Shown here: positions 1 through 64,000 of the stretch, piece after piece
Position numbering within the stretch: the first letter of the stretch is position 1
How the letters are laid out: every line of letters starts with the position of its first letter
Origin: Paracrocinitomix mangrovi
Lineage (GTDB): Bacteria > Bacteroidota > Bacteroidia > Flavobacteriales_D > Crocinitomicaceae
Length of the DNA stretch: 64,000 bases
Reading direction: 5' to 3'
Assembly (NCBI RefSeq): GCF_019740355.2
Contig: NZ_CP091819.1
Location: 3,596,001 to 3,660,000, forward strand
Program-made: the position numbers and the translations under genes
The notes under the pieces: generated by a model
What the model saw: only the letters and a program-made list of their open reading frames with translations
The model's database searches: none
Told to the model about the DNA's origin: nothing

Positions 1-1
1 T

Positions 2-106
2 ATTCTTCCAGTTGCAACAGACTTAAGCGAAAAAATATTGTGTTTACCTATTTATTCTTCATTATCAATAGATGAAGTAAAACTCATTTGCAATTTGATA
101 AAATAA
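2..106 (+). CDS. DegT/DnrJ/EryC1 family aminotransferase, C-terminal end (partial)
   Basis: Only the last 34 codons are in the window; the gene starts upstream. The tail reads as a leucine-rich segment followed by ILCLPIYSSLSIDEVKLI, the conserved ending of PLP-dependent sugar aminotransferases of the DegT family (leucine-proline-x-tyrosine/histidine, then 'dev' helix). These enzymes put an amino group on nucleotide-linked keto sugars in surface polysaccharide synthesis. It lies 10 bases before an acetyltransferase gene and two genes before a GT56 transferase, so a role like WecE (making dTDP-4-amino-fucose) is an inference from context. Only the tail is seen, so the substrate cannot be judged. 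Confidence 0.6.
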   Translation: MLPVATDLSEKILCLPIYSSLSIDEVKLICNLIK

Positions 107-116
107 TTTACATCAA

Positions 117-740
117 ATGTTAATAATTGGTACGGGAGGCTTTGCCACAGAAACTTTAGAAGTGATTTTATCTTTGAATAACAGCGAAGAGGTTGTCTTT
201 TATGATAATATTTTTGATAAAAGGGAGCAATTAATGTTTGGAAAGTTCCAAATTTTACACACGAGGGATGAATTATCAAATCATTTAAGAGATAATTCTG
301 ACAATTATGTAATAGGTGTAGGAAATCCACAAAAACGTAAAAAAATATATGCAGAAATTAATGATATGGGCGGAAAGCCTTTTATTGCAATTTCTGCAAA
401 GGCAAATGTTGGTCATTTTAATACAACGATTGGCCAGGGAACAATTGTTTGCGGTGGAACTCAGATAACCAATAATGTAAAAATTGGAAAGGGGTGTTTG
501 ATAAATCTAAACGTAACAATAGGTCATGATACTTTGATTGAAGACTTTGTTGAGATTTGTCCCGGGGTAAATATATCAGGGAATTGTAAGATTGGAGAAG
601 GAGTATTTATTGGAACCTCAGCAGTAATATTGCCTGGAATCAAAGTAGGTGAAGAAAGTGTTATTGGAGCAGGCGCAGTAGTAACCAAAGATGTTAAAGC
701 TGGTACTACAGTTGTTGGCATTCCGGCAAAACAAGTGTAA
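117..740 (+). CDS. NeuD/PglD-type sugar O/N-acetyltransferase (left-handed beta-helix)
   Basis: 207 residues. The N-terminus has a Rossmann-like glycine motif (LIIGTGGFATE, residues 2-12). The C-terminal half is a run of hexapeptide repeats forming a left-handed beta-helix, ending in the usual VVGIPAKQV. TIGHDT (about residue 139) supplies the likely catalytic histidine. Family members acetylate amino sugars (PglD) or sialic acid (NeuD) with acetyl-CoA in the cytoplasm. Between a DegT aminotransferase and a WecF-like transferase, it probably N-acetylates the 4-amino group of a dTDP-sugar, replacing the GNAT enzyme WecD. The substrate is inferred from neighbours only. ATG at 117 is 10 bases after the upstream stop. 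Confidence 0.85.
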   Translation: MLIIGTGGFATETLEVILSLNNSEEVVFYDNIFDKREQLMFGKFQILHTRDELSNHLRDNSDNYVIGVGNPQKRKKIYAEINDMGGKPFIAISAKANVGHFNTTIGQGTIVCGGTQITNNVKIGKGCLINLNVTIGHDTLIEDFVEICPGVNISGNCKIGEGVFIGTSAVILPGIKVGEESVIGAGAVVTKDVKAGTTVVGIPAKQV

Positions 741-741
741 T

Positions 742-1851
742 TTGAATCTTCACATTTTTCATAACATCACATTTTTAGACTTTGCAAAACAAGAATTTGA
801 ATTAACGAATGAAGATGAAAAATTTGTAATTATTACTGACCAAGAGGATGAAATTGATGATAAAGAGTTCTTTTCGCAATTATCTTTGAGGGAATTTATA
901 AAAATTAATAACCCTCAAAGAATTATAATTCATTATTTGGACGGAGTAAAAGCAAAGCCAATAATTGATTCTGAATATAAAGGTTATATACATTGGTCTG
1001 CATGGGGGGCAGATATTTATTCTCCACATTTTGGATTTTCGAAAAAAAGCCTTTACCTAAAAAAAACAAAAAAAATATATCACAAATTAAAGATTCGAAG
1101 CCAAGAAAATATTGTTTACAGATCACTCAAACTATTCAGACCAATATTAGGTTTTGCATTCAAACTTAGATACAATCATTTGCACAACTACTATTATGTT
1201 GAGCAGCTACTATCTAAAGTAAATAGCTTTTCAACTGTTGTTCCTACCGAGAAAGATATAATTCAACGAAGAGTAAATGGGAATTATAAAGCATTTACAT
1301 ATGGTAATATCAAAACACTTGTACCAGAAAAATTGCGAAAAATGAAAGATATTGAATTGGGAGATCGCATTTTGGTAGGAGGTTCAGCAACTCTTAGTCA
1401 AAATCATTTAGATATTTTTGAAATTACAGGATATGAAATAAATGCTGTTATACCTATCAACTATGGAGAGGAGATGTACAAACAGTATCTAATAGATAAA
1501 TTAAGTGGTTACAAGAACTTTATACTTCTTACTGAACGATTGTCTTACGAATCTTATATCGAATTATTAATGAGTTGCGGATGCCTAATAATGAATCAAC
1601 TTAGACAGCAATCGGTAGGAAGTATTGTGTTGGGCTTGTTTTTAGGTATGAGAGTTTACTTAAATGCTTCTAATCCGGTTTATAAGTTTCTTGTATCCGA
1701 AAATTTTATTGTGTTTGATCTCCAAAAAGATTTTAGTAATTATGGCTGTTCTCCTTTAACTAAGATGGAAATTGAAAAAAACCGAAAATGTTTGTCAGAT
1801 TACTGGGGTGAAGAATCTTCGGAAAAAAGAATGAGAAATTTTTGGGATTAG
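742..1851 (+). CDS. WecF-like 4-acetamido-fucosyl lipid II transferase (GT56 family)
   Basis: The frame is open from 691, but translation before 742 would lie inside the acetyltransferase gene and does not look like the family. TTG at 742, one base after the upstream stop, gives the family start MNLHIFHN and 369 residues, close to the roughly 360 of WecF. The core ILVGGSATLSQNHLDIF and the later CGCLIMNQLRQQSVGSI match the GT56 pattern (ILVGNSxxxSNxH and then RQQGxG). WecF adds Fuc4NAc from its dTDP form to the lipid-linked disaccharide of enterobacterial common antigen at the inner membrane. The acceptor in this organism is unknown. The stop overlaps the convergent flippase stop (TTAG at 1848-1851). 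Confidence 0.8.
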   Translation: MNLHIFHNITFLDFAKQEFELTNEDEKFVIITDQEDEIDDKEFFSQLSLREFIKINNPQRIIIHYLDGVKAKPIIDSEYKGYIHWSAWGADIYSPHFGFSKKSLYLKKTKKIYHKLKIRSQENIVYRSLKLFRPILGFAFKLRYNHLHNYYYVEQLLSKVNSFSTVVPTEKDIIQRRVNGNYKAFTYGNIKTLVPEKLRKMKDIELGDRILVGGSATLSQNHLDIFEITGYEINAVIPINYGEEMYKQYLIDKLSGYKNFILLTERLSYESYIELLMSCGCLIMNQLRQQSVGSIVLGLFLGMRVYLNASNPVYKFLVSENFIVFDLQKDFSNYGCSPLTKMEIEKNRKCLSDYWGEESSEKRMRNFWD

Positions 1852-3296
1852 GCTTTTTTTATTGACTTGTTAATTAGTGTTTTAAGCTCTGACCAAGTGA
1901 AAATTTTACTTAAGTGAATAATAAAAACTATTAAGGTTAATAATAAGAATTTAAGTAATAATTTTTGATAAAAATTATCTAAATCATTGAGGAAGTAATA
2001 ATTCGTTAAAAGAGTCAATCCAGTTAATGTAATAACGATCAACACTTGACTTTTTACAAATGGAAATTGGTAGTGTCTTTGACTCAATAAGAAATACACA
2101 GTTTGATATAATAAGGTAGCTATAAAAGTTGCGAAAGCCGCTCCATATAGTTCGTATTCAGGGATTAACAGGTGATTCAATAAAACATTTAAAAATGAAA
2201 ATATCACCACGATAATTGAAGTTATTGCTGTTTTCTTTCTAATGGTTAAGCCTGGGGAAAACATGTTCAACCCAATAAAAAATCCGGTAAAAATTAGTAT
2301 TGGAATTATTTTAGCACTATCGTGGAAATTTTTATCAGTAACTGCTGTTACTATTTCATGTGAGAATATTGAAATAGCAATTACTGAGAATGCTCCAATA
2401 GCAAGATAAAGTCTGAAAATTCTCCCTAGTTCTAATTTGGTTTCAGCTTTATCATATTGCTGTAATATTATCGGTCCAATTGCCATTGAAATTCCTGAAA
2501 TTACGAGTGTAAAAATAGAAGCAAACTTACTCCCCATAGCATAAATACCTAGTTCATTCAAATCAAGATATTCTTTTATATAAATTCTATCAGTAAAATT
2601 CATAATTATTGTAGCAATCGCAGCTGGAACTAAAGGAATACTGAAAAGTAAAAGCTTTTTCAGCTTTTTTATATCAATAATAAACCTTAGATACTTTCTT
2701 AGTAAAATGATTTGAATTAAGACAAGAGGTGGTACAACAATTAAATAACTGAGATAGATGCTGTCTATGCCATAGTTCTTGTATATTGTAAAGTATAAAA
2801 TCCCTGTTATTCCAGCAATAGAATGAATAAAAGAGAGCAAGGTAAATTGTAAGGATTTTCGAATAAATCGTTGAAGAACGCCCAGTAAATAAAATATGGC
2901 ATTAAAAAAAATTGTGCCCGTTGCCAGACGAAAAGTTTGATACTTAATCTCACTTTCTGCGGATAACATATCAACTATATAATTTGGAAATAGAAGAAGA
3001 AGTGCTGTTACTAAAATTAAAACCATTGACGTAAACCAAATCGCAGTTGAAGAAAAACTAAGTCTTTCGTCTTCATTTAGTTTAGGTTCTGTTACATATC
3101 TGGCTAAACCCTGATTAAGTTGTAAAGTGAATACCGCATTTATAAAAAGAGCAAATAGATTTAACAAATCAATCACCCCATAATCCGTAGGTGAAAAATA
3201 GGTAGTATAAAAAGGTATTAACAAAAGGCTGATTCCTTTTGTAACCAAATTAGCCAAGCTGTATAAGCCGCCTTCTTTTATGAGGTCTCTCAGCAT
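1848..3296 (-). CDS. Polysaccharide flippase, Wzx/MATE-like (MVF superfamily)
   Basis: 482 residues with about 12-14 hydrophobic helices over the whole length. The N-terminus (LIKEGGLYSLANLVTKGISL) is the standard start of oligosaccharide flippases, followed by TDYGVIDLL after the first helix pair. Such proteins turn undecaprenyl-linked sugar units over the inner membrane. It points towards the GT56 gene and shares its stop tetranucleotide, so it has its own promoter in the 182-base gap to the divergent methyltransferase gene, although I found no clear -7 element for it. Together with the genes at 2-1851 it would complete a WecE/D/F-WzxE-like set. Specific substrate not determinable. Confidence 0.88.
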   Translation of the reverse strand: MLRDLIKEGGLYSLANLVTKGISLLLIPFYTTYFSPTDYGVIDLLNLFALFINAVFTLQLNQGLARYVTEPKLNEDERLSFSSTAIWFTSMVLILVTALLLLFPNYIVDMLSAESEIKYQTFRLATGTIFFNAIFYLLGVLQRFIRKSLQFTLLSFIHSIAGITGILYFTIYKNYGIDSIYLSYLIVVPPLVLIQIILLRKYLRFIIDIKKLKKLLLFSIPLVPAAIATIIMNFTDRIYIKEYLDLNELGIYAMGSKFASIFTLVISGISMAIGPIILQQYDKAETKLELGRIFRLYLAIGAFSVIAISIFSHEIVTAVTDKNFHDSAKIIPILIFTGFFIGLNMFSPGLTIRKKTAITSIIVVIFSFLNVLLNHLLIPEYELYGAAFATFIATLLYQTVYFLLSQRHYQFPFVKSQVLIVITLTGLTLLTNYYFLNDLDNFYQKLLLKFLLLTLIVFIIHLSKIFTWSELKTLINKSIKKA

Positions 3297-3454
3297 TTGA
3301 GAAGTATCGAGTAGTTTTTTGAACTAATGTACATTTAATTTATGCTCAAACTGTTTAATTTTCGACCAATTATGAACAGTTGATTAATGAAATAAGGCAA
3401 TTGTCGTATTAAATTGAATGGATTTTACTGATCTCATTACTTCTCTTAAATTCA

Positions 3455-3462
3455 TAACTTTG
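3455..3462 (+). promoter_or_regulatory. -7 element of the FkbM gene (TAACTTTG)
   Basis: TAACTTTG fits the Bacteroidota -7 consensus TAnnTTTG and lies 16 bases before the ATG at 3479. No convincing -33 TTTG is seen at the expected distance, so this rests on one box. Confidence 0.45.
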
Positions 3463-3478
3463 TTGCTGAGCTTTTCAA

Positions 3479-4321
3479 ATGAAACTAATTGCACAATTTT
3501 TCAGGTTCTTTTTCAGGATTTTTAAATCCGATAGGGTCTTTTATTTCATCCATAAGAGACTATTTGAAAAGTATAAAATGTTCAACAAATTGGATCTGCA
3601 GGTTACTTATGACAAAACCTTAGACATTCAACTTCAATTAGACGAATGGATACAATTGCAGATCTACTTCAGAGGATATTATGATAAAAATTTGGTCCAT
3701 TTATTAAAGAATGAACTAAAAGAAGGGGATGTATTTATTGATATTGGTGCCAATATCGGAGCCTTTACTTTGTTGGCTGCAAAGCAAGTTGGGAAATCAG
3801 GAAAAGTAATTGCTTTTGAGCCTGTAAGTGATGTAATGGCGCGTTTGGTAAACAATGTTGAGTTGAACAGCTTTGAGCAAGTAGTCTTAGAACAAAAAGC
3901 CGTTTCAGATGAAAATAAAGAATTGACTTTGTATTTGTCCGGTGATACCAATAGCGGAATGTCAAGTATTTATAGACATGATACCGAAAGTGGTTTGACA
4001 GAAAATGTACCCGCAGTTACTTTGGATAGGTTTCTACAAGATCATCCGCTTGACAAGATCAATTTGATTAAGATTGACATTGAGGGTGCAGAGTACTTTG
4101 CCTTAAAAGGAATGACCGAAACACTGAAAAAATATAAACCTTCTCTTGTATTAGAATTGCTGAGTGAATCTGAAAGTGAAAGAGCAGCTATTCAAAAAGC
4201 CATGCTTGATTTGTTGAAAGATTTAAACTATAAACAATTTGGCATTTCTGAGCAAGGAACTCCTGTTGAGGTAGATGCTCATTCTGATTATTACAATTAC
4301 CTATTTATCCCCATTAAATGA
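3479..4321 (+). CDS. FkbM family methyltransferase
   Basis: 280 residues. The SAM-binding motif I is DVFIDIGANIGAFTLLA (about residues 85-101), followed by GKVIAFEPVSD, with the acidic residue that binds the ribose, and later NLIKIDIEGAE, the hallmark of the FkbM group. These are mostly O-methyltransferases acting on sugars or other small hydroxylated compounds. A cluster of positively charged residues and a hydrophobic stretch at the N-terminus could place it on the membrane. Its stop overlaps the rdgB start (ATGA at 4318), so the two are translationally coupled. Its proximity to polysaccharide genes suggests glycan methylation, but that is inference. Confidence 0.85.
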   Translation: MKLIAQFFRFFFRIFKSDRVFYFIHKRLFEKYKMFNKLDLQVTYDKTLDIQLQLDEWIQLQIYFRGYYDKNLVHLLKNELKEGDVFIDIGANIGAFTLLAAKQVGKSGKVIAFEPVSDVMARLVNNVELNSFEQVVLEQKAVSDENKELTLYLSGDTNSGMSSIYRHDTESGLTENVPAVTLDRFLQDHPLDKINLIKIDIEGAEYFALKGMTETLKKYKPSLVLELLSESESERAAIQKAMLDLLKDLNYKQFGISEQGTPVEVDAHSDYYNYLFIPIK

Positions 4322-4899
4322 AATTAATTTTTGCCACTCAAAATCAGCACAAAGCAGATGAAATTCAAAAAGCACTTCCGGATAGTATCCAGATAATGAC
4401 TTTGAAAGATATCAATTGCCATGATGATATTCCTGAAACTGAAAACACATTGGAAGGAAATGCTTCCTTGAAGTCAAAATATGTGGTTGAACATTTCAAT
4501 GTAAATTGTTTTGCAGATGACACAGGTTTGGAGATTGAAGCTTTGAATGGCGAGCCTGGTGTTTTGTCAGCCAGATATGCAGGAGCGTCAAAAGATGCCA
4601 ATGACAATATGAATCTTGTTTTGGAAAAATTAAAAGGGAGTCAGAATCGCAGAGCCCAATTTAGAACAGTTATTTCTTTGATGCTAGAGGGGAAAGAATA
4701 TCAATTTGAAGGTATAGTAAAAGGAACTATTAGAGAAGTGAAAAGTGGAGCCGAGGGCTTTGGATATGATCCCATATTTCAGCCTGACGGTTTTGACATC
4801 ACTTTTGCCGAAATGTCAATGGAAGAGAAAAATAAAATCTCTCACCGTGGAAGAGCAGTTCAAAAGTTGATTGATTTTTTAAACAAATACGAATCTTAG
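4318..4899 (+). CDS. rdgB: Non-canonical purine NTP pyrophosphatase (RdgB/HAM1)
   Basis: 193 residues, normal length. It begins MKLIFATQNQHKADEI, the family signature (ATxNxxK), and carries the catalytic block FADDTGLEIEALNGEPGV, with SARYAG after it, and SHRGRA near the C-terminus. The enzyme hydrolyses ITP, dITP and XTP to monophosphates and so keeps deaminated purines out of DNA and RNA. It starts in an ATGA overlap with the methyltransferase gene, and its stop overlaps the stop of the convergent nuclease gene (TTAG, 4896-4899). Confidence 0.95.
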   Translation: MKLIFATQNQHKADEIQKALPDSIQIMTLKDINCHDDIPETENTLEGNASLKSKYVVEHFNVNCFADDTGLEIEALNGEPGVLSARYAGASKDANDNMNLVLEKLKGSQNRRAQFRTVISLMLEGKEYQFEGIVKGTIREVKSGAEGFGYDPIFQPDGFDITFAEMSMEEKNKISHRGRAVQKLIDFLNKYES

Positions 4900-5843
4900 T
4901 TAGAGTAATCACTACTATATCCTTGATGAAACATTCCGTCATATAGAAAGGAATGCGATTTTTCAGCTTCTACCTTTTTCTGTTTTTTCCTGCAAACAAA
5001 AAAATTGGTTTCAGTTAAAGCTTCTATTTCATCAATGGTTTTGTCATTGTCGATTAGTTCACTTTCAAATTTTCTAATATCAACTTTGATGTCATCATTG
5101 GTCACATAAAATCGCCAGTAATGCCAATTGCCAGATGTGGTTTTAAAAAAGAAGATCTTGTAAAATGCATCCGGAATAGCCACTTTACCACTTTTGATAA
5201 ACGCAGGCTTATCTGACATCACAGAGCCCGTAATCATATAAGCAACTTTGATGCTATCCTTTCTACTAATTCCGTTGAGGTAGCTTTCAATTGTTTTCCA
5301 TTCCTGTTGATTCATGTGGCCATATTGTGGTGCCATATTGGTCATCACAAAACTGTTGTAATGCTCAGATAGATTCAGTTTAGCATCATTTGCGGGTTTA
5401 ATATGTCCCCGATCAAAGCCACTGTTTGTGTAATCATGATATGTAATTCTCTGTTCTTTTTCAAGCCTGGGATCAGGTCTAAAGCAATTGGTTCTTTTGA
5501 TGTTTTTGTCCCATTGATTATTGTTCCACATTTTGTATTGTACCCAAATGGGGATTTTAGTTACTGTATCATATCCGCAAATGTATCCCGGCGAATAAAG
5601 TAAAATGATGTTTGGGTTTTTAGACTTTGGTAAACCAAAAGGAGCATGAACTTTTATCAAAGAGTCTTTGCTGTTTTGATGTGCAGATAAAAGAACTTCA
5701 TCAGCCTTTGCAGCATCTGTTTTGCAACATTTATTTCCTGTTCCACCTGTTTTTCCTGTAAGTTTTTTACAATCCGGATCTTGAGAAAATGCAAGATTGC
5801 TTAATAAAAAGAGGCCAAAGAATATCCAGATTTTAGTTTTCAT
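4896..5843 (-). CDS. Secreted DNA/RNA non-specific endonuclease (NUC1/NucA type)
   Basis: 315 residues with a signal peptide (hydrophobic IWIFFGLFLLSNLAFSQ) followed by a cysteine-rich segment. The catalytic motif is SGFDRGHIKPANDA (about residues 142-155), which contains the DRGH box with the general-base histidine; NSFVMTNMAPQ downstream carries the asparagine that binds the metal. Members cut single- and double-stranded DNA and RNA with Mg2+. It is probably periplasmic or secreted, used for nutrient scavenging or destroying foreign DNA. One base separates it from the upstream membrane-protein gene on the same strand, so the two form an operon. Confidence 0.9.
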   Translation of the reverse strand: MKTKIWIFFGLFLLSNLAFSQDPDCKKLTGKTGGTGNKCCKTDAAKADEVLLSAHQNSKDSLIKVHAPFGLPKSKNPNIILLYSPGYICGYDTVTKIPIWVQYKMWNNNQWDKNIKRTNCFRPDPRLEKEQRITYHDYTNSGFDRGHIKPANDAKLNLSEHYNSFVMTNMAPQYGHMNQQEWKTIESYLNGISRKDSIKVAYMITGSVMSDKPAFIKSGKVAIPDAFYKIFFFKTTSGNWHYWRFYVTNDDIKVDIRKFESELIDNDKTIDEIEALTETNFFVCRKKQKKVEAEKSHSFLYDGMFHQGYSSDYSN

Positions 5844-5844
5844 T

Positions 5845-6603
5845 TTATGAAAATTGAGATAAGTACTCTTCTGAAATAATGTCTTGCGCAGCCAATTCTT
5901 TCAACAATGGCAAAGCATGATCATAACGCATAACAACAGAAGCTTTTTTACCTTTTCCTTTAAAAACAGCTTTTAATACTTCAGTTTGAGAGTAATTCTG
6001 TCTGTCAATCACATTAATTCTGGTGAAATCAACATTTTCTAGTTCATCCCAACTAAAATATGTTGATCCTGTTTTTTTAATAGTAATGCCTTGATCATTT
6101 GTATAAATTCTATATCCACCTGTTGCCAATAAATAGATGTAATAAATAAGCGGAATTACCAATACAGCCAGGCAAATCAAATAAATCCAAATTTGCAATC
6201 CTCTTCCTAAACCTGCACCGGCATAACCAAATGGTAAGTATTGAAGGTCATATACATTTCTGCCTGATTCGTCCACCGTTGCACTTGAGTTTCTCTTGTC
6301 TTCCCAAGTAGCAGTTTGCGGAATTCTACTTTGTAAATCATCTAAAAATTCAGCTGTTACCGGATTGGTCACTTTTGCCTGAATCCATGGGAATTTTTTC
6401 TCTTTACCGTTCTCAACAAAAAATATACGGAATGAAATTTCGTCACCGGCACCCATTGGAGTTTTTTTTATGCTCACTTTGGTAACTTGGTTAAGGGGAC
6501 ACTCTTTTAATCTTCTGATTAATTCGCAGTAAACATTTTGACCTTCAAAACCAAGGTTATAGCTCATCACGTTGCTCTCAAGGTTGTATATTTTGTCTTC
6601 CAT
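5845..6603 (-). CDS. Conserved membrane protein of unknown function
   Basis: 252 residues from ATG 6603; the frame extends to a TTG at 6627, but the ATG (MEDKIYNL) is preferred. The N-terminal half is soluble and mixed alpha/beta. In the middle is GYAGAGLGRGLQ, followed by one strong hydrophobic segment (IWIYLICLAVLVIPLIYYIYLLA), and the C-terminal 80 residues contain ITIKKTGSTYFSWDELENV, which looks like a PH-like domain as found in bacterial membrane proteins. I do not recognise a named family. It is the first gene of a two-gene operon with the secreted nuclease and is divergent from the DUF4293 gene. Confidence 0.7.
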   Translation of the reverse strand: MEDKIYNLESNVMSYNLGFEGQNVYCELIRRLKECPLNQVTKVSIKKTPMGAGDEISFRIFFVENGKEKKFPWIQAKVTNPVTAEFLDDLQSRIPQTATWEDKRNSSATVDESGRNVYDLQYLPFGYAGAGLGRGLQIWIYLICLAVLVIPLIYYIYLLATGGYRIYTNDQGITIKKTGSTYFSWDELENVDFTRINVIDRQNYSQTEVLKAVFKGKGKKASVVMRYDHALPLLKELAAQDIISEEYLSQFS

Positions 6604-6668
6604 AGGATTTAATTGATTGAAGACCAATTTAATAAATTAATTTTAGTTCAAAAGATGTTGCTTTCACT

Positions 6669-6676
6669 TATCTTTG
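6669..6676 (+). promoter_or_regulatory. -7 element (TATCTTTG) of the DUF4293 gene
   Basis: TATCTTTG is a perfect TAnnTTTG box, 16 bases before the ATG at 6693. No clear -33 TTTG precedes it. It probably drives the DUF4293, ABC-F and small membrane protein genes as one transcript. Confidence 0.45.
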
Positions 6677-6692
6677 CTCAAAATTTTACAAG

Positions 6693-7181
6693 ATGATTCA
6701 AAGAAAACAAACCATTTATTTAGCCTTGGCTTTTATCTGCACAGTGCTGTTAATTGTATTCCCCGTTTTTACCATTACAGCTGAAGATGAAGGAGTTTTA
6801 TATAAAGGAAGCTTCGGTGCTTATGGTATGTTTTCTGAAGATGGTGAAAGCACAGAAATTCCCATTTATTTGTTGTACATCTTTTTAGCCATGCTATCAC
6901 TTATCGCACTGTTTTTATATAAAAATAGAAAGCGTCAAATGTTGGTTTGCAGATTCAATTTGATCTTGAATATCCTATTGGCAGTTTCTTTGACCGTATT
7001 TTACTATTTAGGTAAAGGAATTTTGGAAGAGGAGTTAACCAAAAAAGGATTTGATGCGGTTGGATTTTCGGTAGATGTAGGTTTCTTTTTAGCAGTTGCT
7101 ACTATTCCGTTTTTAATCCTTGCTATCAGAGGAATCAAACATGATGAAAACTTGCTAAAATCAATTGATAGAATCAGATAA
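6693..7181 (+). CDS. DUF4293 family four-helix membrane protein
   Basis: 162 residues with four predicted membrane helices (about 7-27, 58-76, 87-107 and 126-146). The start MIQRKQTIYLALAFICT is the recognisable opening of DUF4293, a family confined to Bacteroidota. A short loop with acidic residues (TAEDEG) follows the first helix, as in other members. Function is unknown. Only two bases separate it from the ABC-F gene, so they are co-transcribed. Confidence 0.85.
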   Translation: MIQRKQTIYLALAFICTVLLIVFPVFTITAEDEGVLYKGSFGAYGMFSEDGESTEIPIYLLYIFLAMLSLIALFLYKNRKRQMLVCRFNLILNILLAVSLTVFYYLGKGILEEELTKKGFDAVGFSVDVGFFLAVATIPFLILAIRGIKHDENLLKSIDRIR

Positions 7182-7183
7182 TA

Positions 7184-9055
7184 ATGAATTACTTATCGGT
7201 TGAAAACCTCACCAAATCTTTTGGTGCACGTATCATTTTTAAAGATCTCACTTTTGGAGTAGATAAAGGTGATAAAGTAGCAATTGTAGCCAAAAACGGA
7301 ACCGGAAAATCTACCTTGCTTAAAATTTTATGTGGCGACGGAACAGAGGATTCTGGACGCATTGTATATCGCAACGGAATCAGGGTAGATTACTTAGAAC
7401 AGGCAGAGAATTTCCAGGGTAATAAAAGTATTATTGATGAGGTATTAAGTACCGAAACAAAGGAAACAAACGCCATCAAAGCCTACAATAAGGCTCTTGA
7501 AAATCCTACTGATACAGAAGCTTATGAAAAGGCTTTTGAGCAAATGAATATGACCAATGCCTGGGATTATGATGTAAAAGTCAATACCATCCTTTCTCAA
7601 CTAAAAATTGAGGAAAAAAATAAGCCTTTAGGCGAGTTGTCAGGAGGTCAAAAAAAGCGTGTGGCATTGGCAAAAGTGCTGATCAACGAGCCGGATATTA
7701 TGATTTTGGATGAGCCAACTAATCATCTGGATTTGGATATGATTGAGTGGTTAGAGGAGTATTTGTCCCAATCACAGGCCACAATCATCATGGTAACGCA
7801 CGATCGTTATTTTTTAGAAGTGGTGTGCAACACAATTTTAGAATTAGAAGATCAAACCATTTATAAATACACCGGTAACTTCTCTTATTATTTAGAGAAG
7901 AAAGCCGAACGTCAAGAAATTTTAGAAGCTACCATATCAAAGGCTAAAAACCTCATGCGAACTGAGTTGGATTGGATTCGCCGTCAACCAAAAGCAAGGG
8001 GAACCAAACAAAAAGCAAGGGTAGATGCATTTGGAGATTTAAAGAAAGTAGCCACCCAAAAAATCCAAAAAGACGAGCTGGAAATTAAGGTGCAAATGAA
8101 CCGTTTAGGTTCTAAAATTGTTGAATTGCACCGTCTGGGTAAATCATTTGATGATAAAAACCTGATCAATGATTTTAGCTATGTTTTTAAAAGAGGAGAA
8201 AAAGTAGGGATTGTAGGTCCAAACGGATCAGGAAAATCTACTTTTTTAAACATGCTTACCGGTTCGCAAGAGCCGTCAAAAGGTAAAATTGTCATTGGTG
8301 ATACAGTGGTAATGGGCTACTATCATCAAGATGGTTTGAAGTTCAAGCCAGAGAAAAGAGTAATTGAAGTAATCAGAGATATTGCTGAATACATTCCGCT
8401 AACAAAGGGACGTAAAATGTCAGCTGCACAGTTTTTGGAGAAGTTCCTCTTTCCAAGAGACATGCACTTCAATTATGTAGATAAATTGAGTGGAGGAGAG
8501 AAGAAGCGTTTGTACTTGATGACCATTTTAATGAAGAATCCTAACTTCTTAATTCTGGATGAGCCAACAAACGATTTAGACATTTTTACCCTCTCTGTTT
8601 TGGAAGATTACTTGGCTGAATTTGAAGGATGTCTGTTGATAGTGAGTCACGACCGTTATTTCTTGGATAAGTTGGTTGATCACACTTTTTACTTCAGAGG
8701 AGATGGTGAAATAAAAGATGTATTGGGGAATTACACAGCATACCGACAATATCTCAAAGAAGAAACATCAAAAGCGCGTAAGGCAGAAAAGCAAGTAAAA
8801 GAAGCGGCTGCTGAAATCTCAAAAGATAAGGATGCTGAAAAAACCAAGCTCACTTATAAAGAAAAACAGGAGTTTGAAGCTTTAGAAGGTGAAATTGCTG
8901 CGCTAGAAACTGAGCGTGATGACTTGATGGAAAAAATGAATTCAGGATCTGAAGATTCAGACAAAGTCAATCAAATGGCTATTCGTTTAGGCGAAATTGG
9001 CAAACTCATTGAGGAGAAAGAAATGCGTTGGTTGGAGCTGAGTGAGTATGTATAA
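7184..9055 (+). CDS. ABC-F family ATPase, Uup-like
   Basis: 623 residues with two ABC ATPase domains in one chain and no membrane segments. Domain 1 has Walker A AKNGTGKST (about residue 38), signature LSGGQKKR and Walker B IMILDEPTNHLDLD. Domain 2 has GPNGSGKST, LSGGEKKR and FLILDEPTNDLDIF. The linker between the domains is charged. The C-terminus carries a lysine/glutamate-rich coiled coil (KEKQEFEALEGEIAALE), the Uup-type C-terminal domain that binds DNA or ribosomes. ABC-F proteins act on the translating ribosome rather than in transport. The gene lies between a DUF4293 gene and a small membrane protein gene in one operon. Confidence 0.93.
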   Translation: MNYLSVENLTKSFGARIIFKDLTFGVDKGDKVAIVAKNGTGKSTLLKILCGDGTEDSGRIVYRNGIRVDYLEQAENFQGNKSIIDEVLSTETKETNAIKAYNKALENPTDTEAYEKAFEQMNMTNAWDYDVKVNTILSQLKIEEKNKPLGELSGGQKKRVALAKVLINEPDIMILDEPTNHLDLDMIEWLEEYLSQSQATIIMVTHDRYFLEVVCNTILELEDQTIYKYTGNFSYYLEKKAERQEILEATISKAKNLMRTELDWIRRQPKARGTKQKARVDAFGDLKKVATQKIQKDELEIKVQMNRLGSKIVELHRLGKSFDDKNLINDFSYVFKRGEKVGIVGPNGSGKSTFLNMLTGSQEPSKGKIVIGDTVVMGYYHQDGLKFKPEKRVIEVIRDIAEYIPLTKGRKMSAAQFLEKFLFPRDMHFNYVDKLSGGEKKRLYLMTILMKNPNFLILDEPTNDLDIFTLSVLEDYLAEFEGCLLIVSHDRYFLDKLVDHTFYFRGDGEIKDVLGNYTAYRQYLKEETSKARKAEKQVKEAAAEISKDKDAEKTKLTYKEKQEFEALEGEIAALETERDDLMEKMNSGSEDSDKVNQMAIRLGEIGKLIEEKEMRWLELSEYV

Positions 9056-9059
9056 GTAA

Positions 9060-9539
9060 GTGAAAAGTAAGCTTTTAAAATATCTATTGCTTTCCAGAAA
9101 AGTTGTTTTAAAATGCTCGAAGATTGAGTTATTGGAAATTATTGAGACAATGAAATCTAAAACTTTTTCGCATGAAATGAGAGATAATAAACCTCATAGG
9201 TATTATGCGAAAATTTCATTTGGAACTATGATTTCAAGAGGTTTTGTTACAAAATCAAGCGGAATTAACGTATTTGGAGAGATAGAGGAAAAACAAGATG
9301 GATCAATAACTTATCACATTTATAGTAAACTGAGACCTGAGTTTTACTTGTTCACTCTAATTTGGCTAATAGCTATTGGTGTTCAAATTTTTAGTGATGA
9401 GCATGTGCCATTATGGGTAACTTTAGTTTTGTGTCCGGGACTTTATTTGTGGTTTGGTATGATATATCGTTTTCAAGAAAGAGCCTTGGCTAAACAAATA
9501 GAAGCCAAAATAAGAAATGCAATACGCTTGAAAAGTTAA
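9060..9539 (+). CDS. Small membrane protein, unknown function
   Basis: 159 residues from a GTG start at 9060, four bases after the ABC-F stop. The first half is soluble and basic; two hydrophobic helices (FYLFTLIWLIAIGVQIF and VPLWVTLVLCPGLYLWFGM) form a hairpin around residues 98-142, and the end is amphipathic and charged. I recognise no family. It is probably the last gene of the DUF4293-uup operon. Confidence 0.6.
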   Translation: MKSKLLKYLLLSRKVVLKCSKIELLEIIETMKSKTFSHEMRDNKPHRYYAKISFGTMISRGFVTKSSGINVFGEIEEKQDGSITYHIYSKLRPEFYLFTLIWLIAIGVQIFSDEHVPLWVTLVLCPGLYLWFGMIYRFQERALAKQIEAKIRNAIRLKS

Positions 9540-9695
9540 TTTTTTAGCTGCCAATTCCGTCTGCAACTCCTAGTTGTCAAATCCATTTTATTTTTCACTA
9601 AAGCAATAAATGAGCTTCCTACGGTCGCTATATATCGCTAAGTTCAATTAATTAAATGGCTTTACCAAGCTAACCGTTTCCGCCGAGGCAGAATT

Positions 9696-9834
9696 CCTCC
9701 CCCCTTAATCCCCCTCCTTCCCACTACACAAGCCACTCGCAAAGGGGGAATAGAATTAGCTTACTCTTTTTAATTTCTACTAAAAGAAATTTGAATCAAA
9801 ATATTCCCCCTTAGGAGGGGGATTAAGGGGGAGG
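9696..9834. repeat. Nested inverted-repeat element (REP/MITE-like) in a 369-base gene-free gap
   Basis: The 9540-9908 interval has no gene. It holds an outer pair of arms, 9696-9717 (CCTCCCCCC-TTAAT-CCCCCTCC) and 9814-9834, which are reverse complements except for one missing G. Inside is a perfect 11-base pair of arms, AAGGGGGAATA at 9742-9752 and TATTCCCCCTT at 9802-9812. The whole could fold into a two-tiered hairpin of about 139 nucleotides. The C-rich and G-rich runs are out of character with the AT-rich surroundings, which suggests a mobile REP-type element. Copies elsewhere in the genome cannot be checked here. Confidence 0.7.
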
Positions 9835-9864
9835 TTTATTCAATTAAATCAAAAAAACATTCCA

Positions 9865-9886
9865 AAATATACCAATCGGTATATTT
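9865..9886. promoter_or_regulatory. Operator palindrome before the tetR gene
   Basis: Nine-base arms AAATATACC and GGTATATTT flank AATC. The site lies just upstream of the TACCTTTG -7 box at 9893, over the expected -33 region, so a bound repressor would block the polymerase. The same core recurs at 10526-10541 before the next gene, which points to autoregulation by the TetR protein encoded at 9909. Confidence 0.75.
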
Positions 9887-9892
9887 ATTTTG

Positions 9893-9900
9893 TACCTTTG
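9893..9900 (+). promoter_or_regulatory. -7 element (TACCTTTG) of the tetR gene
   Basis: Perfect match to TAnnTTTG, eight bases before the ATG at 9909 and seven bases after the operator palindrome. The 5' leader would be very short. Confidence 0.55.
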
Positions 9901-9908
9901 TATCCACA

Positions 9909-10508
9909 ATGGCAACAAAAGCAGAACAAACCACCGAGTTTATCGTGAAGAAAGTAGCACCCATCTTCAACAAACACGGGTATTACGGAACTTCATTGTC
10001 AGATTTGACTAAGGCTACCGGTTTGACCAAAGGAGCCATTTACGGTAACTTTAAAAACAAAGAAGAACTGGCATTTGTCGCTTTTAAATTCAATGTTGAT
10101 CGTGTTGTAAACAAAATCAAAGAAGATTTATTTGACATCAAATCTCCTATTCAGCAATTGTACGGTTTAACCAATTTTTATAGAAAATACAAAGCCTACA
10201 CTATTGAAATTGGAGGTTGTCCAATAGTCAACATTGGCGTAGACGCCAATCATGAAAATGAAGAACTATTAAAGAAAGTGCAAGAAGTGATTTCTAAACT
10301 GCAATACTACATTACCAAAATGATTGCCAATGGTATTGAAGCTGGTGAAATCAAAAAAACAATAAATCCTGAAAAATATGGTCGATACTTCTTTACCATG
10401 ATTGAAGGTGCTGTTTTTATGACGGCTACAATGAATGATGAAACCTATCTGCAAGAAACAATGAATAGGGTAGATGACATCATTGAAAAAGAAATGGCAG
10501 TAAACTAA
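9909..10508 (+). CDS. TetR/AcrR family transcriptional repressor
   Basis: 199 residues. The N-terminal helix-turn-helix is typical: IFNKHGYYGTSLSDLTKATG then LTKGAIYGNFKNKEEL (about residues 18-55). The rest is the all-helical ligand domain. The small C-terminal fold resembles the group that includes the TetR_C_11/YcdC-like regulators, but the ligand is not predictable. Two near-identical palindromes with ATACC/GGTAT arms lie at 9865-9886 and 10526-10541, before this gene and before the hydrolase gene, so it most likely represses both. The intergenic distance to the hydrolase is 46 bases. Confidence 0.92.
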   Translation: MATKAEQTTEFIVKKVAPIFNKHGYYGTSLSDLTKATGLTKGAIYGNFKNKEELAFVAFKFNVDRVVNKIKEDLFDIKSPIQQLYGLTNFYRKYKAYTIEIGGCPIVNIGVDANHENEELLKKVQEVISKLQYYITKMIANGIEAGEIKKTINPEKYGRYFFTMIEGAVFMTATMNDETYLQETMNRVDDIIEKEMAVN

Positions 10509-10525
10509 AAAATTTTAACCCAAAA

Positions 10526-10541
10526 TATACCGATTGGTATA
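10526..10541. promoter_or_regulatory. Second TetR operator, before the hydrolase gene
   Basis: TATACC and GGTATA arms around GATT, the reverse-oriented version of the site at 9865-9886 (spacer AATC there). It is 13 bases before the ATG at 10555. Two matching sites flanking the regulator gene make the operator assignment strong. Confidence 0.75.
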
Positions 10542-10554
10542 AAAAAGTAAAAGA

Positions 10555-11409
10555 ATGAATATGAAATTAATGATGATCAGAACGTATTTCGGTTTTTCAT
10601 CAATCGTTAATCCGAAAAAAGCAGCAAAAGAAGGTTTTCAAATCTTTCAAAAAGTGCGTAAAAAAGATATCCGAGACAGAGAAATGCCATTTTTTGGTAA
10701 AGCTAGAGCTTTCAAAGTGCATCATCAAAATGAAGCCATAGATTGTTTTGAGTTGGGAGATCCAAACGGACCATTAGTGTTTTTGGTTCACGGTTGGGAT
10801 TCTAATGCAGGAAGCATGTCTCAAATCGCCTATAAATTTGAAGAAAAAGGTTATCGCGTAATTACCTTTAACCTTCCCGGACATGCTTTTTACAGTGCGG
10901 GGTCTACGAATCTATTAGAATGCAAAAATGCCATGAAAACAGTGGTTGATTTTATCAATCCATCAGAGAAATTTTCAGTTGTTTCTCATTCATTTGGATC
11001 AGCCGTAACTGCCAATGCATTATCTAATACTGATTATGAAGTTGATAAAATCGTCTTTCTCACCAATCCCAATAAGGTAGAAGACATTTTCATGGAATTT
11101 AAAGAGATTATTGGCTTACGCAAAAAAGCATATCGCGCTTTGATCAAGCATACTTCACAAGTATTAGGAGCGCCAATTCATACCCTAGATGTATCAGCAA
11201 ATTTGAAAGAGGTAAACTATGATAAGTTGCTGTTGATTCATGATATTAACGACAGAGTATTACCGTATACCAACTCTTTCCAAATCAATTCTGATCACGA
11301 AAATGTGCAGCTAATAACCATGCACAATGTGGGGCATTACAAAATGCTTTGGAATCCTGAAGTGATGGGACGCGCCGTTTCTTTTGTTGAAGGAGAAGAA
11401 GTGCTTTAA
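10555..11409 (+). CDS. Alpha/beta hydrolase under TetR control
   Basis: 284 residues with an alpha/beta-hydrolase fold. The oxyanion segment is VFLVHGWDSNAGS (about residues 78-90), and the nucleophile elbow is VVSHSFGSA (about residue 143). The elbow reads S-H-S-F-G rather than the usual G-x-S-x-G. Downstream, LLIHDINDRVLPY carries the likely catalytic aspartate and MHNVGHYKML the histidine. The first 60 residues are basic and amphipathic and could touch the membrane. Substrate is unknown. It follows tetR and its own operator, so it is probably induced by a lipid-like or ester-containing effector. Its stop overlaps that of the convergent peptidase (TTAA, 11406-11409). Confidence 0.85.
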   Translation: MNMKLMMIRTYFGFSSIVNPKKAAKEGFQIFQKVRKKDIRDREMPFFGKARAFKVHHQNEAIDCFELGDPNGPLVFLVHGWDSNAGSMSQIAYKFEEKGYRVITFNLPGHAFYSAGSTNLLECKNAMKTVVDFINPSEKFSVVSHSFGSAVTANALSNTDYEVDKIVFLTNPNKVEDIFMEFKEIIGLRKKAYRALIKHTSQVLGAPIHTLDVSANLKEVNYDKLLLIHDINDRVLPYTNSFQINSDHENVQLITMHNVGHYKMLWNPEVMGRAVSFVEGEEVL

Positions 11410-13835
11410 TTGATCACAATTCTCTTTGAAGTAACACTGTTTTGAGATTGATCTGTGATAATCAAAATGTAACTTCCTGCAACAATATGTTGGGTATTTA
11501 AATGGTTAATTTCACCTCCGTTTACAGATTTCTGTAACACTTGTTTGCCATTTATTTCGTAGAGCGTAGCCGTATAATTATCATTGCTCCAATGACTAAG
11601 ATCAATATAAACAGTATCGTCAGCAGGATTGGGAAAGATCCTAAAAGTCTCGTCTTTTGAACCTCCTTCTTCAATATTTACAGTATGAACTCTGTAGCCG
11701 AAACAGTACTGTCCTTGGTTAATACCTTGCGCAGTTATAAAACCACTTTTATCCGTTGTGCTTCCCATTGTGTTAAGCGCATAGTCACTATGAATTTCCC
11801 ATAAAGATTGTGCATCAGGTCTGTATAATAAAACAAGGCTGTCTTCTGTGAAAGATTGATTTCCAGTGTCCTGTAATAGTCCATTGTCCAGATGTCCTGA
11901 ATTAGTAGTACTTCCATTATACTCAAAACGAATGGTACCATTCAAATTTTCTAAATCTAATCCGTGAACATGCCAGTATCTATCCGGAGAAAGCATCACA
12001 TTTTGTAGGTTAGTCATATTATCAGGATAAACCCAATGATGTTCAATCCTCACAAAAGCAGAATCTGTAACACTATTTACATCCAATCTGCTATTGGCAT
12101 AGGATAACAGTTTAATACCATTGGTTTTAATTACCTGATTTTGTCCTGTCACTGCCTGGTTGATTCTGTCGTCCATATTAAGTGCCATAAAAGCAGGAGA
12201 AAAAGGAATGGTGATATCTACTGTTTGGTAATCTCCTCCTAAATTCAAATCAACAGAATATTCGTTCCAATTAGCGTCCATCACGGTTAACTGCATAGGA
12301 ACATTGTTGTGATGATTAGCTGCACCTTTCAACTTTTGATCTATCACTAAACTAAGTGTGTAATCAGATCCATTATCCGTAACAGTTGAATTGGTGATTG
12401 AAAATTGAGAAAATCCACTTTGAAAAATCCAATCATTAAAGAAATCAGTTACATCAACTCCTCCTTGATTGTTCAGCTCGTCTCTAAAGTCTTCACTTGA
12501 TGCATTTCCGCCTCCAAAAGCAACTTGCACGGCTTTGAGTCCTGCCATGAATTCAGCATCTCCCATATATCCTCTAAGTGTGTGCATTACATCTGCTCCC
12601 TTTTTGTAACTATGATCTCCATAAGTGTATTTAAGCGGAACCGCATTTAAGGCGTAATAACCACTGTCATTTATGTGTGCCAAATGAAGTACAGATTTAT
12701 GATTTTGCTTCACTGCAGATAGGTAAGCAGATGAACCGTAAACATATTCTGTGAAAAGATGTTCTGAATAAACAGCCATTCCTTCATTGATCCACATTTC
12801 TTCTGCAGTTTTACAAGTAACCCAATCTCCCCACCAGTGATGCGAAAGTTCATGAGCCATTAAAGTTTCATATGTCAAGTTTCCGTTGGCAGTTGCCAAA
12901 GGATAAGCAATGTTGGTAGCATGTTCCATTGCTCCTGAATTAAAAGGAACTAAAACATATCCTATTCTTTCCCAAACGTATGGGCCATAAGCCTCTTCAA
13001 AAGCAGTAAGAGCATTGTCAAGATTAGCAAATGAATTTTTAAGATTAGTGGTATCACTTGGGTTCGCGGCAAGCCAAATAGGAATATCACTGTTTTGCAG
13101 GTTTGAGTGATAGTTGTCTGTAACATGAGTATAAGATGAAATGGCAACTGAAGCTAAATAGGAAGGAATTTCAGTAGACATCACCCATGTGGTTAACAAA
13201 CTATCTGTGCCAACATTTTGTACAGAGGTTCTTGTTCCGTTACAATAAGCAGTGAAATTATTGGCAGTTAAAACTTCAAAATCATAAGTAGCTCTCTCTA
13301 CAAAATTGTCAAAACAAGGATGCCAGGCACGTCCAAAATTGTGGGGTATTGAAGCAAATCCAACACCTAAATTGTAGAAATATTGAGTATTCATGTAAAA
13401 TCCTCCCCAACCTGATGGATCCATTTGAGGTGAACCGTGATAATAGACAGTTAAACTGTCTGTTTGTCCCGAATTCAAAGTAGTGCCCAGTTGGGCCACA
13501 ATCAAAGTGTCATCATGAGAAAAGCTGATGCTGCTTCCTTGAAAAGTAATTGAATCTACTGTTAAGGCTTGTAAATCTAAACTCAATGAACTTATTGCCA
13601 TTTTAGGTGAAAACTTAACCTCACAGGCTCCACTCATTTGACCAGACTGACCTTGTGTAAAATCTAAATACAATGAGTAGTTAATTACATCAACTGTATC
13701 ACTTCTTAAACTTTCGTTTCCTGATTTGTATAAATGCGAAAAATCATCAAGTATCGCATGTTGCATTTGGCATCCTACCTGAGAAAATGAGGTAATACCA
13801 ATGGCGATTGTAAAAATTGATAGTAGTAGTTTCAT
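11406..13835 (-). CDS. Secreted M1 family zinc aminopeptidase with T9SS sorting domain
   Basis: 809 residues with an N-terminal signal peptide. The M1 catalytic core is present: substrate motif SGAMEHATNIAY (about 305), zinc site HELSHHWWGDW (about 328) and the second glutamate in MWINEGMAVYSEHLF (about 348). The C-terminal ~75 residues are a type A T9SS sorting domain, opening with FRIFPNPADD and ending in a hydrophobic strand plus KRIVIN. The protein is therefore probably exported by type IX secretion and bound to the cell surface. It hydrolyses N-terminal amino acids from peptides, consistent with a proteolytic lifestyle. The middle region (about 560-730) is a beta-rich linker of unknown function. 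Confidence 0.92.
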   Translation of the reverse strand: MKLLLSIFTIAIGITSFSQVGCQMQHAILDDFSHLYKSGNESLRSDTVDVINYSLYLDFTQGQSGQMSGACEVKFSPKMAISSLSLDLQALTVDSITFQGSSISFSHDDTLIVAQLGTTLNSGQTDSLTVYYHGSPQMDPSGWGGFYMNTQYFYNLGVGFASIPHNFGRAWHPCFDNFVERATYDFEVLTANNFTAYCNGTRTSVQNVGTDSLLTTWVMSTEIPSYLASVAISSYTHVTDNYHSNLQNSDIPIWLAANPSDTTNLKNSFANLDNALTAFEEAYGPYVWERIGYVLVPFNSGAMEHATNIAYPLATANGNLTYETLMAHELSHHWWGDWVTCKTAEEMWINEGMAVYSEHLFTEYVYGSSAYLSAVKQNHKSVLHLAHINDSGYYALNAVPLKYTYGDHSYKKGADVMHTLRGYMGDAEFMAGLKAVQVAFGGGNASSEDFRDELNNQGGVDVTDFFNDWIFQSGFSQFSITNSTVTDNGSDYTLSLVIDQKLKGAANHHNNVPMQLTVMDANWNEYSVDLNLGGDYQTVDITIPFSPAFMALNMDDRINQAVTGQNQVIKTNGIKLLSYANSRLDVNSVTDSAFVRIEHHWVYPDNMTNLQNVMLSPDRYWHVHGLDLENLNGTIRFEYNGSTTNSGHLDNGLLQDTGNQSFTEDSLVLLYRPDAQSLWEIHSDYALNTMGSTTDKSGFITAQGINQGQYCFGYRVHTVNIEEGGSKDETFRIFPNPADDTVYIDLSHWSNDNYTATLYEINGKQVLQKSVNGGEINHLNTQHIVAGSYILIITDQSQNSVTSKRIVIN

Positions 13836-13915
13836 TCAAATACTTTGATACTCAATATTACGAAATCGAGAGGAAAAAGTAAGGTTAATCCATTAAATGG
13901 ATTGTTTTATTGAGT

Positions 13916-14428
13916 TTATGGCTTGTAATTTGGATTTTCCCAAGCCATTAATGCCTGGTCATATAATTTTCCGTCAACTCCTTTAACACGTCCTTTTATG
14001 ATTGCTTCAGTTTTAAAGCCGGTACCCTCAAAAAGTTTGATCCTGTCTTCATCATAAGCTACTTCCATTTCAAGTCGTTTGATGTCAGATCTATTTTTTG
14101 TTAGATAATCTAAAAATCCCATAAAAATTCCTCTACCAACCCCTTGCTCTTGAGCGTCAGGAGAAACACCAATTGTAAAATTGCTCAAAATGTGTCGGTA
14201 AGCTTTTAAGCTTGATTTTTCTGCATGCCCAAAACCAATCACCTTTTGATGATCATCTTCAACAACTATAATTACGCACTGGTCTTCTGGCTTGTTTAAT
14301 AAAGAGAAAATATAGGTCTGCGTGATCTCTTCAGGCAATCTGGTAATTCCCTGTACGTCTCCGGCAACTTCTGCATAAATTTTTGCAATTGCCAATCTAT
14401 CAGTATTATGTGCTTTTCGGAGTTTCAC
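13916..14428 (-). CDS. GNAT family N-acetyltransferase
   Basis: 170 residues with the GNAT fold. The acetyl-CoA loop is VSPDAQEQGVGRGIFMGFL (about residues 93-111), matching Q/RxxGxG/A. Preceding strands carry VIGFGHAEKSS. The C-terminus has the usual beta-bulge segment with FEGTGFKTE. The substrate cannot be told from sequence; ribosomal protein or small amine acetylation are both possible. It sits 80 bases downstream of the M1 peptidase start on the same strand, upstream in transcription, and may share a transcript with it. Confidence 0.85.
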   Translation of the reverse strand: MKLRKAHNTDRLAIAKIYAEVAGDVQGITRLPEEITQTYIFSLLNKPEDQCVIIVVEDDHQKVIGFGHAEKSSLKAYRHILSNFTIGVSPDAQEQGVGRGIFMGFLDYLTKNRSDIKRLEMEVAYDEDRIKLFEGTGFKTEAIIKGRVKGVDGKLYDQALMAWENPNYKP

Positions 14429-14666
14429 ATTTGAAATATACTTAAAAAAATATGTCTAACCTTTTTACAACACAGCAATTCGCTCAACTTCAAAAAGTAA
14501 CGGATTAAATAGGAGTATTCTTTTATTAAAAATTGAAGGCATAAATTTTAGATGGTCCTGTTGAAAATGGTGATAATCAAAATATGGCTGTGAACAACTA
14601 AATACGGCTGTTACTTTTTTAGCCTTTGGTAGCTATATCTTTATAAGTTGATACAAAGTCCTTTTT

Positions 14667-15644
14667 ATGGAAATGCTAAAAGTTGAAAATATTGTCAAGC
14701 AATATAGTGGCCACAGAGCCCTTGATGATATTTCAATCACCACTAAGAGAGGTGAGATTTTTGGTTTGCTGGGGCCAAATGGTGCCGGTAAAACTAGTTT
14801 GATTAGAATAATTAACCAGATTACGGGTCCGGATAACGGACGTGTGCTGCTAGAGGGTAGGGAAATAAAAAGATCAGATATAGAGCATATTGGTTACTTA
14901 CCTGAAGAAAGAGGACTTTATAAAAAGATGAAAGTAAAAGAGCAAGTTATGTACTTTGCTCGCCTAAAGGGACTTTCAAAAAGTGAGGCCAAAGAACGAA
15001 TGGATTATTGGTTTGAGAAGTTTGATATCACTTCATGGTATGATAAAAAAGTGGAAGAACTCTCAAAAGGGATGGCGCAAAAAATTCAGTTTATCATTAC
15101 AGTAATTCACGAACCTAAATTGTTGATTTTAGATGAGCCTTTCAGTGGCTTTGACCCCATTAATACTCAATTGATTAAGAACGAAATTCTTGAATTAAAA
15201 AAGAATGGGGCTTCAATTATGTTGTCAACGCATAACATGAATTCTGTTGAAGAAATTTGTGATTCAATTGCATTGATTAACAAATCAAAATTAGTAGTTG
15301 CCGGAGCTTTAAAAGATGTAAAGAATGAATTCAAATCTAACATTTACGCCATTCAGTTCAAAGGAATGATGATGGCTTTTGCCAATGCACTGTTTGCAGG
15401 GTATTCATTAGAACATTCAGAACAATTGGATGAAGATACTGCTGTGGCTCATGTGAAATTATTAAAAGATAATACGCTTAATGATTTGCTTAAAACAGTG
15501 ATGCCTGTTGTTAAAATTGAAGCAGTAAATGAAGTGGTGCCAAGTATGAATGACATTTTTATTGAAGCCGTAACAGGTAAAAAGAAAGAAAATGAATTCA
15601 TGAAAGACAAACCTAATACAGAGGAAGGAGGAAGTCATGAGTAA
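14667..15644 (+). CDS. ABC transporter ATP-binding protein (NatA/CcmA type)
   Basis: 325 residues. Walker A GPNGAGKTS (about 38), signature SKGMAQKIQFI and Walker B LLILDEPFSGFDP are intact, with the switch histidine in MLSTHNMNS. Beyond about residue 230 is a C-terminal extension of roughly 95 residues with no known motif. Its partner permease overlaps by eight bases, so the two subunits are made together. It resembles the NatAB sodium or drug-type exporters. GldA of the gliding machinery is also this type, but the partner here is a two-domain NatB-like permease rather than GldF. A TATCTTTA box lies about 25-30 bases upstream. Confidence 0.9.
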   Translation: MEMLKVENIVKQYSGHRALDDISITTKRGEIFGLLGPNGAGKTSLIRIINQITGPDNGRVLLEGREIKRSDIEHIGYLPEERGLYKKMKVKEQVMYFARLKGLSKSEAKERMDYWFEKFDITSWYDKKVEELSKGMAQKIQFIITVIHEPKLLILDEPFSGFDPINTQLIKNEILELKKNGASIMLSTHNMNSVEEICDSIALINKSKLVVAGALKDVKNEFKSNIYAIQFKGMMMAFANALFAGYSLEHSEQLDEDTAVAHVKLLKDNTLNDLLKTVMPVVKIEAVNEVVPSMNDIFIEAVTGKKKENEFMKDKPNTEEGGSHE

Positions 15645-16980
15645 ACTGGGACTAATTATTAGTAGAGAATATTCCTCAAGGGTTAAGAAAAAAGGGTTTG
15701 TTGTCTTGACCTTGTTGGTCCCAGTTCTTCTGGGAATTATTACGGTTGCTTTGATTTATATTACCTCAAAAGATCAAAAGCACTTAAAGGTATTGTTGTC
15801 AGATCCGGATAATATTTGCGGTGAGGACATTTACGTTGGGCCAAATGAAAATCCGCCTGCTACATTTTACTTTACTACAGAAAATTTAGAGCAGACAAAT
15901 TTTAATGAAAGGGAAGATCTCAAGCAATTTGATATGATTATTGGTGTAAAAAGCTCAGTGATCACCAATAAGAAAATTGCCATGTATTATCGGGATAAAA
16001 AACCGAATTCTAATGCTCAAAACTATATTGTTACAAAGATCTCAGGGGAGTTAGAAGAGTATTTCGCAGAAAAAGAAGGTGTTTCTTTAGCCACTTACAG
16101 AAGAATCAATCAGGCCTATGACTTTGAATTGGCGGACATGAAATATTTCAACATGAATGAGGATGAGATTGCTTTTGAAAAGAGTAAAACAAAAAGACAA
16201 GGAGTTGGATTGTTCTTTTCTGTCTTCATTTTTGTCTTTTTAATGATCTACGCTTCATTGGTCATGAGATCCGTATTGGAAGAGAAAACTAGTAGGGTTG
16301 TTGAGATTATTGTGTCATCCGTTAGACCATTTGAATTAATGCTCGGTAAGATAATAGCTGTTGGTTTAGTGGGGATAACTCAGTTTGCGGGTTGGATTAT
16401 ATTAACCATTCTGATTTTGATAGGGATTCAAGCATTTTTATTGCCTGAAATTGATCCTGCTTCAATACAGGCCATGACTGAAAATGCAATACCTGCTGGA
16501 ATGGACGGAAATTTAGCAGGCACGAGTAATGAAATTGCAGACTTGATTTATAACGGAATTAATTGGCCGATCATGCTCACATTGTTTGTCGTTTATTTTT
16601 TCTGTGGTTACTTACTTTATGCAAGTTTGTTTGCCATGGTAGGAGCTGCTGCAGATTCAGAGGCGGACACACAACAATTAATTATTCCGATAATGATGCC
16701 TTTAATGGCTGTCTATTTTATCTCATTTACAATAATTGGAGAACCTGATGGTGCAACTGCCTTGTGGGGATCACAAATTCCATTCTCATCTCCAATAATA
16801 ATGTTACAAAGAGTGGCAGCCGGTTCAGTTTCTGGATGGGAAGTTATAATCTCCTTGTTATTGCTGATTGCGACTTTCATTTTTACAACATTCTTAGCAG
16901 GAAAGGTATACAGAACCGGGATACTAATGTATGGTAAAAAAGCATCCTGGAAAGAAATTATTAAGTGGTTGAGATATTAA
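15637..16980 (+). CDS. ABC-2 type permease, NatB-like
   Basis: 447 residues. One N-terminal helix is followed by a large extracytoplasmic domain (about 45-180), then five to six C-terminal helices. The segment VLEEKTSRVVEIIVSSVRPFELMLGKI (cited in part) is the signature of NatB/ABC-2 exporters. The start at 15637 lies inside the ATPase gene and is preceded by a purine-rich GGAAGGAGGAAG, an unusually clear Shine-Dalgarno-like sequence for this phylum. It most likely forms a homodimeric pore with the ATPase at 14667. Substrate unknown. Confidence 0.88.
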   Translation: MSKLGLIISREYSSRVKKKGFVVLTLLVPVLLGIITVALIYITSKDQKHLKVLLSDPDNICGEDIYVGPNENPPATFYFTTENLEQTNFNEREDLKQFDMIIGVKSSVITNKKIAMYYRDKKPNSNAQNYIVTKISGELEEYFAEKEGVSLATYRRINQAYDFELADMKYFNMNEDEIAFEKSKTKRQGVGLFFSVFIFVFLMIYASLVMRSVLEEKTSRVVEIIVSSVRPFELMLGKIIAVGLVGITQFAGWIILTILILIGIQAFLLPEIDPASIQAMTENAIPAGMDGNLAGTSNEIADLIYNGINWPIMLTLFVVYFFCGYLLYASLFAMVGAAADSEADTQQLIIPIMMPLMAVYFISFTIIGEPDGATALWGSQIPFSSPIIMLQRVAAGSVSGWEVIISLLLLIATFIFTTFLAGKVYRTGILMYGKKASWKEIIKWLRY

Positions 16981-16984
16981 ATAA

Positions 16985-17884
16985 AAAGCTACGAAAAGAC
17001 TCGGCATAATAGATATTGGAACCAATACATTCAATTTATTGATTGTAGATAGCAAACAGAACGGATTTGACCGTATTTACGGTAACAAGATCGGAGTAGG
17101 ACTCGGCCTTGGAGGTATCAACGAATCTCTAATTGCTGAGGATGCAATGTACAGAGGTATTGAGGCTTTAAAAGAGTTTGTGGGAATCTGTAATGAGCAT
17201 CAAGTTGAGAAAATTAAAGCTTTTGCCACATCCGCAGTAAGAGATGCCGCTAATCAAAATGATTTTTTGCAACTGATTGAAAAAGAAGTAGGAATTGAAG
17301 TGGAGGTAATTTCAGGTCAAAAAGAAGCAGATTTGATATACAAAGGTGTTAAAATTGGATATGATTTTTCGCATCCTGCTTTGATTATGGATATTGGAGG
17401 AGGTTCAACTGAATTTATATTTGCTGACAGTACTAAAGTCATTAAATCTCACAGCTTTAACATAGGAACGGCCCGAATTTATCAATTGTTTGAATTCAAT
17501 GATCCGTACAATGATGATGATGTTCAGAAAGTAATTGCTTATCTTGAAAGCAATACCAAAGGATTTTTTGAGGAGGTAAACACAGATGTCTTGATTGGCG
17601 CCAGTGGATCTTTTGAAACATTTTATGCCATATTAAACAAGAGAGAATATCCCGAAAATGAATTTGAAGATCTGCCTGCAGATAAGGTACTTACTATTCT
17701 GGATGAAGTGATTTATTCAAGCCTGGAAGAACGAATGAAAAACCCTTTGATCATTCCTATTAGGAAGAAAATGGCGCCAATTGCAGCCATTAAAATCAAA
17801 TGGCTCATGAAAAAACTCAACATAAAAACATTAACCATATCTCCCTATGCAATGAAAGAGGGAGTAATACAAAGCATGAATTAA
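16985..17884 (+). CDS. Ppx/GppA family phosphatase with no canonical start codon in its N-terminal region
   Basis: The reading frame runs from just after an in-frame TAA (16982-16984) to 17884. Its first residues, KATKRLGIIDIGTNTFNLLI, contain the phosphate-binding DIGTNTF motif that every Ppx/GppA needs, but no ATG, GTG or TTG occurs before TTG at 17039, which would cut the motif off. Later motifs are normal: FATSAVRDA, EADLIYKG and MDIGGGSTEFI. These enzymes hydrolyse polyphosphate and (p)ppGpp. The start could be a rare codon (ATA at 17006 or 17009), or the frame could have a one-base error in the A-run at 16983-16987. The gene is four bases after the permease and two bases before the next gene. 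Confidence 0.8.
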   Translation, partial: KATKRLGIIDIGTNTFNLLIVDSKQNGFDRIYGNKIGVGLGLGGINESLIAEDAMYRGIEALKEFVGICNEHQVEKIKAFATSAVRDAANQNDFLQLIEKEVGIEVEVISGQKEADLIYKGVKIGYDFSHPALIMDIGGGSTEFIFADSTKVIKSHSFNIGTARIYQLFEFNDPYNDDDVQKVIAYLESNTKGFFEEVNTDVLIGASGSFETFYAILNKREYPENEFEDLPADKVLTILDEVIYSSLEERMKNPLIIPIRKKMAPIAAIKIKWLMKKLNIKTLTISPYAMKEGVIQSMN

Positions 17885-17885
17885 G

Positions 17886-18365
17886 ATGGATTTGCCTAAA
17901 CACGCACGTACATGGATTTTTCAGTCTAACAGAAAACTGAATCAAGAAGAGGTGGAGTACCTAAACAAGGAATTGGGTGCTTTTGTGAAGGAATGGGCGG
18001 CACATGGCAATGATTTGTACGGTCAGTTTGAAGTAATTTATGACTTGTTTATCTTGATTGCTGTAGACGAAAACAGAGCACCTGCTTCTGGTTGTTCAAT
18101 AGACACACTCAATCGAAAAATCCAGGAATTGGGAGATAAATTAAACGTAAACTTTTTTGACAGATTGCAAATAGCTTACGAAGCAACTGATACAAGTATT
18201 CACATTGCAAGTATGGAGCAATTCAAACAAAAATTATCCGCAGGAGAACTAAACGAAAATACGGTTGTCTATAACAATTTAGTGGCAAATATTGATGAGT
18301 TTGAAGATAATTGGAGAACCACTGTTGCCAATTCATGGCACAAAAATCTGATGAGTTTAATTTGA
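17886..18365 (+). CDS. Conserved cytoplasmic protein of Flavobacteriia, unknown function
   Basis: 159 residues, no signal peptide, no membrane segment. It contains HARTWIFQSNRKLN, FVKEWAAHGNDLYGQFEV and APASGCSIDTL, a pattern I recognise from a conserved Bacteroidota family commonly mislabelled 'ABC transporter ATPase'; there is no Walker motif here. Conserved Cys and aromatic residues suggest a small enzyme or binding protein, but no function is established. It begins two bases after the Ppx gene, and its stop TGA overlaps a TTG start of the CAP-domain gene. Confidence 0.75.
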   Translation: MDLPKHARTWIFQSNRKLNQEEVEYLNKELGAFVKEWAAHGNDLYGQFEVIYDLFILIAVDENRAPASGCSIDTLNRKIQELGDKLNVNFFDRLQIAYEATDTSIHIASMEQFKQKLSAGELNENTVVYNNLVANIDEFEDNWRTTVANSWHKNLMSLI

Positions 18366-20707
18366 GAAAATTACTATTCATATCGCTTTTGTTCATAGCC
18401 CAATTTTCAAGGGCTCAAGAAGAACTGGTTGAGTTGAAAAACTTTGACCATGATCTTTTTCAAAAGTACATGATCATTGAGGTGAATAAACTTCGTGAGC
18501 GTGAAAGAGTAGGAATGGTTGAAAGAGATACAAGTTTGGATAGAGCAGCACAGGACCATGTAGATTATATGGTAGAGAATAATGTGCTTTCTCACAAACA
18601 AAAAGACAAAGAGAAACTTACGCCATTTGATCGAATCAAGTATTATGGTGGCTCGCATAGCAGTGTTGCCGAAAATATTCAGATGATTCCATTGGGTCAA
18701 AAAATTGAAAAAGCCAAGGGTCGTCTTACTTATGAGCGTTTAGCCAGAGACATGATAGGAAACTGGAAAAAATCAAGTGGTCATTTTACCAATATGATCA
18801 ATCAGGATTACGTTGGAATTACACACACCTTCAAAATTAAAAACGGAATGATGTATTGCTGCCAGTTATTGGCTTCGGGTCCGTTTGAAGATAAGTATGC
18901 TTACAAAGAAGGTGATCCATTACATGTGAATGATAAAAATGAGTGTGGAAATTGTAAACGATTCCAAAAAAAGATCAATAAAGATCAAGCCCATTTAGGA
19001 TGGTATACGGTTTCTAATGACTCTGTTTACTATTGGAATACTGATGTGATAGCTGGAGGAGATAAGCGCTCTAGAAAAAACAACATCAAACGGGTTTTTA
19101 GTGCGAATGGCGCAATTGCGGTAGATGTAATTCATCAAGAACAGTTTAACTGTAACGGAACCCCTAATTTTCACAATAGTCTTTATCATGATGGATATTA
19201 TATTGGGTATGTGAGTAAAGCAAGTCTTAAAAATGATCTGCATCCATCCCCTTCTTTAGTGCAGATATATGTAGGACAGAAACCGGCTTTTTTAGATACT
19301 TTTTATCAGGTTGATTTCAATTTAGTGAAGCGTTGGCGACCTTGCATGCACGGATCTACAATTTACATGAATGCAGATTTCTTAAAGCCCTATGAATACT
19401 TTGAAATTCCCAAAAGAGAAGTGCTTGATGAAAATATCATTATTAAAGATTCAATTTTTGTAAAAATCCCATTTAAAAGTGGACAAACAGATCAAGATAC
19501 CTCCATTTTTTATCCGCTGGTACAAACATTAGACAGTCTGGAAAAATCAAATTTCAAGATCAAGCAAATCTTTTTTGATGGTGTGGCTTCTATTGAAGGT
19601 ACCGCTCAGGGTAATGAAGAGCTGTTCAAGAAAAGAGGAGAAATTATTCAAGCTTATTTGCGCAGATATTATCCCGAATTTGAAATGCAGAACGACTTTT
19701 ATGAAAATTTTGACGATTTCAGATTCGGATTAAAAAGATTGGGAGTAAGAAATGCAATGGATATGCCTGAAGATAGTTTAAGGTATTATGCAAATAGTAG
19801 AAAAAATGAAACTGCAATTTCTGATTTGTTAGATGAAACAAGGTTCTCTTCTGTTCGCATAGTATATGAGGATGTAATTCCATTAGAAGATGGTGGATAT
19901 GGTTTTTCTATTGCCAGATTGTCTGATTTGATCAAAGGTGAAGGATTCAGAGATATGATTCCTCTTTATGAAATCTTGGCTCATGATGTATTAAGCGGCA
20001 ATGAAGAGAAAAGAGATTCTCTGGTAAATCTTGAAATTCCTAATAAACCGGGATTTGAAAAGCTTCATTGGTACAATTTTGTGCTGAGATTAAATCTCAA
20101 TGAAGAAAATGTGAATATTGATGAATTGAATCACTTAAAAGATGTTGGTGCCATTCCTACTGATGCCGATTTTCTTGAGTACAGATTGATGTTTAATGTC
20201 TTTAATGGTGATGAATTGATGGACGTTTCAGATTTTTCACAAATCCATGATGAGATAAGGGTTAAACGTCAAAAGGCATGGATTGAGTGTTTAGAGCTGA
20301 TCATGGGAGTACAAAATCACAGATATTCAGATGCAATGGTTGTTCCTATTTTAGTTGAGAATACTTTGAAAAAGAAGTTTGATTTGAATAAAACTTATTT
20401 CATCTGCCAGTATTTAATTGATTGGGGATATACGCAAGAGCCTTATGTGTTGTTGTCTAAATATGCCAGAAGACCGGGGCAGTTCCCAAAACTTTACAAG
20501 CAATATATTAAGTTGGCGTATTTCCTTGGACAGTTTGAAATTGAAAAGGAGTGGAAGAGAATAAAACGTATTTGTGCTAACCTTGCTGAAGCTAATCCAC
20601 AGGAGTTTTGTGACTTGTTTAGATGGAATCAAATGGGGATCAGAGCACTTGATAAAAAAGAAATTGCAGAATTATTCTGTGATAAATGTCGCGAAGACAA
20701 TCCTTGA
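18362..20707 (+). CDS. Secreted CAP-domain protein with an OmpA-like segment
   Basis: The frame is open from 18311, but TTG at 18362 gives a clean signal peptide (MRKLLFISLLFIAQFSRAQ) and overlaps the upstream stop as TTGA; ATG at 18335 is the alternative. About 781 residues from 18362. The N-terminal CAP/SCP domain has VNKLRERERVGMVERD, a cluster of AAQDHVDYM and ENNVLSHKQ, and AENIQMIPLG. A middle part with two cysteines in CGNC follows. Around residues 390-425, IFFDGVASIEGTAQGN and ELFKKRGEIIQAYLR resemble the OmpA peptidoglycan-binding domain. The C-terminal 300 residues are unassigned. Probably a periplasmic or outer-membrane-associated protein; exact role unknown. Confidence 0.75.
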   Translation: MRKLLFISLLFIAQFSRAQEELVELKNFDHDLFQKYMIIEVNKLRERERVGMVERDTSLDRAAQDHVDYMVENNVLSHKQKDKEKLTPFDRIKYYGGSHSSVAENIQMIPLGQKIEKAKGRLTYERLARDMIGNWKKSSGHFTNMINQDYVGITHTFKIKNGMMYCCQLLASGPFEDKYAYKEGDPLHVNDKNECGNCKRFQKKINKDQAHLGWYTVSNDSVYYWNTDVIAGGDKRSRKNNIKRVFSANGAIAVDVIHQEQFNCNGTPNFHNSLYHDGYYIGYVSKASLKNDLHPSPSLVQIYVGQKPAFLDTFYQVDFNLVKRWRPCMHGSTIYMNADFLKPYEYFEIPKREVLDENIIIKDSIFVKIPFKSGQTDQDTSIFYPLVQTLDSLEKSNFKIKQIFFDGVASIEGTAQGNEELFKKRGEIIQAYLRRYYPEFEMQNDFYENFDDFRFGLKRLGVRNAMDMPEDSLRYYANSRKNETAISDLLDETRFSSVRIVYEDVIPLEDGGYGFSIARLSDLIKGEGFRDMIPLYEILAHDVLSGNEEKRDSLVNLEIPNKPGFEKLHWYNFVLRLNLNEENVNIDELNHLKDVGAIPTDADFLEYRLMFNVFNGDELMDVSDFSQIHDEIRVKRQKAWIECLELIMGVQNHRYSDAMVVPILVENTLKKKFDLNKTYFICQYLIDWGYTQEPYVLLSKYARRPGQFPKLYKQYIKLAYFLGQFEIEKEWKRIKRICANLAEANPQEFCDLFRWNQMGIRALDKKEIAELFCDKCREDNP

Positions 20708-20722
20708 TTTTTATTGAATTAT

Positions 20723-20730
20723 TAGTTTTG
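20723..20730 (+). promoter_or_regulatory. -7 element (TAGTTTTG) of mscS no. 1
   Basis: TAGTTTTG fits TAnnTTTG; the ATG at 20750 is 19 bases downstream. A TTG 16 bases upstream is a weak -33 candidate. Confidence 0.45.
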
Positions 20731-20749
20731 TCCCAAATTTTGAATCGCT

Positions 20750-21955
20750 ATGAACTTTTGGGAAAAATACTATTACGGAAATACTATTCTTGATTATGCT
20801 ATTTGTCTTGGAATTATTCTAGGAGCAATAATCGTAGCCAAGATCCTTTATTGGGTATCTAGTAACATCATTAAAAAGCTTACTGCTAAAACAAAAACCA
20901 ACCTGGATGACATTATTGTTGATAAGGTAGAAGAGCCGGTAATGTTTGGTTTGGTGATTGGTGCTTCTTGGTGGGCTATTAATCGTTTAAATTTTGTAAA
21001 AAGCAAATTAACAATTGATAGATACACCGAAATTTACACTTCAAACTATGGAGTTCCTCCTAGTGAAGAACACCTAGAACAAGTAACTCAAATTGACAAA
21101 ACTGTTGAAGCAGTTGGAGGCATTGCACAACCTTTTATTGAATACCCATATTGGGAAAACTTTGTTCATCACTTATTCGGATTTTTGGTTGTAGTAAACG
21201 TGACGTGGTTAATTGTACGTTTACTTGATGCTTTAATTGAAGAGTACGTAGTGCCGTTGGCTGAAAAAACTAAATCTGATTTGGATGACCAGTTATTGCC
21301 ATTGTTCCGCAAAGGAATGAAAGTGATTATCTGGGCCTTGGGTATTATTATCGGCTTGAACAATGCCGGATATGATGTTGGGGCAATTATTGCAGGTTTA
21401 GGAATTGGAGGTTTGGCTTTTGCTTTAGCTGCGCAAGACACTGTGAAAAACTTCTTTGGAGGTATCATGATTTTTGCGGATAAACCATTTCAAATTGGTG
21501 ATAGAATTGTGATTGGAGGAATTGAAGGTGTGGTAGAAGAAATAGGAATTAGATCTACCAGAATCAAAACCTTGGCAGGGAGACAGGTAACAGTACCTAA
21601 CTCTAAATTCTCAGATGACGCAGTAGAAAATGTTGATCGTGAACCAAACAGAAAAGTAATCTTAAACTTAGGTTTAACTTATGATATGAATGCTGATCAA
21701 ATGCAAAGAGGAATTGATATCCTTAAAGAGATTGCAGCTGAGAATAAAGAAAATCTGGAAGAAGATATTTCAGTTGGATTTAATGCATTTGGAGATTTCT
21801 CATTGGGAATCATCTTTATTTATTACATCAAAAAGGGAGCGGATATTTTGCAAACACAAACTGATATCAATATGATGATATTAAAAAGGTTTGCTGATGA
21901 AGGATTAGATATGGCCTTCCCAACTCAAACAATTTATCATCAACAGATAAAGTAA
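20750..21955 (+). CDS. MscS-family mechanosensitive channel, no. 1 of 3
   Basis: 401 residues. Four to five hydrophobic helices precede the MscS core. The pore helix with glycine/alanine packing is NNAGYDVGAIIAGLGIGGLA (about residues 203-222), followed by the gate region FALAAQDTVKNFFGGIMIF. The cytoplasmic beta-domain has FQIGDRIVIGGIEGVVEEIG and VTVPNSKF. The N-terminal extension of about 150 residues with two or three extra helices places it with longer MscS proteins. Such channels open under membrane tension to release solutes after osmotic downshift. A strong terminator follows at 21962. Confidence 0.93.
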   Translation: MNFWEKYYYGNTILDYAICLGIILGAIIVAKILYWVSSNIIKKLTAKTKTNLDDIIVDKVEEPVMFGLVIGASWWAINRLNFVKSKLTIDRYTEIYTSNYGVPPSEEHLEQVTQIDKTVEAVGGIAQPFIEYPYWENFVHHLFGFLVVVNVTWLIVRLLDALIEEYVVPLAEKTKSDLDDQLLPLFRKGMKVIIWALGIIIGLNNAGYDVGAIIAGLGIGGLAFALAAQDTVKNFFGGIMIFADKPFQIGDRIVIGGIEGVVEEIGIRSTRIKTLAGRQVTVPNSKFSDDAVENVDREPNRKVILNLGLTYDMNADQMQRGIDILKEIAAENKENLEEDISVGFNAFGDFSLGIIFIYYIKKGADILQTQTDINMMILKRFADEGLDMAFPTQTIYHQQIK

Positions 21956-21961
21956 TTAAAC

Positions 21962-21995
21962 AAAAAAGCCTGTCTCATTTGAGTCAGGCTTTTTT
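21962..21995. terminator. Bidirectional hairpin terminator
   Basis: Stem AAAAAAGCCTG / CAGGCTTTTTT with an inner loop TCTCATTTGAGT, T-run on the plus strand and A-run on the other. It separates mscS from the convergent gene at 22015. Confidence 0.9.
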
Positions 21996-22014
21996 AATTG
22001 TTAATTTATAGGGA

Positions 22015-22449
22015 TTAGTGCTTGCCGAAAAGCGTTACTACCGCTCTTCCTTTTCCTACAGGCACTGATTTGTAATTCAATTTTACCTTTTTGATAATTC
22101 TCTTGTTTCCTGGTAAGTCAATAATTCTTGTGTAAGTACCAGGAGCAAACTTTTTGTTGAATACAACATTTTGATTGTCTCCATTTCCAAAAATGATATT
22201 CATGTTTAACAAGTGAATAGGTGCTTTCATGATTTTTAATCTCACTTTAGTGAAAACTCCATCCATAACTGTTACAGGAATTTCATCATGTTCAGCTTGC
22301 ATGTTTACAATTCTTGATCCTAATTTATCCCATCCTTCGTCTTGAAGATAAGCTTTAATAGGAGTAACTGCTTGTGCCTTTGCTCCGGCAAATGACATTG
22401 GAGCCAAAATTACCATTGCTACTAGCGTGAATATTTTTATAGTTTTCAT
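22015..22449 (-). CDS. Small secreted protein of unknown function
   Basis: 144 residues with a clear signal peptide (IFTLVAMVILAPMSFAGAKA). The mature part is beta-rich with WDKLGSRIVNMQAEHDEIPV near the start and two conserved-looking basic strands (RIIKKVKLNYKSVPV). I do not recognise the family with certainty; it resembles DUF2541-like periplasmic proteins in size and in the LGSR-V...D motif, but that is weak. It is transcribed alone, convergent with mscS. Confidence 0.65.
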   Translation of the reverse strand: MKTIKIFTLVAMVILAPMSFAGAKAQAVTPIKAYLQDEGWDKLGSRIVNMQAEHDEIPVTVMDGVFTKVRLKIMKAPIHLLNMNIIFGNGDNQNVVFNKKFAPGTYTRIIDLPGNKRIIKKVKLNYKSVPVGKGRAVVTLFGKH

Positions 22450-22709
22450 ATCTCGGTGTTTATGGTTTTTCTCTTTTTAATTTGAACCCAACCAATATAC
22501 AAATTAAGTGGATTCAACTCAGGAGATTCTTAATTCTATTTTTCAAATCTACCTGAATCTGAATAAAATGTATCATAAACCTTGCCAAAAATATCTTCAA
22601 TTTTGGACTGGTTTATTAATAGTATTCATTTTGTACTTATATCAATGGTTATAAGGGGTTTGTAAATTGTTTGATATGTGTAAGAATAATGTCTTTTAAT
22701 TTGTGTGAT

Positions 22710-22737
22710 TTAATACTTATCTATAGATTAGTATTAA
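22710..22737. promoter_or_regulatory. 28-bp near-perfect palindrome before a T9SS substrate gene
   Basis: The 303-base gap 22450-22752 has no gene. Its striking part is a 28-base palindrome: arms TTAATACT (22710-22717) and AGTATTAA (22730-22737) around the perfect core ATCTATAGAT. Only one position pair (T/T at 22718 and 22729) fails, giving 26 of 28 matching bases. It ends 15 bases before the ATG at 22753. Operator is the simplest reading. The rest of the gap is AT-rich sequence in which I see nothing firm. Confidence 0.6.
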
Positions 22738-22752
22738 CCTAAAACTTATAAA

Positions 22753-23628
22753 ATGAAAAAGATAATTCTATCTATGCTGCTACTTGTTGCTGGCAATCAA
22801 ATCAAAGCTCAATCTTATGAATCCGTTTTCTCTGATACTACTTCACAGTGGAATATTGTGCGAGCTGCCGCCTGTGATCTATTTTGTTACGGAGATTATA
22901 AAGTAACCGATACTGTTTTATTTGACACTACTTATTATTTTAAATTGAATACTTCAGGAGGAATGTTTTTTGATAATCCAATTTATGTCCGAGAAGATTC
23001 AACTTCAGGAAAAGTTTGGTATTATGATTATCAATTTAGTCAAGCTGAATACCTAACTATGGATTTAAGTCTTGGAGTAGGTGATACTTTTGTTTATTAC
23101 AGTTCACCAACTATTGCCTATGATGCAATTGTAGATACTGTATACTATGTTAATGGTAAAAAGCATGTTCAAATCGGAGCATTAATTAATATTTGTGGTA
23201 CCGTGTTTGACACAATTGTTTTTATTGAGGGTACCGGAACCACTGCGGGTTTTGCATTCCAAAATTCCAGTTCAGATTTATCTAATATTAACGAATATCT
23301 TCTATGTCATTCAAAAGATTCTGTAAATGTTTATGCAGAAACATATTTTAATGGCGCATGCCAGTTATGTATGCTTGGCTTACAAGAGAACCAATTCGAA
23401 TTTGAAGTATTTCCAAATCCTGCAAATGATTTATTAAATATTAAATTGTCTGCGCAGGAGCAGTATGATGTTGAATTATTTGATGTTTCAGGGAAGACCG
23501 TACTAACAAATAACAATCTGTCCGGGAATCAAATCTTATCGCTTAATGAGCTTAAAAGTGGATCGTATCTGATTCAAATTACCCTCCAAAATGGATCAAA
23601 AAGCATAAAAAAGTTTGTGAAGCAATAG
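22753..23628 (+). CDS. Secreted protein with type A T9SS sorting domain
   Basis: 291 residues. A signal peptide (MKKIILSMLLLVAGNQIKAQ) is followed by about 190 residues of beta-rich sequence with several aromatic-Tyr/Thr clusters and cysteines (AACDLFCYGDY, NICGTVF, CQLC). The C-terminus has FEVFPNPANDLLNI, LFDVSGKTVL and a final SGSYLIQITLQNG, the standard type A sorting domain, so it should leave by type IX secretion and be surface-attached. The function of the mature domain is unknown. It stands alone, 300 bases after the divergent gene, with a 28-base palindrome in front. Confidence 0.85.
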   Translation: MKKIILSMLLLVAGNQIKAQSYESVFSDTTSQWNIVRAAACDLFCYGDYKVTDTVLFDTTYYFKLNTSGGMFFDNPIYVREDSTSGKVWYYDYQFSQAEYLTMDLSLGVGDTFVYYSSPTIAYDAIVDTVYYVNGKKHVQIGALINICGTVFDTIVFIEGTGTTAGFAFQNSSSDLSNINEYLLCHSKDSVNVYAETYFNGACQLCMLGLQENQFEFEVFPNPANDLLNIKLSAQEQYDVELFDVSGKTVLTNNNLSGNQILSLNELKSGSYLIQITLQNGSKSIKKFVKQ

Positions 23629-23839
23629 CGTAAACGGTTCATAGTTAATTATTTTTAAATCTACTGTACCAAAACTTAAGGCTACATCTTATAATGTGAA
23701 GTAAAGATTAAGTTTTGAAGCAGCTATAGCCAACCAGTCTTGACTTTAGACGCTTGATTCTTGACTCTTTTTAAACTTAGACACATTTAAATTTTAATAA
23801 TTTTTGAGTTTTTTAAGACTTAGGCGATTCGATTATTTA

Positions 23840-23847
23840 TAATTTTG
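23840..23847 (+). promoter_or_regulatory. -7 element (TAATTTTG) of the gldF operon
   Basis: Perfect TAnnTTTG, 11 bases before the ATG at 23859. No -33 box at the normal distance. Confidence 0.45.
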
Positions 23848-23858
23848 ACCCCTAGTAT

Positions 23859-24590
23859 ATGAAGGCACTCTATTTAAAAGAAATACGCAGCTTTCTGGGA
23901 TCAATAATCGGCTATATTTTTATAGCTATTTTTTTGATTCTGAACTCCCTGTTTTTATGGGTGATTGAAAATGAAAACAATGTTTTAGATGGCGGAACAG
24001 CTGATCTTTACGGTTTTTTCAGTATTTCACCTATAATATTTCTGATATTAATTCCGGCAATAACTATGCGTTCTTTTTCTGAGGAAAAGCGAACAGGAAC
24101 TATTGAGTTGCTTTTTACCAGACCTCTTTCTGATCTTTCTATCATTCTGGCAAAATACCTGGCGGGCTTAACATTAGTAGCTATTTCATTATTGCCTACT
24201 TTGATTTATTATTTCACGGTTTACAAATTAGGAGATCCGGTTGGGATTGTGGATGATGGTGCAACCATTACGTCATACCTGGGATTGTTTTTTGTTGGTG
24301 CATGTCTGGTAGCTGTCGGTATTTTCGCATCTAGTATTACTAATAGTCAGATTGTTTCATTCATTTTGGCCATTTTCCTTTCATTCATCTTTTTGTTAGG
24401 ATTAGATATGCTGGCTGTTTTTAGCAAGTTTGGCGGTTTGGATTTTATCCTGAGAAATCTTGGAATTATTGAACATTATCACTCCATTCAACGTGGAGTT
24501 ATTGATACACGCGACATAGTTTATTTTATAAGTTTTGTAGCAATTTTCCTGACTTTTACAAAGTTGGTGCTGCAATCCAGAAAATGGTAA
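23859..24590 (+). CDS. gldF: GldF, gliding-associated ABC-2 permease
   Basis: 243 residues, six membrane helices. It opens MKALYLKEIRSFLGSIIGYI, with the typical helix-1 sequence, and carries TMRSFSEEKRTGTIELLFTRPLSD, the conserved ABC-2 cytoplasmic loop. The pattern and the neighbour gldG identify it as GldF, the permease of the ABC complex that Flavobacterium johnsoniae needs for gliding and that acts with GldA and GldG. GldG starts two bases downstream. No gldA is adjacent; the ATPase must be elsewhere. Confidence 0.9.
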   Translation: MKALYLKEIRSFLGSIIGYIFIAIFLILNSLFLWVIENENNVLDGGTADLYGFFSISPIIFLILIPAITMRSFSEEKRTGTIELLFTRPLSDLSIILAKYLAGLTLVAISLLPTLIYYFTVYKLGDPVGIVDDGATITSYLGLFFVGACLVAVGIFASSITNSQIVSFILAIFLSFIFLLGLDMLAVFSKFGGLDFILRNLGIIEHYHSIQRGVIDTRDIVYFISFVAIFLTFTKLVLQSRKW

Positions 24591-24591
24591 G

Positions 24592-26367
24592 ATGGCAGAA
24601 GAGAAGAAGAAAAATAATATGTCTTCAGACATTGTAACGCATGTAGGATTGGTGGCGATCATCATCTTATTGAATTACATTCTTTCTTTTTATTTCGGTA
24701 GGTTTGATCTTACTGAAGATAAACGTCACTCATTATCACAAAACACTATTGATCTACTCCAGGATGAAGATCGAATCAAAGACCGTATCTTCTTCAAAAT
24801 TTATTTGGATGGTGATTTACCTGCAGATTTGAAAAAGATTCGAAATGCAGTGCAAGAAAAATTAGATGAATTCCGCGTTTATGCCGGTGACAATATTCAA
24901 TACGAATTTATTGATCCGGACGGTTCTGATGATGAGGAGTTTAATAATGAAGTTAAAAACATCATTTATCAAGAAGGAATTCAGTTTTGTGATGTGAAAA
25001 TTCAATCCTCAGGTGAGCAAAAAGTGAAAACTGTCTGGCCTGGTGCGTTAATTGAATATAAAGGTACTACCATGGATATGGTGCAGTTTTTTAATATTAA
25101 AACTGTACAAAGTGAAGAGTTGTTGAGAAACATTTCTGAACAGGCAATTAATAATCTGGAATATCAACTAATATCTGCTGTTAGAAGAGTTACTACAGAC
25201 AACAAAAAAACGGTGTCTTTTCTTCATGGCCACGGTGAGTTAAGACCGCATCAAACAAATGATGTAAGAAAAGGTTTAGATAGGTATTATTTTGTAGATG
25301 ATATTGAAATCAATGGTCAAATCAGTGCTTTAGATAATACTGATGCCTTGATAGTGGCAAAACCTTCAAGTAGGTTTACTGAGAAGGATAAGTTCGTAAT
25401 CGACCAGTTTGTAATGAATGGTGGACGTGTCCTTTGGTTTATTGATCCTTTAGATGTTCGAAGAGATTCATTAACCAAAACAGGGATGACGTTTGGAATC
25501 TCTCAAAATCTGAACATTGAAAAAGACATGCTTTATAAGTATGGAGTAAGGTTGAATAATGAACTGGTATTAGATGAAAATTGTGGACCTATTTATATTC
25601 CGGGTTATGAATTACAATTTGCCGATTGGTATTTTTACCCATTGTTGCGTCCAGAAAATGCTGAGGTTCATGCTATCACTAAAAATCTTGATCCAATTAG
25701 AATGGAGTATGCAAGTACAATTGATTTGGTAAATGAATCAAATACCGATATCAAGAAAACAGTCATCCTTAAATCAAGTAGAAATTCAATTCTTTACAAA
25801 GCACCGGCTAGAATCAATTATAGTATCATTTTAAAACCACCTAAGTTTGAAAATAACAATCAAGGTGAGTATCCAACTGCAGTAATGCTTGAAGGTAAAT
25901 TTTCTTCTGCATTTGAGAACAAACCAATTTCTGAAGCCTTTTTAAATTCACCGGATTATAGCACAAAGTTTAAAAGTGAGGACACTAAAATGTTAGTGGT
26001 GGCAGATGGTGATGTACTTAGAAATGAGATTTTAGATTCAGTGCCTTATCAAGGTGGATGGAATTATCAATATTGGCCATTGAATAGAGATATTTATGGT
26101 ATTCCTAATATGAATGGTACGCCAAAGTACATTTATGGAAATAAGGAGTTTGTGTTAAATGCAATTGATTACATGTTAGATGATAATTCATTGATTGACA
26201 TTAGAACAAAAACAATTACGTACAGAGGTTTAGATCTGGATAAAGTCAAAGAAGAAAAACAATTTTGGACGTTTTTGAATATCGCCGTTCCTCTTCTTTT
26301 GATCATTTTATTAGCGATTATCCAACTGGTGTTGAGAAAACGCAGATATGCTTCTACCAAATCTTAA
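24592..26367 (+). CDS. gldG: GldG, gliding-associated ABC-type auxiliary protein
   Basis: 591 residues. One N-terminal helix (about residues 15-37) anchors it, followed by GRFDLTEDKRHSLS, the conserved start of the GldG extracytoplasmic domain. VSFLHGHGELRPH and ALIVAKPSSRF occur in the middle, and GGRVLWFIDPL marks the ABC-associated fold. A second helix lies at the C-terminus (about 562-584). It is the partner of GldF, with which it shares a two-base spacing. Both are needed for gliding motility in relatives; the exact transport role is not known. Confidence 0.9.
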   Translation: MAEEKKKNNMSSDIVTHVGLVAIIILLNYILSFYFGRFDLTEDKRHSLSQNTIDLLQDEDRIKDRIFFKIYLDGDLPADLKKIRNAVQEKLDEFRVYAGDNIQYEFIDPDGSDDEEFNNEVKNIIYQEGIQFCDVKIQSSGEQKVKTVWPGALIEYKGTTMDMVQFFNIKTVQSEELLRNISEQAINNLEYQLISAVRRVTTDNKKTVSFLHGHGELRPHQTNDVRKGLDRYYFVDDIEINGQISALDNTDALIVAKPSSRFTEKDKFVIDQFVMNGGRVLWFIDPLDVRRDSLTKTGMTFGISQNLNIEKDMLYKYGVRLNNELVLDENCGPIYIPGYELQFADWYFYPLLRPENAEVHAITKNLDPIRMEYASTIDLVNESNTDIKKTVILKSSRNSILYKAPARINYSIILKPPKFENNNQGEYPTAVMLEGKFSSAFENKPISEAFLNSPDYSTKFKSEDTKMLVVADGDVLRNEILDSVPYQGGWNYQYWPLNRDIYGIPNMNGTPKYIYGNKEFVLNAIDYMLDDNSLIDIRTKTITYRGLDLDKVKEEKQFWTFLNIAVPLLLIILLAIIQLVLRKRRYASTKS

Positions 26368-26380
26368 AAAGAACTGATTC

Positions 26381-27415
26381 ATGAAGAAAACGAGTCTAAT
26401 CATAGTTGTATTAGTTATTGTTGCATTGGGTATTTGGGCCATCCTGCTTATGGATAATGGCGGAGGATCTCAGTTGTCTGATGAGGCTTTATCTGATTTT
26501 GCAATTGAAGACACTGCTAGTATTGACAAGATTATTTTGACTGATACTGAAGGAAACAAAGGTGTTACTTTGTTGAGAGAAGGTGTAAGCTGGACCAATG
26601 TGAATAATGAATGTATTCAGCAACATTTGGTGCAAACCATTTTGGTTACTTTCAAGCATATAATGGTTAAATCTCCGGTTCCAAAAGGTACTGTTGATCA
26701 AGTGAACAAAAATCTAACAACGCACCACAAAAAGGTAGAGATTTATCAAAATGGAAAGTTGCTAAAAACTTGGTATGTCGGTCAGCCGACGCAAGATCAA
26801 TACGGAACTTACATGTTGTTAAAAGATCCGGAAAAAGGCAAGTCTCCTGAACCATTTATCATGTACTTACCTAATATGCATGGTAATTTAGAAACCAGAT
26901 TTATTACAAATCCTCTAGAGTTTGAGTGTACAGAGGTGTTTGCATATGATCCGGCAAATATTAAGTCTGTTAGTGTTGAATTACCTGATTCGGCTCAATT
27001 CAATTTTAAAATTGATGCACTAGATAATAACTTATTTAAGATGAGTTCAAATGGCAATTCAATTGATGGATTTGATACGGTTGCAGTAAGAAACTATCTT
27101 GTAGGTTTCAGAAAAATTCATTTTGAGCAACACAATTATTTAATCAATAAACATTCTGAAGATTCATTAAAACAAACTACTCCTTGGTATAATATTGAGG
27201 TAACTGATAAAGCAGGTGAAACAAATAAAGTTGTTTGTTATCGCAAAAAAATGACTTATGAGCGTTATGATTTTGACGGTAATTTAATTGATTATGACAG
27301 AGATAGACTTTGGGTTGTGTTGAATGATGGGCGTCTGGTTGTTGGTCAGTTTTATGTTTTTGACAAGATTTTAAGAGATTTAAGGTTCTTCACGCAAGGT
27401 CAAACTCCATCTTAA
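26381..27415 (+). CDS. DUF4340 domain protein, gldFG-linked
   Basis: 344 residues with one N-terminal membrane helix (IIVVLVIVALGIWAILLM). The rest is extracytoplasmic and follows the DUF4340 pattern (DKIILTDTEGNKGVTLLREG, TWYVGQPTQDQYGTYMLL). DUF4340 genes commonly follow gldG-like genes in Bacteroidota. It lies 13 bases after gldG, so I take it as the third gene of the operon. Function unknown; a part of the same membrane complex is the obvious guess. Confidence 0.75.
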   Translation: MKKTSLIIVVLVIVALGIWAILLMDNGGGSQLSDEALSDFAIEDTASIDKIILTDTEGNKGVTLLREGVSWTNVNNECIQQHLVQTILVTFKHIMVKSPVPKGTVDQVNKNLTTHHKKVEIYQNGKLLKTWYVGQPTQDQYGTYMLLKDPEKGKSPEPFIMYLPNMHGNLETRFITNPLEFECTEVFAYDPANIKSVSVELPDSAQFNFKIDALDNNLFKMSSNGNSIDGFDTVAVRNYLVGFRKIHFEQHNYLINKHSEDSLKQTTPWYNIEVTDKAGETNKVVCYRKKMTYERYDFDGNLIDYDRDRLWVVLNDGRLVVGQFYVFDKILRDLRFFTQGQTPS

Positions 27416-27475
27416 GTTGGAATCCTAACATATTCAGAGATCTGGCTATCTGTTTCCTTTTTACGTTGAAAACTC

Positions 27476-27483
27476 TATTTTTG
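27476..27483 (+). promoter_or_regulatory. -7 element (TATTTTTG) of the cysteine desulfurase gene
   Basis: TATTTTTG matches TAnnTTTG and precedes the ATG at 27502 by 18 bases. TTTC about 20 bases upstream is an imperfect -33. Confidence 0.45.
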
Positions 27484-27501
27484 TATAGCTAAATCGTGCC
27501 T

Positions 27502-28641
27502 ATGAAAGTTTACCTGGATAATGCCGCCACTACACCAATGGCTCCTCAAGTTATTGAGAGAATGACAGAGGTGATGAAAGAAAACTTTGGAAACCCATCT
27601 TCAATTCATTCATTCGGAAGAAATGCAAAAGCTGTTATAGAAATAGCGAGAAGAGAAGTAGCAAAGCTGATAAATGCAGAGCCAAAGGAAATTATTTTTA
27701 CCTCAGGTGGAACAGAGGCCGATAATATGGCAATCACTTCGGCGGTTAAGGATTTAGGTGTTACAAGAGTAATCTCTTCCAAAATTGAACATCACGCCGT
27801 TGGTCATACAATTGACTGTTTAGATGAAGAAGTAACAGTAGAGTGGGTCAAATTAAGCGATAAAGGAGCTGTTGATTTAGCTGACTTAGAAAGATTGTTA
27901 TCGTCAAACGAAAAGACTTTGGTTTCATTGATGCACGCTAACAATGAAATTGGTACGTTGTTGGACATTAAAAAAGTATCCGAAATCTGTAAAAAGCATG
28001 GAGCGTATTTTCATTCAGATACTGTGCAAACCATGGGACATTACAAAATTGATGTGAAAGACATAGGTGCTGATTATATCACATGTGCAGCACATAAATT
28101 TCACGGACCTAAAGGTGTTGGATTTTTATATGTCAATAAAAATATAGCTGTTTCTCCAATAATTCAAGGAGGAGCCCAAGAAAGAGGTTTAAGGGGTGGA
28201 ACAGAGAATTTAATCGGTATCGCCGGTTTAGCTGAAGCCTTGAAATTAGCCAATGAAGATATTCAAGGGCACATTGATCATGTGCAAGGTTTGAAGTCTT
28301 ACATGATGGATGAATTGAAAAATCGCATTTCAGATGTTGAATTCCACGGAGAAACAGATCCGGATAAAAGTTTGTACACTGTTTTAAATGTCTGTTTTCC
28401 TGATTTTGAAAACAAATCAATGCTATTATTTTTGTTAGATATTGATGGTGTTGCCTGTTCAGGTGGATCGGCATGTACTTCTGGGTCAAATACAGGTTCT
28501 CACGTACTTAGAGGTATAAATGCAGATACAAATCGCCCAAATGCAAGATTTTCTTTCAGCAGATTTACAACTAAAGAAGAAGTTGATTATGCCCTGAGTA
28601 TCATAGAGAAAGTGGTAGTTAAGGCTGCAGTAAAATCTTAG
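27502..28641 (+). CDS. Cysteine desulfurase, NifS/IscS type
   Basis: The frame opens with GTG at 27496, but the ATG two codons later (MKVYLDNAATTPM) is preferred; 379 residues. PLP-dependent fold type I: YLDNAATTP at the start, HTDxxQ-like FHSDTVQTMGHYKID and the PLP lysine in CAAHKFHGPKG. The catalytic cysteine lies in CSGGSACTSGS. It takes sulfur from L-cysteine to form a persulfide for Fe-S clusters, thiamine or tRNA thiolation. No iscU or other Fe-S gene is adjacent, so the specific partner is open. It has its own promoter-like box at 27476. Confidence 0.92.
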   Translation: MKVYLDNAATTPMAPQVIERMTEVMKENFGNPSSIHSFGRNAKAVIEIARREVAKLINAEPKEIIFTSGGTEADNMAITSAVKDLGVTRVISSKIEHHAVGHTIDCLDEEVTVEWVKLSDKGAVDLADLERLLSSNEKTLVSLMHANNEIGTLLDIKKVSEICKKHGAYFHSDTVQTMGHYKIDVKDIGADYITCAAHKFHGPKGVGFLYVNKNIAVSPIIQGGAQERGLRGGTENLIGIAGLAEALKLANEDIQGHIDHVQGLKSYMMDELKNRISDVEFHGETDPDKSLYTVLNVCFPDFENKSMLLFLLDIDGVACSGGSACTSGSNTGSHVLRGINADTNRPNARFSFSRFTTKEEVDYALSIIEKVVVKAAVKS

Positions 28642-28677
28642 AAATCACCCTAAATAGTGTTATATATTCATTAAGCT

Positions 28678-28721
28678 TCTAGTAAATCTATTGCATTACT
28701 AGATTATATGTCGTAAATTTA
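28678..28721 (+). promoter_or_regulatory. Promoter and inverted repeat before the adhesin operon
   Basis: Inverted repeat TCTAGTAA (28678-28685) / TTACTAGA (28696-28703) with a 10-base loop. The -7 candidate TAAATTTA (28714-28721) has a TTG at 28691-28693, 20 bases before it, which overlaps the repeat. The ATG at 28741 is 19 bases further on. A regulator bound to the repeat would cover the -33 site. Confidence 0.4.
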
Positions 28722-28740
28722 GCCGTCTCAGAAAAACGAC

Positions 28741-29238
28741 ATGAAAAACACATTGCTACTACTTTGCTTGACAATAGCTCAATTGTCTATTGCTCAAGAA
28801 TTTATTGAAGAATCTGCCAAGTCGGCTACCTATAATCAAAACGGAGATCCTATTACTAATGTCATGGATGCTGATGGAATGCGTCAGGGCAACTGGTATT
28901 TTGTTAATGATCTAAATCAAGATGTGGTGTTGAAAAAGTACACTAATAATTCTTGTGATGAAACCTCATTTTATATCAATAACAATTGGGTAAATGCTCA
29001 AGATTATCAAAGCAATGCAGTGCAAACTGATGCTTTGAAAAATGAGTTGAATGCCAATAATATTAATTTACAAGCTGATCAACAATTGCTGGTCGTTATT
29101 GAAAACGGACAAGCGCAACTTTTAAGTGTGTTGGGCAATTGGGCGGCCAATGATAAGTCTGCTGCCATTCAAATTGTGAACGATTTCATCAGTCAAAACA
29201 CTAGCAGTTTAACTGGTAAAATATTGCTACTACTTTAA
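28741..29238 (+). CDS. Small secreted protein, operon partner of the large adhesin
   Basis: 165 residues with a signal peptide (LLLLCLTIAQLSIAQ). The mature protein is Asn/Gln-rich with DPITNVMDADGMRQGNWYF, which resembles the opening of a MORN-like or YwqK-like segment. Function unknown. It ends six bases before the 1193-residue adhesin gene, so the two are co-transcribed and may act together at the cell surface. It lacks a recognisable T9SS domain. Confidence 0.7.
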   Translation: MKNTLLLLCLTIAQLSIAQEFIEESAKSATYNQNGDPITNVMDADGMRQGNWYFVNDLNQDVVLKKYTNNSCDETSFYINNNWVNAQDYQSNAVQTDALKNELNANNINLQADQQLLVVIENGQAQLLSVLGNWAANDKSAAIQIVNDFISQNTSSLTGKILLLL

Positions 29239-29244
29239 TCTATT

Positions 29245-32200
29245 ATGATGCCGAAAAAAATACTTCTTGCCTTTTTACTTTTGGTAAGCCTTGGAACTAC
29301 CGCACAAAATCTTGTGTTAAACCCAAGTTTTGAAACTGTAAATACAGGAGCTTTACAATGCTCATGGTACACCTCACAAGCTCAGTTTAATAATGCCATT
29401 TCAAATTGGACTTGCCCAACAGGTGGATCAACAGATATTTTTAACACAGCTTTAGCTACTACATGCTATTGTAGTCCTTTTTCAACAAATGCTGCTAATC
29501 CTGGTCAACAGGCTCCGCACTCTGGTAATGGATATGTAAACATTGTTACTTATGGTAACGGTGGATGTACTCCATGGAGAGAATATGTGCAAGGAACTCT
29601 TTCTACTCCTTTAGTTGCAGGAAACACCTATGAAGTTTCATTTTGGGTGTCTTTAGCAGATAAAATGTCTGTTGGAACCAATAATATTGGAGTTAAATTT
29701 GAAGTAGGTGCTTATAATCAAGGAAGCAATTGCCCTTATTATACTACTCCTGAGCTGAATTATACAGGTCCAATCATCCTGGATAAAGCCAACTGGACGC
29801 AAATTACATTTTGTTATACACCAACTGTTTCAGGACAAGATCATTTTATTATCGGAAACTTTTTTAATGATGGTGCTACCGCAACAGCTGCGGCAGGTGG
29901 TGTTACTACTGGAAATACAATCAGATATTATGTTGATGATGTTGTAATTCAGGAATTGGTTTTAACAGGTGGTGATCCGGGAACTAATGGTACAGCTTCT
30001 GTTTGTCCTTCTGATCCTGCATTTAACTTGTTTGATATGCTTGGTGGTACTCCGGATGCAGGAGGAACATGGACTGGTCCCTCAGCCCTTACAGGAGGAA
30101 GTTTAGGAACTTTTACTCCCGGTGTTAATACTCCGGGTGTGTATACATATTCGGTTACCGGTACCGGTGCATGTGTAGCAGGTACACCGGCTACTGCAAC
30201 TGTTACGGTTTCTGCAGGAAGTGCTGATGCTACGATAACACCAGCTGGTCCATTTTGTGATAATGCTGCGGCTGTAACTTTAACAGCTGTTGATCCGGGA
30301 GGAACCTGGAGTGGAACAGGTATTACCAACGCTACAACTGGAACTTTTGATCCTGCTGTTGCTGGTCCTGGAACTCATACAATTACTTATACCATATCTG
30401 GAGCTTGTTCAGATGTCGATACTGAAACTATAACTGTAAATGCCAGTGCAGATGCTACAATCACTGCAGTAGGACCTTTCTGTCAAACAGATGCTGCAAT
30501 TACATTGTCTGCAGTTGATGGAGGCGGAACCTGGAGTGGAACAGGGATCACTAATGCAACAACAGGTACATTCGATCCAGCGGTTGCTGGTCCTGGGACA
30601 CATACAATTACTTACACGATTGGTGGAACTTGCGGAGATGTGCAAACAACTTCTATTGTTATTAATGCCTTAGCAAATGCTACCATTACGGCAGTAGGAC
30701 CTTTCTGTGATACTGATCCTGCTATTACATTGAATGCTGTAGATGCAGGCGGAACCTGGAGTGGAACCGGAATTACAAATACTACAACTGGAGCATTTGA
30801 TCCAGCTGTTGCCGGAGCAGGAACCCACACAATTACTTATACAATTGCAGGATCATGCGGAGATGTTCAAACAACAGATATTGTTGTTAACAATGTAGCA
30901 GATGCTACCATTACGGCTGTTGGTCCTTTCTGTGATGTAGATGCGGCAGTAACGCTTTCTGCAGTTGATGCAGGAGGAACCTGGACAGGAACCGGAATTA
31001 CTAATGGTGCTACAGGAATATTTGATCCAGCAGTTGCCGGAGCAGGAACGCATACAATTACTTACACCATTGCTGGTGCGTGTGGGGATGTTCAAACTAC
31101 AGATATTGTTGTAAATCCTCAAATGGATGCAACGATTGCTGCTGTTGGTCCTTTCTGTGATAATGATGCTGCCCTAGTGTTAGCTGGGGCTGATCCGGGA
31201 GGAACTTGGTCTGGAACCGGAATCACAAATGCCGCTAATGGAGATTTTGATCCAGCAGTAGCCGGAGCAGGAACCCACACAATTACTTACACAATTGTTG
31301 CAGCTTGTGGAGATGTTCAGACTACTGATATTGTAGTAAATGCCTTGGCTGATGCTACAATTACTGCTGCAGGTCCTTTCTGTGAAAATGAGTTAGCTGT
31401 GAACTTATCTGCTGTAGATGTAGGTGGAACATGGAGTGGAACAGGAATTACAGATGCGGCCCTTGGAACATTTGATCCTGCTACAGCTGGCGTTGGAACG
31501 CACACTATTACTTACACAATTGCAGGTGCTTGTGGAGCTACAGATACTGAAGATATTATAGTTAATCAATTAGATGATCCTACCATTAATCCTGCCGGTC
31601 CTTTTTGCTTAAATAACAATGTTGAAGTGATTACAGCGGTTACTGCAGGTGGTACATGGAGTGGAACTGGAATTACAGATGCAACTTTAGGAGAATTCAT
31701 GCCTATGACTGCGGGTGAAGGTACACATACCGTAACCTACACAACAGGTGGAATTTGTCCAAATACGGGAACTGTTGATGTGGTTGTATTAGGTCCTTTA
31801 TCCGTTACGGCATTGCAAAACGCTACTATCTGTGAAGGAGAAAGTGCTGATTTAAGTGCTACCGGAAATGGTGGTGATGGAAATATCACAATTACTTGGA
31901 CAGATGATCAGGGAAACAATTTGGGAACTAATGCTAACATAACCGTTTCACCAATGGTGACAACTACCTATACAGCTACAGTTACTGACGGATGTAATAC
32001 TGTTCCTGTCAGTGATCAGGTAACAGTTACAGTTAATCCAATGCCTGTTATCAACTTTACACCAGATAAGTTTGCGGGTTGTGTTCCGTTAACAGTTAAT
32101 TTCACTAATAACTCAGTTCCTGCTGGAACAAATTGTACTTGGGATTTTGGAGATGGAGATATGGTCAATGATTGTGGTGTTGTTTCAAATATTTATAATT

Positions 32201-32826
32201 CAGCAGGATGTTATGATGTTACCTTAACAGTAACAGAAAACAACTGTACAAGTACAGCTACAATGGTAGATTTGATTTGTGTTTACGATTATGCTGAAGC
32301 AGAATTCGCATTAGATCCGGGAGAAGTGGATGTAGAAAACACGCTTGTGGAATTTGATAATTCTTCAGTAAATGCTACTGAATATTTGTGGACATTTGGT
32401 GATGGTGATTCTTCAACAGTAGAAAATCCTGTTCATGTATTTCCAGCGGAGATAGGAGTTTATCAGGTTTGCTTAAAAGCTATGAATGCAGGTGGATGTA
32501 ATGATTCAACTTGTCAAAGTGTGATTGTTACAGAAGAGTTATTATTCTACGTACCTAATGTATTTACACCGGATGGAGATAATTTTAATGAGACATTTTT
32601 ACCGGTATTTACCCAAGGTTTTGATATCTATGATTTCCACTTCACCATTTTCAATAGGTGGGGAGAAATTATATGGGAGTCATATAATTCAACAGTTGGA
32701 TGGAATGGCCACTATGGACAAGGAGGCTTAGTAGAAGATGGTGTTTATGTGTGGCAAGTTGAATTCAAATCAAATCAGTCAGACGAAAAAATTAAAAAAC
32801 GCGGTCATGTTTCCGTGTTGAAGTAA
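29245..32826 (+). CDS. Large surface adhesin with seven 75-residue repeats, PKD domains and a type B T9SS domain
   Basis: 1193 residues. A signal peptide is followed by an N-terminal domain (about 21-235) that looks like a beta-sandwich carbohydrate-binding module (LVLNPSFETVN, AGNTYEVSFWVSLADK). Residues 327-851 are seven exact 75-residue units, each with PFC, GGTWSGTGIT, FDP and GTHTITYT. PKD-type domains follow (CTWDFGDGD; YLWTFGDGDSS). The last 85 residues are the gliding-associated type B sorting domain: FYVPNVFTPDGDN, FNRWGEIIW, DGVYVWQVEFK. It should be exported by T9SS and bound to the surface as an adhesin. The ligand is unknown. It follows the small secreted gene at 28741; a terminator comes after it at 32851. 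Confidence 0.9.
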   Translation: MMPKKILLAFLLLVSLGTTAQNLVLNPSFETVNTGALQCSWYTSQAQFNNAISNWTCPTGGSTDIFNTALATTCYCSPFSTNAANPGQQAPHSGNGYVNIVTYGNGGCTPWREYVQGTLSTPLVAGNTYEVSFWVSLADKMSVGTNNIGVKFEVGAYNQGSNCPYYTTPELNYTGPIILDKANWTQITFCYTPTVSGQDHFIIGNFFNDGATATAAAGGVTTGNTIRYYVDDVVIQELVLTGGDPGTNGTASVCPSDPAFNLFDMLGGTPDAGGTWTGPSALTGGSLGTFTPGVNTPGVYTYSVTGTGACVAGTPATATVTVSAGSADATITPAGPFCDNAAAVTLTAVDPGGTWSGTGITNATTGTFDPAVAGPGTHTITYTISGACSDVDTETITVNASADATITAVGPFCQTDAAITLSAVDGGGTWSGTGITNATTGTFDPAVAGPGTHTITYTIGGTCGDVQTTSIVINALANATITAVGPFCDTDPAITLNAVDAGGTWSGTGITNTTTGAFDPAVAGAGTHTITYTIAGSCGDVQTTDIVVNNVADATITAVGPFCDVDAAVTLSAVDAGGTWTGTGITNGATGIFDPAVAGAGTHTITYTIAGACGDVQTTDIVVNPQMDATIAAVGPFCDNDAALVLAGADPGGTWSGTGITNAANGDFDPAVAGAGTHTITYTIVAACGDVQTTDIVVNALADATITAAGPFCENELAVNLSAVDVGGTWSGTGITDAALGTFDPATAGVGTHTITYTIAGACGATDTEDIIVNQLDDPTINPAGPFCLNNNVEVITAVTAGGTWSGTGITDATLGEFMPMTAGEGTHTVTYTTGGICPNTGTVDVVVLGPLSVTALQNATICEGESADLSATGNGGDGNITITWTDDQGNNLGTNANITVSPMVTTTYTATVTDGCNTVPVSDQVTVTVNPMPVINFTPDKFAGCVPLTVNFTNNSVPAGTNCTWDFGDGDMVNDCGVVSNIYNSAGCYDVTLTVTENNCTSTATMVDLICVYDYAEAEFALDPGEVDVENTLVEFDNSSVNATEYLWTFGDGDSSTVENPVHVFPAEIGVYQVCLKAMNAGGCNDSTCQSVIVTEELLFYVPNVFTPDGDNFNETFLPVFTQGFDIYDFHFTIFNRWGEIIWESYNSTVGWNGHYGQGGLVEDGVYVWQVEFKSNQSDEKIKKRGHVSVLK
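30223..31797. repeat. Seven tandem 225-bp coding repeats
   Basis: Units start at 30223, 30448, 30673, 30898, 31123, 31348 and 31573, each 225 bases with no insertion or deletion. Units diverge in sequence but keep PFC (one cysteine), GGTWSGTGIT and THTITYT at constant spacing, plus a second cysteine near the end. Divergence is lowest among the middle units (starts 30448-31123). The exact length suggests selection for a rod of constant-size beta-domains, or recent recombination between units. Confidence 0.95.
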
Positions 32827-32850
32827 AATACGTGACCTCAATCTATGATA

Positions 32851-32880
32851 GGGAAGCCAAATTTGGTTTCCCTTTTTTTT
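32851..32880 (+). terminator. Intrinsic terminator after the adhesin gene
   Basis: GGGAAGCCAAA / TTTGGTTTCCC stem with one G-T pair, directly followed by a run of about nine Ts. It closes the 28741-32826 operon. Confidence 0.88.
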
Positions 32881-32964
32881 TGGTTTTTTCGCAAATATTG
32901 TTATATTATATATATGTCGATTTGATTCTTTTGGTGGTAATCGCCAAAGACTTTCTTTTATCAT

Positions 32965-33017
32965 TTTACAATTGTAAATGAACATCTAGCTCAAATCAAC
33001 TGTTCTTTAAAAAGAAC
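32965..33017. promoter_or_regulatory. Two perfect palindromes before mscS no. 2
   Basis: TTTACAATTGTAAA (32965-32978) and GTTCTTT-AA-AAAGAAC (33002-33017) lie 74 and 35 bases before the ATG at 33052. They could be regulator sites. No TAnnTTTG box is seen between them and the gene. Confidence 0.4.
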
Positions 33018-33051
33018 TTCATAATTAATCATTAATAAGCTTTAATAAAAT

Positions 33052-33939
33052 ATGTTAGACATTATAGTTGACAAGTTAGAATCGTGGTGGACATCTCTGG
33101 TTGATCTTTTGCCCAATTTTATATTGGCATTGGTCGTTTTAGTATTATTCATAATTGCTGCCAGATACATCAAAAAAGGTTTAACAAAGTTATTTTCTAA
33201 AACATACAGTAATAAAGAGTTGTCTAAAATCCTGACTAAAATAGGATACATTGCAGTAATTGCTACAGGAACCATGGTAGCGCTATCAATATTGCATTTA
33301 GATAAAGCAGTTACCTCTGTTTTAGCCGGGGCAGGTATTGTAGGTTTGGCCTTAAGTTTTGCTTTTCAAGATTTAGCTGCAAATCTTATTTCAGGCTTTT
33401 TTATGGCCGCAAAAAGACCATTTGAAGTAGGAGATGTAATTGAGATAAAAGATCATTTAGGAACCGTTAAAGACATCCAATTGCGAAGTACAATTGTAGA
33501 AACTTTTGATGGTAATGAAGTGAGGATACCAAATAGGATCTTATTTGAAAATCCGCTAACAAACTATTATGAAACCAAAACAAGGATGATCCAACTTAAA
33601 GTAGGTGTTTCCTATGCAGATGATTTAGAAAAGGTAGAAGAGGTGGCCAAAAGTGCAATCACCTCTCTAGATGGATTAGTTGAAAGTGAAGAAGTAAAGC
33701 TAATTTATACCGGCTTTGATGATAGTTCAATCAACTTAGAAATTAGATACTGGGTGCCTTATGATAATTACTTTCAGTACCTAGAAGGTATTAGTAAAGG
33801 AATTAAAGCGATTAAAAAGGCATTTGATAAAAATGATATTTCTATTCCTTTTCCAATCAGAACTCTCAATTTTGGAATTAAAGGAGGAGAGAGTCTGGAA
33901 GAGCAATACCTGGATATGTATGAAAAGTTAGATAAATAA
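33052..33939 (+). CDS. MscS-family mechanosensitive channel, no. 2 of 3
   Basis: 295 residues, the short E. coli MscS type (286). Three N-terminal helices, the last being the pore helix VTSVLAGAGIVGLALSFAF (about residues 87-105), then QDLAANLISGFFMA. The beta domain has FEVGDVIEIKDHLGTVKDI and EVRIPNRI, and the C-terminal alpha/beta domain is complete (ISIPFPIRTLNF). It is a small osmotic safety valve. It is distinct from the two longer MscS genes in this window. Confidence 0.93.
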   Translation: MLDIIVDKLESWWTSLVDLLPNFILALVVLVLFIIAARYIKKGLTKLFSKTYSNKELSKILTKIGYIAVIATGTMVALSILHLDKAVTSVLAGAGIVGLALSFAFQDLAANLISGFFMAAKRPFEVGDVIEIKDHLGTVKDIQLRSTIVETFDGNEVRIPNRILFENPLTNYYETKTRMIQLKVGVSYADDLEKVEEVAKSAITSLDGLVESEEVKLIYTGFDDSSINLEIRYWVPYDNYFQYLEGISKGIKAIKKAFDKNDISIPFPIRTLNFGIKGGESLEEQYLDMYEKLDK

Positions 33940-33944
33940 AAAGG

Positions 33945-35234
33945 CTATTCAATTGTGTAATGAGGATTGTCTTCTATGTCATCTAATATATCCTGATCAC
34001 CTTCTTTGTATTCTGGTTCATCCTCTTCAGTAAAATCTGGATTGGGTTGCGGTTTGAATAATAATTTGAAAAGTAAAATGCCTATCGCAACTATCCCAAT
34101 AGCAACAAGTCCTATTAGTTCACTCCTTTGTTTATTGTCATACAGCTGATAGTGCTCACTTAAATTAGCCACCAACTTGTTGACAATAGTAAACAAGAAG
34201 AAAAAGAATGCAAAAAAGATGGTAAAATGACGTTGAGGGATTAAAAGTAGATAAAGAGAATACAATGCAGTTTGAATGAAGAATTCTGAGATTGCTACCA
34301 AAATAACTGCAAATAAAAAAGGTGATAAATGCACTGAGTTTAATTCTATTGGCAGTATAAAGTAAATTCCAAATCCAACAAAAGCCAATATAAAACCAAT
34401 CAGCATTTTTTGTATTTGAGACATGTGTTTTGAGCTCCAAACAAAAAAGAAAACTATGCCTAAAATGAAAATGATAACTGAATTGAGCATCATTGAACTC
34501 CAAAGGTTGTTAGACTCGATTTGAATGGAGTCTTTTAAATAGTGCTCCTGTAGATTTAAAAATCCTCCAAACAATTCATATACTCCCCAATACACGAATG
34601 ACGCAATAATGGTAATTGCTAAAATTGAAACAGTGGTTCCGTCTTTATATCTGCTGGGTGAATTTTTTGTGTTGGGAATATTATTGACAAAAAAGAGAGG
34701 AACAAGTGATAGCACTAATATGATTGCAATAATTATAAAGGAGATTTTGTAATCAAAAGAATCATAGATCACAAAAGCACTTAAAAAAGCTCCTAAATTG
34801 ACGCCAACATAAAACAATATGACAATGGGAGAAACAAGGCGCTTTTTCTTGTAATAATACCTGGATAGCATTGCAAAATTGTTCGGTGAATAAATCCCTG
34901 CACCAAGTCCGAAAAGAATAAGACCCGTTTGTGCCGTTTCAACATTACTAATGGACAACAATAAAAGCGCTAAAATTTGTAGACCACCACCTATAAAACA
35001 ACTTATTTTATTTCCTACAAGGTAATCTCCAAGAACACCTCCTATCAACATTGAAGCGTATACCACCAGGCTTAATTGTCCATAAAATTCAAGTGCTTCT
35101 TCCCTTGGTATTTCTATGTCTATCAAAAAGAAGATGATGAAACTTCTGGTTCCATAATAGGCCATTCTTTCCAGCATTTTGGAAAGGATAATTAAAAATG
35201 CTTCTTTTGGATGTGAGAGTGAAGTTGTGGACAT
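33945..35234 (-). CDS. POT/MFS-type transporter, probable peptide symporter
   Basis: 429 residues, about 12 membrane helices. The N-terminus SHPKEAFLIILSKMLERMAYYGTRSF matches the POT family signature (HPKxLFxLxxxEMWERFSYYG), except that the first glutamate of ExxER is lysine here. Further on, FGLGAGIYSPNNFAMLSRYY matches the POT helix 4 region, and a long acidic tail (residues about 400-429) follows. POT proteins import di- and tripeptides with protons. The loss of the first ExxER glutamate suggests altered coupling or substrate, so I call it a POT-like transporter. It is convergent with mscS, five bases apart. Confidence 0.8.
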   Translation of the reverse strand: MSTTSLSHPKEAFLIILSKMLERMAYYGTRSFIIFFLIDIEIPREEALEFYGQLSLVVYASMLIGGVLGDYLVGNKISCFIGGGLQILALLLLSISNVETAQTGLILFGLGAGIYSPNNFAMLSRYYYKKKRLVSPIVILFYVGVNLGAFLSAFVIYDSFDYKISFIIIAIILVLSLVPLFFVNNIPNTKNSPSRYKDGTTVSILAITIIASFVYWGVYELFGGFLNLQEHYLKDSIQIESNNLWSSMMLNSVIIFILGIVFFFVWSSKHMSQIQKMLIGFILAFVGFGIYFILPIELNSVHLSPFLFAVILVAISEFFIQTALYSLYLLLIPQRHFTIFFAFFFFLFTIVNKLVANLSEHYQLYDNKQRSELIGLVAIGIVAIGILLFKLLFKPQPNPDFTEEDEPEYKEGDQDILDDIEDNPHYTIE

Positions 35235-35277
35235 GGCTTTGGGTTTGAGATACTAAAATAGAAAACTTAAAAGCAGA

Positions 35278-35658
35278 CTATCTTTTTCTTATCATTTGAT
35301 AAATCAAAATTATCCAACTGATAATCATTAAACTGCCACCAACCGGTACAATTGCACTGCAAATTTTAAGGGCAGCTTCATGTTCTTTAAAACTGAGCAC
35401 ATAAAGTAATCCTGCGAAAATAATGACACCAATCAAGGCTAAGTTGAAAAACCATTTTAGTGAAAATTGGAACTTATCTGCAGATAAACCAATAGCTAAA
35501 AGTGCCAATCCAGTGTACATTTGGTACTTAACGCCTTTTTCAAAAATGATGATCCCTTCTTCGTTGATTATTTTCTTTAATCCATGAGCAGCAAAGGCGC
35601 CAAGAATAATACTCAAACAGATGAGTATTGCAGCAGTGATAACTATTTTTTTATTCAT
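35278..35658 (-). CDS. DUF423 family membrane protein
   Basis: 126 residues from ATG 35658; the frame reaches 35709, but the upstream part is a terminator hairpin read through. Four hydrophobic helices. ILGAFAAHGLKK is the DUF423 signature, with YQMYTGLALLAIG and the end GGSLMIISWIILI. Function unknown. The ATG directly follows the T-run of the hairpin at 35659-35697. That is a strange 5' end; see findings. Confidence 0.85.
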   Translation of the reverse strand: MNKKIVITAAILICLSIILGAFAAHGLKKIINEEGIIIFEKGVKYQMYTGLALLAIGLSADKFQFSLKWFFNLALIGVIIFAGLLYVLSFKEHEAALKICSAIVPVGGSLMIISWIILIYQMIRKR

Positions 35659-35697
35659 AAAAAATCCCGACTTCATCATTAGAGACCAAGTCGGGAT
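35659..35697 (-). terminator. Intrinsic terminator abutting the DUF423 start codon
   Basis: On the minus strand ATCCCGACTT and AAGTCGGGAT (35688-35697 and 35664-35673 on the plus numbering) form a 10-bp stem with a 14-base loop, followed by a T-run (35659-35664) that runs straight into the ATG of the DUF423 gene. It terminates the DUF4476 gene transcript or acts as an attenuator of the next gene. Confidence 0.85.
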
Positions 35698-35717
35698 AAA
35701 GTTAATCATTCAATTAA

Positions 35718-36956
35718 TTAATGTGTATTGATGTATTTTTCTAATTCTTCTTTATCGTCAGAAAAAGTTAAAATCTCCATCAATTGATAGTAATCGCTTT
35801 TGTTCCAACATCTGTTATAAGCTGTTTTCAAAAAACTCAATTTTACATCAGAAAAAGTAATTTCGTTTGCCACAGTTTTAATTTGAGCAACAGACATGCA
35901 CTTGTTTTTTGCAGCAGCATTGGCTACTCTTTCTTGGTCATCAGAAAATGATTCGTTTTTTACTAATTCAGCTAAAGCTTTTGCTTCATCATCAGTAAAT
36001 GAGCAATCTTCAAGGGTAACTGTCAAATCTTCGTCTGCAAAGATGTTACCTTCATTAGAAGTGTTGTTTGTTGTTGTACCACTTGTGGTAGTCTCTTCGT
36101 AATAAGTAGTTGTTGTTGTACCTCCATTAGTTGTAGTGGTGCTTTCTTCGTAATAAGTAGAAGAATTTCCGTTTGATGAAGAGGTTGTAGTTGTTGAAGT
36201 AGTAGTTGATGAAGAACTGCTTGATGATGTTGTGTTCATATTTTCTCCATTACCACTAACATTCACATTTGAGTTGGCATTAATTCCATTTTCATTACCA
36301 TTTACTGAAGTATTCATGTTTTGATCAATCCCTGTTCCGGATACGTTCATATTTACGCTAGCTCCGTTTTCTGATTCATTGATTGAAATGTTCATGTTAA
36401 TACTCTCAGACCCATTTCCGTTTCCAACATTAGTGGAAGTTCCAACATTTTCTTCAGTAGTAGAAGTAGTAACCACTGTTGTAGTGGTCACAGTTTCTGT
36501 ACCTCCATTAACATTGCTGTTAAGCTGTTTGTTGCCACTGTTGTTCACTTGTGTGTTGCTTGTTGTTTCTGTAATTTCAGTTGGATGATATTGAACTATG
36601 GTTTGATCAGGAACAGAAGTACTGGTTCCTAGGGGAGTTTCTGAGTAAAATCTCATTTTGTAATTTCCCTTCTTCTCAATAATTCGGTAAGTAATCAATG
36701 AGTCATACTTAACGCCAATATTCTTGTCAATTTCAAAACTATTGTCTTCAGCAATGATTTTAGCACTGTAATAACGCTCCTTTAAACCGGTAACTTTAAC
36801 ATTGGTTTCAGCATTCATGTTTTGTCTGATTCCATTTAATACAACATAGAATTTTTTTCCTGTATTGGAATAAATGGTAACATCTCCTTGCCCTTGTCCC
36901 CAAAGGTTAGCTCCGATAAATAAAATGGTTAATAGTAAAAAGTTTTTCATATTCAT
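35718..36956 (-). CDS. Secreted DUF4476 protein with long Ser/Thr/Asn-rich linker
   Basis: 412 residues. Signal peptide (NFLLLTILFIGANLWGQ), an N-terminal beta-domain (VTIYSNTGKKFYVVLNGI) and then about 150 residues of low-complexity Asn/Ser/Thr/Gly. The C-terminal about 95 residues are DUF4476 (CSFTDDEAKALAELVKNESFSDDQ, cited in part, and ITFSDVKLSFLKTAYNRC), an all-helical domain with paired FSD motifs. The domain is common in Bacteroidota; function unknown. The low-complexity part is repeat-rich at the DNA level and probably unstable in length. Confidence 0.82.
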   Translation of the reverse strand: MNMKNFLLLTILFIGANLWGQGQGDVTIYSNTGKKFYVVLNGIRQNMNAETNVKVTGLKERYYSAKIIAEDNSFEIDKNIGVKYDSLITYRIIEKKGNYKMRFYSETPLGTSTSVPDQTIVQYHPTEITETTSNTQVNNSGNKQLNSNVNGGTETVTTTTVVTTSTTEENVGTSTNVGNGNGSESINMNISINESENGASVNMNVSGTGIDQNMNTSVNGNENGINANSNVNVSGNGENMNTTSSSSSSSTTTSTTTTSSSNGNSSTYYEESTTTTNGGTTTTTYYEETTTSGTTTNNTSNEGNIFADEDLTVTLEDCSFTDDEAKALAELVKNESFSDDQERVANAAAKNKCMSVAQIKTVANEITFSDVKLSFLKTAYNRCWNKSDYYQLMEILTFSDDKEELEKYINTH

Positions 36957-37010
36957 ATTAGATTAAAATTCGAATCCTACTTAGGCAATCTGTATGCCAA
37001 AAATTTTGCT

Positions 37011-38669
37011 TTAAGATATTTTTAACAACTGTTGAGCATTTTGCATAGCCGCATCAGTTATTTGTTCTCCGCTAATCATTTTTGCTAGTTCATTAATTCG
37101 TTCTTCTTGATTTAATTGGACTACAGCTGTAGTTGTTTTGTCTCCAATTACTTCTTTTTGAACGTGGTAATGCGTGTTTCCTTTGGCTGCTACTTGTGGC
37201 AAGTGAGTGATGGCAATCAATTGAATTTTGTTTCCCATTTTCACAAATTCGGCTGCAATTTTAGCGGCTACTTCACCGGATACACCTGTATCAATTTCAT
37301 CAAAAATGATGGTTGGTAAGTTTTTATGACTTGATAAAAGTGATAAAATTGCCAGCATCAGTCGTGATAATTCACCACCTGAAGCGATTTTTTTAATCGG
37401 TAAAAATTGGCCTCCTTTGTTCGTTTTAAAATTGAAAACAATCCCGTCGGTCCCATTAATACTCAATCGTTCCAGCTTTTCAAACACAATGTCCAACTCG
37501 GCATGTTCCATTCCAAGTTCAGCGAGGGTTTTATGAACAGATTCACAAATAACCGGAGCGGCTGCTTTTCTCTTTTTTGAGATGTTTTCTGCTTGTTTGG
37601 CAAGACTGGTTTTGTGTTGATTAATTTCAATTTCTAGTTGAGCAATTTTATCTTCTACTGAACCAATGTCGGATAATTGCCCTTCAAGTTTATCTCTCAA
37701 CTCTTTTAATTCAGTTACTTCACTCAAATTGTGCTTGAAAGTCAAAGAGTTTAAAAGTTCCATTTTTTCTTTAATCTCCTGAGCTTCGCCATCACCGAAA
37801 TCAACATCATTATCTGTGTTGTCTATTTCGTTAGCCAAGTCATCAAGTTCAATTTTTAAAGAAAGCAGTCTGCTGTGTATTTCGCCAAATCGTTTGTCAA
37901 AATCTTTAAGGCTTTCAAATGCTTCAAGAATAGTTTTGATACCAACTTGTGGACCAAATGATTCATTTTCTAATACCGATTTTGCCAATGAAAGTTGCTC
38001 GTTAATTTGTTCAGCATTTTCAATTTTGTCAGATTGAGATTGTAAGTCTTGGAGGTTGACATTGTCCAGATCAGCCATTTTTAGTTCATTCACTAAAAAT
38101 TCAACATAATCCTTTTCCTTTCTATTCTCCATCTCCTTCACCTTCAACTCAATTTGTTCATTTACCTTTTGACGGTATAATTTAAACTCTTGTCTATAAA
38201 CCGCAATATCTTCTTGATTCCCGGCAAGAGCATCAACTACATCCATTTGAAAATCCTGGCCAAATAATTCAAGCGTTTGATGCTGTGAATGAATTGTAAT
38301 CAGTTGATTTCCTAATTCTTTCATCTGTGTCATTTGCACAGGTGAGTCGTTGATGAATCCTCTTGATTTACCAGAAGGTGAAAACTCTCTTCTGATTATG
38401 CAAGTGCTTTCATAATCCAATTCATTTTCTTCGAAAAATGATTTCAATCCCAACTTTGAAATATCAAATTCTGCTTCTAAAAAGCACTTTTTCTCTGATT
38501 GTTTTAGAACTGTAGTATCGGCTCTTTCGCCCATTAATAATCCAAGCGCCTTTAGTAAAATGGATTTACCAGCACCTGTTTCACCTGTAATGGTAGAAAA
38601 TCCCTTATTGAATTGAATATTAACATTTTCTATAAGGGCATAATTAGATATCTCCAGACGATTCAACAT
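37011..38669 (-). CDS. recN: DNA repair protein RecN
   Basis: 552 residues, normal length. SMC-like ATPase: Walker A ITGETGAGKSILL (about residues 28-40) near the N-terminus, a long coiled coil in the middle, and the C-terminal signature IASGGELSRLMLA, then Walker B TIIFDEIDTGVSGEVA. RecN holds broken DNA ends together during double-strand break repair. It is the last gene of the bamD-rpoZ-coaBC-DUF4835-recN run, 83 bases after DUF4835. Confidence 0.96.
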   Translation of the reverse strand: MLNRLEISNYALIENVNIQFNKGFSTITGETGAGKSILLKALGLLMGERADTTVLKQSEKKCFLEAEFDISKLGLKSFFEENELDYESTCIIRREFSPSGKSRGFINDSPVQMTQMKELGNQLITIHSQHQTLELFGQDFQMDVVDALAGNQEDIAVYRQEFKLYRQKVNEQIELKVKEMENRKEKDYVEFLVNELKMADLDNVNLQDLQSQSDKIENAEQINEQLSLAKSVLENESFGPQVGIKTILEAFESLKDFDKRFGEIHSRLLSLKIELDDLANEIDNTDNDVDFGDGEAQEIKEKMELLNSLTFKHNLSEVTELKELRDKLEGQLSDIGSVEDKIAQLEIEINQHKTSLAKQAENISKKRKAAAPVICESVHKTLAELGMEHAELDIVFEKLERLSINGTDGIVFNFKTNKGGQFLPIKKIASGGELSRLMLAILSLLSSHKNLPTIIFDEIDTGVSGEVAAKIAAEFVKMGNKIQLIAITHLPQVAAKGNTHYHVQKEVIGDKTTTAVVQLNQEERINELAKMISGEQITDAAMQNAQQLLKIS

Positions 38670-38752
38670 ACAATTCTAAATTGAAATGTAAATATAAGCA
38701 GTAGTAAGATGAATTGGAAGAATCTTTATTAACAATCCCCGAAGAAGGGTGA

Positions 38753-39652
38753 TTAGTTCAAAATTTCCTGGTATTTGGAAGAGTTGGCAGGATCCAATCT
38801 TTTAAGTGCACTCACAGCTTTATTCTTTTCACTGATTTCAGCTTGAGAGAATAAATCAATTAATTCTTGTGATTTAGCTGTTAAAAACATTTGAAGGTTT
38901 AATGATCCCGGTCTTGATCTTTGAATAGGAATCAAGGATTCCATACAAGTTAAAACTTCGGCTCTTCCGCCTGCCAAATTATTATACATAACATCAAAAC
39001 CTTTTCTGTGATAATTGTAATAAGTTGTTCTTAAAGGCTTAAATACAGATTGAAGTGCATTGTCCACCATCCAGTATCGGTTGTTCTTTTTACCTGAAGG
39101 TAACCATCCCGGATCTCCAGAATTCTTGGCATTATTAGCAATTATCTGTGCTTTGGTAAAATAGGGTGTTCCACCTTCGGGTGAAAAGCTGTCGTAATCA
39201 TAGGCTAAAACCATGTAGGCATAAAAAGCTAAGATAGATGTCAAATTGCTTCTGTGCTGATCTATTGAGAACAATAGTGCAGTATTTCGGGCATAATCAA
39301 TCTTAAAGTTGTTGTCTACAAAGTTGAATAAATTGGTGTTGTATGCTGTGTTGTATACAGGTCTGGTTGATTGAACCTGAATTTTTCCTTCATAAGTGGT
39401 AGTTGAAGGGATATCCGTGATCGTAATCAATATGGACATATTGATACGTTCTTCAATTTCAAAAACGTCATTGGTCCAACGCGTATTATTCATGAAATCA
39501 TAAATAGCTCCCTGAAGCTCAGTAAAAACTTCTTTTTCTACAGGACCCACTTGCAGTGAAGGTGTGTTGATTACACTAACTTCACAGTTAAGCTCTTGAG
39601 CTACCGCTTTGGTACCAAGTACAATTGTTAATATGATCAATAAATTTTTCAA
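38753..39652 (-). CDS. DUF4835 family outer-membrane-associated protein (T9SS-linked, PorD-like)
   Basis: 299 residues with a signal peptide (LLIILTIVLGTKAVAQ). The body matches DUF4835: LNCEVSVINTPSLQ at the start and a conserved WTNDVFEIEERINMSI. The family is confined to Bacteroidota and sits next to coaBC and recN. I recall it being named PorD in connection with type IX secretion, which I treat as likely but unproven. It starts 11 bases after coaBC ends, so it is in the same operon. Confidence 0.85.
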   Translation of the reverse strand: MKNLLIILTIVLGTKAVAQELNCEVSVINTPSLQVGPVEKEVFTELQGAIYDFMNNTRWTNDVFEIEERINMSILITITDIPSTTTYEGKIQVQSTRPVYNTAYNTNLFNFVDNNFKIDYARNTALLFSIDQHRSNLTSILAFYAYMVLAYDYDSFSPEGGTPYFTKAQIIANNAKNSGDPGWLPSGKKNNRYWMVDNALQSVFKPLRTTYYNYHRKGFDVMYNNLAGGRAEVLTCMESLIPIQRSRPGSLNLQMFLTAKSQELIDLFSQAEISEKNKAVSALKRLDPANSSKYQEILN

Positions 39653-39663
39653 CGCTTACAAAT

Positions 39664-40884
39664 CTATAGCTTATCTGTTGAATTATCAATTAGATTGTTT
39701 TCAATTTCATCAACAATATCTGCTGCCACGTGTGATTTATCTTTTAACTCGAAAGATTTAATTTTATTGTCAGTACTCAAAAAACTTACTTTATTAGTTT
39801 CACCTCCAAATCCTGCGCCTTTATCTTTGAGCGAGTTTAGCACCAGTAAATCAAGGTTCTTTTTTGCTAGTTTTTTGAATCCATTTTCGGTTTCATTTTC
39901 AGTTTCTAAAGCAAATCCAACCAAATATTGATTCTTTTTATTGTTCCCTGCCCACAATAGGATGTCTGGGTTTTTAACCAGTTCTATTGTCATTTCATCT
40001 GAAGATTTTTTAATTTTTTCTTCAGCTTGATTTTTTGGACGATAATCAGCAACGGCAGCTGAAAAGATTCCGATATCCATTTGAGACCAAATCTTTTCTA
40101 CTACATCCATCATTTCTGTTGCAGCTTTAATTTGAATAACTTCTATGTTGGGATCTTTTACTTTGAAATTGGTAGGACCAGTAACCAAAGTGACTTTCGC
40201 ACCTCTAGCAGCACATTCATCTGCCAATAAAATTCCTGTTTTTCCACTTGAATGATTGCCTATAAATCTTACCGGATCTATAGCTTCATAAGTAGGGCCG
40301 CCAGTGATTAAAACATTTTTACCTTTTAAAACAGAATCCTCCATAAAGAATTCATGAATTAATTGAGCAATCACTTCTGGTTCTTCCATTCTCCCTTTTC
40401 CTTCTAATCCACTTGCCAATTCACCGGATGTTGGTTCAATTACGCTAACACCATTAGCTGCAATAGTTTTAAGATTATCGCTTGTGCTGAAGTGTTTGAA
40501 CATGTCTAAATCCATTGCAGGAGCTATCCAAACAGGACATTTGGCACTTAAATAAGTAGCAATTAAAAAATTATCAGCATTTCCGCTCACTAATTTAGAT
40601 AAGCTATTGGCAGAAACCGGGGCGATAATAAAAAGATCAGCCCATAAACCAAGGTCTACGTGATTTTCCCAAATGCCTTTTTCTTCATCCTTAACAAAGT
40701 CAATTGCTACCGGATTTTTGGATAGGGTAGAAAGGGTGAGAGGTGAAATAAAGTCACAAGCCGAATGGGTCATTACAACTTTAACCTCAGCACCTAATTT
40801 TATAAGTTCTCTTACTAAATAAGCCGATTTATAGGCCGCGATACTCCCGGTAACGCCTACTAAGATCTTTTTCCCGGAAAGCAT
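39664..40884 (-). CDS. coaBC: CoaBC: phosphopantothenoylcysteine decarboxylase/synthetase
   Basis: 406 residues with both domains. The N-terminal CoaC flavoprotein part has GVTGSIAAYKSAYLVR, the FMN-binding SANSLSKLVSG and PAMDLDMF. The C-terminal CoaB part begins ITGGPTYEAIDPVRFI, with SSGKTG and, later, AAVADYRP. CoaB couples cysteine to 4'-phosphopantothenate with CTP, and CoaC decarboxylates the product to 4'-phosphopantetheine for CoA synthesis. It lies eight bases after rpoZ in the bamD operon. Confidence 0.96.
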   Translation of the reverse strand: MLSGKKILVGVTGSIAAYKSAYLVRELIKLGAEVKVVMTHSACDFISPLTLSTLSKNPVAIDFVKDEEKGIWENHVDLGLWADLFIIAPVSANSLSKLVSGNADNFLIATYLSAKCPVWIAPAMDLDMFKHFSTSDNLKTIAANGVSVIEPTSGELASGLEGKGRMEEPEVIAQLIHEFFMEDSVLKGKNVLITGGPTYEAIDPVRFIGNHSSGKTGILLADECAARGAKVTLVTGPTNFKVKDPNIEVIQIKAATEMMDVVEKIWSQMDIGIFSAAVADYRPKNQAEEKIKKSSDEMTIELVKNPDILLWAGNNKKNQYLVGFALETENETENGFKKLAKKNLDLLVLNSLKDKGAGFGGETNKVSFLSTDNKIKSFELKDKSHVAADIVDEIENNLIDNSTDKL

Positions 40885-40892
40885 GAATGGAT

Positions 40893-41240
40893 TTAGTCTT
40901 CTTGTCCTGCTTCGATTGCTTCGTTAGCATCTCTTACATAGATCTTATCTTCAAGATACTCTTGGATAGCAATAGCAACAGGCTTTGGAAGGCTTTCGTA
41001 GAATTTAGAGATTTCAATTTGCTCTCTATTTTCGAAAATTTCTTCCAAGTTATCTGTAGTTGAAGCAAATTCAGCCAATTTCTTTGTCAACTCATCTTTC
41101 ATCTCTGCAGAAATCTGGTTTGATCTCTTTGAAATTGCAATCAACGCTTTGTAAATATTACCTGATTTTTCAGAAAAATCAGATGAATCTCTAGTTACAG
41201 TTGTTCTTTCAGCGTTGGTATTTTTGTAGTTAATGCTCAT
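40893..41240 (-). CDS. rpoZ: RNA polymerase omega subunit (Bacteroidota type)
   Basis: 115 residues. Bacteroidota omega proteins are longer than in E. coli; this one has GNIYKALIAISKRSNQIS, the helix that in omega wraps the beta' tail (NiYea... in the family), and a charged C-terminus. Its place between bamD and coaBC is the standard location in the phylum. It supports assembly and stability of RNA polymerase. Confidence 0.85.
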   Translation of the reverse strand: MSINYKNTNAERTTVTRDSSDFSEKSGNIYKALIAISKRSNQISAEMKDELTKKLAEFASTTDNLEEIFENREQIEISKFYESLPKPVAIAIQEYLEDKIYVRDANEAIEAGQED

Positions 41241-41253
41241 CTCTCTTATTTAT

Positions 41254-42069
41254 CTATTGACTACTACTTTCTTTAATTTTAGTCAGTTCCTGCTCTGTTT
41301 TTTCTTTGTAACTCTCTACCTCAGTGGAGTGTCCAGATTCAGGAAATGCGGCTACAAAGGTACGATATCTTTTCAATGTTTCTTCTAATCTCTCTTTCTT
41401 TTTTGACTCAATACTATTAATTGCCAAAAAATAGCTGCTTTTCACAGCATGGAACAGTATGCTTTCTTTGTATTGAGATTCCGGATATTTCTCCAAAGTT
41501 CCTTCTAAAGCAACTACTGCCGCTTTGTAGTTTTCAGTTTTGTAATACAACATGGCATTTTCATATTGCTTCAATTCCAACTTCCCTCTTAATCTATCCA
41601 TGATTTGATTACAAGTATCAATGCGTGTACTGTTTGGGTACAGATCAATGAAGATTTGTAATTCGTCTAATGCATTTAAAGTTTCTGTTTGATCTAACTT
41701 GTAGTTAGGTGAGTTTTGAACTGCGCACAATGCACTTAAAAAAGCGGCTTTTTCATTGAATTTACTTGTAGGATATTGACGGATAAATCTTTTAAAGTAG
41801 TATCCGGCCAAATAATAGTCCCCCAATTCGTAGTTAGACATGCAATAATAGAAGTATAACTTTTCGCCTTCTGATGTTATTTTATAAAATGGAATGACGT
41901 CTTCAAGCAAAGTGACGCTTTTCAAGTAATCTTCTTCTTCGTAATATTTTAAAGCCGCATTCTTTTTGCGTTCGTTATCACCGCTTTTAAGTATTTGATT
42001 ATACTCTGAGCATGACAACATCAACAAGGCAACCAGTGACATTAAAATTGTTTTCGACAGCTTTATCAT
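41254..42069 (-). CDS. bamD: BamD-like outer membrane assembly lipoprotein
   Basis: 271 residues. Lipobox LLMLSCSEY after a short signal peptide, then TPR-type repeats: YYEEEDYLKSVTLLEDVIP, YYCMSNYELGDYYLAGYYF and NYKAAVVALEGTLEKYPES. This is the tetratricopeptide lipoprotein that works with BamA to insert barrels into the outer membrane. First gene of the five-gene operon ending with recN. Confidence 0.93.
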   Translation of the reverse strand: MIKLSKTILMSLVALLMLSCSEYNQILKSGDNERKKNAALKYYEEEDYLKSVTLLEDVIPFYKITSEGEKLYFYYCMSNYELGDYYLAGYYFKRFIRQYPTSKFNEKAAFLSALCAVQNSPNYKLDQTETLNALDELQIFIDLYPNSTRIDTCNQIMDRLRGKLELKQYENAMLYYKTENYKAAVVALEGTLEKYPESQYKESILFHAVKSSYFLAINSIESKKKERLEETLKRYRTFVAAFPESGHSTEVESYKEKTEQELTKIKESSSQ

Positions 42070-42129
42070 TCTTATTTTAGTCTATTTAGCGGGTAGATTA
42101 TTACGTCACATCCGCCATAAATATTGCGC

Positions 42130-42137
42130 CAAAGATA
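42130..42137 (-). promoter_or_regulatory. -7 element (TATCTTTG, minus strand) of the bamD operon
   Basis: CAAAGATA on the plus strand is TATCTTTG on the coding strand, a perfect TAnnTTTG box about 60 bases before the bamD start. A CAAA at 42162-42165 is a -33 candidate at a slightly long spacing of 24. Confidence 0.45.
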
Positions 42138-42285
42138 ATGTATTCAGTTGTTAAAAAATGTCAAATTGTTCACTAACCGAACTTAAAAATGTGAATAAAA
42201 ATTTCACAATCCTTGTGTTTGTTCGAATTTTCGGCCTATTTTCGCACCATAATTACTCACGCGCGACGTGAAGGAAATTAAAATT

Positions 42286-43551
42286 ATGGCGTTAGATATA
42301 TTTGAGAAGATTAAGGCAAACAGAGGACCAATAGGTCAACATGCCAAAGGAGTACACGGATATTTTACTTTTCCAAAATTGGAAGGTGAAATTGGAAACA
42401 AAATGACGTTTAGAGGTAAGGAATGTCTAGTATGGAGTGTTAACAACTACTTAGGATTAGCAAATGATCCTGAAGTGAGAAAAGCGGATGCGGATGCGTC
42501 AGCTCAGTGGGGACTTGCTTATCCTATGGGATCTAGAATGATGACTGGTCAAACTTCAGAGCACGAAGCTTTGGAGCGTGAGTTATCAGATTTCATGCAA
42601 AAAGAAGATACTATCCTTTTAAACTTCGGATACCAGGGGATGTTATCAGCAATTGATTGTCTAGTTGATAGAAAAGACGTAATTGTTTATGATAGTGAGT
42701 CTCATGCTTGTATCATTGATGGTGTAAGATTACACGCAGGAAAAAGATTTGTTTTCCAACACAATGACATGGCTAGCTTCGAAAAACAAATGGAGCGTGC
42801 TACTAAATTAGCTCAAGAGACTGGTGGAGGTATCATGGTTATTACTGAAGGTGTTTTCGGTATGGCTGGAGACCAAGGTCTTTTAAAAGAAATTATTGAG
42901 TACAGAAAATCTGGAAAATACGATTTCAGATTGTTCGTTGATGATGCTCACGGTTTCGGAACTTTAGGTAAAACAGGAATGGGAACCGGTGAAGAACAAG
43001 GTTGTCATGACGGAATTGATATCTATTTTGGAACATTCGCTAAATCAATGGCATCAATTGGAGCTTTTATTTCTTCAACTGAGGATGTGATTGAATTTAT
43101 GAGATACAACATGAGATCTCAAATGTTTGCAAAATCATTACCAATGCCTTTGGTTGTTGGAGCAAGAAAACGTCTTGAAATGTTGAGAACTCAACCAAGA
43201 CACAAAGAAAACTTGTGGAAAATTGCAACTGCATTACAAACAGGATTGAAAAATTCAGGATTTGATATAGGAAGAACTAATTCTCCTGTAACTCCTGTAT
43301 TCCTTAAAGGAACATTAGGTGAAGCAACTAATATTACATTTGATTTGAGAGAGAATTATGGAATTTTCTGTTCAATCGTTGTTTATCCGGTTGTACCTAA
43401 AGATGTGATCATGCTAAGAATGATCCCTACTGCAGTTCATACAATGGAAGATGTTGAATATACTATTGAAACTTTCAAGAAAGTACAAGAAGGACTAAAA
43501 TCTGGAAAATACAAAGCTGAACAGTTGAAAGTAGTAGAAACTGATAAATAG
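42286..43551 (+). CDS. Alpha-oxoamine synthase (serine or cysteate palmitoyltransferase-like)
   Basis: 421 residues from ATG 42286; the frame starts with a GTG at 42268, but the ATG gives the usual start MALDIFEKIK. Fold type I PLP enzyme: SVNNYLGLANDP, YDSESHACIIDGVRL with the stacking histidine, VDDAHGFGTLG, and the PLP lysine in GTFAKSMASIGAF. The family condenses an amino acid with acyl-CoA. In Bacteroidota, serine gives sphingolipids and cysteate gives sulfonolipids (capnine). This sequence belongs to the type widespread in Flavobacteriia; which amino acid it uses cannot be told. It may start lipid synthesis needed for gliding. Confidence 0.85.
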   Translation: MALDIFEKIKANRGPIGQHAKGVHGYFTFPKLEGEIGNKMTFRGKECLVWSVNNYLGLANDPEVRKADADASAQWGLAYPMGSRMMTGQTSEHEALERELSDFMQKEDTILLNFGYQGMLSAIDCLVDRKDVIVYDSESHACIIDGVRLHAGKRFVFQHNDMASFEKQMERATKLAQETGGGIMVITEGVFGMAGDQGLLKEIIEYRKSGKYDFRLFVDDAHGFGTLGKTGMGTGEEQGCHDGIDIYFGTFAKSMASIGAFISSTEDVIEFMRYNMRSQMFAKSLPMPLVVGARKRLEMLRTQPRHKENLWKIATALQTGLKNSGFDIGRTNSPVTPVFLKGTLGEATNITFDLRENYGIFCSIVVYPVVPKDVIMLRMIPTAVHTMEDVEYTIETFKKVQEGLKSGKYKAEQLKVVETDK

Positions 43552-43590
43552 GGCACGCGCTGTGTCTTACCGATAATATTCGGTGAATAG

Positions 43591-43629
43591 GAAACCCCTG
43601 ACAACTACTACGTCAGGGGTTTCTTTTTT
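43591..43629. terminator. Hairpin terminator after the oxoamine synthase gene
   Basis: GAAACCCCTGAC / GTCAGGGGTTTC, a perfect 12-bp stem with a nine-base loop and six Ts. It also reads as an A-run terminator for the convergent gene. Confidence 0.92.
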
Positions 43630-43643
43630 ATTATAGGTCTATT

Positions 43644-44105
43644 TTACTTGTCCAAAGCTTCTTGACCAAGTCTTATTATATCACGAGCCGACATATTGCC
43701 CGAGCCCGAATGAATTAATACTTCATTTTTATCTATAAAATACAAAGTAGGGTATCCCTTTAGATTATATTTTTTGCTCAATCTTGGACCATTGGGATTT
43801 TTTTCCATGTCCATTTTGAAATTGATGAATTTTCTATTGAAGAACTCAACCACTTTAATATTGGAAAAGGTATCTCTTTCCAGAATTTTGCAAAATCCAC
43901 ACCAGGAAGCCATGGCATCTAAAAAAATCAGTTTGTCCTCCTCGTCTGCCTTTTTAAGCGCTTCTTGCCAACTACCTTCAAAGAATTTAATCTCTTCTTC
44001 TTCAACAGATTTGTCCTGTGGATTGTGCTGATTTAAGGATCTATCATAGGTAAATCCAAATAATAAAGAAGCACTAAATAATATGACAATAGACAAATTC
44101 TTCAT
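43644..44105 (-). CDS. Periplasmic thioredoxin-like protein
   Basis: 153 residues. A signal peptide (NLSIVILFSASLLFGFT) is followed by a thioredoxin fold with the active-site motif ASWCGFCKILE (about residues 70-75), CGFC rather than CGPC, and the cis-proline in YPTLYFID. The N-terminal region EEEIKFFEGSWQEAL resembles the thioredoxin_7/DsbD-gamma group that works as thiol-disulfide oxidoreductases in the periplasm. Convergent with the oxoamine synthase gene, separated by the terminator. Confidence 0.85.
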   Translation of the reverse strand: MKNLSIVILFSASLLFGFTYDRSLNQHNPQDKSVEEEEIKFFEGSWQEALKKADEEDKLIFLDAMASWCGFCKILERDTFSNIKVVEFFNRKFINFKMDMEKNPNGPRLSKKYNLKGYPTLYFIDKNEVLIHSGSGNMSARDIIRLGQEALDK

Positions 44106-44174
44106 TTTAATTCTGTTAACTTTAATACGTCCAATTTATTATTGGTTACCCTTTAATACTCAAAAAATATTCCA

Positions 44175-45167
44175 ATGTTAAACGATCTTATTATTGTTGA
44201 CGGTGTGTCTGACGAGTACTTACGCAAGATAAAGGCGTTTGTAAGATTGTGGAATGATGCGTCTGAAACAATAACAGTGAGTACATCCGGCTCTACCGGA
44301 ACTCCTAAAGAGATTGAATTGAGTAAAAAACGAGTGAGGGCATCTGCCAATTATACAGCTAAGTTTTTTGGTTTTGAAAAAGGTCAAACTGCATTGTTGA
44401 ACTTATCTCCGGATTACATTGCTGGAAAATTAATGATAGTAAGAGCCATTGAGAACAACATGAATCTTATGATTGCTCCATTATCAGGTGATCCATTAAA
44501 AAATGTGAATGACGAGCCTATTGCGTTTGGAGCGTTTGTGCCCGCTCAGATCAATGAAATTTTAAAGAATGAGCATTCTAAGGAGATATTGGCACGAATT
44601 GGAAATGTAATCATTGGAGGTGCACCTATCTCACCTGAAGTAGAAAACGAACTGACAGCCATTAGCTCAAAAATCTATGCTTCATTTGGAATGACTGAAA
44701 CTATCACACATTTTGCCTTGAGAAGATTAGGAACTCCAATTTATAATTGTCTTGATGGTTATAAAATAGCATTAGATAAAAGGTCATGTCTGGTAGTAAA
44801 AAAGAACAAAGTGGTGGAGAAAACACTCGTCACAAATGATGTGATTGATTATATCAATTCAACCACTTTTAAATGGAAAGGAAGATTAGACAATGTGATC
44901 AATTCAGGTGGAATAAAAATCTATCCTGAAAAAATAGAAAAAATGATCGCTCATTTATTGCCTGACAATCGTTTTTATGTGACTTCTAAAAAGGATGATA
45001 AGTTTGGTGAAGTTGCGGTCCTTGTGGTTGAGGGAGAGGTTGATAATGAAAAATTGCTGAATGACGCAAAGGATTCTGTTCCGCGTTATCATGCTCCAAA
45101 AGAAGTGATAGTAGAAGATGTTTTAGAAGAAACACCTACGCAAAAAATCATTCGTAAAAAGTTTTAA
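44175..45167 (+). CDS. menE: o-Succinylbenzoate-CoA ligase (MenE-like, AMP-binding)
   Basis: 330 residues, the short form of AMP-forming ligases seen as MenE in Bacteroidota. P-loop STSGSTGTPKEIELSK (about residues 36-51), the A5-type motif IYASFGMTETITHFA, and ending TPTQKIIRKKF with the catalytic C-terminal lysine. MenE activates o-succinylbenzoate in menaquinone synthesis. No other men gene is in the window, so the assignment rests on the compact size and general motif; another small acyl-CoA ligase is possible. Its stop overlaps the stop of the convergent CPBP gene (TTAA). Confidence 0.75.
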   Translation: MLNDLIIVDGVSDEYLRKIKAFVRLWNDASETITVSTSGSTGTPKEIELSKKRVRASANYTAKFFGFEKGQTALLNLSPDYIAGKLMIVRAIENNMNLMIAPLSGDPLKNVNDEPIAFGAFVPAQINEILKNEHSKEILARIGNVIIGGAPISPEVENELTAISSKIYASFGMTETITHFALRRLGTPIYNCLDGYKIALDKRSCLVVKKNKVVEKTLVTNDVIDYINSTTFKWKGRLDNVINSGGIKIYPEKIEKMIAHLLPDNRFYVTSKKDDKFGEVAVLVVEGEVDNEKLLNDAKDSVPRYHAPKEVIVEDVLEETPTQKIIRKKF

Positions 45168-45715
45168 GAATTCTTTCTGTAATATGCTAATAGCACCAGA
45201 TCATAACTAAAATGACCTGCAATTGCATGGTAAATAGTTAGCTCTCTTGCGGCCCAACCCAGGAACATGATGAAAGCAGTTAGCAAAATGGCAAATGCAT
45301 TTACTTTTGGTTCTTTATAAGAGAAGTATCCATGGATAGCAACAAAAAAGATGGCTGTTATAATGATGCCTAAAAGTGGTTGTATGGCTCCTCTAAAAAA
45401 TATCTCTTCACCAACTCCGGCACAAATGGAAAGAAAAATAACATGAAAACGGTTGATTTTTAAGTTGCTTAGGAGGTCTCTGTATTTGCTCAATGAGTCA
45501 TCAAAGAAGGGAAGTTCAGTTAGCCAAATCACAATGAGCCCAAAAATAATTCCTGCTGATAAAAATGAAGGAATGGAATAGAGTTGAGGTAATTCCACAA
45601 CAAACACAGATTCAAAACTGATGCCTTGAAAATACATGATCGGCCAAGCCAAAAGTGGAAAAACTATGAGCGTGGCCAAACCTAAAATCCAAAGAGAATT
45701 GAACTTACTTCTCAT
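45164..45715 (-). CDS. CPBP family intramembrane metalloprotease
   Basis: 183 residues, about five helices. The motifs are VGEEIFFRGAIQPL (EExxxR, about residues 102-115), a histidine in FVAIHGYFSY, and a second in HAIAGHFSYDL. These are the metal-binding residues of the CAAX-prenyl protease/bacteriocin-processing (CPBP) family. Role unknown here; such proteins cleave membrane peptides. Confidence 0.88.
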   Translation of the reverse strand: MRSKFNSLWILGLATLIVFPLLAWPIMYFQGISFESVFVVELPQLYSIPSFLSAGIIFGLIVIWLTELPFFDDSLSKYRDLLSNLKINRFHVIFLSICAGVGEEIFFRGAIQPLLGIIITAIFFVAIHGYFSYKEPKVNAFAILLTAFIMFLGWAARELTIYHAIAGHFSYDLVLLAYYRKNS

Positions 45716-45796
45716 ATCACAAAGTAACGAATAATCAAGCTGAACGGTCGGTAAATAAATGGAAATTATAATGCCTGCCTAAATAATTTAAAATCC

Positions 45797-45813
45797 ATTA
45801 TTGATTCAATAAT
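45797..45813. promoter_or_regulatory. 17-bp perfect palindrome before vanW
   Basis: ATTATTGA-T-TCAATAAT, a perfect inverted repeat around one base, three bases before the ATG at 45817. Probable regulator site; if 45838 is the true start, it would be in the 5' leader. Confidence 0.45.
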
Positions 45814-45816
45814 TTA

Positions 45817-46656
45817 ATGCTTACAAGCTTACGAATTATGAAAAATAGTGTAGATAAACCCATCCATAGATCAAAACTTAGAAGAAGCATTGGCAAAGAA
45901 TATTTCTGTATCAAACAGAAAGTTCGTTGGTGGACAGGTCAGGAAGTATATGCAAGGGAGATAGACCTGTCCCCATTGCCCAATGAAGTGGTAAATCACT
46001 CCACTTTGTTATTGCGAAAATTAAAGGATGTGGACATGTATCTGCAACACAATAAAATTGTTAATCTCAGATTAGCGGCATCAAAAATTAACGGAATCAT
46101 CATTGAACCCGGTCAAACATTTTCTTTTTGGAAGACCGTTGGCAGGCCAACTAAAAGAAAAGGATACGTTGATGGATTGACCTTAAGTGATGGTAAAATT
46201 GGAAGAGGTGTAGGAGGTGGCTTATGCCAAATGGGAAATTTGATTTATTGGATGAGTTTGCACACTCCTTTAACAGTGCAAGAAAGATGGAGACACGGCT
46301 ATGATGTTTTTCCGGATGTTAACAGAAAGCTTCCTTTTGGATCCGGCGCAACGCTTTCATACAATTATGTGGATTTACAACTAAAAAATGAAACACAAGT
46401 TCCATTTCAGATTAATTTAAAAATAAGCAAGACACATCTGCAGGGAAATATTTCTTCTGGTTTTCCAATTGTCAATGAGTATGAGGTTTTTGAACGCAAC
46501 CATAAATTTGAATTGCAATGGTGGGGTGGTTATACGCGACACAATCAGATATGGAGACGTATTAAAAATAAGGTAACCACCGAAACTACAGAAGAGTTGG
46601 TGACCGAGAATCACGCAATTATGATGTATAATCCTTTGATTGGACAGAATACTTGA
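45817..46656 (+). CDS. VanW family protein
   Basis: 279 residues from ATG 45817; ATG at 45838 (MKNSVDKP) is an alternative start. No signal peptide. The VanW motif region is clear: NLRLAASKINGIIIEPGQTF, then GRPTKRKGYVDGL, GRGVGGGLCQMGNLIY with the conserved cysteine, and PFGSGATLSYNYVDL. VanW genes occur with vancomycin resistance but are also widespread without it, and their activity is unknown. There is no vanXYZ-type gene beside it, so no resistance role is implied. A structured region follows at 46711-46801. Confidence 0.9.
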   Translation: MLTSLRIMKNSVDKPIHRSKLRRSIGKEYFCIKQKVRWWTGQEVYAREIDLSPLPNEVVNHSTLLLRKLKDVDMYLQHNKIVNLRLAASKINGIIIEPGQTFSFWKTVGRPTKRKGYVDGLTLSDGKIGRGVGGGLCQMGNLIYWMSLHTPLTVQERWRHGYDVFPDVNRKLPFGSGATLSYNYVDLQLKNETQVPFQINLKISKTHLQGNISSGFPIVNEYEVFERNHKFELQWWGGYTRHNQIWRRIKNKVTTETTEELVTENHAIMMYNPLIGQNT

Positions 46657-46710
46657 CCCGTATAATATTCTATAATTCAGGTAGATTAGACTTTATTAAA
46701 GAAATGTAAA

Positions 46711-46801
46711 AGCAGTAGTTTGGTGCCACAATCGTTGTGCTGCAACCAATTTCACCCTATAAAAGCTGCTTAACCCGGGATTTCAATCAATGAAGTCCCG
46801 G
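46711..46801 (+). other. Structured intergenic region (possible small RNA)
   Basis: Stem 1: AGCAG (46711-46715) with CTGCT (46766-46770). Inside it, TTGGT (46720-46724) with ACCAA (46745-46749), and CACAA/TTGTG (46727-46731/46735-46739) around a TCG loop, with GC/GC pairs in between. A separate hairpin CCGGGATTTCA / TGAAGTCCCGG (46775-46801) follows. It is before the mscS promoter at 46820, so it is either the 3' end of the vanW transcript or an independent RNA. No T-run follows. Confidence 0.45.
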
Positions 46802-46819
46802 TAAGAGTAGAATTCTTTT

Positions 46820-46827
46820 TAATTTTG
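46820..46827 (+). promoter_or_regulatory. -7 element (TAATTTTG) of mscS no. 3
   Basis: Perfect TAnnTTTG 20 bases before the ATG at 46848. No clear -33. Confidence 0.45.
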
Positions 46828-46847
46828 AAGGTCTAAATTAAGCACCT

Positions 46848-48161
46848 ATGATTCAAGAAGACCTGTTAGATTCTAGCGATATTCCAAAAAACAAACTAGA
46901 CATTGATAGTGCCGAGATTTTGCATTGGTGTAATGAAACCTTGAGAGACTGGGGTTTGTCAGGTGATTCGCTTATTTATACCCGTACAATACTTTTGGTG
47001 ATTATAACTGTCGGAGTAAGTTTTCTTTTGTGGTGGCTGACAAGAAATATTTTATTGTCTATCATTCACAGGTTTGCTGAAAAGACAAAGACAAAGTGGG
47101 ATGATGAATTAGTAAACAATAAGTTCTTTTCTGCATTGGCGCACTTAGTGCCATTGTTATTTATGGATTACTTTATCCGTATTGTATTTCACTCTTTTCC
47201 AAGAATAGCCACATTTGGCGTAAAACTCACAGATTTAGCCATCATTATTGTGATCAATATTGTGATCATTCGCTTTTTGAATACTACCAAAGATGTGTTG
47301 AGTCAAAAAGAATCTTTGAAAGATAAGCCACTAGAATCTTTTTCGCAGTTAGGTAAGATTATCGTGACCATTTTGTTGGTTTTTATCATGATTTCAGTGG
47401 CTTTTAATGTAGATCTATTAGTCATTTTAACTTCAATGGGAGCCATGACAGCAGTGATTTTGTTGGTTTTCAAAGACACTATTTTAGGATTTGTAGGGAG
47501 TATACAATTGGCAGCTAATGATATGGTGCGTATTGGTGATTGGGTAACTATGGAAAAATATGGTGCAGATGGAGATGTAATGGAAATTACCCTTAATACA
47601 GTAAAGGTCAAAAACTTTGATTTGACTATTACTACCATACCAACGTATTCTTTTATCTCTGATTCTTTTAAAAACTGGCGAGGGATGCAAGAGTCAGGTG
47701 GAAGAAGGGTAGTGAGATCTTTGAATATTCAATTAAGTTCAATTAAGTTCTGTACACCTGAACTATTAGATAAACTAGGTGAGATTGAATTGATCAAAGA
47801 TTATGTAGAGAAAAAAGAACAAGAAATTGAACAATTCAATGCCAATAACAAGGTGAATAAAAAGGTGTTGTTAAATGGCAGGAACCAGACAAATATTGGG
47901 ATTTTCAGATACTATGTTACGCAGTACTTAAAGAATAATCCTGAAATCAATCAGAACATGACTTTGATGGTGCGTCAATTACAACCTACTGAGCAAGGAG
48001 TGGCTTTGCAAGTTTATTGTTTTACCAAAACTAAAGTTTGGGATGAATACGAGCAGGTAATTAGTCACATTTTTGATCACCTAATGGCCTCTGTCAAATA
48101 TTTTGATCTGAGAATATTTGAGAATCCTTCAGGAGAAGATTTTAAGAGAATTGCGAACTAG
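46848..48161 (+). CDS. MscS-family channel, no. 3 of 3 (YbdG/long type)
   Basis: 437 residues. After a 50-residue soluble start come about five helices. The pore segment is less conserved (VILTSMGAMTAVILLVFKDT), but the following LGFVGSIQLAANDMVRIGDW is typical of MscS, as is FKNWRGMQESGGRRV, a segment shared by YbdG-like proteins. A large C-terminal domain (about 300-437) completes it. YbdG-type channels respond weakly to osmotic shock. The gene's stop overlaps the stop of the convergent gene (CTAG, 48158-48161). Confidence 0.88.
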   Translation: MIQEDLLDSSDIPKNKLDIDSAEILHWCNETLRDWGLSGDSLIYTRTILLVIITVGVSFLLWWLTRNILLSIIHRFAEKTKTKWDDELVNNKFFSALAHLVPLLFMDYFIRIVFHSFPRIATFGVKLTDLAIIIVINIVIIRFLNTTKDVLSQKESLKDKPLESFSQLGKIIVTILLVFIMISVAFNVDLLVILTSMGAMTAVILLVFKDTILGFVGSIQLAANDMVRIGDWVTMEKYGADGDVMEITLNTVKVKNFDLTITTIPTYSFISDSFKNWRGMQESGGRRVVRSLNIQLSSIKFCTPELLDKLGEIELIKDYVEKKEQEIEQFNANNKVNKKVLLNGRNQTNIGIFRYYVTQYLKNNPEINQNMTLMVRQLQPTEQGVALQVYCFTKTKVWDEYEQVISHIFDHLMASVKYFDLRIFENPSGEDFKRIAN

Positions 48162-48595
48162 TCCAAATCAGTGTCCAAAAGATCTTCTTTATCCTGAGAA
48201 CTATTAAATGGTTTAAATGAAACGGCAATTGCTGCAATTTCTAAAGGAATACATAAAAGACTAATAAAAACTCCAAATTTCAATTTGGCAACGGTTAAAA
48301 AAATTCCTAGTAAAAAGATGCCGGTAGCAGAGAAATGAAGAATTTTTGCCGTTTTATTGCTAATAATAGGGTTTGGCATATCTCCTCCCGCTTTCTTTGC
48401 TTGGTTTCGAATGTAGGTTACCAATAAAATTAGTCCAATGATGAAATAAAGGTGAATTCCTTTTGTGAGGTTTCTGGTGTCACCAATATTTAAAAATCTT
48501 GCTAATAGATAGATGTAAAAAAGAACATTTAATAGATTGGTAACGAAATAAAGCTTAAGTGCTTTTTGTTCATCTTTTGGGTTTTCATTTTCCAT
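48158..48595 (-). CDS. Four-helix membrane protein, unknown function
   Basis: 145 residues. An acidic/Lys-rich N-terminus (MENENPKDEQKALKLYF), four hydrophobic helices of about 20 residues and a hydrophilic acidic C-terminus (SSQDKEDLLDTDLD). I recognise no family. It lies two bases after the MORN lipoprotein gene and is probably co-transcribed with it. Confidence 0.65.
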   Translation of the reverse strand: MENENPKDEQKALKLYFVTNLLNVLFYIYLLARFLNIGDTRNLTKGIHLYFIIGLILLVTYIRNQAKKAGGDMPNPIISNKTAKILHFSATGIFLLGIFLTVAKLKFGVFISLLCIPLEIAAIAVSFKPFNSSQDKEDLLDTDLD

Positions 48596-48597
48596 AT

Positions 48598-49041
48598 CTA
48601 ATCGTCCAGCGTTAATTCAGGATGAGCTTCTAACACGTCCGTTTGCTGACCGCGTTTGTATAATGCATGAAATTTAACTTTACCTGATTTGGTATAAATG
48701 ATGCGTTCTCCTACCTGGAAATTCATATCAAACTCCTGATCTTCATGAATCTGTCCGTTTTCGTGATAAGAAATCATTTTACCATGGACTTTACCATCAA
48801 CAAAATTTTTATCCAACTTGACAGATCCATCCGCATAATATTCCTGGCAATTGCCTGTATAACCAACTCTTCTTTCAAATCTGTAAAAGTGATTATAAGG
48901 TTCGTCAAAAGTTAATTCATGACAATCACAATGCGTTGAGTCAATATCAGAAGTTTGATTTTCAGAATCATTGTTAGGTTCTTCTCCTTTACAACTCCAA
49001 ATTACAACTGGTAAAATCAGTAAAAAGCTCCATTTAGTCAT
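48598..49041 (-). CDS. Lipoprotein with MORN-type (YwqK-like) repeats
   Basis: 147 residues from ATG 49041 (the frame starts at a TTG at 49053). A lipobox VVIWSCKGE gives a lipoprotein. Then come an acidic linker and a cysteine pair (HCDCHEL), and MORN-like repeats: YYADGSVKLDKNFVDGKVHGK and YHENGQIHEDQEFDMN in part. Such repeats occur in proteins annotated as YwqK-type antitoxins, but no toxin gene is next to it. First gene of a two-gene operon with the membrane protein at 48158. Confidence 0.78.
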   Translation of the reverse strand: MTKWSFLLILPVVIWSCKGEEPNNDSENQTSDIDSTHCDCHELTFDEPYNHFYRFERRVGYTGNCQEYYADGSVKLDKNFVDGKVHGKMISYHENGQIHEDQEFDMNFQVGERIIYTKSGKVKFHALYKRGQQTDVLEAHPELTLDD

Positions 49042-49176
49042 GATGCGAAACAAATAATAAATGTTTGAACTGCAAAGTTATTAAGAATTGAAAAAGAGAA
49101 TAATTATATCAGTGAAAGTTCTTGAAGGCTGATTTAGCAGTGTTTACAAAATAGATGAAATATTTGTGAGTTAAAA

Positions 49177-49208
49177 TTTGTTCAGATGTAGAACTCTCAC
49201 TATATTTG
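49177..49208 (+). promoter_or_regulatory. Promoter of the initiator tRNA gene
   Basis: -33 TTTG at 49177-49180 and -7 TATATTTG at 49201-49208, 20 bases apart. It is the best two-box match to the Bacteroidota vegetative promoter in the window. The tRNA starts 39 bases after the -7 box. Confidence 0.75.
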
Positions 49209-49246
49209 TCCCCCCAAACGAGGAGATAATTATTATAAAGATATAT

Positions 49247-49319
49247 TGCGGGGTGGAGCAGTTGGTAGCTCGTCGGGCTCATAACCCGAAGGCCGTTGGT
49301 TCGAGTCCAGCCCCCGCTA
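49247..49319 (+). tRNA. Initiator tRNA-fMet (CAT anticodon)
   Basis: 73 bases fold as a full cloverleaf: acceptor TGCGGGG/CCCCGCT, D-arm GAGC/GCTC, anticodon stem TCGGG/CCCGA around CTCATAA, and T-arm GTTGG/CCAGC with TTCGAGT. Two features mark the initiator: the mismatched first pair of the acceptor (T1 with T72) and three G-C pairs at the base of the anticodon stem. CCA is not encoded. A promoter lies at 49177-49208 and a terminator at 49325. The 3' end is duplicated at 49489-49511. Confidence 0.95.
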
Positions 49320-49511
49320 CTAAGAAAACCTCAGTGCATTGCGCTGAGGTTTTTTTGTTTTATCTAAGACGATTCAAGCTTGCTTGAATGAGGATTGGAT
49401 GAAATAAAAAAAACTGAACTAAGTGAAGGTTTTCTTAGTTAATCCCAACCTTAAGGTCCACTGCCCGAACGCAGTGAGTGGCAGTGAATCCAGCCCCCGC
49501 TACTAAGAAAA
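49306..49511 (+). repeat. 23-bp direct repeat of the tRNA 3' end, flanking 160 bases of stem-loops
   Basis: TCCAGCCCCCGCTACTAAG plus AAAA is identical at 49306-49328 (inside the tRNA and beyond) and at 49489-49511. The 160 bases between hold the tRNA terminator and three more inverted repeats: ATTCAAGC/GCTTGAAT at 49372-49389, AACTAAG/CTTAGTT at 49417-49440, and CACTGC/GCAGTG at 49459-49476. A tRNA 3' end duplicated this way is the usual footprint of site-specific integration. Confidence 0.8.
49325..49357 (+). terminator. Terminator of the tRNA gene
   Basis: AAAACCTCAG / CTGAGGTTTT, nine-base loop, T-run. It ends tRNA-fMet transcription. Confidence 0.9.
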
Positions 49512-49535
49512 GTCTAGACGAAAGTCCAAGCTTTT
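49508..49535 (+). terminator. Degenerate GAAA-loop hairpin after the second tRNA fragment
   Basis: AAAAGTCTAGAC-GAAA-GTCCAAGCTTTT; two mismatches in the stem. The sequence is closely related to the intact GAAA-loop terminator at 54075-54102, 4.6 kb away. The interval 49536-49590 after it is AT-rich without a gene. Confidence 0.5.
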
Positions 49536-49620
49536 TTGTTTTTCAGCAGACATTTTTTTTAATTTACTCTGTGAAAAAGTGTCAAGATATTTTAGGGTTG
49601 AAAAAAAATAAAATCTTTTT

Positions 49621-49650
49621 CCAACCCTAAGTATTATTAATTCGACTTTA
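49621..49650 (+). promoter_or_regulatory. ECF-type promoter copy 1 (CCAACCC-N15-CGACTTTA)
   Basis: CCAACCC at 49621-49627, 15 bases, CGACTTTA at 49643-49650, directly before the ATG at 49653. The same arrangement with the same spacing occurs at 52248 and 52549. The -35 part lies in an inverted repeat (TTAGGGTTG at 49592-49600 with CAACCCTAA at 49622-49630). Strong candidate for the promoter read by the sigma factor at 50357. Confidence 0.8.
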
Positions 49651-49652
49651 TA

Positions 49653-50357
49653 ATGATGAATATTCTATTCAAGAGATATTGGCCAATTTTAGTGCTGACA
49701 ATTTTCGTCGGTTTAACTTCTTGTAAAAAGAGTGAATTAAAGAAACCTGCAGATGTTTCTGTGCAAATGGATATTAATCGTCAGCCTAGTACCCAAGGCC
49801 ATCTAGAGTTTAATTCGGGTTACATACGAATAACCGATTTTAGAGTAGAAGGAACAAGACAAGAAGGTGCTCCTGTTGAAATGAACAAAGATTTTTCTCA
49901 AGGATTATTAATAACCTTTAGTCCTACAATTATGGTTTCTGAGTTAAATCTGGATATTCCTCAAGGAAATTATACAGATTTGGACATTTCATTTGACACT
50001 TTTGATGATTTGGGCCAACCAACTATTCAGGTAGAAGGTACTTATACTAATCAATCCAGTCAAACATTTCCGGTAATCTTTGAATTTGAATCAAGTGAAA
50101 CATTTAGTATTAATGGGGAATCAGAAACGGGAGAACCAATAATAGTTTTAGACAAAAATATTCCTTCCAATACTTTTATTCAATTTGATCCACAATATTG
50201 GTTTGATATTGTGACCATAAATATGTGGGATAATGCAGTTATGGTTGATGTTCAAGGTACAATGACCATTTTAATAAATGAGAGTGTAAATGACGCGATT
50301 TATGACCTAATTGCGGATCGAATAGATGATGCTACTGAGGCAACATTTGGAAATTAA
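49653..50357 (+). CDS. Lipoprotein, first gene of the sigma-factor operon
   Basis: 234 residues. A signal peptide with lipobox (LTIFVGLTSCKKSE) gives a lipoprotein. The mature part is all-beta in character: HLEFNSGYIRITDFRVEGTRQEG, then several strand-like segments and VTINMWDNAVMVDVQGTM. It shows general similarity to DUF4382/lipocalin-like secreted proteins, but I cannot name the family. Its stop overlaps the sigma start (TAATGG, shared A at 50357). A likely role is to sense or modulate the signal, but that is inference. The ATG lies three bases after the -10-like part of the promoter, so the mRNA may be leaderless. Confidence 0.8.
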   Translation: MMNILFKRYWPILVLTIFVGLTSCKKSELKKPADVSVQMDINRQPSTQGHLEFNSGYIRITDFRVEGTRQEGAPVEMNKDFSQGLLITFSPTIMVSELNLDIPQGNYTDLDISFDTFDDLGQPTIQVEGTYTNQSSQTFPVIFEFESSETFSINGESETGEPIIVLDKNIPSNTFIQFDPQYWFDIVTINMWDNAVMVDVQGTMTILINESVNDAIYDLIADRIDDATEATFGN

Positions 50358-50917
50358 TGGACAATAATTTTGAAAACATAGAATTTCTTGATGATAGATT
50401 TCTAGTACAGAAATGTATTGAAGATGATAGAAGATATCAGGAAGCACTTTATAGAAAGTTTGCTAAGAAGATGTTTCAAGTTTGTAAACGTTATGCAAGA
50501 GATAATGATGAAGCTATGGATTTTTTACAAGAAGGATTCATAGAGGTTTTTAAAAAACTTGAAAATTATCGATTTGAAGGATCATTAGAAGGTTGGGTTA
50601 GAAAAGTAATTGTGTTCAGAACCATTGATGTTTTAAGAAAAGAAAAAAGATATCAAGAAATAATAGGAGAACTTGATGCTGAATTGCATGTAGAGGCTGA
50701 AGAGTTTGAATTATTGAGTGGTCAAACTACTGCTGAAAGATTAAGGGAATTGGTTAATCAATTACCTGGTAAAGCAGGATTAGTTTTAAAACTGTTTGTA
50801 ATTGAAGGATTAACGCATCCTGAAATAGCTGAGCATTTAGAAATATCCATAGGAACATCAAAATCACAATTAAATAGGGCCAGAACCCTTATTAAAGCAT
50901 CATTAAAAAGTGAGTGA
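50357..50917 (+). CDS. ECF-type RNA polymerase sigma factor
   Basis: 186 residues. Region 2 is ALYRKFAKKMFQVCKRYA followed by AMDFLQEGFIEVFKKLENY and LEGWVRKVIVFRTIDVLRKE. Region 4 is LVNQLPGKAGLVLKLFVIEG, then HPEIAEHLEISIGTSKSQLN (helix-turn-helix). No region 1.1 or 3 is present, so it is ECF. It is sandwiched in an operon between a lipoprotein gene (one-base overlap) and the gene for a membrane-anchored partner (eight-base overlap). Three CCAACCC-N15-CGRCTT promoters in the module imply autoregulation. Confidence 0.92.
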   Translation: MDNNFENIEFLDDRFLVQKCIEDDRRYQEALYRKFAKKMFQVCKRYARDNDEAMDFLQEGFIEVFKKLENYRFEGSLEGWVRKVIVFRTIDVLRKEKRYQEIIGELDAELHVEAEEFELLSGQTTAERLRELVNQLPGKAGLVLKLFVIEGLTHPEIAEHLEISIGTSKSQLNRARTLIKASLKSE

Positions 50918-52238
50918 TAAATCTGGAAATATTGATGACCTAATTAGAAATGGGTTTGATTCTTCTGATGAAGGATTTGATTTTGATTCATGGAGTAGCA
51001 TGGAGAAGAAATTAAATGCTAATGTGGATATTGATACACAAATTGTTGAAGCGTTCAATCAATTTTCGGATGATTTACCTACTTCTGTATGGCCCGAAAT
51101 TCAGGAAGAACTTGATATTAATACAGTTTGGAAACGAATTGCGAAAAAACTAGAGAAAAAGAAAAGACGTGCGATCATATGGTGGAATATTGCTGGAATT
51201 ATTTTACTACTGGTATTTGCAGGATATCTTTTTAAAGATGAATTTATCTCTGTCAATCAAAGTGAAGATTCTGTTGAATTAAAAGAAAATATAAGCGAGG
51301 TTGATTCGGGTGATATTACTAGTAAAGAAGGCTCAGAAATTGTTGATAATATCAGCTCTAAGGAAAGAGAATTGCAGAATCCTGAAAGTTTTTCGAGCAA
51401 TTCAACCATGTCATTAGTTGATAGACAAGAGGGTTTTGTAGTGAGATCAACAAATGTATCTCTTGATAAAGATATTCGGGATGATAATAATAATACCACA
51501 AGTTTTCAAAAAGAGAATTCATTTATTGAATTATTGGAGCGAACTTCGGTTGAACCAGTAGTGCAGTTAGGATATGAGCAAGGTATGCCAAATATTGAAT
51601 TGCCTGTACCGGGAAAAAATAAAAATTTACACCCAAGAAAATGGATAGTTGGTGGTTTTGGTGCTGTTGATAATGGACTTATTTCAGATGCAACTACCAG
51701 GTCTGCTTTCTCAGCCAATTCAATAAACTCAAATAATTTTACGCTTTCCACAAACTATGGATTGTACGGACAGTTCTATACTCAAAAGAACTATTTTGTG
51801 CAGGCTGAATTTTATTTGAACTCTAGAATTAAAAGATCAACTCAGGAGTATCAACATTTTCAATACTTAAATCATTCATTAAAACTTGATTACTGTCAAC
51901 TTTCATTGTCTTTTGGTAAATCCATTCCTCTAGGAAAAAGTAATCACATCTGGTTCAATCCCGACATAGGACTTTTCGGTGGATATTTAAAATACAGCAA
52001 TGAGTATGTGGATGATGTACTAATTTCAAACAATACTTCACATAAAAAATGGAATTACGGTGTACAAGTGGATTTAGGAATTCAACATGAGTTTAACAGA
52101 TTTGTTGTGGGGTATGGACTTCATTCAAATTTTGGTTTAGCAAACATCTTTCAGGGAACTGAAAAGCAATCAAGCTTCTTAAATGTGTCCCAAACTTTTT
52201 CAAATGGAGTTTATCTAAAGTTAGGTTTCAAAATTTAA
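50910..52238 (+). CDS. Probable anti-sigma protein fused to a beta-barrel-like C-terminal domain
   Basis: 442 residues from a GTG at 50910, overlapping the sigma gene by eight bases. Residues 1-90 are soluble and contain three short repeats, DSWSSMEKKL, SVWPEIQEEL and TVWKRIAKKL (W-x-x-[MI]-x-x-x-L). Then one membrane helix (IIWWNIAGIILLLVFAGYLF, about 92-112) and a Ser/Asn-rich linker. From about 245 on, alternating strands such as RKWIVGGFGAVDN, YGLYGQFYTQKNYFVQAEFYL and FSNGVYLKLGFKI resemble outer membrane beta-barrels. I infer a sigma-binding N-terminus in the cytoplasm and a barrel-like sensor outside. No classic zinc anti-sigma motif is present. Confidence 0.8.
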   Translation: MSDKSGNIDDLIRNGFDSSDEGFDFDSWSSMEKKLNANVDIDTQIVEAFNQFSDDLPTSVWPEIQEELDINTVWKRIAKKLEKKKRRAIIWWNIAGIILLLVFAGYLFKDEFISVNQSEDSVELKENISEVDSGDITSKEGSEIVDNISSKERELQNPESFSSNSTMSLVDRQEGFVVRSTNVSLDKDIRDDNNNTTSFQKENSFIELLERTSVEPVVQLGYEQGMPNIELPVPGKNKNLHPRKWIVGGFGAVDNGLISDATTRSAFSANSINSNNFTLSTNYGLYGQFYTQKNYFVQAEFYLNSRIKRSTQEYQHFQYLNHSLKLDYCQLSLSFGKSIPLGKSNHIWFNPDIGLFGGYLKYSNEYVDDVLISNNTSHKKWNYGVQVDLGIQHEFNRFVVGYGLHSNFGLANIFQGTEKQSSFLNVSQTFSNGVYLKLGFKI

Positions 52239-52247
52239 CACCTTTTT

Positions 52248-52277
52248 CCAACCCTTTACATTTTTCATTCGGCTTTA
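52248..52277 (+). promoter_or_regulatory. ECF-type promoter copy 2 (CCAACCC-N15-CGGCTTTA)
   Basis: CCAACCC at 52248-52254 and CGGCTTTA at 52270-52277, again 15 bases apart. It lies 10 bases after the anti-sigma stop and 18 bases before the ATG at 52296. Confidence 0.8.
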
Positions 52278-52295
52278 AGTGGAGAAAACTATTGT

Positions 52296-52568
52296 ATGGA
52301 TTTAGGTGTCAATATTTTAAAGTTTATAAACTTCAGTTATCCGGATCGTCAAGATGATTTCATTCCTGTTGATGTAATAAATAATCATATAGGAAAGGAG
52401 ACTCAGGAGCCTTTAGTCATTTTTAGAATACTTGACAGTTTATATTTATTGGAAAATAAAAATCTTATAGAAACAACCGCAAATGTAGAGCGGCAGGCGT
52501 TTTGTGTAAGAATTACTGAGAAAGGTAAAAATTATTTAAAAGAATATTCCAACCCCTCAGCAAATTGA
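52296..52568 (+). CDS. Small protein, possibly winged-helix
   Basis: 90 residues. The pattern VNILKFINFSYPDRQDDFI, then LVIFRILDSLYLLENKNLI and FCVRITEKGKNYLKEY resembles a winged helix (helix, wing, ITEKGKNYL as the common wing end of MarR/PadR-like proteins). No signal peptide. It sits behind ECF promoter 2, between the sigma operon and the lipoproteins. The next promoter lies inside its 3' end. Function unknown; a regulator of the same regulon is plausible. Confidence 0.65.
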   Translation: MDLGVNILKFINFSYPDRQDDFIPVDVINNHIGKETQEPLVIFRILDSLYLLENKNLIETTANVERQAFCVRITEKGKNYLKEYSNPSAN

Positions 52569-52578
52569 AACGGCTTAT
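52549..52578 (+). promoter_or_regulatory. ECF-type promoter copy 3 (CCAACCC-N15-CGGCTTAT)
   Basis: CCAACCC at 52549-52555 (within the 3' end of the small gene) and CGGCTTAT at 52571-52578, same 15-base spacing. The ATG at 52598 is 20 bases later. It drives the lipoprotein genes. Confidence 0.78.
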
Positions 52579-52597
52579 AAATAAATAATCAAACGAA

Positions 52598-52957
52598 ATG
52601 AAAAAAATCTTATTTGTGATGTTGTTTATGGCAGGAATTTCTGTAACAATGTCAAGTTGTAAAAAGGCAAATTTAACAAGAGATCAATGGAAGATTGCGA
52701 ATGCAACAGATCTACAAGACAATACCAATATTACTGCTGACTATGCAGGTGAAATATGGGAGTACAGTAAAAATGGAGATTATATTGAGAACGGTTCAAA
52801 AAAAGGAGTTTGGGCTTGGGGTGATGGAAAAAACAAACTTATTATCACTGAAAATGATGGATCTATTGATACTTACAATGTAATTAAAATTAAAAAGAAC
52901 GAGATGGAAATAGAGCTGCCTGGGGATGAAAACCTTCAGCTTGAAAGAATTCAGTAA
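52598..52957 (+). CDS. Small lipoprotein, sigma regulon member
   Basis: 119 residues with lipobox VTMSSCKKAN. The mature protein is beta-rich and lipocalin-like in size: GEIWEYSKNGDYIENG, GVWAWGDGKNKLIITENDG. This pattern (W-E-Y/F, strand with W-x-W, then 'lIIt') matches small extracellular lipocalin-like families of Bacteroidota. It stands behind ECF promoter 3, and the next lipoprotein gene is 19 bases further on. Function unknown; a stress response at the envelope is plausible. Confidence 0.75.
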   Translation: MKKILFVMLFMAGISVTMSSCKKANLTRDQWKIANATDLQDNTNITADYAGEIWEYSKNGDYIENGSKKGVWAWGDGKNKLIITENDGSIDTYNVIKIKKNEMEIELPGDENLQLERIQ

Positions 52958-52976
52958 TCAATAATATGAGATTAAA

Positions 52977-53411
52977 ATGAAAAAATGGAATAAATTATTT
53001 GGGTTAATCGTAATTGCAGGTCTTACCGTAACTGCCACATCTTGTAACAAAGTAAAGGATGGGAAAGTTATCACTGATACTTATGATGGCAACGTAAGTG
53101 TTACATCAACTGGAGCTAATGCTGGTGGAGATTTCACAGGGACAGGAGATAATGGGGTTTACGCCTTTGGTTGGGAAAATAACAAGTCAAAAGCTGAAGT
53201 TAATTTTGACATCACAACTCCTACAGGTTCATTAAACTTTAAACTAGAAGATGCAGACAAAAAAGAAGTGTTAAATGAAACAAGGTATGCTGGAAGTAAT
53301 GATACATATTCTGGTGTAAGTTTGGCTGGAGCTTCTGGAGTTTGGACAGTTACTTTAACATTTTCTGATTTTAATGGAAATGGGAGTTATTCATTGAGTC
53401 CAATAGATTAA
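52977..53411 (+). CDS. Small lipoprotein, second in the sigma regulon
   Basis: 144 residues with signal and lipobox VTATSCNKVK. The mature part is Gly/Ser/Thr-rich with an immunoglobulin-like sheet (SLNFKLEDADKKEV, SGVWTVTLTFSDFNGNGSY). No family recognised with certainty; it resembles secreted beta-sandwich domains. It is 19 bases after the previous lipoprotein gene and probably shares its transcript. A double hairpin follows at 53418-53476. Confidence 0.7.
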   Translation: MKKWNKLFGLIVIAGLTVTATSCNKVKDGKVITDTYDGNVSVTSTGANAGGDFTGTGDNGVYAFGWENNKSKAEVNFDITTPTGSLNFKLEDADKKEVLNETRYAGSNDTYSGVSLAGASGVWTVTLTFSDFNGNGSYSLSPID

Positions 53412-53417
53412 TAAAGT

Positions 53418-53476
53418 CACAACTTGCTTGAGCATTTTATGCTGCAAGTGTATTATAATAGAAGGTTTTTGCCTTC
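53418..53476 (+). terminator. Two hairpins between lipoprotein genes
   Basis: ACTTGC-AGCAT-TTT-ATGCT-GCAAGT (three-base bulge on the left arm) followed by GAAGG/CCTTC around TTTTTG (53461-53476). The first may end the 52598 transcript or stabilise its 3' end; there is no long T-run, so this is uncertain. Confidence 0.4.
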
Positions 53477-53502
53477 ACGTTTCACTAATTAATAAATTAA
53501 AT

Positions 53503-53952
53503 ATGAAAAGAACAACGCTTGTTTTAACAATTGCAATTATGTCAATGGGATCATTGATATCATGTAAAAAGTATGAGAATGGAGGTTCAAAAGCAAAAGC
53601 TGAAAAGAATATCCAAAATACCTGGACAATTGATCAATATTATTTTGACGGTACTGATGCTACCAGCCAGCTATTGATAACTAATTACCAAGAAACTTTT
53701 AGTGATGGTGGAACATACAGCAGATCATATAATGATGCAAGTGGTGATCCTAAATCAGAAACTGGAACATGGACACTTGTAGATGATAAAGATAGAATCA
53801 ATATTTCTGGTACAGGTAGTTATGAATTGACTGCTCAAACATCTACAGTTTCAACTTCAGATTATGATATTATCAAATTAGATAAAGATGAATTGTGGTA
53901 TTCATTTACAAATGGTGGAAACACACATGAATTTCACATGGTGCCAAAATAG
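53503..53952 (+). CDS. Lipocalin-like lipoprotein
   Basis: 149 residues from ATG 53503; the frame opens upstream at 53428, but the upstream 25 residues lack a signal, whereas this ATG opens one with lipobox GSLISCKKYE. It has NTWTIDQYYFDGTDATS, GTWTLVDDKDRINISG and IIKLDKDELWYSFTNGG, the pattern of lipocalin-like (DUF4923/DUF5004-like) small lipoproteins. Function unknown. It is 91 bases after the previous gene with hairpins between, so it may have its own promoter; no CCAACCC motif is seen before it. Confidence 0.75.
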   Translation: MKRTTLVLTIAIMSMGSLISCKKYENGGSKAKAEKNIQNTWTIDQYYFDGTDATSQLLITNYQETFSDGGTYSRSYNDASGDPKSETGTWTLVDDKDRINISGTGSYELTAQTSTVSTSDYDIIKLDKDELWYSFTNGGNTHEFHMVPK

Positions 53953-54074
53953 TAGATTAAACTACTAGGTATTAATAGATTTTACAAATTGAAATAATGA
54001 ACTCAGGTTTTATAGTTTAACCCTTTAAACTTGTGACCTGGAATGGTTATAAGATGTGAGTTCAATCCTTGCTA

Positions 54075-54102
54075 AAAAGCCTAGACGAAAGTCTGGGCTT
54101 TT
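54075..54102 (+). terminator. GAAA-loop terminator at the end of the sigma module
   Basis: AAAAGCCTAGAC-GAAA-GTCTGGGCTTTT, one G-T pair, GNRA tetraloop, followed by T-rich sequence. Upstream (about 54030-54073) is a possible remnant of a tRNA 3' end (GTTCAATCC) that no longer folds. Its near copy at 49508-49535 marks the other end of the module. Confidence 0.75.
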
Positions 54103-54111
54103 CTGTTTTTT

Positions 54112-54588
54112 TTAATACTCAGTTCTATCTTCCTTTTCAGCCCATTGCTGAAACACAGTTAAGGCATTTTCTCTTCCGCAAGAGTGGAATTTGATTTTTC
54201 TTTGATGAAAATCCAGGTCAATTTCTTCATAAATAAAGTGATCATCAAAACCTATGTCTGCAGCATCTTTTTTGTTACATCCAAAGTAAACCGCATCCGG
54301 TCTTGCCCAGTAAATTGCACCTAAACACATTGGACAAGGTTCACAAGATGTGTAAAGTATGCATCCATCTAATTGAAAATCGCCCAATTTTTCACAGGCT
54401 TTTCTTATAGTAACAACTTCGGCATGTGCGGTTGGGTCATTTGATGAAACTACTTCATTGTGCCCTTCAGCTATAATCTCTCCATCTTTTACTATTACCG
54501 CTCCAAAAGGGCCTCCAAGGTTGTTGTGCATACCAAATGATGCCATTTCTATGGCACGTTGCATAAACTTCTCGTGATCGTTACTCAT
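54112..54588 (-). CDS. guaD: Guanine deaminase (CDA-type, GuaD)
   Basis: 158 residues. Cytidine-deaminase fold: zinc site PTAHAEVVTIRKA (HAE) and SCEPCPMCLGAIYWARP (PCxxC). NNLGGPFGAVIVKDGEIIAEG and FDDHFIYEEID match Bacillus subtilis GuaD, which is of the same length, so guanine deaminase is favoured over tRNA adenosine deaminase. It converts guanine to xanthine and ammonia. It has no obvious partner nearby. Confidence 0.88.
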   Translation of the reverse strand: MSNDHEKFMQRAIEMASFGMHNNLGGPFGAVIVKDGEIIAEGHNEVVSSNDPTAHAEVVTIRKACEKLGDFQLDGCILYTSCEPCPMCLGAIYWARPDAVYFGCNKKDAADIGFDDHFIYEEIDLDFHQRKIKFHSCGRENALTVFQQWAEKEDRTEY

Positions 54589-54711
54589 AAATTAAATTTT
54601 GATGCACTTCGTGGTACATTTCGTTTCATCTATCGAATTTAATAACTATTCTCTAGAATAACGAGGCAGAACAGCTAACTTAATAATGCAACAAAACGTT
54701 GTTATAAGTAG

Positions 54712-55767
54712 ATGCCACATCATTTAAAAATATTAGACCAGTTACGCAGGCACTTTAAAAGGGATAAGGTATGTCTTTTTTATCACGGTGAATTTGAAGA
54801 TTACTTCACTGAAAAGATGATTGCTCTTATTGGTATGCAAAGCGATAGAAAGATTAGAGGTAATCTGGCATTTGTCATTACCGAGAGTTTTCAAAATATT
54901 GTAAGACACAAAAATTCCTTTCTAGGCGAAGGCAATCACAACGTATTTGGTATTAGAGGAAGTGAAGTGTTCATGCATATTTTTTCTTCTAACCTTGTTG
55001 TGGATGAAGTAAAACAAGAATTGGACGATAGGTTAAGTGAGATTAATAGTCATAACAAAGATTCATTAAAGGAGTTGTTTTTAAAGATTTTAGAAGAAGG
55101 TGAGTTAGACGAAAGAGGAGGAGCCGGAATGGGATTGATTGAAATGGCAAGGAGATCTAAAAGTAAAGTACAATATGAATTTGTAGATCTTGTACCTAAT
55201 GTGTACAACTTCAATATGCAGGTTGATTTTATGAGATTGCCTGAATTTTCAGACTGTACACCAATGAGTGTTGATGTCAATTCGCAGATGGCTGAATTGA
55301 TTAAGGATGAAGAAATTCTGTTTATTTACAAAGGAGTATTTAACGAATCTACAATTGAGCCTATTATACCAATTATCACTAGCAGTATTCAGTTAACCAA
55401 AGTAAATCCACTTAATGTTTTAAAAATAGTGAGTGGTTTGGTAGAGAATATTATTCACTATAGTGATGAAGAATATGGACAGAAACATGGATTGTTTGCC
55501 ATCAAAAAAATTCCTGATGGAATTTATATCTCTTCAGGAAACTATACAAATGAAGATGTAGAGGAACTGGAAAGAATTGTTGATGACATCAATTATATGT
55601 CTGATGATGATTTAAGAAGTATGAGTCACAGAATGAACTCAGCATTTAGCTCTGAGCAAATTGGCTTATCTGAAATTAGAATAACCAGTAAAAACTCAGT
55701 GGAGTTAAAAGTAAGTGAGGACGAAAAAGGTACTTATGTAATGCTTGGGGTTAGAATTACAGATTAA
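54712..55767 (+). CDS. Protein with two SiaB-like (DUF6272) kinase domains
   Basis: 351 residues with no signal. First half: KVCLFYHGEFEDYFTEKMI, FVITESFQNIVRHKN (an N-box-like helix) and GGAGMGLIEMARRSKSKV, the pattern of SiaB-family kinases (DUF6272), which resemble anti-sigma-factor kinases. Second half (about 205-351) repeats the same plan: EILFIYKGVFNESTI, ISGLVENIIHYSDEEYG-like (VSGLVENIIHYS) and a less conserved final part. The second copy has lost the GGAG glycine box. It is convergent with a PP2C-type phosphatase gene (one base between stops). In Pseudomonas, SiaB works with SiaA phosphatase, so a partner-switching pair is likely. Confidence 0.8.
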   Translation: MPHHLKILDQLRRHFKRDKVCLFYHGEFEDYFTEKMIALIGMQSDRKIRGNLAFVITESFQNIVRHKNSFLGEGNHNVFGIRGSEVFMHIFSSNLVVDEVKQELDDRLSEINSHNKDSLKELFLKILEEGELDERGGAGMGLIEMARRSKSKVQYEFVDLVPNVYNFNMQVDFMRLPEFSDCTPMSVDVNSQMAELIKDEEILFIYKGVFNESTIEPIIPIITSSIQLTKVNPLNVLKIVSGLVENIIHYSDEEYGQKHGLFAIKKIPDGIYISSGNYTNEDVEELERIVDDINYMSDDDLRSMSHRMNSAFSSEQIGLSEIRITSKNSVELKVSEDEKGTYVMLGVRITD

Positions 55768-55768
55768 T

Positions 55769-58700
55769 CTACTTAGCGAAATAAGCACTTAAGGAAACTC
55801 CAATCACACAAACGTCATCAACCTGCTCATAATTGCCTTTCCATTCTTCAAAAGCATTATCCAAATCTTTGTACTGATCTTTAAAGGCTTTTTGATGTTT
55901 TTCAATCAACAGTTTCTTAAAGAAAGAGGATTTTAATTTTTTACCTTTTTCTCCACCAAATTGATCTGCAAATCCATCTGTGTACAAATAAAAGATGTCA
56001 TTTTTAATAAGTTCAATTTCGTGTGTGTTAAAAGGAGTTTGTCTATGAAATTTACCAATCGGTTGGTTGTCTCCTTTTGTCTCATATAATTCATTATTCC
56101 TAATGAGGTAGATGCCATTATTGGCTCCGGAAAAATATAATTTTCTGGTCTTTTTGTTAAAAACGCAAAGTCCAATGTCCATGCCGTCATTTACTTCTTG
56201 CTTTCCTGTTTCAAATCTGTCAATCACTAAATCCCTGGTCTTATCAAGGATATCTCCAGGTGTTCTCAATCCAAATTCTTTAACAGATCTACTGAGAGCA
56301 TTGTGACAAACTACAGAAACCATAGCTCCCGGAACACCATGCCCCGTACAATCAGCTGCAGCAAACATTATATAATCATCAATTTCCTCTAACCAGTAAA
56401 AATCTCCGGCTACTACATCTTTGGGTTTGTATAGGATAAAACTATCAGGTAAACATTTATTGACTAAAGATGTTGGAGGTAAAATGGCTTCCTGGATGCG
56501 TTTGGCATAAGTAATACTGTCTTTAATCTCTTCATGTTGGGTTTCAATTTCAATTTTTTGAATACGAATTTCTTCAGTGCGTTCTTCAACTGTGTCTTCT
56601 AATTGTTTTTGTCTTTCCTTTAAAACATGAATTCTCCAACGGAACAATAAATAAATCAATCCTGCACCAATTAGTATCATTAAAATAATGAACCACGCTT
56701 TTTGATAGAATGGAGGGTTGACAATTATGCTTAATTCAATTTCATTACTGCTCAATAATTTCTCATTAATGGTTCTGAATTTCAGGACGTGTTTTCCGTT
56801 TGGTAAACCACTTAAAACAAAGTCGTTTGAAGTTTGAGGTAAACTCCATCCTTCGCTATCCAATTGCCACTGATAATTCAATCCAAATGAGTTGGTAAAA
56901 TAGGCTGCCTTGGTTTTTATGTGTAAAATTTCTCCATAATCAACTACAAGCTCTTTTGGGTCAGTAGGTTTAGATCCCGGAATCCAAAAGTATTGATGAC
57001 TAATTTTGTTGTCTGAATCAAGGGTGTAAATTTGTTCAAAGTGGAGATGTTCAGGCTGAAACTCTTTACCTTCAATATCTATGATATGTAAAACGTCAGT
57101 TCTACTGGTGGCCCAAAGTCTGTTGTATTCGTCTTTGAAAAGAGCAGAAAAACCGTCTCCAATTAACCCTTGTTTCGGAGAATAAAATTTGAATTTGTAT
57201 TTTTTGAAAAAGTCATCTTTACTATTTACCGGCAAGTCCTTCACTTTAGGTTCAAAATATGCCATTCCAACATTAGTACCTACTAAAACAGATCCGTCTT
57301 TATCACAATAAATACTGCGGGCCGCAGGTCCTAATAAACCTGATTTGTCATTGATGTTGAAAACGAAAGTTGTTTTTTTATCTACATAATTTAATCCACC
57401 TTCTATTCCACCAATCCAAAGATTGCCTTCAGGGTCAATGTCATATCCCCAAATAATTGAAGAACCAAAACCTTCACTAACAGATTGACATGTATTAGGA
57501 GTGATTACATACATTGCGGTTCCCCATGTGGTTACCCAAAAAGTAGTGTCATTTACATAGCTGGCAGCTGTTACATTTAAACCTTGAATAGGAATAGAGT
57601 CTTTATAATCACATACTGTAATGGAGTCAAAAACGGATGTGTAGGTGCCATTTTCAAAGTATCCTATTCCATATTTTTCCCAGGATTTTTCTTCAACTAA
57701 TACATAGTATCTGTCATTTTCCTTATGAAAAGGTTTGATGTATTTAACATTGTCAAGAATGTGGGTTTTACTTTTGTCATCTCCTACATATCCTTTCTTG
57801 TCTTTTTTTGAGATTAAGAATTGTAAATCATGATACAATATGGCAGAGTAATCTTTGTAAAATGAGGCTTTTGAAGGAATGCTGTTCCATAATGTGTCAA
57901 AGTAATGTCTATTTCCTTTTCTATCTTCAAAATAAAATCCGTCTTCGGTAACTGTACTTGCTCCTAATCTCGAATCGCCTATGTTGAAAAGTGTTTTTTT
58001 GTTAGCCAATACTTTCTTTTCTTTCATTTCTGCACCTACATAATCTTTATCATCTGTCAATAAAACAACTCTTTTATGGTTTTGCTTTCTGAAGTAAAAT
58101 TCAGTTAATCGTAAAATGTTTTGATCAGGAATAAAGTAAACGCCATCTCTAATAGTGCTGATCCAAAGTGAATTGTGTTTGTCAAATTCAAAATCCCTAA
58201 TTCCTAAATGTGTTTGATTAGAAATGATGGGAATGTCAACACCATCTTCAATACGGTGAACTGAGTTGAAACTTGCAAAGTATAGTAGTCCATTGTTGTC
58301 GTACTTTAGCGAATTGATATCTACCTCAATCCCATCTGGAATTTCAAAGTTAATTTTGGTCAGTTTTTCAGTTGAAATTTCATAAAAAGTATCTCCAAAT
58401 AATCCAACCGGAGGATAATTTTTGTTCGATTCAGAAAGAATCATAATAGGATCTGAAACAAATTCTTCATAATGCATTTCGTTAACCACATTATCTTTTA
58501 TGTAGTAGAGTTTTTTATTGGCGACATACCAAACTACATCATTTGCATCAATGGACATGACATGAATTTCAGTATGTCCTCCATGATTTTCTTCATTAAA
58601 AAAAAGAGTAGTGTCTTCCTTAATGCATGTAATTCCCCCAAGTCTGGTTGAAATCCAAATGTTGTTTTTTGAATCTTCAGCAATTTGTTGAATGTGTAAA

Positions 58701-59125
58701 TCAGATATCGCAGAATAATCAATATAAAGTTCTGCATATAAATTGGGTAAGAATTTTACGGCGCCCACACCGTTTCCGCCGGCCCATACAGTTCCACCAT
58801 GATCTACGAAAACATCAGAATATCTATCCCACAAACCATTGTGTTTTCCAAATGTGTATAGATCAATACCATCCATGACTGCAATTCCTGAATTTTGACT
58901 CGCCATCCACACGCGTCCTTCAGAATCTATTGCGATATCATCTACATTGTTTGAATGTAAGTTGGAGTTGATGTTATAATGGTAAGTAAAATATCTAAAG
59001 GGAGTTCCTTTATAGGGTGATTCAAGTTTGATCTTTTTTGGGTGACCTAACTTAATAGTCTTTTGCCCATAAATCACAGTGCTTATAGCTATGAATATGA
59101 ATAGAAATATGCTTCTTATATGCAT
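55769..59125 (-). CDS. Two-component-type beta-propeller sensor with PP2C/SpoIIE phosphatase output
   Basis: About 1118 residues from ATG 59125 (alternative 59140). A signal peptide or anchor (SIFLFIFIAISTVIYGQ) is followed by a beta-propeller of WD-like Reg_prop repeats (SEGRVWMASQNSGIAVMDG, NSLWISTIRDGVYFIPDQ, GNLWIGGIEGGLNYVD). Next is a Y_Y_Y domain (LNYQWQLDSEGWS), one helix (AWFIILMILIGAGLIYLLF), a coiled coil, and a C-terminal PP2C (SpoIIE-like) domain with VVAGDFYWLEEID, ADCTGHGVPGAMVS and LYTDGFADQFGG. It senses something outside and dephosphorylates an anti-sigma-antagonist-like protein inside; the SiaB-like gene is convergent. Confidence 0.9.
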   Translation of the reverse strand: MHIRSIFLFIFIAISTVIYGQKTIKLGHPKKIKLESPYKGTPFRYFTYHYNINSNLHSNNVDDIAIDSEGRVWMASQNSGIAVMDGIDLYTFGKHNGLWDRYSDVFVDHGGTVWAGGNGVGAVKFLPNLYAELYIDYSAISDLHIQQIAEDSKNNIWISTRLGGITCIKEDTTLFFNEENHGGHTEIHVMSIDANDVVWYVANKKLYYIKDNVVNEMHYEEFVSDPIMILSESNKNYPPVGLFGDTFYEISTEKLTKINFEIPDGIEVDINSLKYDNNGLLYFASFNSVHRIEDGVDIPIISNQTHLGIRDFEFDKHNSLWISTIRDGVYFIPDQNILRLTEFYFRKQNHKRVVLLTDDKDYVGAEMKEKKVLANKKTLFNIGDSRLGASTVTEDGFYFEDRKGNRHYFDTLWNSIPSKASFYKDYSAILYHDLQFLISKKDKKGYVGDDKSKTHILDNVKYIKPFHKENDRYYVLVEEKSWEKYGIGYFENGTYTSVFDSITVCDYKDSIPIQGLNVTAASYVNDTTFWVTTWGTAMYVITPNTCQSVSEGFGSSIIWGYDIDPEGNLWIGGIEGGLNYVDKKTTFVFNINDKSGLLGPAARSIYCDKDGSVLVGTNVGMAYFEPKVKDLPVNSKDDFFKKYKFKFYSPKQGLIGDGFSALFKDEYNRLWATSRTDVLHIIDIEGKEFQPEHLHFEQIYTLDSDNKISHQYFWIPGSKPTDPKELVVDYGEILHIKTKAAYFTNSFGLNYQWQLDSEGWSLPQTSNDFVLSGLPNGKHVLKFRTINEKLLSSNEIELSIIVNPPFYQKAWFIILMILIGAGLIYLLFRWRIHVLKERQKQLEDTVEERTEEIRIQKIEIETQHEEIKDSITYAKRIQEAILPPTSLVNKCLPDSFILYKPKDVVAGDFYWLEEIDDYIMFAAADCTGHGVPGAMVSVVCHNALSRSVKEFGLRTPGDILDKTRDLVIDRFETGKQEVNDGMDIGLCVFNKKTRKLYFSGANNGIYLIRNNELYETKGDNQPIGKFHRQTPFNTHEIELIKNDIFYLYTDGFADQFGGEKGKKLKSSFFKKLLIEKHQKAFKDQYKDLDNAFEEWKGNYEQVDDVCVIGVSLSAYFAK

Positions 59126-59221
59126 TACTGTGATTACCATTATTATAGGGTAAATCTATAAAAATATTTTCCACAAGTAAATATAGTTTCAATAAGCTGA
59201 ACATCTCAACTCTTTAATTAC

Positions 59222-59229
59222 TAGCTTTG
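59222..59229 (+). promoter_or_regulatory. -7 element (TAGCTTTG) of the era operon
   Basis: TAGCTTTG is a perfect TAnnTTTG, 11 bases before the ATG at 59241. It likely drives era-der-holA. Confidence 0.5.
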
Positions 59230-59240
59230 CAGTCAGAATT

Positions 59241-60116
59241 ATGAGTCACCAGTCAGGTTTTGTAAATATTGTAGGTAGTCCAAATGTTGGAAAATCAACT
59301 TTGATGAATCAATTGGTTGGAGAGAAAGTGTCTATTATTACCTCCAAAGCTCAAACTACGCGTCACCGTATTTTGGGTATTGTCAACAATGAAGATTATC
59401 AAGTGGTTTTTTCTGATACACCTGGTGTATTGGATCCGCATTACAAGTTGCATGAAAACATGATGTCTTTTGTGAGTACTGCATTGAAAGATGCAGATAT
59501 CATTCTTTTTGTTACGGATATTTACGAAACAGGAATGAATCATGAAAAGACATTGGAACGACTCAAAAAAACAAGTATTCCGGTTTTACTTTTGATCAAT
59601 AAAATTGATCAGGGTGATCAAAAACTGATTGAAGATAAAGTAGAGTATTGGCACAAAGAAATGCCAAATGCCGAAATTTTGCCCATTTCAGCGCTTGAAG
59701 GTTTTAACATGGAGCCTATCTGGAAAAGAATACTTGAATTGCTGCCAGAAAGTCCTCCATACTATGATAAAGAAGAATTGTCAGATAGACCAATGCGCTT
59801 TTTTATCAGTGAAATGATTCGTGAAAAAATCTTTCAAAACTATAAGAAAGAAGTGCCTTATGCCACGCAGGTTGAGGTGGAGGAATATAAGGAAGAAGCA
59901 AAGATTATTAGAATTAGAGCTGTCATCTACGTTGAGCGCAAAACACAAAAAGGTATTTTAATTGGGCATCAAGGCAAGAAAATTAAATACGTTGGAATTG
60001 ACGCCAGAAAAGACATTGAGAAATTTGTGGGCAAACAGGTGCACCTAGAGCTTTATGTCAAAGTAGATAAGGATTGGAGAGAAAACGATAAAAAATTAGA
60101 AAGACACGGATATTAA
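59241..60116 (+). CDS. era: GTPase Era
   Basis: 291 residues, normal length. G1 [16 protein letters not shown]2 region SKAQTTRHRILGI, G3 FSDTPGVLDP, G4 LLINKIDQGD. The C-terminal KH domain is present (YVERKTQKGILIGHQGKKIK, which contains GxxG). Era binds the 3' end of 16S rRNA and is needed for 30S maturation. First gene of an era-der-holA operon (24 and 9 bases between). Confidence 0.97.
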   Translation: MSHQSGFVNIVGSPNVGKSTLMNQLVGEKVSIITSKAQTTRHRILGIVNNEDYQVVFSDTPGVLDPHYKLHENMMSFVSTALKDADIILFVTDIYETGMNHEKTLERLKKTSIPVLLLINKIDQGDQKLIEDKVEYWHKEMPNAEILPISALEGFNMEPIWKRILELLPESPPYYDKEELSDRPMRFFISEMIREKIFQNYKKEVPYATQVEVEEYKEEAKIIRIRAVIYVERKTQKGILIGHQGKKIKYVGIDARKDIEKFVGKQVHLELYVKVDKDWRENDKKLERHGY

Positions 60117-60140
60117 TTTTGTGTTTTAAACAAGAATAGA

Positions 60141-61448
60141 ATGTCAAATATTGTAGCCATAGTAGGAAGGCCAAATGTAGGTAAATCAACTTTGTTCAAC
60201 CGATTGACAAAGTCAAAGACGGCCATAGTAGAAGAGGTGAGTGGTGTAACCAGAGATAGAATTTATGGCCTTTCTGAATGGAATGGAATTGAGTTCTCTG
60301 TGATTGATACCGGGGGATACGTTCATGGTTCAGATGATATTTTTGAAGAAGAAATTCGTAAACAAGTAGAGATAGCCATTGAAGAGGCATCTGTTATATT
60401 GTTTGTGGTTGATGTAACAACAGGTGTTACTGATTTGGATGAAGAGGTTACCCATTTATTGAGAAGAACAGATAAGCCTGTTTATTTGGTAGCTAATAAG
60501 GTGGATAATACCAACCGTCAATTAGATTCGGCTGAATTTTATTCGTTGGGATTGGGTGAGATTCACAATATATCTGCAGTAAATGGTTCAGGAACAGGAG
60601 AACTTTTAGACACTTTGGTAGAAGAGTTTAGTTCAGATGGAGCGCCTGAAGATGAATCAGATTTACCTAAAATTGCCGTGGTAGGAAAACCAAATGTTGG
60701 AAAATCATCTTTTATTAATGCAATTACTGGAGAAGAACGAAACATTGTTACACCCATTTCTGGAACAACCAGAGATTCTATTGATACGAGATATCAACTG
60801 TTTGGATTTGATTTTAAACTGATTGATACGGCAGGAATCAGAAAGAAAAGTAAGGTTCATGAAGATTTGGAATTTTACTCTGTGATCAGATCAATTAGAA
60901 GTATAGAATATTCTGATGTCTGCGTTTTTATGATTGATGCAACAGAGGGGATTCAGAAACAAGATTTGAACATCTTTTATGTAATTGAGAAAAACAGAAA
61001 AGGTGTTGTGGTTGTTGTAAATAAATGGGATTTGGTGGAGAAAGAAACTCAAACTATGAAAGAGTATGAGGACAAAATCCGCAATCAATTAGCGCCATTT
61101 AGAGATGTGCCAATCATTTTTACTTCAACAATTTCAAAGCAAAGATTACACAAGGTTTTAGAGAAAACCATGGAGGTTTATCACAACAGAACGCAAAAAA
61201 TTCCTACCAGAAAACTGAATGATTTTGTTCTGGAAATTGTCAAGAAAAATCCTCCACCTTCTGTAAAAGGTAAATATGTTAAGATAAAATATGCTACAAT
61301 GTTGCCTACACATGCACCAGCAATAGCTTTTTTCTGCAATTTGCCTCAGTATATTAAAGATCCTTATAAACGCTACGTTGAAAACAGGTTGAGAGAAGAA
61401 TTCAATTTTGAGGGAGTTCCAATTAGAATTTTCTTCAGAAAAAAGTAA
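60141..61448 (+). CDS. der: GTPase Der (EngA)
   Basis: 435 residues with two tandem G domains. First: [29 protein letters not shown] and NKVDN. Second: [44 protein letters not shown]. The C-terminal KH-like domain is present ([19 protein letters not shown]). Der is essential for 50S subunit assembly. Confidence 0.97.
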
Positions 61449-61457
61449 TTTTATCCT

Positions 61458-62465
61458 GTGACTTACAAGGATATTTTAAAAGATTTCAAGGAGCGCAAGT
61501 TTAAGCCCATCTACTTTCTTCACGGAGAAGAGTCGTTTTACATTGATGTAATTGTTAAGGCGGCAATGAATGAGATTTTGGATGAGAGTGAACGTGATTT
61601 TAATCAAACTGTCTTGTACGCCAAAGACACCCAGCCAATAGATGTAGTGGATGCTGCCAGTCGTTTGCCAATGATGAGCGAGTATCAGGTGGTTGTATTA
61701 AAAGAGGCACAAGAATATAAAAGAGCAGCTCAATGGGAAGCTTTTGAGCAATATTTTGAGTCGCCATCTCATCAAACTATTTTGGTAATTGCTCACAAAT
61801 ACAAGAAGTTTGATAAGCGATCTCGTATCTATAAAATCCTGGCTAAGAAAGCCGTGATTTTTGAATCTGAAGGAATCAAAGATTATCAATTACCCGGTTG
61901 GATCAGTGAGTTTGTAAGATCTAAAGGATGGAACATTACAGATAAAGCCTGTGCATTGGTTGCAGAATATATTGGTAATGAGTTGGAGCGAATAGTGAAT
62001 GAATTAGAGAAGTTGTTCATTGTCGTGGAAGAAGGCAAGCAAATCAATGAAAAACATGTTGAGAAACATATAGGAATCTCAAAAGATTACAATGTGTTTG
62101 AGTTGACTAATGCTATTCTTGAAAAAGATATTGTTAAGGCTTATCGCATTGTGAAATACTTTGGAGAAAATCCGAAGGCTACTCATATAACTGTTGTTTT
62201 AGGAAGTTTGTATTCACTTTACCAAAGGTTGTTTAAAGCTCATTTTGCCAAGACAGATGATCCCGGAAAACTTGCCAGCATACTTAAAATTCATCCGTAT
62301 CCTGCTAAAGAGTTGATCATGAATAAGAGAAAGCATCCTGCTAAAATTATTTCTCGAAATTTCACCATCCTTAGGGAGTATGATCTCATGGCAAAAGGTG
62401 TGAATAATGGAGGTGCAACAGATGCCGAATTAATGAAGGAGTTGGTGTACAAATTGTTGCATTGA
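61458..62465 (+). CDS. holA: DNA polymerase III delta subunit (HolA)
   Basis: 335 residues from a GTG at 61458. The start KPIYFLHGEESFYIDVIV is the HolA opening (the degenerate P-loop), followed by RLPMMSEYQVVVLKEAQEY and WISEFVRSKGW. The middle ALVAEYIGNELERIVNELEKL is the helical collar region of the family. HolA opens the sliding clamp in the clamp-loader complex. Co-transcribed with era and der. Confidence 0.92.
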   Translation: MTYKDILKDFKERKFKPIYFLHGEESFYIDVIVKAAMNEILDESERDFNQTVLYAKDTQPIDVVDAASRLPMMSEYQVVVLKEAQEYKRAAQWEAFEQYFESPSHQTILVIAHKYKKFDKRSRIYKILAKKAVIFESEGIKDYQLPGWISEFVRSKGWNITDKACALVAEYIGNELERIVNELEKLFIVVEEGKQINEKHVEKHIGISKDYNVFELTNAILEKDIVKAYRIVKYFGENPKATHITVVLGSLYSLYQRLFKAHFAKTDDPGKLASILKIHPYPAKELIMNKRKHPAKIISRNFTILREYDLMAKGVNNGGATDAELMKELVYKLLH

Positions 62466-62596
62466 TTTTCATTTACAAACTTTAATCTTCAAATTACAAA
62501 TCCAATCAATTCATTGACAAAAATCTGTCATTAAGATAGTTGTGTTTTTATAATCTTTGAGTGGTATTTAACCTGCCAAACCAAAACAGAAAGATT

Positions 62597-63079
62597 ATGA
62601 AAAGACTTTTTAAGATTCTTTGTTTGTTTATTTTACTGACCTCAATAACACATTCATCCTTTGGCCAATCTTATAAAAACATTAGATACTTCAGAAGGTT
62701 TGGTATAGAGGCAACATCTTTTGGACCTGCAACATATTGTAGTTTAAATTTTAGTTATTTCATTTCAAAAAATGTCAATATAGATGCCGGTTTCGGTATG
62801 TTAGGTGCATTTGCCGGACTTAGATTTTTTCCGGGAACATTTAGTAAACCTCACCACTGGTCGCCTTATTTAGGGTTTTATTTCACCAATATTATTTGGA
62901 TTTCACCATTTGCACCTGAAGATTATAGTAAGGGGCTTTACATGCCGCTTGGTATTCAATATTTAGGAAATAAAGGGTTTTCTTTCAGTGTAGAGGCTGC
63001 CTATATAAGTATCAAAAATGATCTTACACCAATATGGGGATCACTTAAATTAGGATACTATTTTCCAATAAAGGAATAA
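62597..63079 (+). CDS. Small outer-membrane beta-barrel protein
   Basis: 160 residues from ATG 62597; the frame opens at 62561, but the upstream 12 codons do not give a signal. Signal peptide FKILCLFILLTSITHSSFGQ, then alternating strands (FGIEATSFGPATYCSLNFSYF, SPYLGFYFTNIIW, GFSFSVEAAYISI), ending in WGSLKLGYYFPI. It fits a small outer membrane barrel protein of unknown function. It lies 131 bases after holA with its own leader. Confidence 0.75.
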   Translation: MKRLFKILCLFILLTSITHSSFGQSYKNIRYFRRFGIEATSFGPATYCSLNFSYFISKNVNIDAGFGMLGAFAGLRFFPGTFSKPHHWSPYLGFYFTNIIWISPFAPEDYSKGLYMPLGIQYLGNKGFSFSVEAAYISIKNDLTPIWGSLKLGYYFPIKE

Positions 63080-63194
63080 GGTTTTAACACCCTGATTTAA
63101 TAAATATAAACCAGTGTGGCATACAGCTTAATTTCAAAAATCAACACTTTAGTAAGCAATTAGAACATTTTCGCACATTTCAGCTTAAATATCT

Positions 63195-63202
63195 TATCTT
63201 TG
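63195..63202 (+). promoter_or_regulatory. -7 element (TATCTTTG) of the TonB-dependent receptor gene
   Basis: Perfect TAnnTTTG, 18 bases before the ATG at 63221; TTTTCG about 22 bases upstream is an incomplete -33. Confidence 0.5.
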
Positions 63203-63220
63203 GCGTGCTAAAATTACAAT

Positions 63221-64000
63221 ATGCTTCGAAATCTACTTACGTTAACCTTATTGCTGGCAGTGTCCATTGTTTTTGGACAAGAAGGAACCTTGAGAGGAGT
63301 TGTTAAAAGTGATGCGGATGGAAACGGTGTGCCTTTTGCCAAAGTTGTGGTGATGGGGGCTGAAAAATTTGCCAGTACAGACGTAGATGGATTATACTCG
63401 ATTCCGAAAATTCCGGTTGGAACATATACTGTTAGAATTACAGCATCTCAATTTACTGATTTTACAAAAGAGATTACCATTATTGAGGGGAAGATTACTA
63501 CCCTGAATGTGGAATTGGAAACAGGAAAACAGTTAGACGTAATTGAAGTTGTACATGAAGACAAAGACAGAAAAATTGATCCAAGAACTTCTGTTGTAAA
63601 AATCACACCTAAAGATATTTTAAGAGTTCCTGTTACTGGAGGGGTATCTGATATCGCGGGATATTTTCAAACTGTACCGGGTGTTGTTTCTACTGGAGAC
63701 CAGGGAGGTCAGGTTTATGTGCGTGGTGGTACACCAATCCAAAATAAAATCTTGTTAGACGGAATGACTATTTACAATCCATTCCACTCAATTGGTTTTT
63801 TCTCAGTATTTGAAACTGATCTAATTAAATCAGCTGACATTTACACCGGAGGATTTAATGCTAAATATGGAGGAAGAATATCTTCAATCATGGATATCAC
63901 TTACAGAGATGGAAATGCAAAGCGTTTTGCCGGAGCAGTTGGAATTTCCCCTTTTACATCTAACTTGTTGTTAGAAGGACCAATTTCTAAAGCGAATAAC
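63221..64000 (+). CDS. TonB-dependent receptor with N-terminal carboxypeptidase-like domain (partial)
   Basis: 260 codons are visible; the gene runs off the window end. Signal peptide NLLTLTLLLAVSIVFGQ, then a CarboxypepD_reg-like domain (GTLRGVVKSDADGNGVPFAK, STDVDGLYSIPKIPVGTYTV). Next comes the plug domain (TPKDILRVPVTGGVSDIAGY, QVYVRGGTPIQNKILLDGMTIYNPFHS in part), and the first barrel strands after it. This is the SusC-less type of TonB-dependent transporter. The substrate cannot be told from the plug. Confidence 0.92.
   Translation, partial: MLRNLLTLTLLLAVSIVFGQEGTLRGVVKSDADGNGVPFAKVVVMGAEKFASTDVDGLYSIPKIPVGTYTVRITASQFTDFTKEITIIEGKITTLNVELETGKQLDVIEVVHEDKDRKIDPRTSVVKITPKDILRVPVTGGVSDIAGYFQTVPGVVSTGDQGGQVYVRGGTPIQNKILLDGMTIYNPFHSIGFFSVFETDLIKSADIYTGGFNAKYGGRISSIMDITYRDGNAKRFAGAVGISPFTSNLLLEGPISKANN

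Follow-up and report, generated by a model that had tools for sequence, protein, structure and literature searches.

Three identically spaced promoter-like sites lie at one ECF sigma operon of Paracrocinitomix mangrovi (GCF_019740355.2, contig NZ_CP091819.1; genome 4.37 Mb), and they raise the question of whether that sigma factor reads them and so controls its own operon and its neighbors. The window, meaning the whole stretch of DNA analyzed, covers 64,000 nucleotides (3,596,001–3,660,000 of the forward strand), and the genes and sites described here lie on its + strand. The gene order given in the initial annotation is borne out, with each gene at its expected coordinates. LipoA, a 234-aa lipoprotein (...LTSCKK; 49653..50357), opens the operon and is kept beside the sigma gene in relatives. 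It is followed by the 186-aa ECF sigma factor (50357..50917), in which a Pfam search finds only regions 2 and 4 (Sigma70_r2, 7.1e-13; Sigma70_r4_2, 7.7e-13), and by a 442-aa protein (50910..52238) that is a probable Dma-type anti-sigma factor as judged by Pfam, a structure model and hydropathy. Next come a 90-aa protein (52296..52568; ORF and profile searches) and the lipoproteins lip1 (119 aa, 52598..52957; sub-threshold Lipocalin_4 match, E 0.008) and lip2 (144 aa, 52977..53411; an ORF compared with relatives). Two details of that layout had to be corrected: the third site begins inside the 90-aa gene, at its 3′ end, and the lipoprotein pair is followed by a third lipoprotein, lip3 (149 aa, 53503..53952; sub-threshold Lipocalin_4, E 0.0013). 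A terminator-like hairpin at 54075..54102 (+ strand) marks the right edge of the module, one of 4 such hairpins in the stretch against 2.5 expected in shuffles. Apart from one gene in genome G194, frames of at least 120 codons that lie outside the module at window positions 38001–64000 have no match in the module loci of five relatives at E 1e-12.

The sites themselves are real. CCAACCC-N15-CGRCTT occurs at 49621, 52248 and 52549, always with N15 even when spacers of 13–17 are allowed, and the −10-like parts read CGACTTTA, CGGCTTTA and CGGCTTAT, as had been stated. The pattern with spacers of 13–17 is found 0 times in 100 shuffles of the window. Since the seventh base of CCAACCC varies in relatives, the element is better written as CCAACC-N16-CGRC. 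In extended form, promoter 1 reads TTCCAACC-N16-CGACTT (49619..49648) ahead of the lipoprotein–sigma–anti-sigma operon, with a counterpart in five other modules; promoter 2 reads TTCCAACC-N16-CGGCTT (52246..52275) ahead of the 90-aa gene; and promoter 3, also TTCCAACC-N16-CGGCTT (52547..52576), overlaps the end of that gene, the latter two resting on pattern scans and relatives. Only 6 nt separate the CGAC of promoter 1 from the first ATG. An inverted repeat at 49592..49630 (18-nt arms, 89% complementary, 3-nt loop) puts a second, divergent CAACCC upstream of promoter 1 and is possibly the relic of a divergent promoter like one in G165. In Rfam searches of the window stretch only tRNA exceeded the gathering score; a psbM 3′UTR model over promoter 1 scored 38.1 with 52.7 needed and was taken as chance.

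The genome-wide search that had been proposed, with spacers of 13–17, returns the three module sites only, each ahead of a gene of the module. Over the whole genome the true pattern gives three matches and its reversed control gives two; it is therefore the clustering and placement of the sites, not their number, that exceed chance. With up to two mismatches and N15 fixed, the whole genome holds 64 sites, compared with 84 for the reversed control. Inspection of near matches covered all three sites with one mismatch and one of those with two. All were rejected as extra promoters: two of the former and the latter lie inside genes, and the remaining 1-mismatch site has no frame of at least 60 codons downstream within 900 bases.

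Relatives show the same placement. CGRC modules are found in the window and in five other genomes (G165, G167, G133, G194, G081), and the site ahead of the operon is CGAC in 6/6. In the six genomes with this sigma clade, TTCCAACC-N13-19-CGRCT gives 16 sites, 15 of them at the module and those 15 all with N16; in another six genomes, whose sigmas are related to this clade but distinct from it, there are 13 sites, none at the module, and the spacers are scattered. Whole-genome counts for these 12 genomes are 29 against 25 for the reversed control, so that only placement exceeds the control. Within the six module stretches (43,511 bases), CCAACC-N12-20-CGRC occurs 16 times, with N16 in 16/16, while Markov resampling of the stretches yields a mean of 0.03 N16 sites and at most 1 in 200 rounds. 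Of the 16 sites, 15 are followed by an open frame of 85 codons or more whose start codon lies 6–55 nt downstream; the sixteenth is near a contig end. lip3 is without a site of its own in the window, its relatives in G165 and G151 have one, and read-through could possibly make it a member of the regulon.

Could the motif instead be the operator of a transcription factor, such as the 90-aa protein? One of the three sites does precede its gene, and the protein had been called a possible winged helix. The protein has no Pfam match, and the one hint of a DNA-binding family, NCBIfam Sso10a_fam (Sso10a is a winged-helix protein), is far below threshold (E 0.043; 13.8 bits, where 60 are needed). A tblastn search (E 0.01) of the other five CGRC modules finds a relative of the 90-aa protein in G167 only, which makes it no core component; G165, G133, G194 and G081 retain the motif although the same search finds no relative in the stretch covered (the G133 contig ends just behind the second site). 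An AAC-type −35, a CG-type −10, a fixed spacer and a nearby start codon moreover suit an ECF promoter, and the −10 part tracks a residue of the sigma factor, as described next. We regard an operator as extremely improbable, and infer that the sites are promoters read by the module's sigma factor.

N88 of Mycobacterium tuberculosis SigH has been proposed to help set specificity at promoter position −10, according to the accessible part of that report (PMC6411747). The corresponding residue in the window sigma is F87. Across 35 systems, Phe or Tyr at this position pairs with CGRC in 6/6. In the 29 systems with Asn or His, many of which are near-copies from one genus, a CAACC site precedes the operon within the scanned stretch in 27, and 26 of these 27 carry [ACG]TC or CGTT at the right distance (G234 has CGTA), with T at the base where the window clade has A or G. 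The same loci provide a control: 411 other CAACC places show 43 T-type elements and 4 CGRC, as opposed to 26/27 (21/22 distinct) T-type and 6/6 CGRC at the operons, the two types being matched as elements whose distance from CAACC differs by up to one base either way. The −10 of satellite genes is of the kind that goes with the sigma of the same genome: CATC in G115, G151 and G390, and GTCC in G216. Because CATC is frequent genome-wide when the spacing is left free, only module sites are informative there. The change from Asn/His to Phe/Tyr coincides with the −10 switch, but it arose once and therefore counts as one event.

The same genome also encodes a paralogous sigma/barrel pair with a CAACC −35, and another ECF sigma might in principle read the three sites, the module being merely its target. 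The operon site of the paralogue, however, is CATC and not CGRC. A scan of 240 genomes of the family for the N16 CGRC pattern yields 43 matches: 13 lie at modules, in five genomes that carry this sigma clade, and the remaining 30 are scattered over 28 genomes, with no more than two in each and on different contigs. Reading by another sigma is thus, in our judgment, very unlikely. The initial proposal, that the adjacent ECF sigma reads the three sites and would control its own operon, is well supported by comparison, namely by placement, by the spacing in relatives and by the residue match.

A putative structured small RNA accompanies the paralogous system and may be part of its regulon, by analogy with MicA/RybB in E. 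coli. A model built from three sequences found only those three in the 240 family genomes, and such an RNA therefore does not belong to these systems in general. It matches no Rfam family above threshold, and in RNAalifold, run on a MAFFT alignment of the three, net support from covariation is lacking (term +0.23). A closing helix is seen in the single folds and is not aligned in that alignment; on our reading of those folds it may be conserved. Tentatively, and at slightly less than even confidence, we suggest that a single sigma residue, changed from Asn/His to Phe/Tyr at the position of SigH N88, rewired the −10 base from T to a purine, that all promoters of the adjacent regulon followed, that two paralogous modules with the same −35 are thus insulated in one genome, and that the sister module also drives the small RNA.

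The 442-aa protein is predicted to run from the cytoplasm to the outer membrane: N-terminal helices, a TM helix at about 89–107, a disordered segment at 109–240, and a barrel of about eight long strands at 244–441. Hydropathy peaks at 2.15 at residues 89–107, within a modeled helix 70–117; residues 109–240 have pLDDT <50; and helices 8–68 are modeled at low confidence, the N-terminal part also showing a repeated short motif. In the barrel, 15 of 21 ten-residue blocks from 241 on reach pLDDT of at least 84, within a whole model of mean pLDDT 61.9 and pTM 0.45. The Pfam match to OMP_b-brl_2 (E 1.9e-5) scores 25.3 bits, below the cut-off of 27, and recurs in 8/13 aligned members (E up to 0.1). 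Foldseek ranks OprG first (E 2.4e-8), and OmpA, Ail and OmpW also come near the top. Among 395 genomes of the phylum the barrel profile matches in 66, mostly partially, which falls short of showing the complete architecture throughout the phylum. Considering that profile searches match no known anti-sigma domain in the N-terminal part, and that this part is modeled with low confidence, the protein could be an outer-membrane protein with a long N-terminal extension, the sigma being controlled otherwise. Against this, the segment ahead of the TM helix is about 85 residues long, which does not resemble a signal peptide; the gene shares 8 nt with the sigma gene, and the two stay together in relatives; and the architecture matches Dma, for which the dma2 deletion phenotype depends on its sigma gene, according to the accessible part of the report (PMC13088901). 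We hold that reading to be quite unlikely and retain the anti-sigma assignment as the probable one.

On the basis of these sequence comparisons and models, the module is very probably a Dma/Das-type signaling module with a small regulon of its own, in which a sigma held by a dual-membrane anti-sigma would be released by an outer-membrane signal and would read the three sites. In the resting state, the sigma would be held at the inner membrane by the N-terminus of the 442-aa protein, on the cytoplasmic side, with the C-terminal barrel in the outer membrane and the disordered tether joining them through the periplasm. A signal at the outer membrane, for which LipoA is a candidate partner, would release the sigma, and RNA polymerase with it would read TTCCAACC-N16-CGRC at the three places. 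The first target would give autoregulation of the operon, with the anti-sigma as negative feedback; the second and third would be the 90-aa gene and the lipoproteins behind it. The AF2 model of LipoA has a mean pLDDT of 90.2, and Foldseek gives no match at E 0.001. VIA-align places it near MbnP (Z 9.0, rmsd 4.3, 173 aligned) and near Bacteroides adhesion/fimbrial proteins (Z 6.7–7.8), scores not far from what the tool calls common, and 1/13 members matches Pfam MbnP (E 0.052); a resemblance of the fold to MbnP is thus an uncertain lead.

In the FecI/FecR/FecA system an outer-membrane event acts through a membrane-spanning regulator on an ECF sigma, and RpoE/RseA of envelope stress likewise couples an ECF sigma to a transmembrane anti-sigma; the module resembles both. 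It differs from the former in that the putative sensor barrel, which resembles OprG/OmpA/OmpW, and the anti-sigma are one chain, and from the latter in that the barrel is part of the anti-sigma and the sites are few and adjacent. In the 442-aa protein Pfam (E up to 1) matches OMP_b-brl_2 only, with no match to a FecR or RseA domain. The initial annotation, which had missed the barrel, knew of no described system with this gene set. This holds in part only: a sigma with a membrane-spanning anti-sigma that ends in an outer-membrane barrel is the published Dma/Das arrangement (PMC13088901, accessible part). That arrangement, in Bacteroides thetaiotaomicron, consists of a dual membrane-spanning anti-sigma and an ECF21 sigma, and the likeness is one of architecture rather than of sequence comparison with Dma1–3 or an ECF21 model. 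Both have an adjacent ECF sigma and an anti-sigma with an N-terminal part, one TM helix, a long disordered tether and a C-terminal barrel, as predicted for the module; since helix, long tether and barrel are the Dma architecture, the module is a Dma/Das-type system and not a new kind. In the accessible text of the same report, deletion of dma2 places its operon and adjacent genes among the most upregulated, and Dma2 also alters polysaccharide loci distant from that operon, so the family does not as a rule have strictly local regulons.

Unlike the published systems, the module is found in Crocinitomicaceae, the first gene of its operon encodes a lipoprotein without an assigned family, and a promoter code is defined for it. 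Its satellites are lipoproteins (a DUF2490 protein in some relatives), compared with the DUF4858/DUF4943 genes, NigD1 and polysaccharide loci in the accessible part of the Dma/Das report (PMC13088901). In the accessible literature (including PMC12596196, PMC6411747, PMC6372665 and PMC8999054, each in part) we found no promoter for any Dma/Das system; as this literature is only partly covered, a claim of first description would be unsafe. As far as it is accessible, what is new is the promoter code, the agreement of that code with a single residue of the sigma and, in the same genome, a paralogous system that has another −10 and a putative structured small RNA. Dma anti-sigmas are a recently described class, and a promoter code readable in sequence would make the direct regulon predictable genome by genome; here that prediction comprises three promoters, all adjacent. 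A sigma residue and a promoter base that changed together amount to a natural experiment on the specificity of ECF promoters, and two systems that share a −35 and differ in the −10 within one genome are a concrete example of how paralogous sigmas might be insulated from each other. The type of switch is already known from gut Bacteroides; the promoter code and its change between relatives look new.

Three genes form the first operon of the module, namely LipoA (49653-50357; a 234-aa lipoprotein), an ECF sigma factor in which regions 2 and 4 are present (50357-50917) and a 442-aa protein (50910-52238); the genes for a 90-aa protein and the lipoproteins lip1, lip2 and lip3 lie downstream. LipoA overlaps the sigma gene by 1 nt and the sigma gene overlaps the third gene by 8 nt, which suggests translational coupling. 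The initial annotation had proposed promoters with a constant spacer at 49621, 52248 and 52549, which can be written as CCAACC-N16-CGRC, and both positions and spacer are exact. The three-site pattern does not occur in 100 shuffles of the window. The genome-wide search that the annotation proposed (4,365,762 bases, one contig; spacer 13-17) returns three sites, all inside the module, and the reversed control pattern occurs twice. With up to two mismatches, 64 sites are seen versus 84 for the reversed pattern, arguing that a halo of weaker sites is absent; the four near matches inspected lie within genes or have no gene ahead. In promoter 1, CGAC and the first LipoA ATG are 6 nt apart (49643-49655), and therefore the LipoA transcript may be nearly leaderless, or translation may start at a later ATG. 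The module directly follows a tRNA-Met, with a repeated piece of tRNA 3' end beside it, and is flanked by two 36-nt terminator-like direct repeats that are 86% identical (features at 49247-49320, 49508-49543 and 54075-54110).

The 442-aa protein is predicted to have a TM helix near residue 89, a disordered stretch at residues 109-240 and roughly eight long strands forming a barrel at 244-441. The pLDDT of the model is 61.9 overall and mostly ≥84 in the barrel, for which OprG is the best structural match and OmpA, Ail and OmpW also rank high; in Pfam, OMP_b-brl_2 falls slightly below the cut-off. A short repeated N-terminal motif of the F....AP..W type is found twice by pattern, and four times each in a G165 paralogue and the paralogue in the window's own genome, though diverged copies escape the pattern. 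LipoA is confidently predicted as mostly beta (pLDDT 90.2), with an uncertain likeness to MbnP, and is a possible partner for the barrel.

Matches to the 442-aa protein, many of them partial, occur in 36 of 399 genomes of the order; for LipoA, 31 of the 240 genomes of the family have a match. The LipoA-sigma-barrel set is retained in five relatives (G167, G165, G133, G194 and G081), while the lipoproteins vary. Genes flanking the module are mostly not common to relatives, and therefore it may be mobile. A TTCCAACC-like element precedes the operon, upstream of LipoA, in most systems examined. In the six modules including the window, the gap between CCAACC and CGRC is exactly 16 bases at 16/16 sites when 12-20 are permitted, compared with a mean of 0.03 N16 sites in resampled sequence. 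Whole-genome searches for TTCCAACC-N13-19-CGRCT give 16 sites in these six genomes, 15 of them at the module, and 13 sites in six genomes with related sigmas, none at the module. Since the total of 29 compares with 25 for the reversed control in those 12 genomes, it is site placement, not number, that bears the signal. Across the 240 family genomes, the fixed-N16 pattern yields 43 sites in 33 genomes (reversed control, 18, counted by hand from the table): 13 at modules, from five genomes, and 30 in 28 other genomes, at most two each and on different contigs. The operon promoter carries CGAC in 6/6 modules, and the nearest site downstream of the barrel gene carries CGGC in 5/6; our guess is that this difference tunes expression. 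In G167 (L062, about 7690-7743), promoter 3 is retained and lip1 has seemingly shrunk to a few codons before lip2; no match to lip1 was found in that stretch. The G165 module lies near a tRNA-Ser. At L065:12108-12785 (plus strand), it has an extra CGRC-N16 site, divergent from the operon promoter, and behind this site a gene for a DUF2490 protein (E 6e-19). Homologues of that protein occur in G151 and in G115, where the gene lies immediately before lip3.

Other members carry a second element that is ATC, GTC or CGTT-like, T replacing the A/G of the window clade. This T-type element accompanies 26/27 operon CAACC sites (21/22 distinct sequences), and CGRC accompanies 6/6 in the CGRC modules, as compared with 43 and 4, respectively, of 411 further CAACC positions in these loci, scored at the corresponding distance; the 411 may include satellite promoters. 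The two types are paired as elements, and their spacing to CAACC is shifted by at most one base in either direction. In G115, G151, G390 and G216, satellite genes have the element type used in their genome: CATC stands before lipoprotein genes in the first three and before the DUF2490 gene of G151, and GTCC before both operon and lip3 in G216.

From a structure of Mtb SigH with promoter, it was proposed that N88 contributes to specificity at promoter position -10 (PMC6411747). The conserved Trp is W81 in SigH and W80 in the window sigma; counting seven residues on from it puts F87 of the window sigma at the N88 position, and the same count reaches a conserved Asn in another aligned ECF sigma. 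Six of 35 systems have F/Y here, all with CGAC before the operon. The remaining 29 have N/H. In 27 of these the scanned stretch includes a CAACC site, which is accompanied by the preset T-type element in 26 and, on visual inspection, by CGTA in G234. The two N/H systems in which the scanned stretch holds no CAACC site are G151a, where lip3 with a CATC site precedes the operon, and G378, where CTGTATC was seen in other inspection. In the sigma tree the six F/Y sigmas group together, and a single change accounts for them (support 94/95; 96% of bootstrap trees), which argues that the switch in residue and second element was one evolutionary event.

A second, diverged LipoA-sigma-barrel set is present in the window's genome (G000:C1:2244571-2247298), where the barrel anti-sigma profile also has a third match, a weaker one (G000:C1:2016314-2016817, E 2e-8). 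At three loci (L063:8041-8276, equal to G000:C1:2244040-2244275; L066:8280-8503; L074:1667-1852), the region behind the paralogous barrel gene carries on the opposite strand a TTCCAACC-N15-CATC site, followed by a 155-205 nt stretch that ends in a terminator. No closed frame >42 codons was found in the three, their folds are stabler than shuffles (z -5.2, -2.9 and -3.6) and CCAGTTAACCAA is invariant among them. No Rfam family was found for these sequences, and a model built on them matched nothing else in the 240 family genomes. The stretch is a putative sigma-dependent small RNA. A further CATC-type N15 site lies 10 kb from the paralogue (G000:C1:2257420-2257446), ~35 nt before genes for a 95-aa protein and a second protein, whose match to the Por secretion tail is below threshold (24.4 vs 27 bits); it is possibly a distant member of the paralogue's regulon.

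We propose that the 442-aa protein would hold the sigma factor sequestered at the inner membrane until a signal arrives at the outer-membrane barrel. The sigma factor would then be released, by proteolysis or pulling, and would direct transcription from the three promoters of the module itself; the anti-sigma would give negative feedback and the lipoproteins would serve as output. The published Bacteroides anti-sigma Dma (PMC13088901) has an N-terminal part, one TM helix, a tether and a C-terminal barrel, and the same order is predicted for the 442-aa protein. By this predicted architecture, we assign the module to the Dma/Das type. The same paper places the dma2 operon and adjacent genes among the most upregulated upon dma2 deletion, with changes at polysaccharide loci too (PMC13088901). 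Within the accessible literature, three parts are new here: the promoter code, the correspondence between this code and the sigma residue, and the limited, adjacent group of sites.
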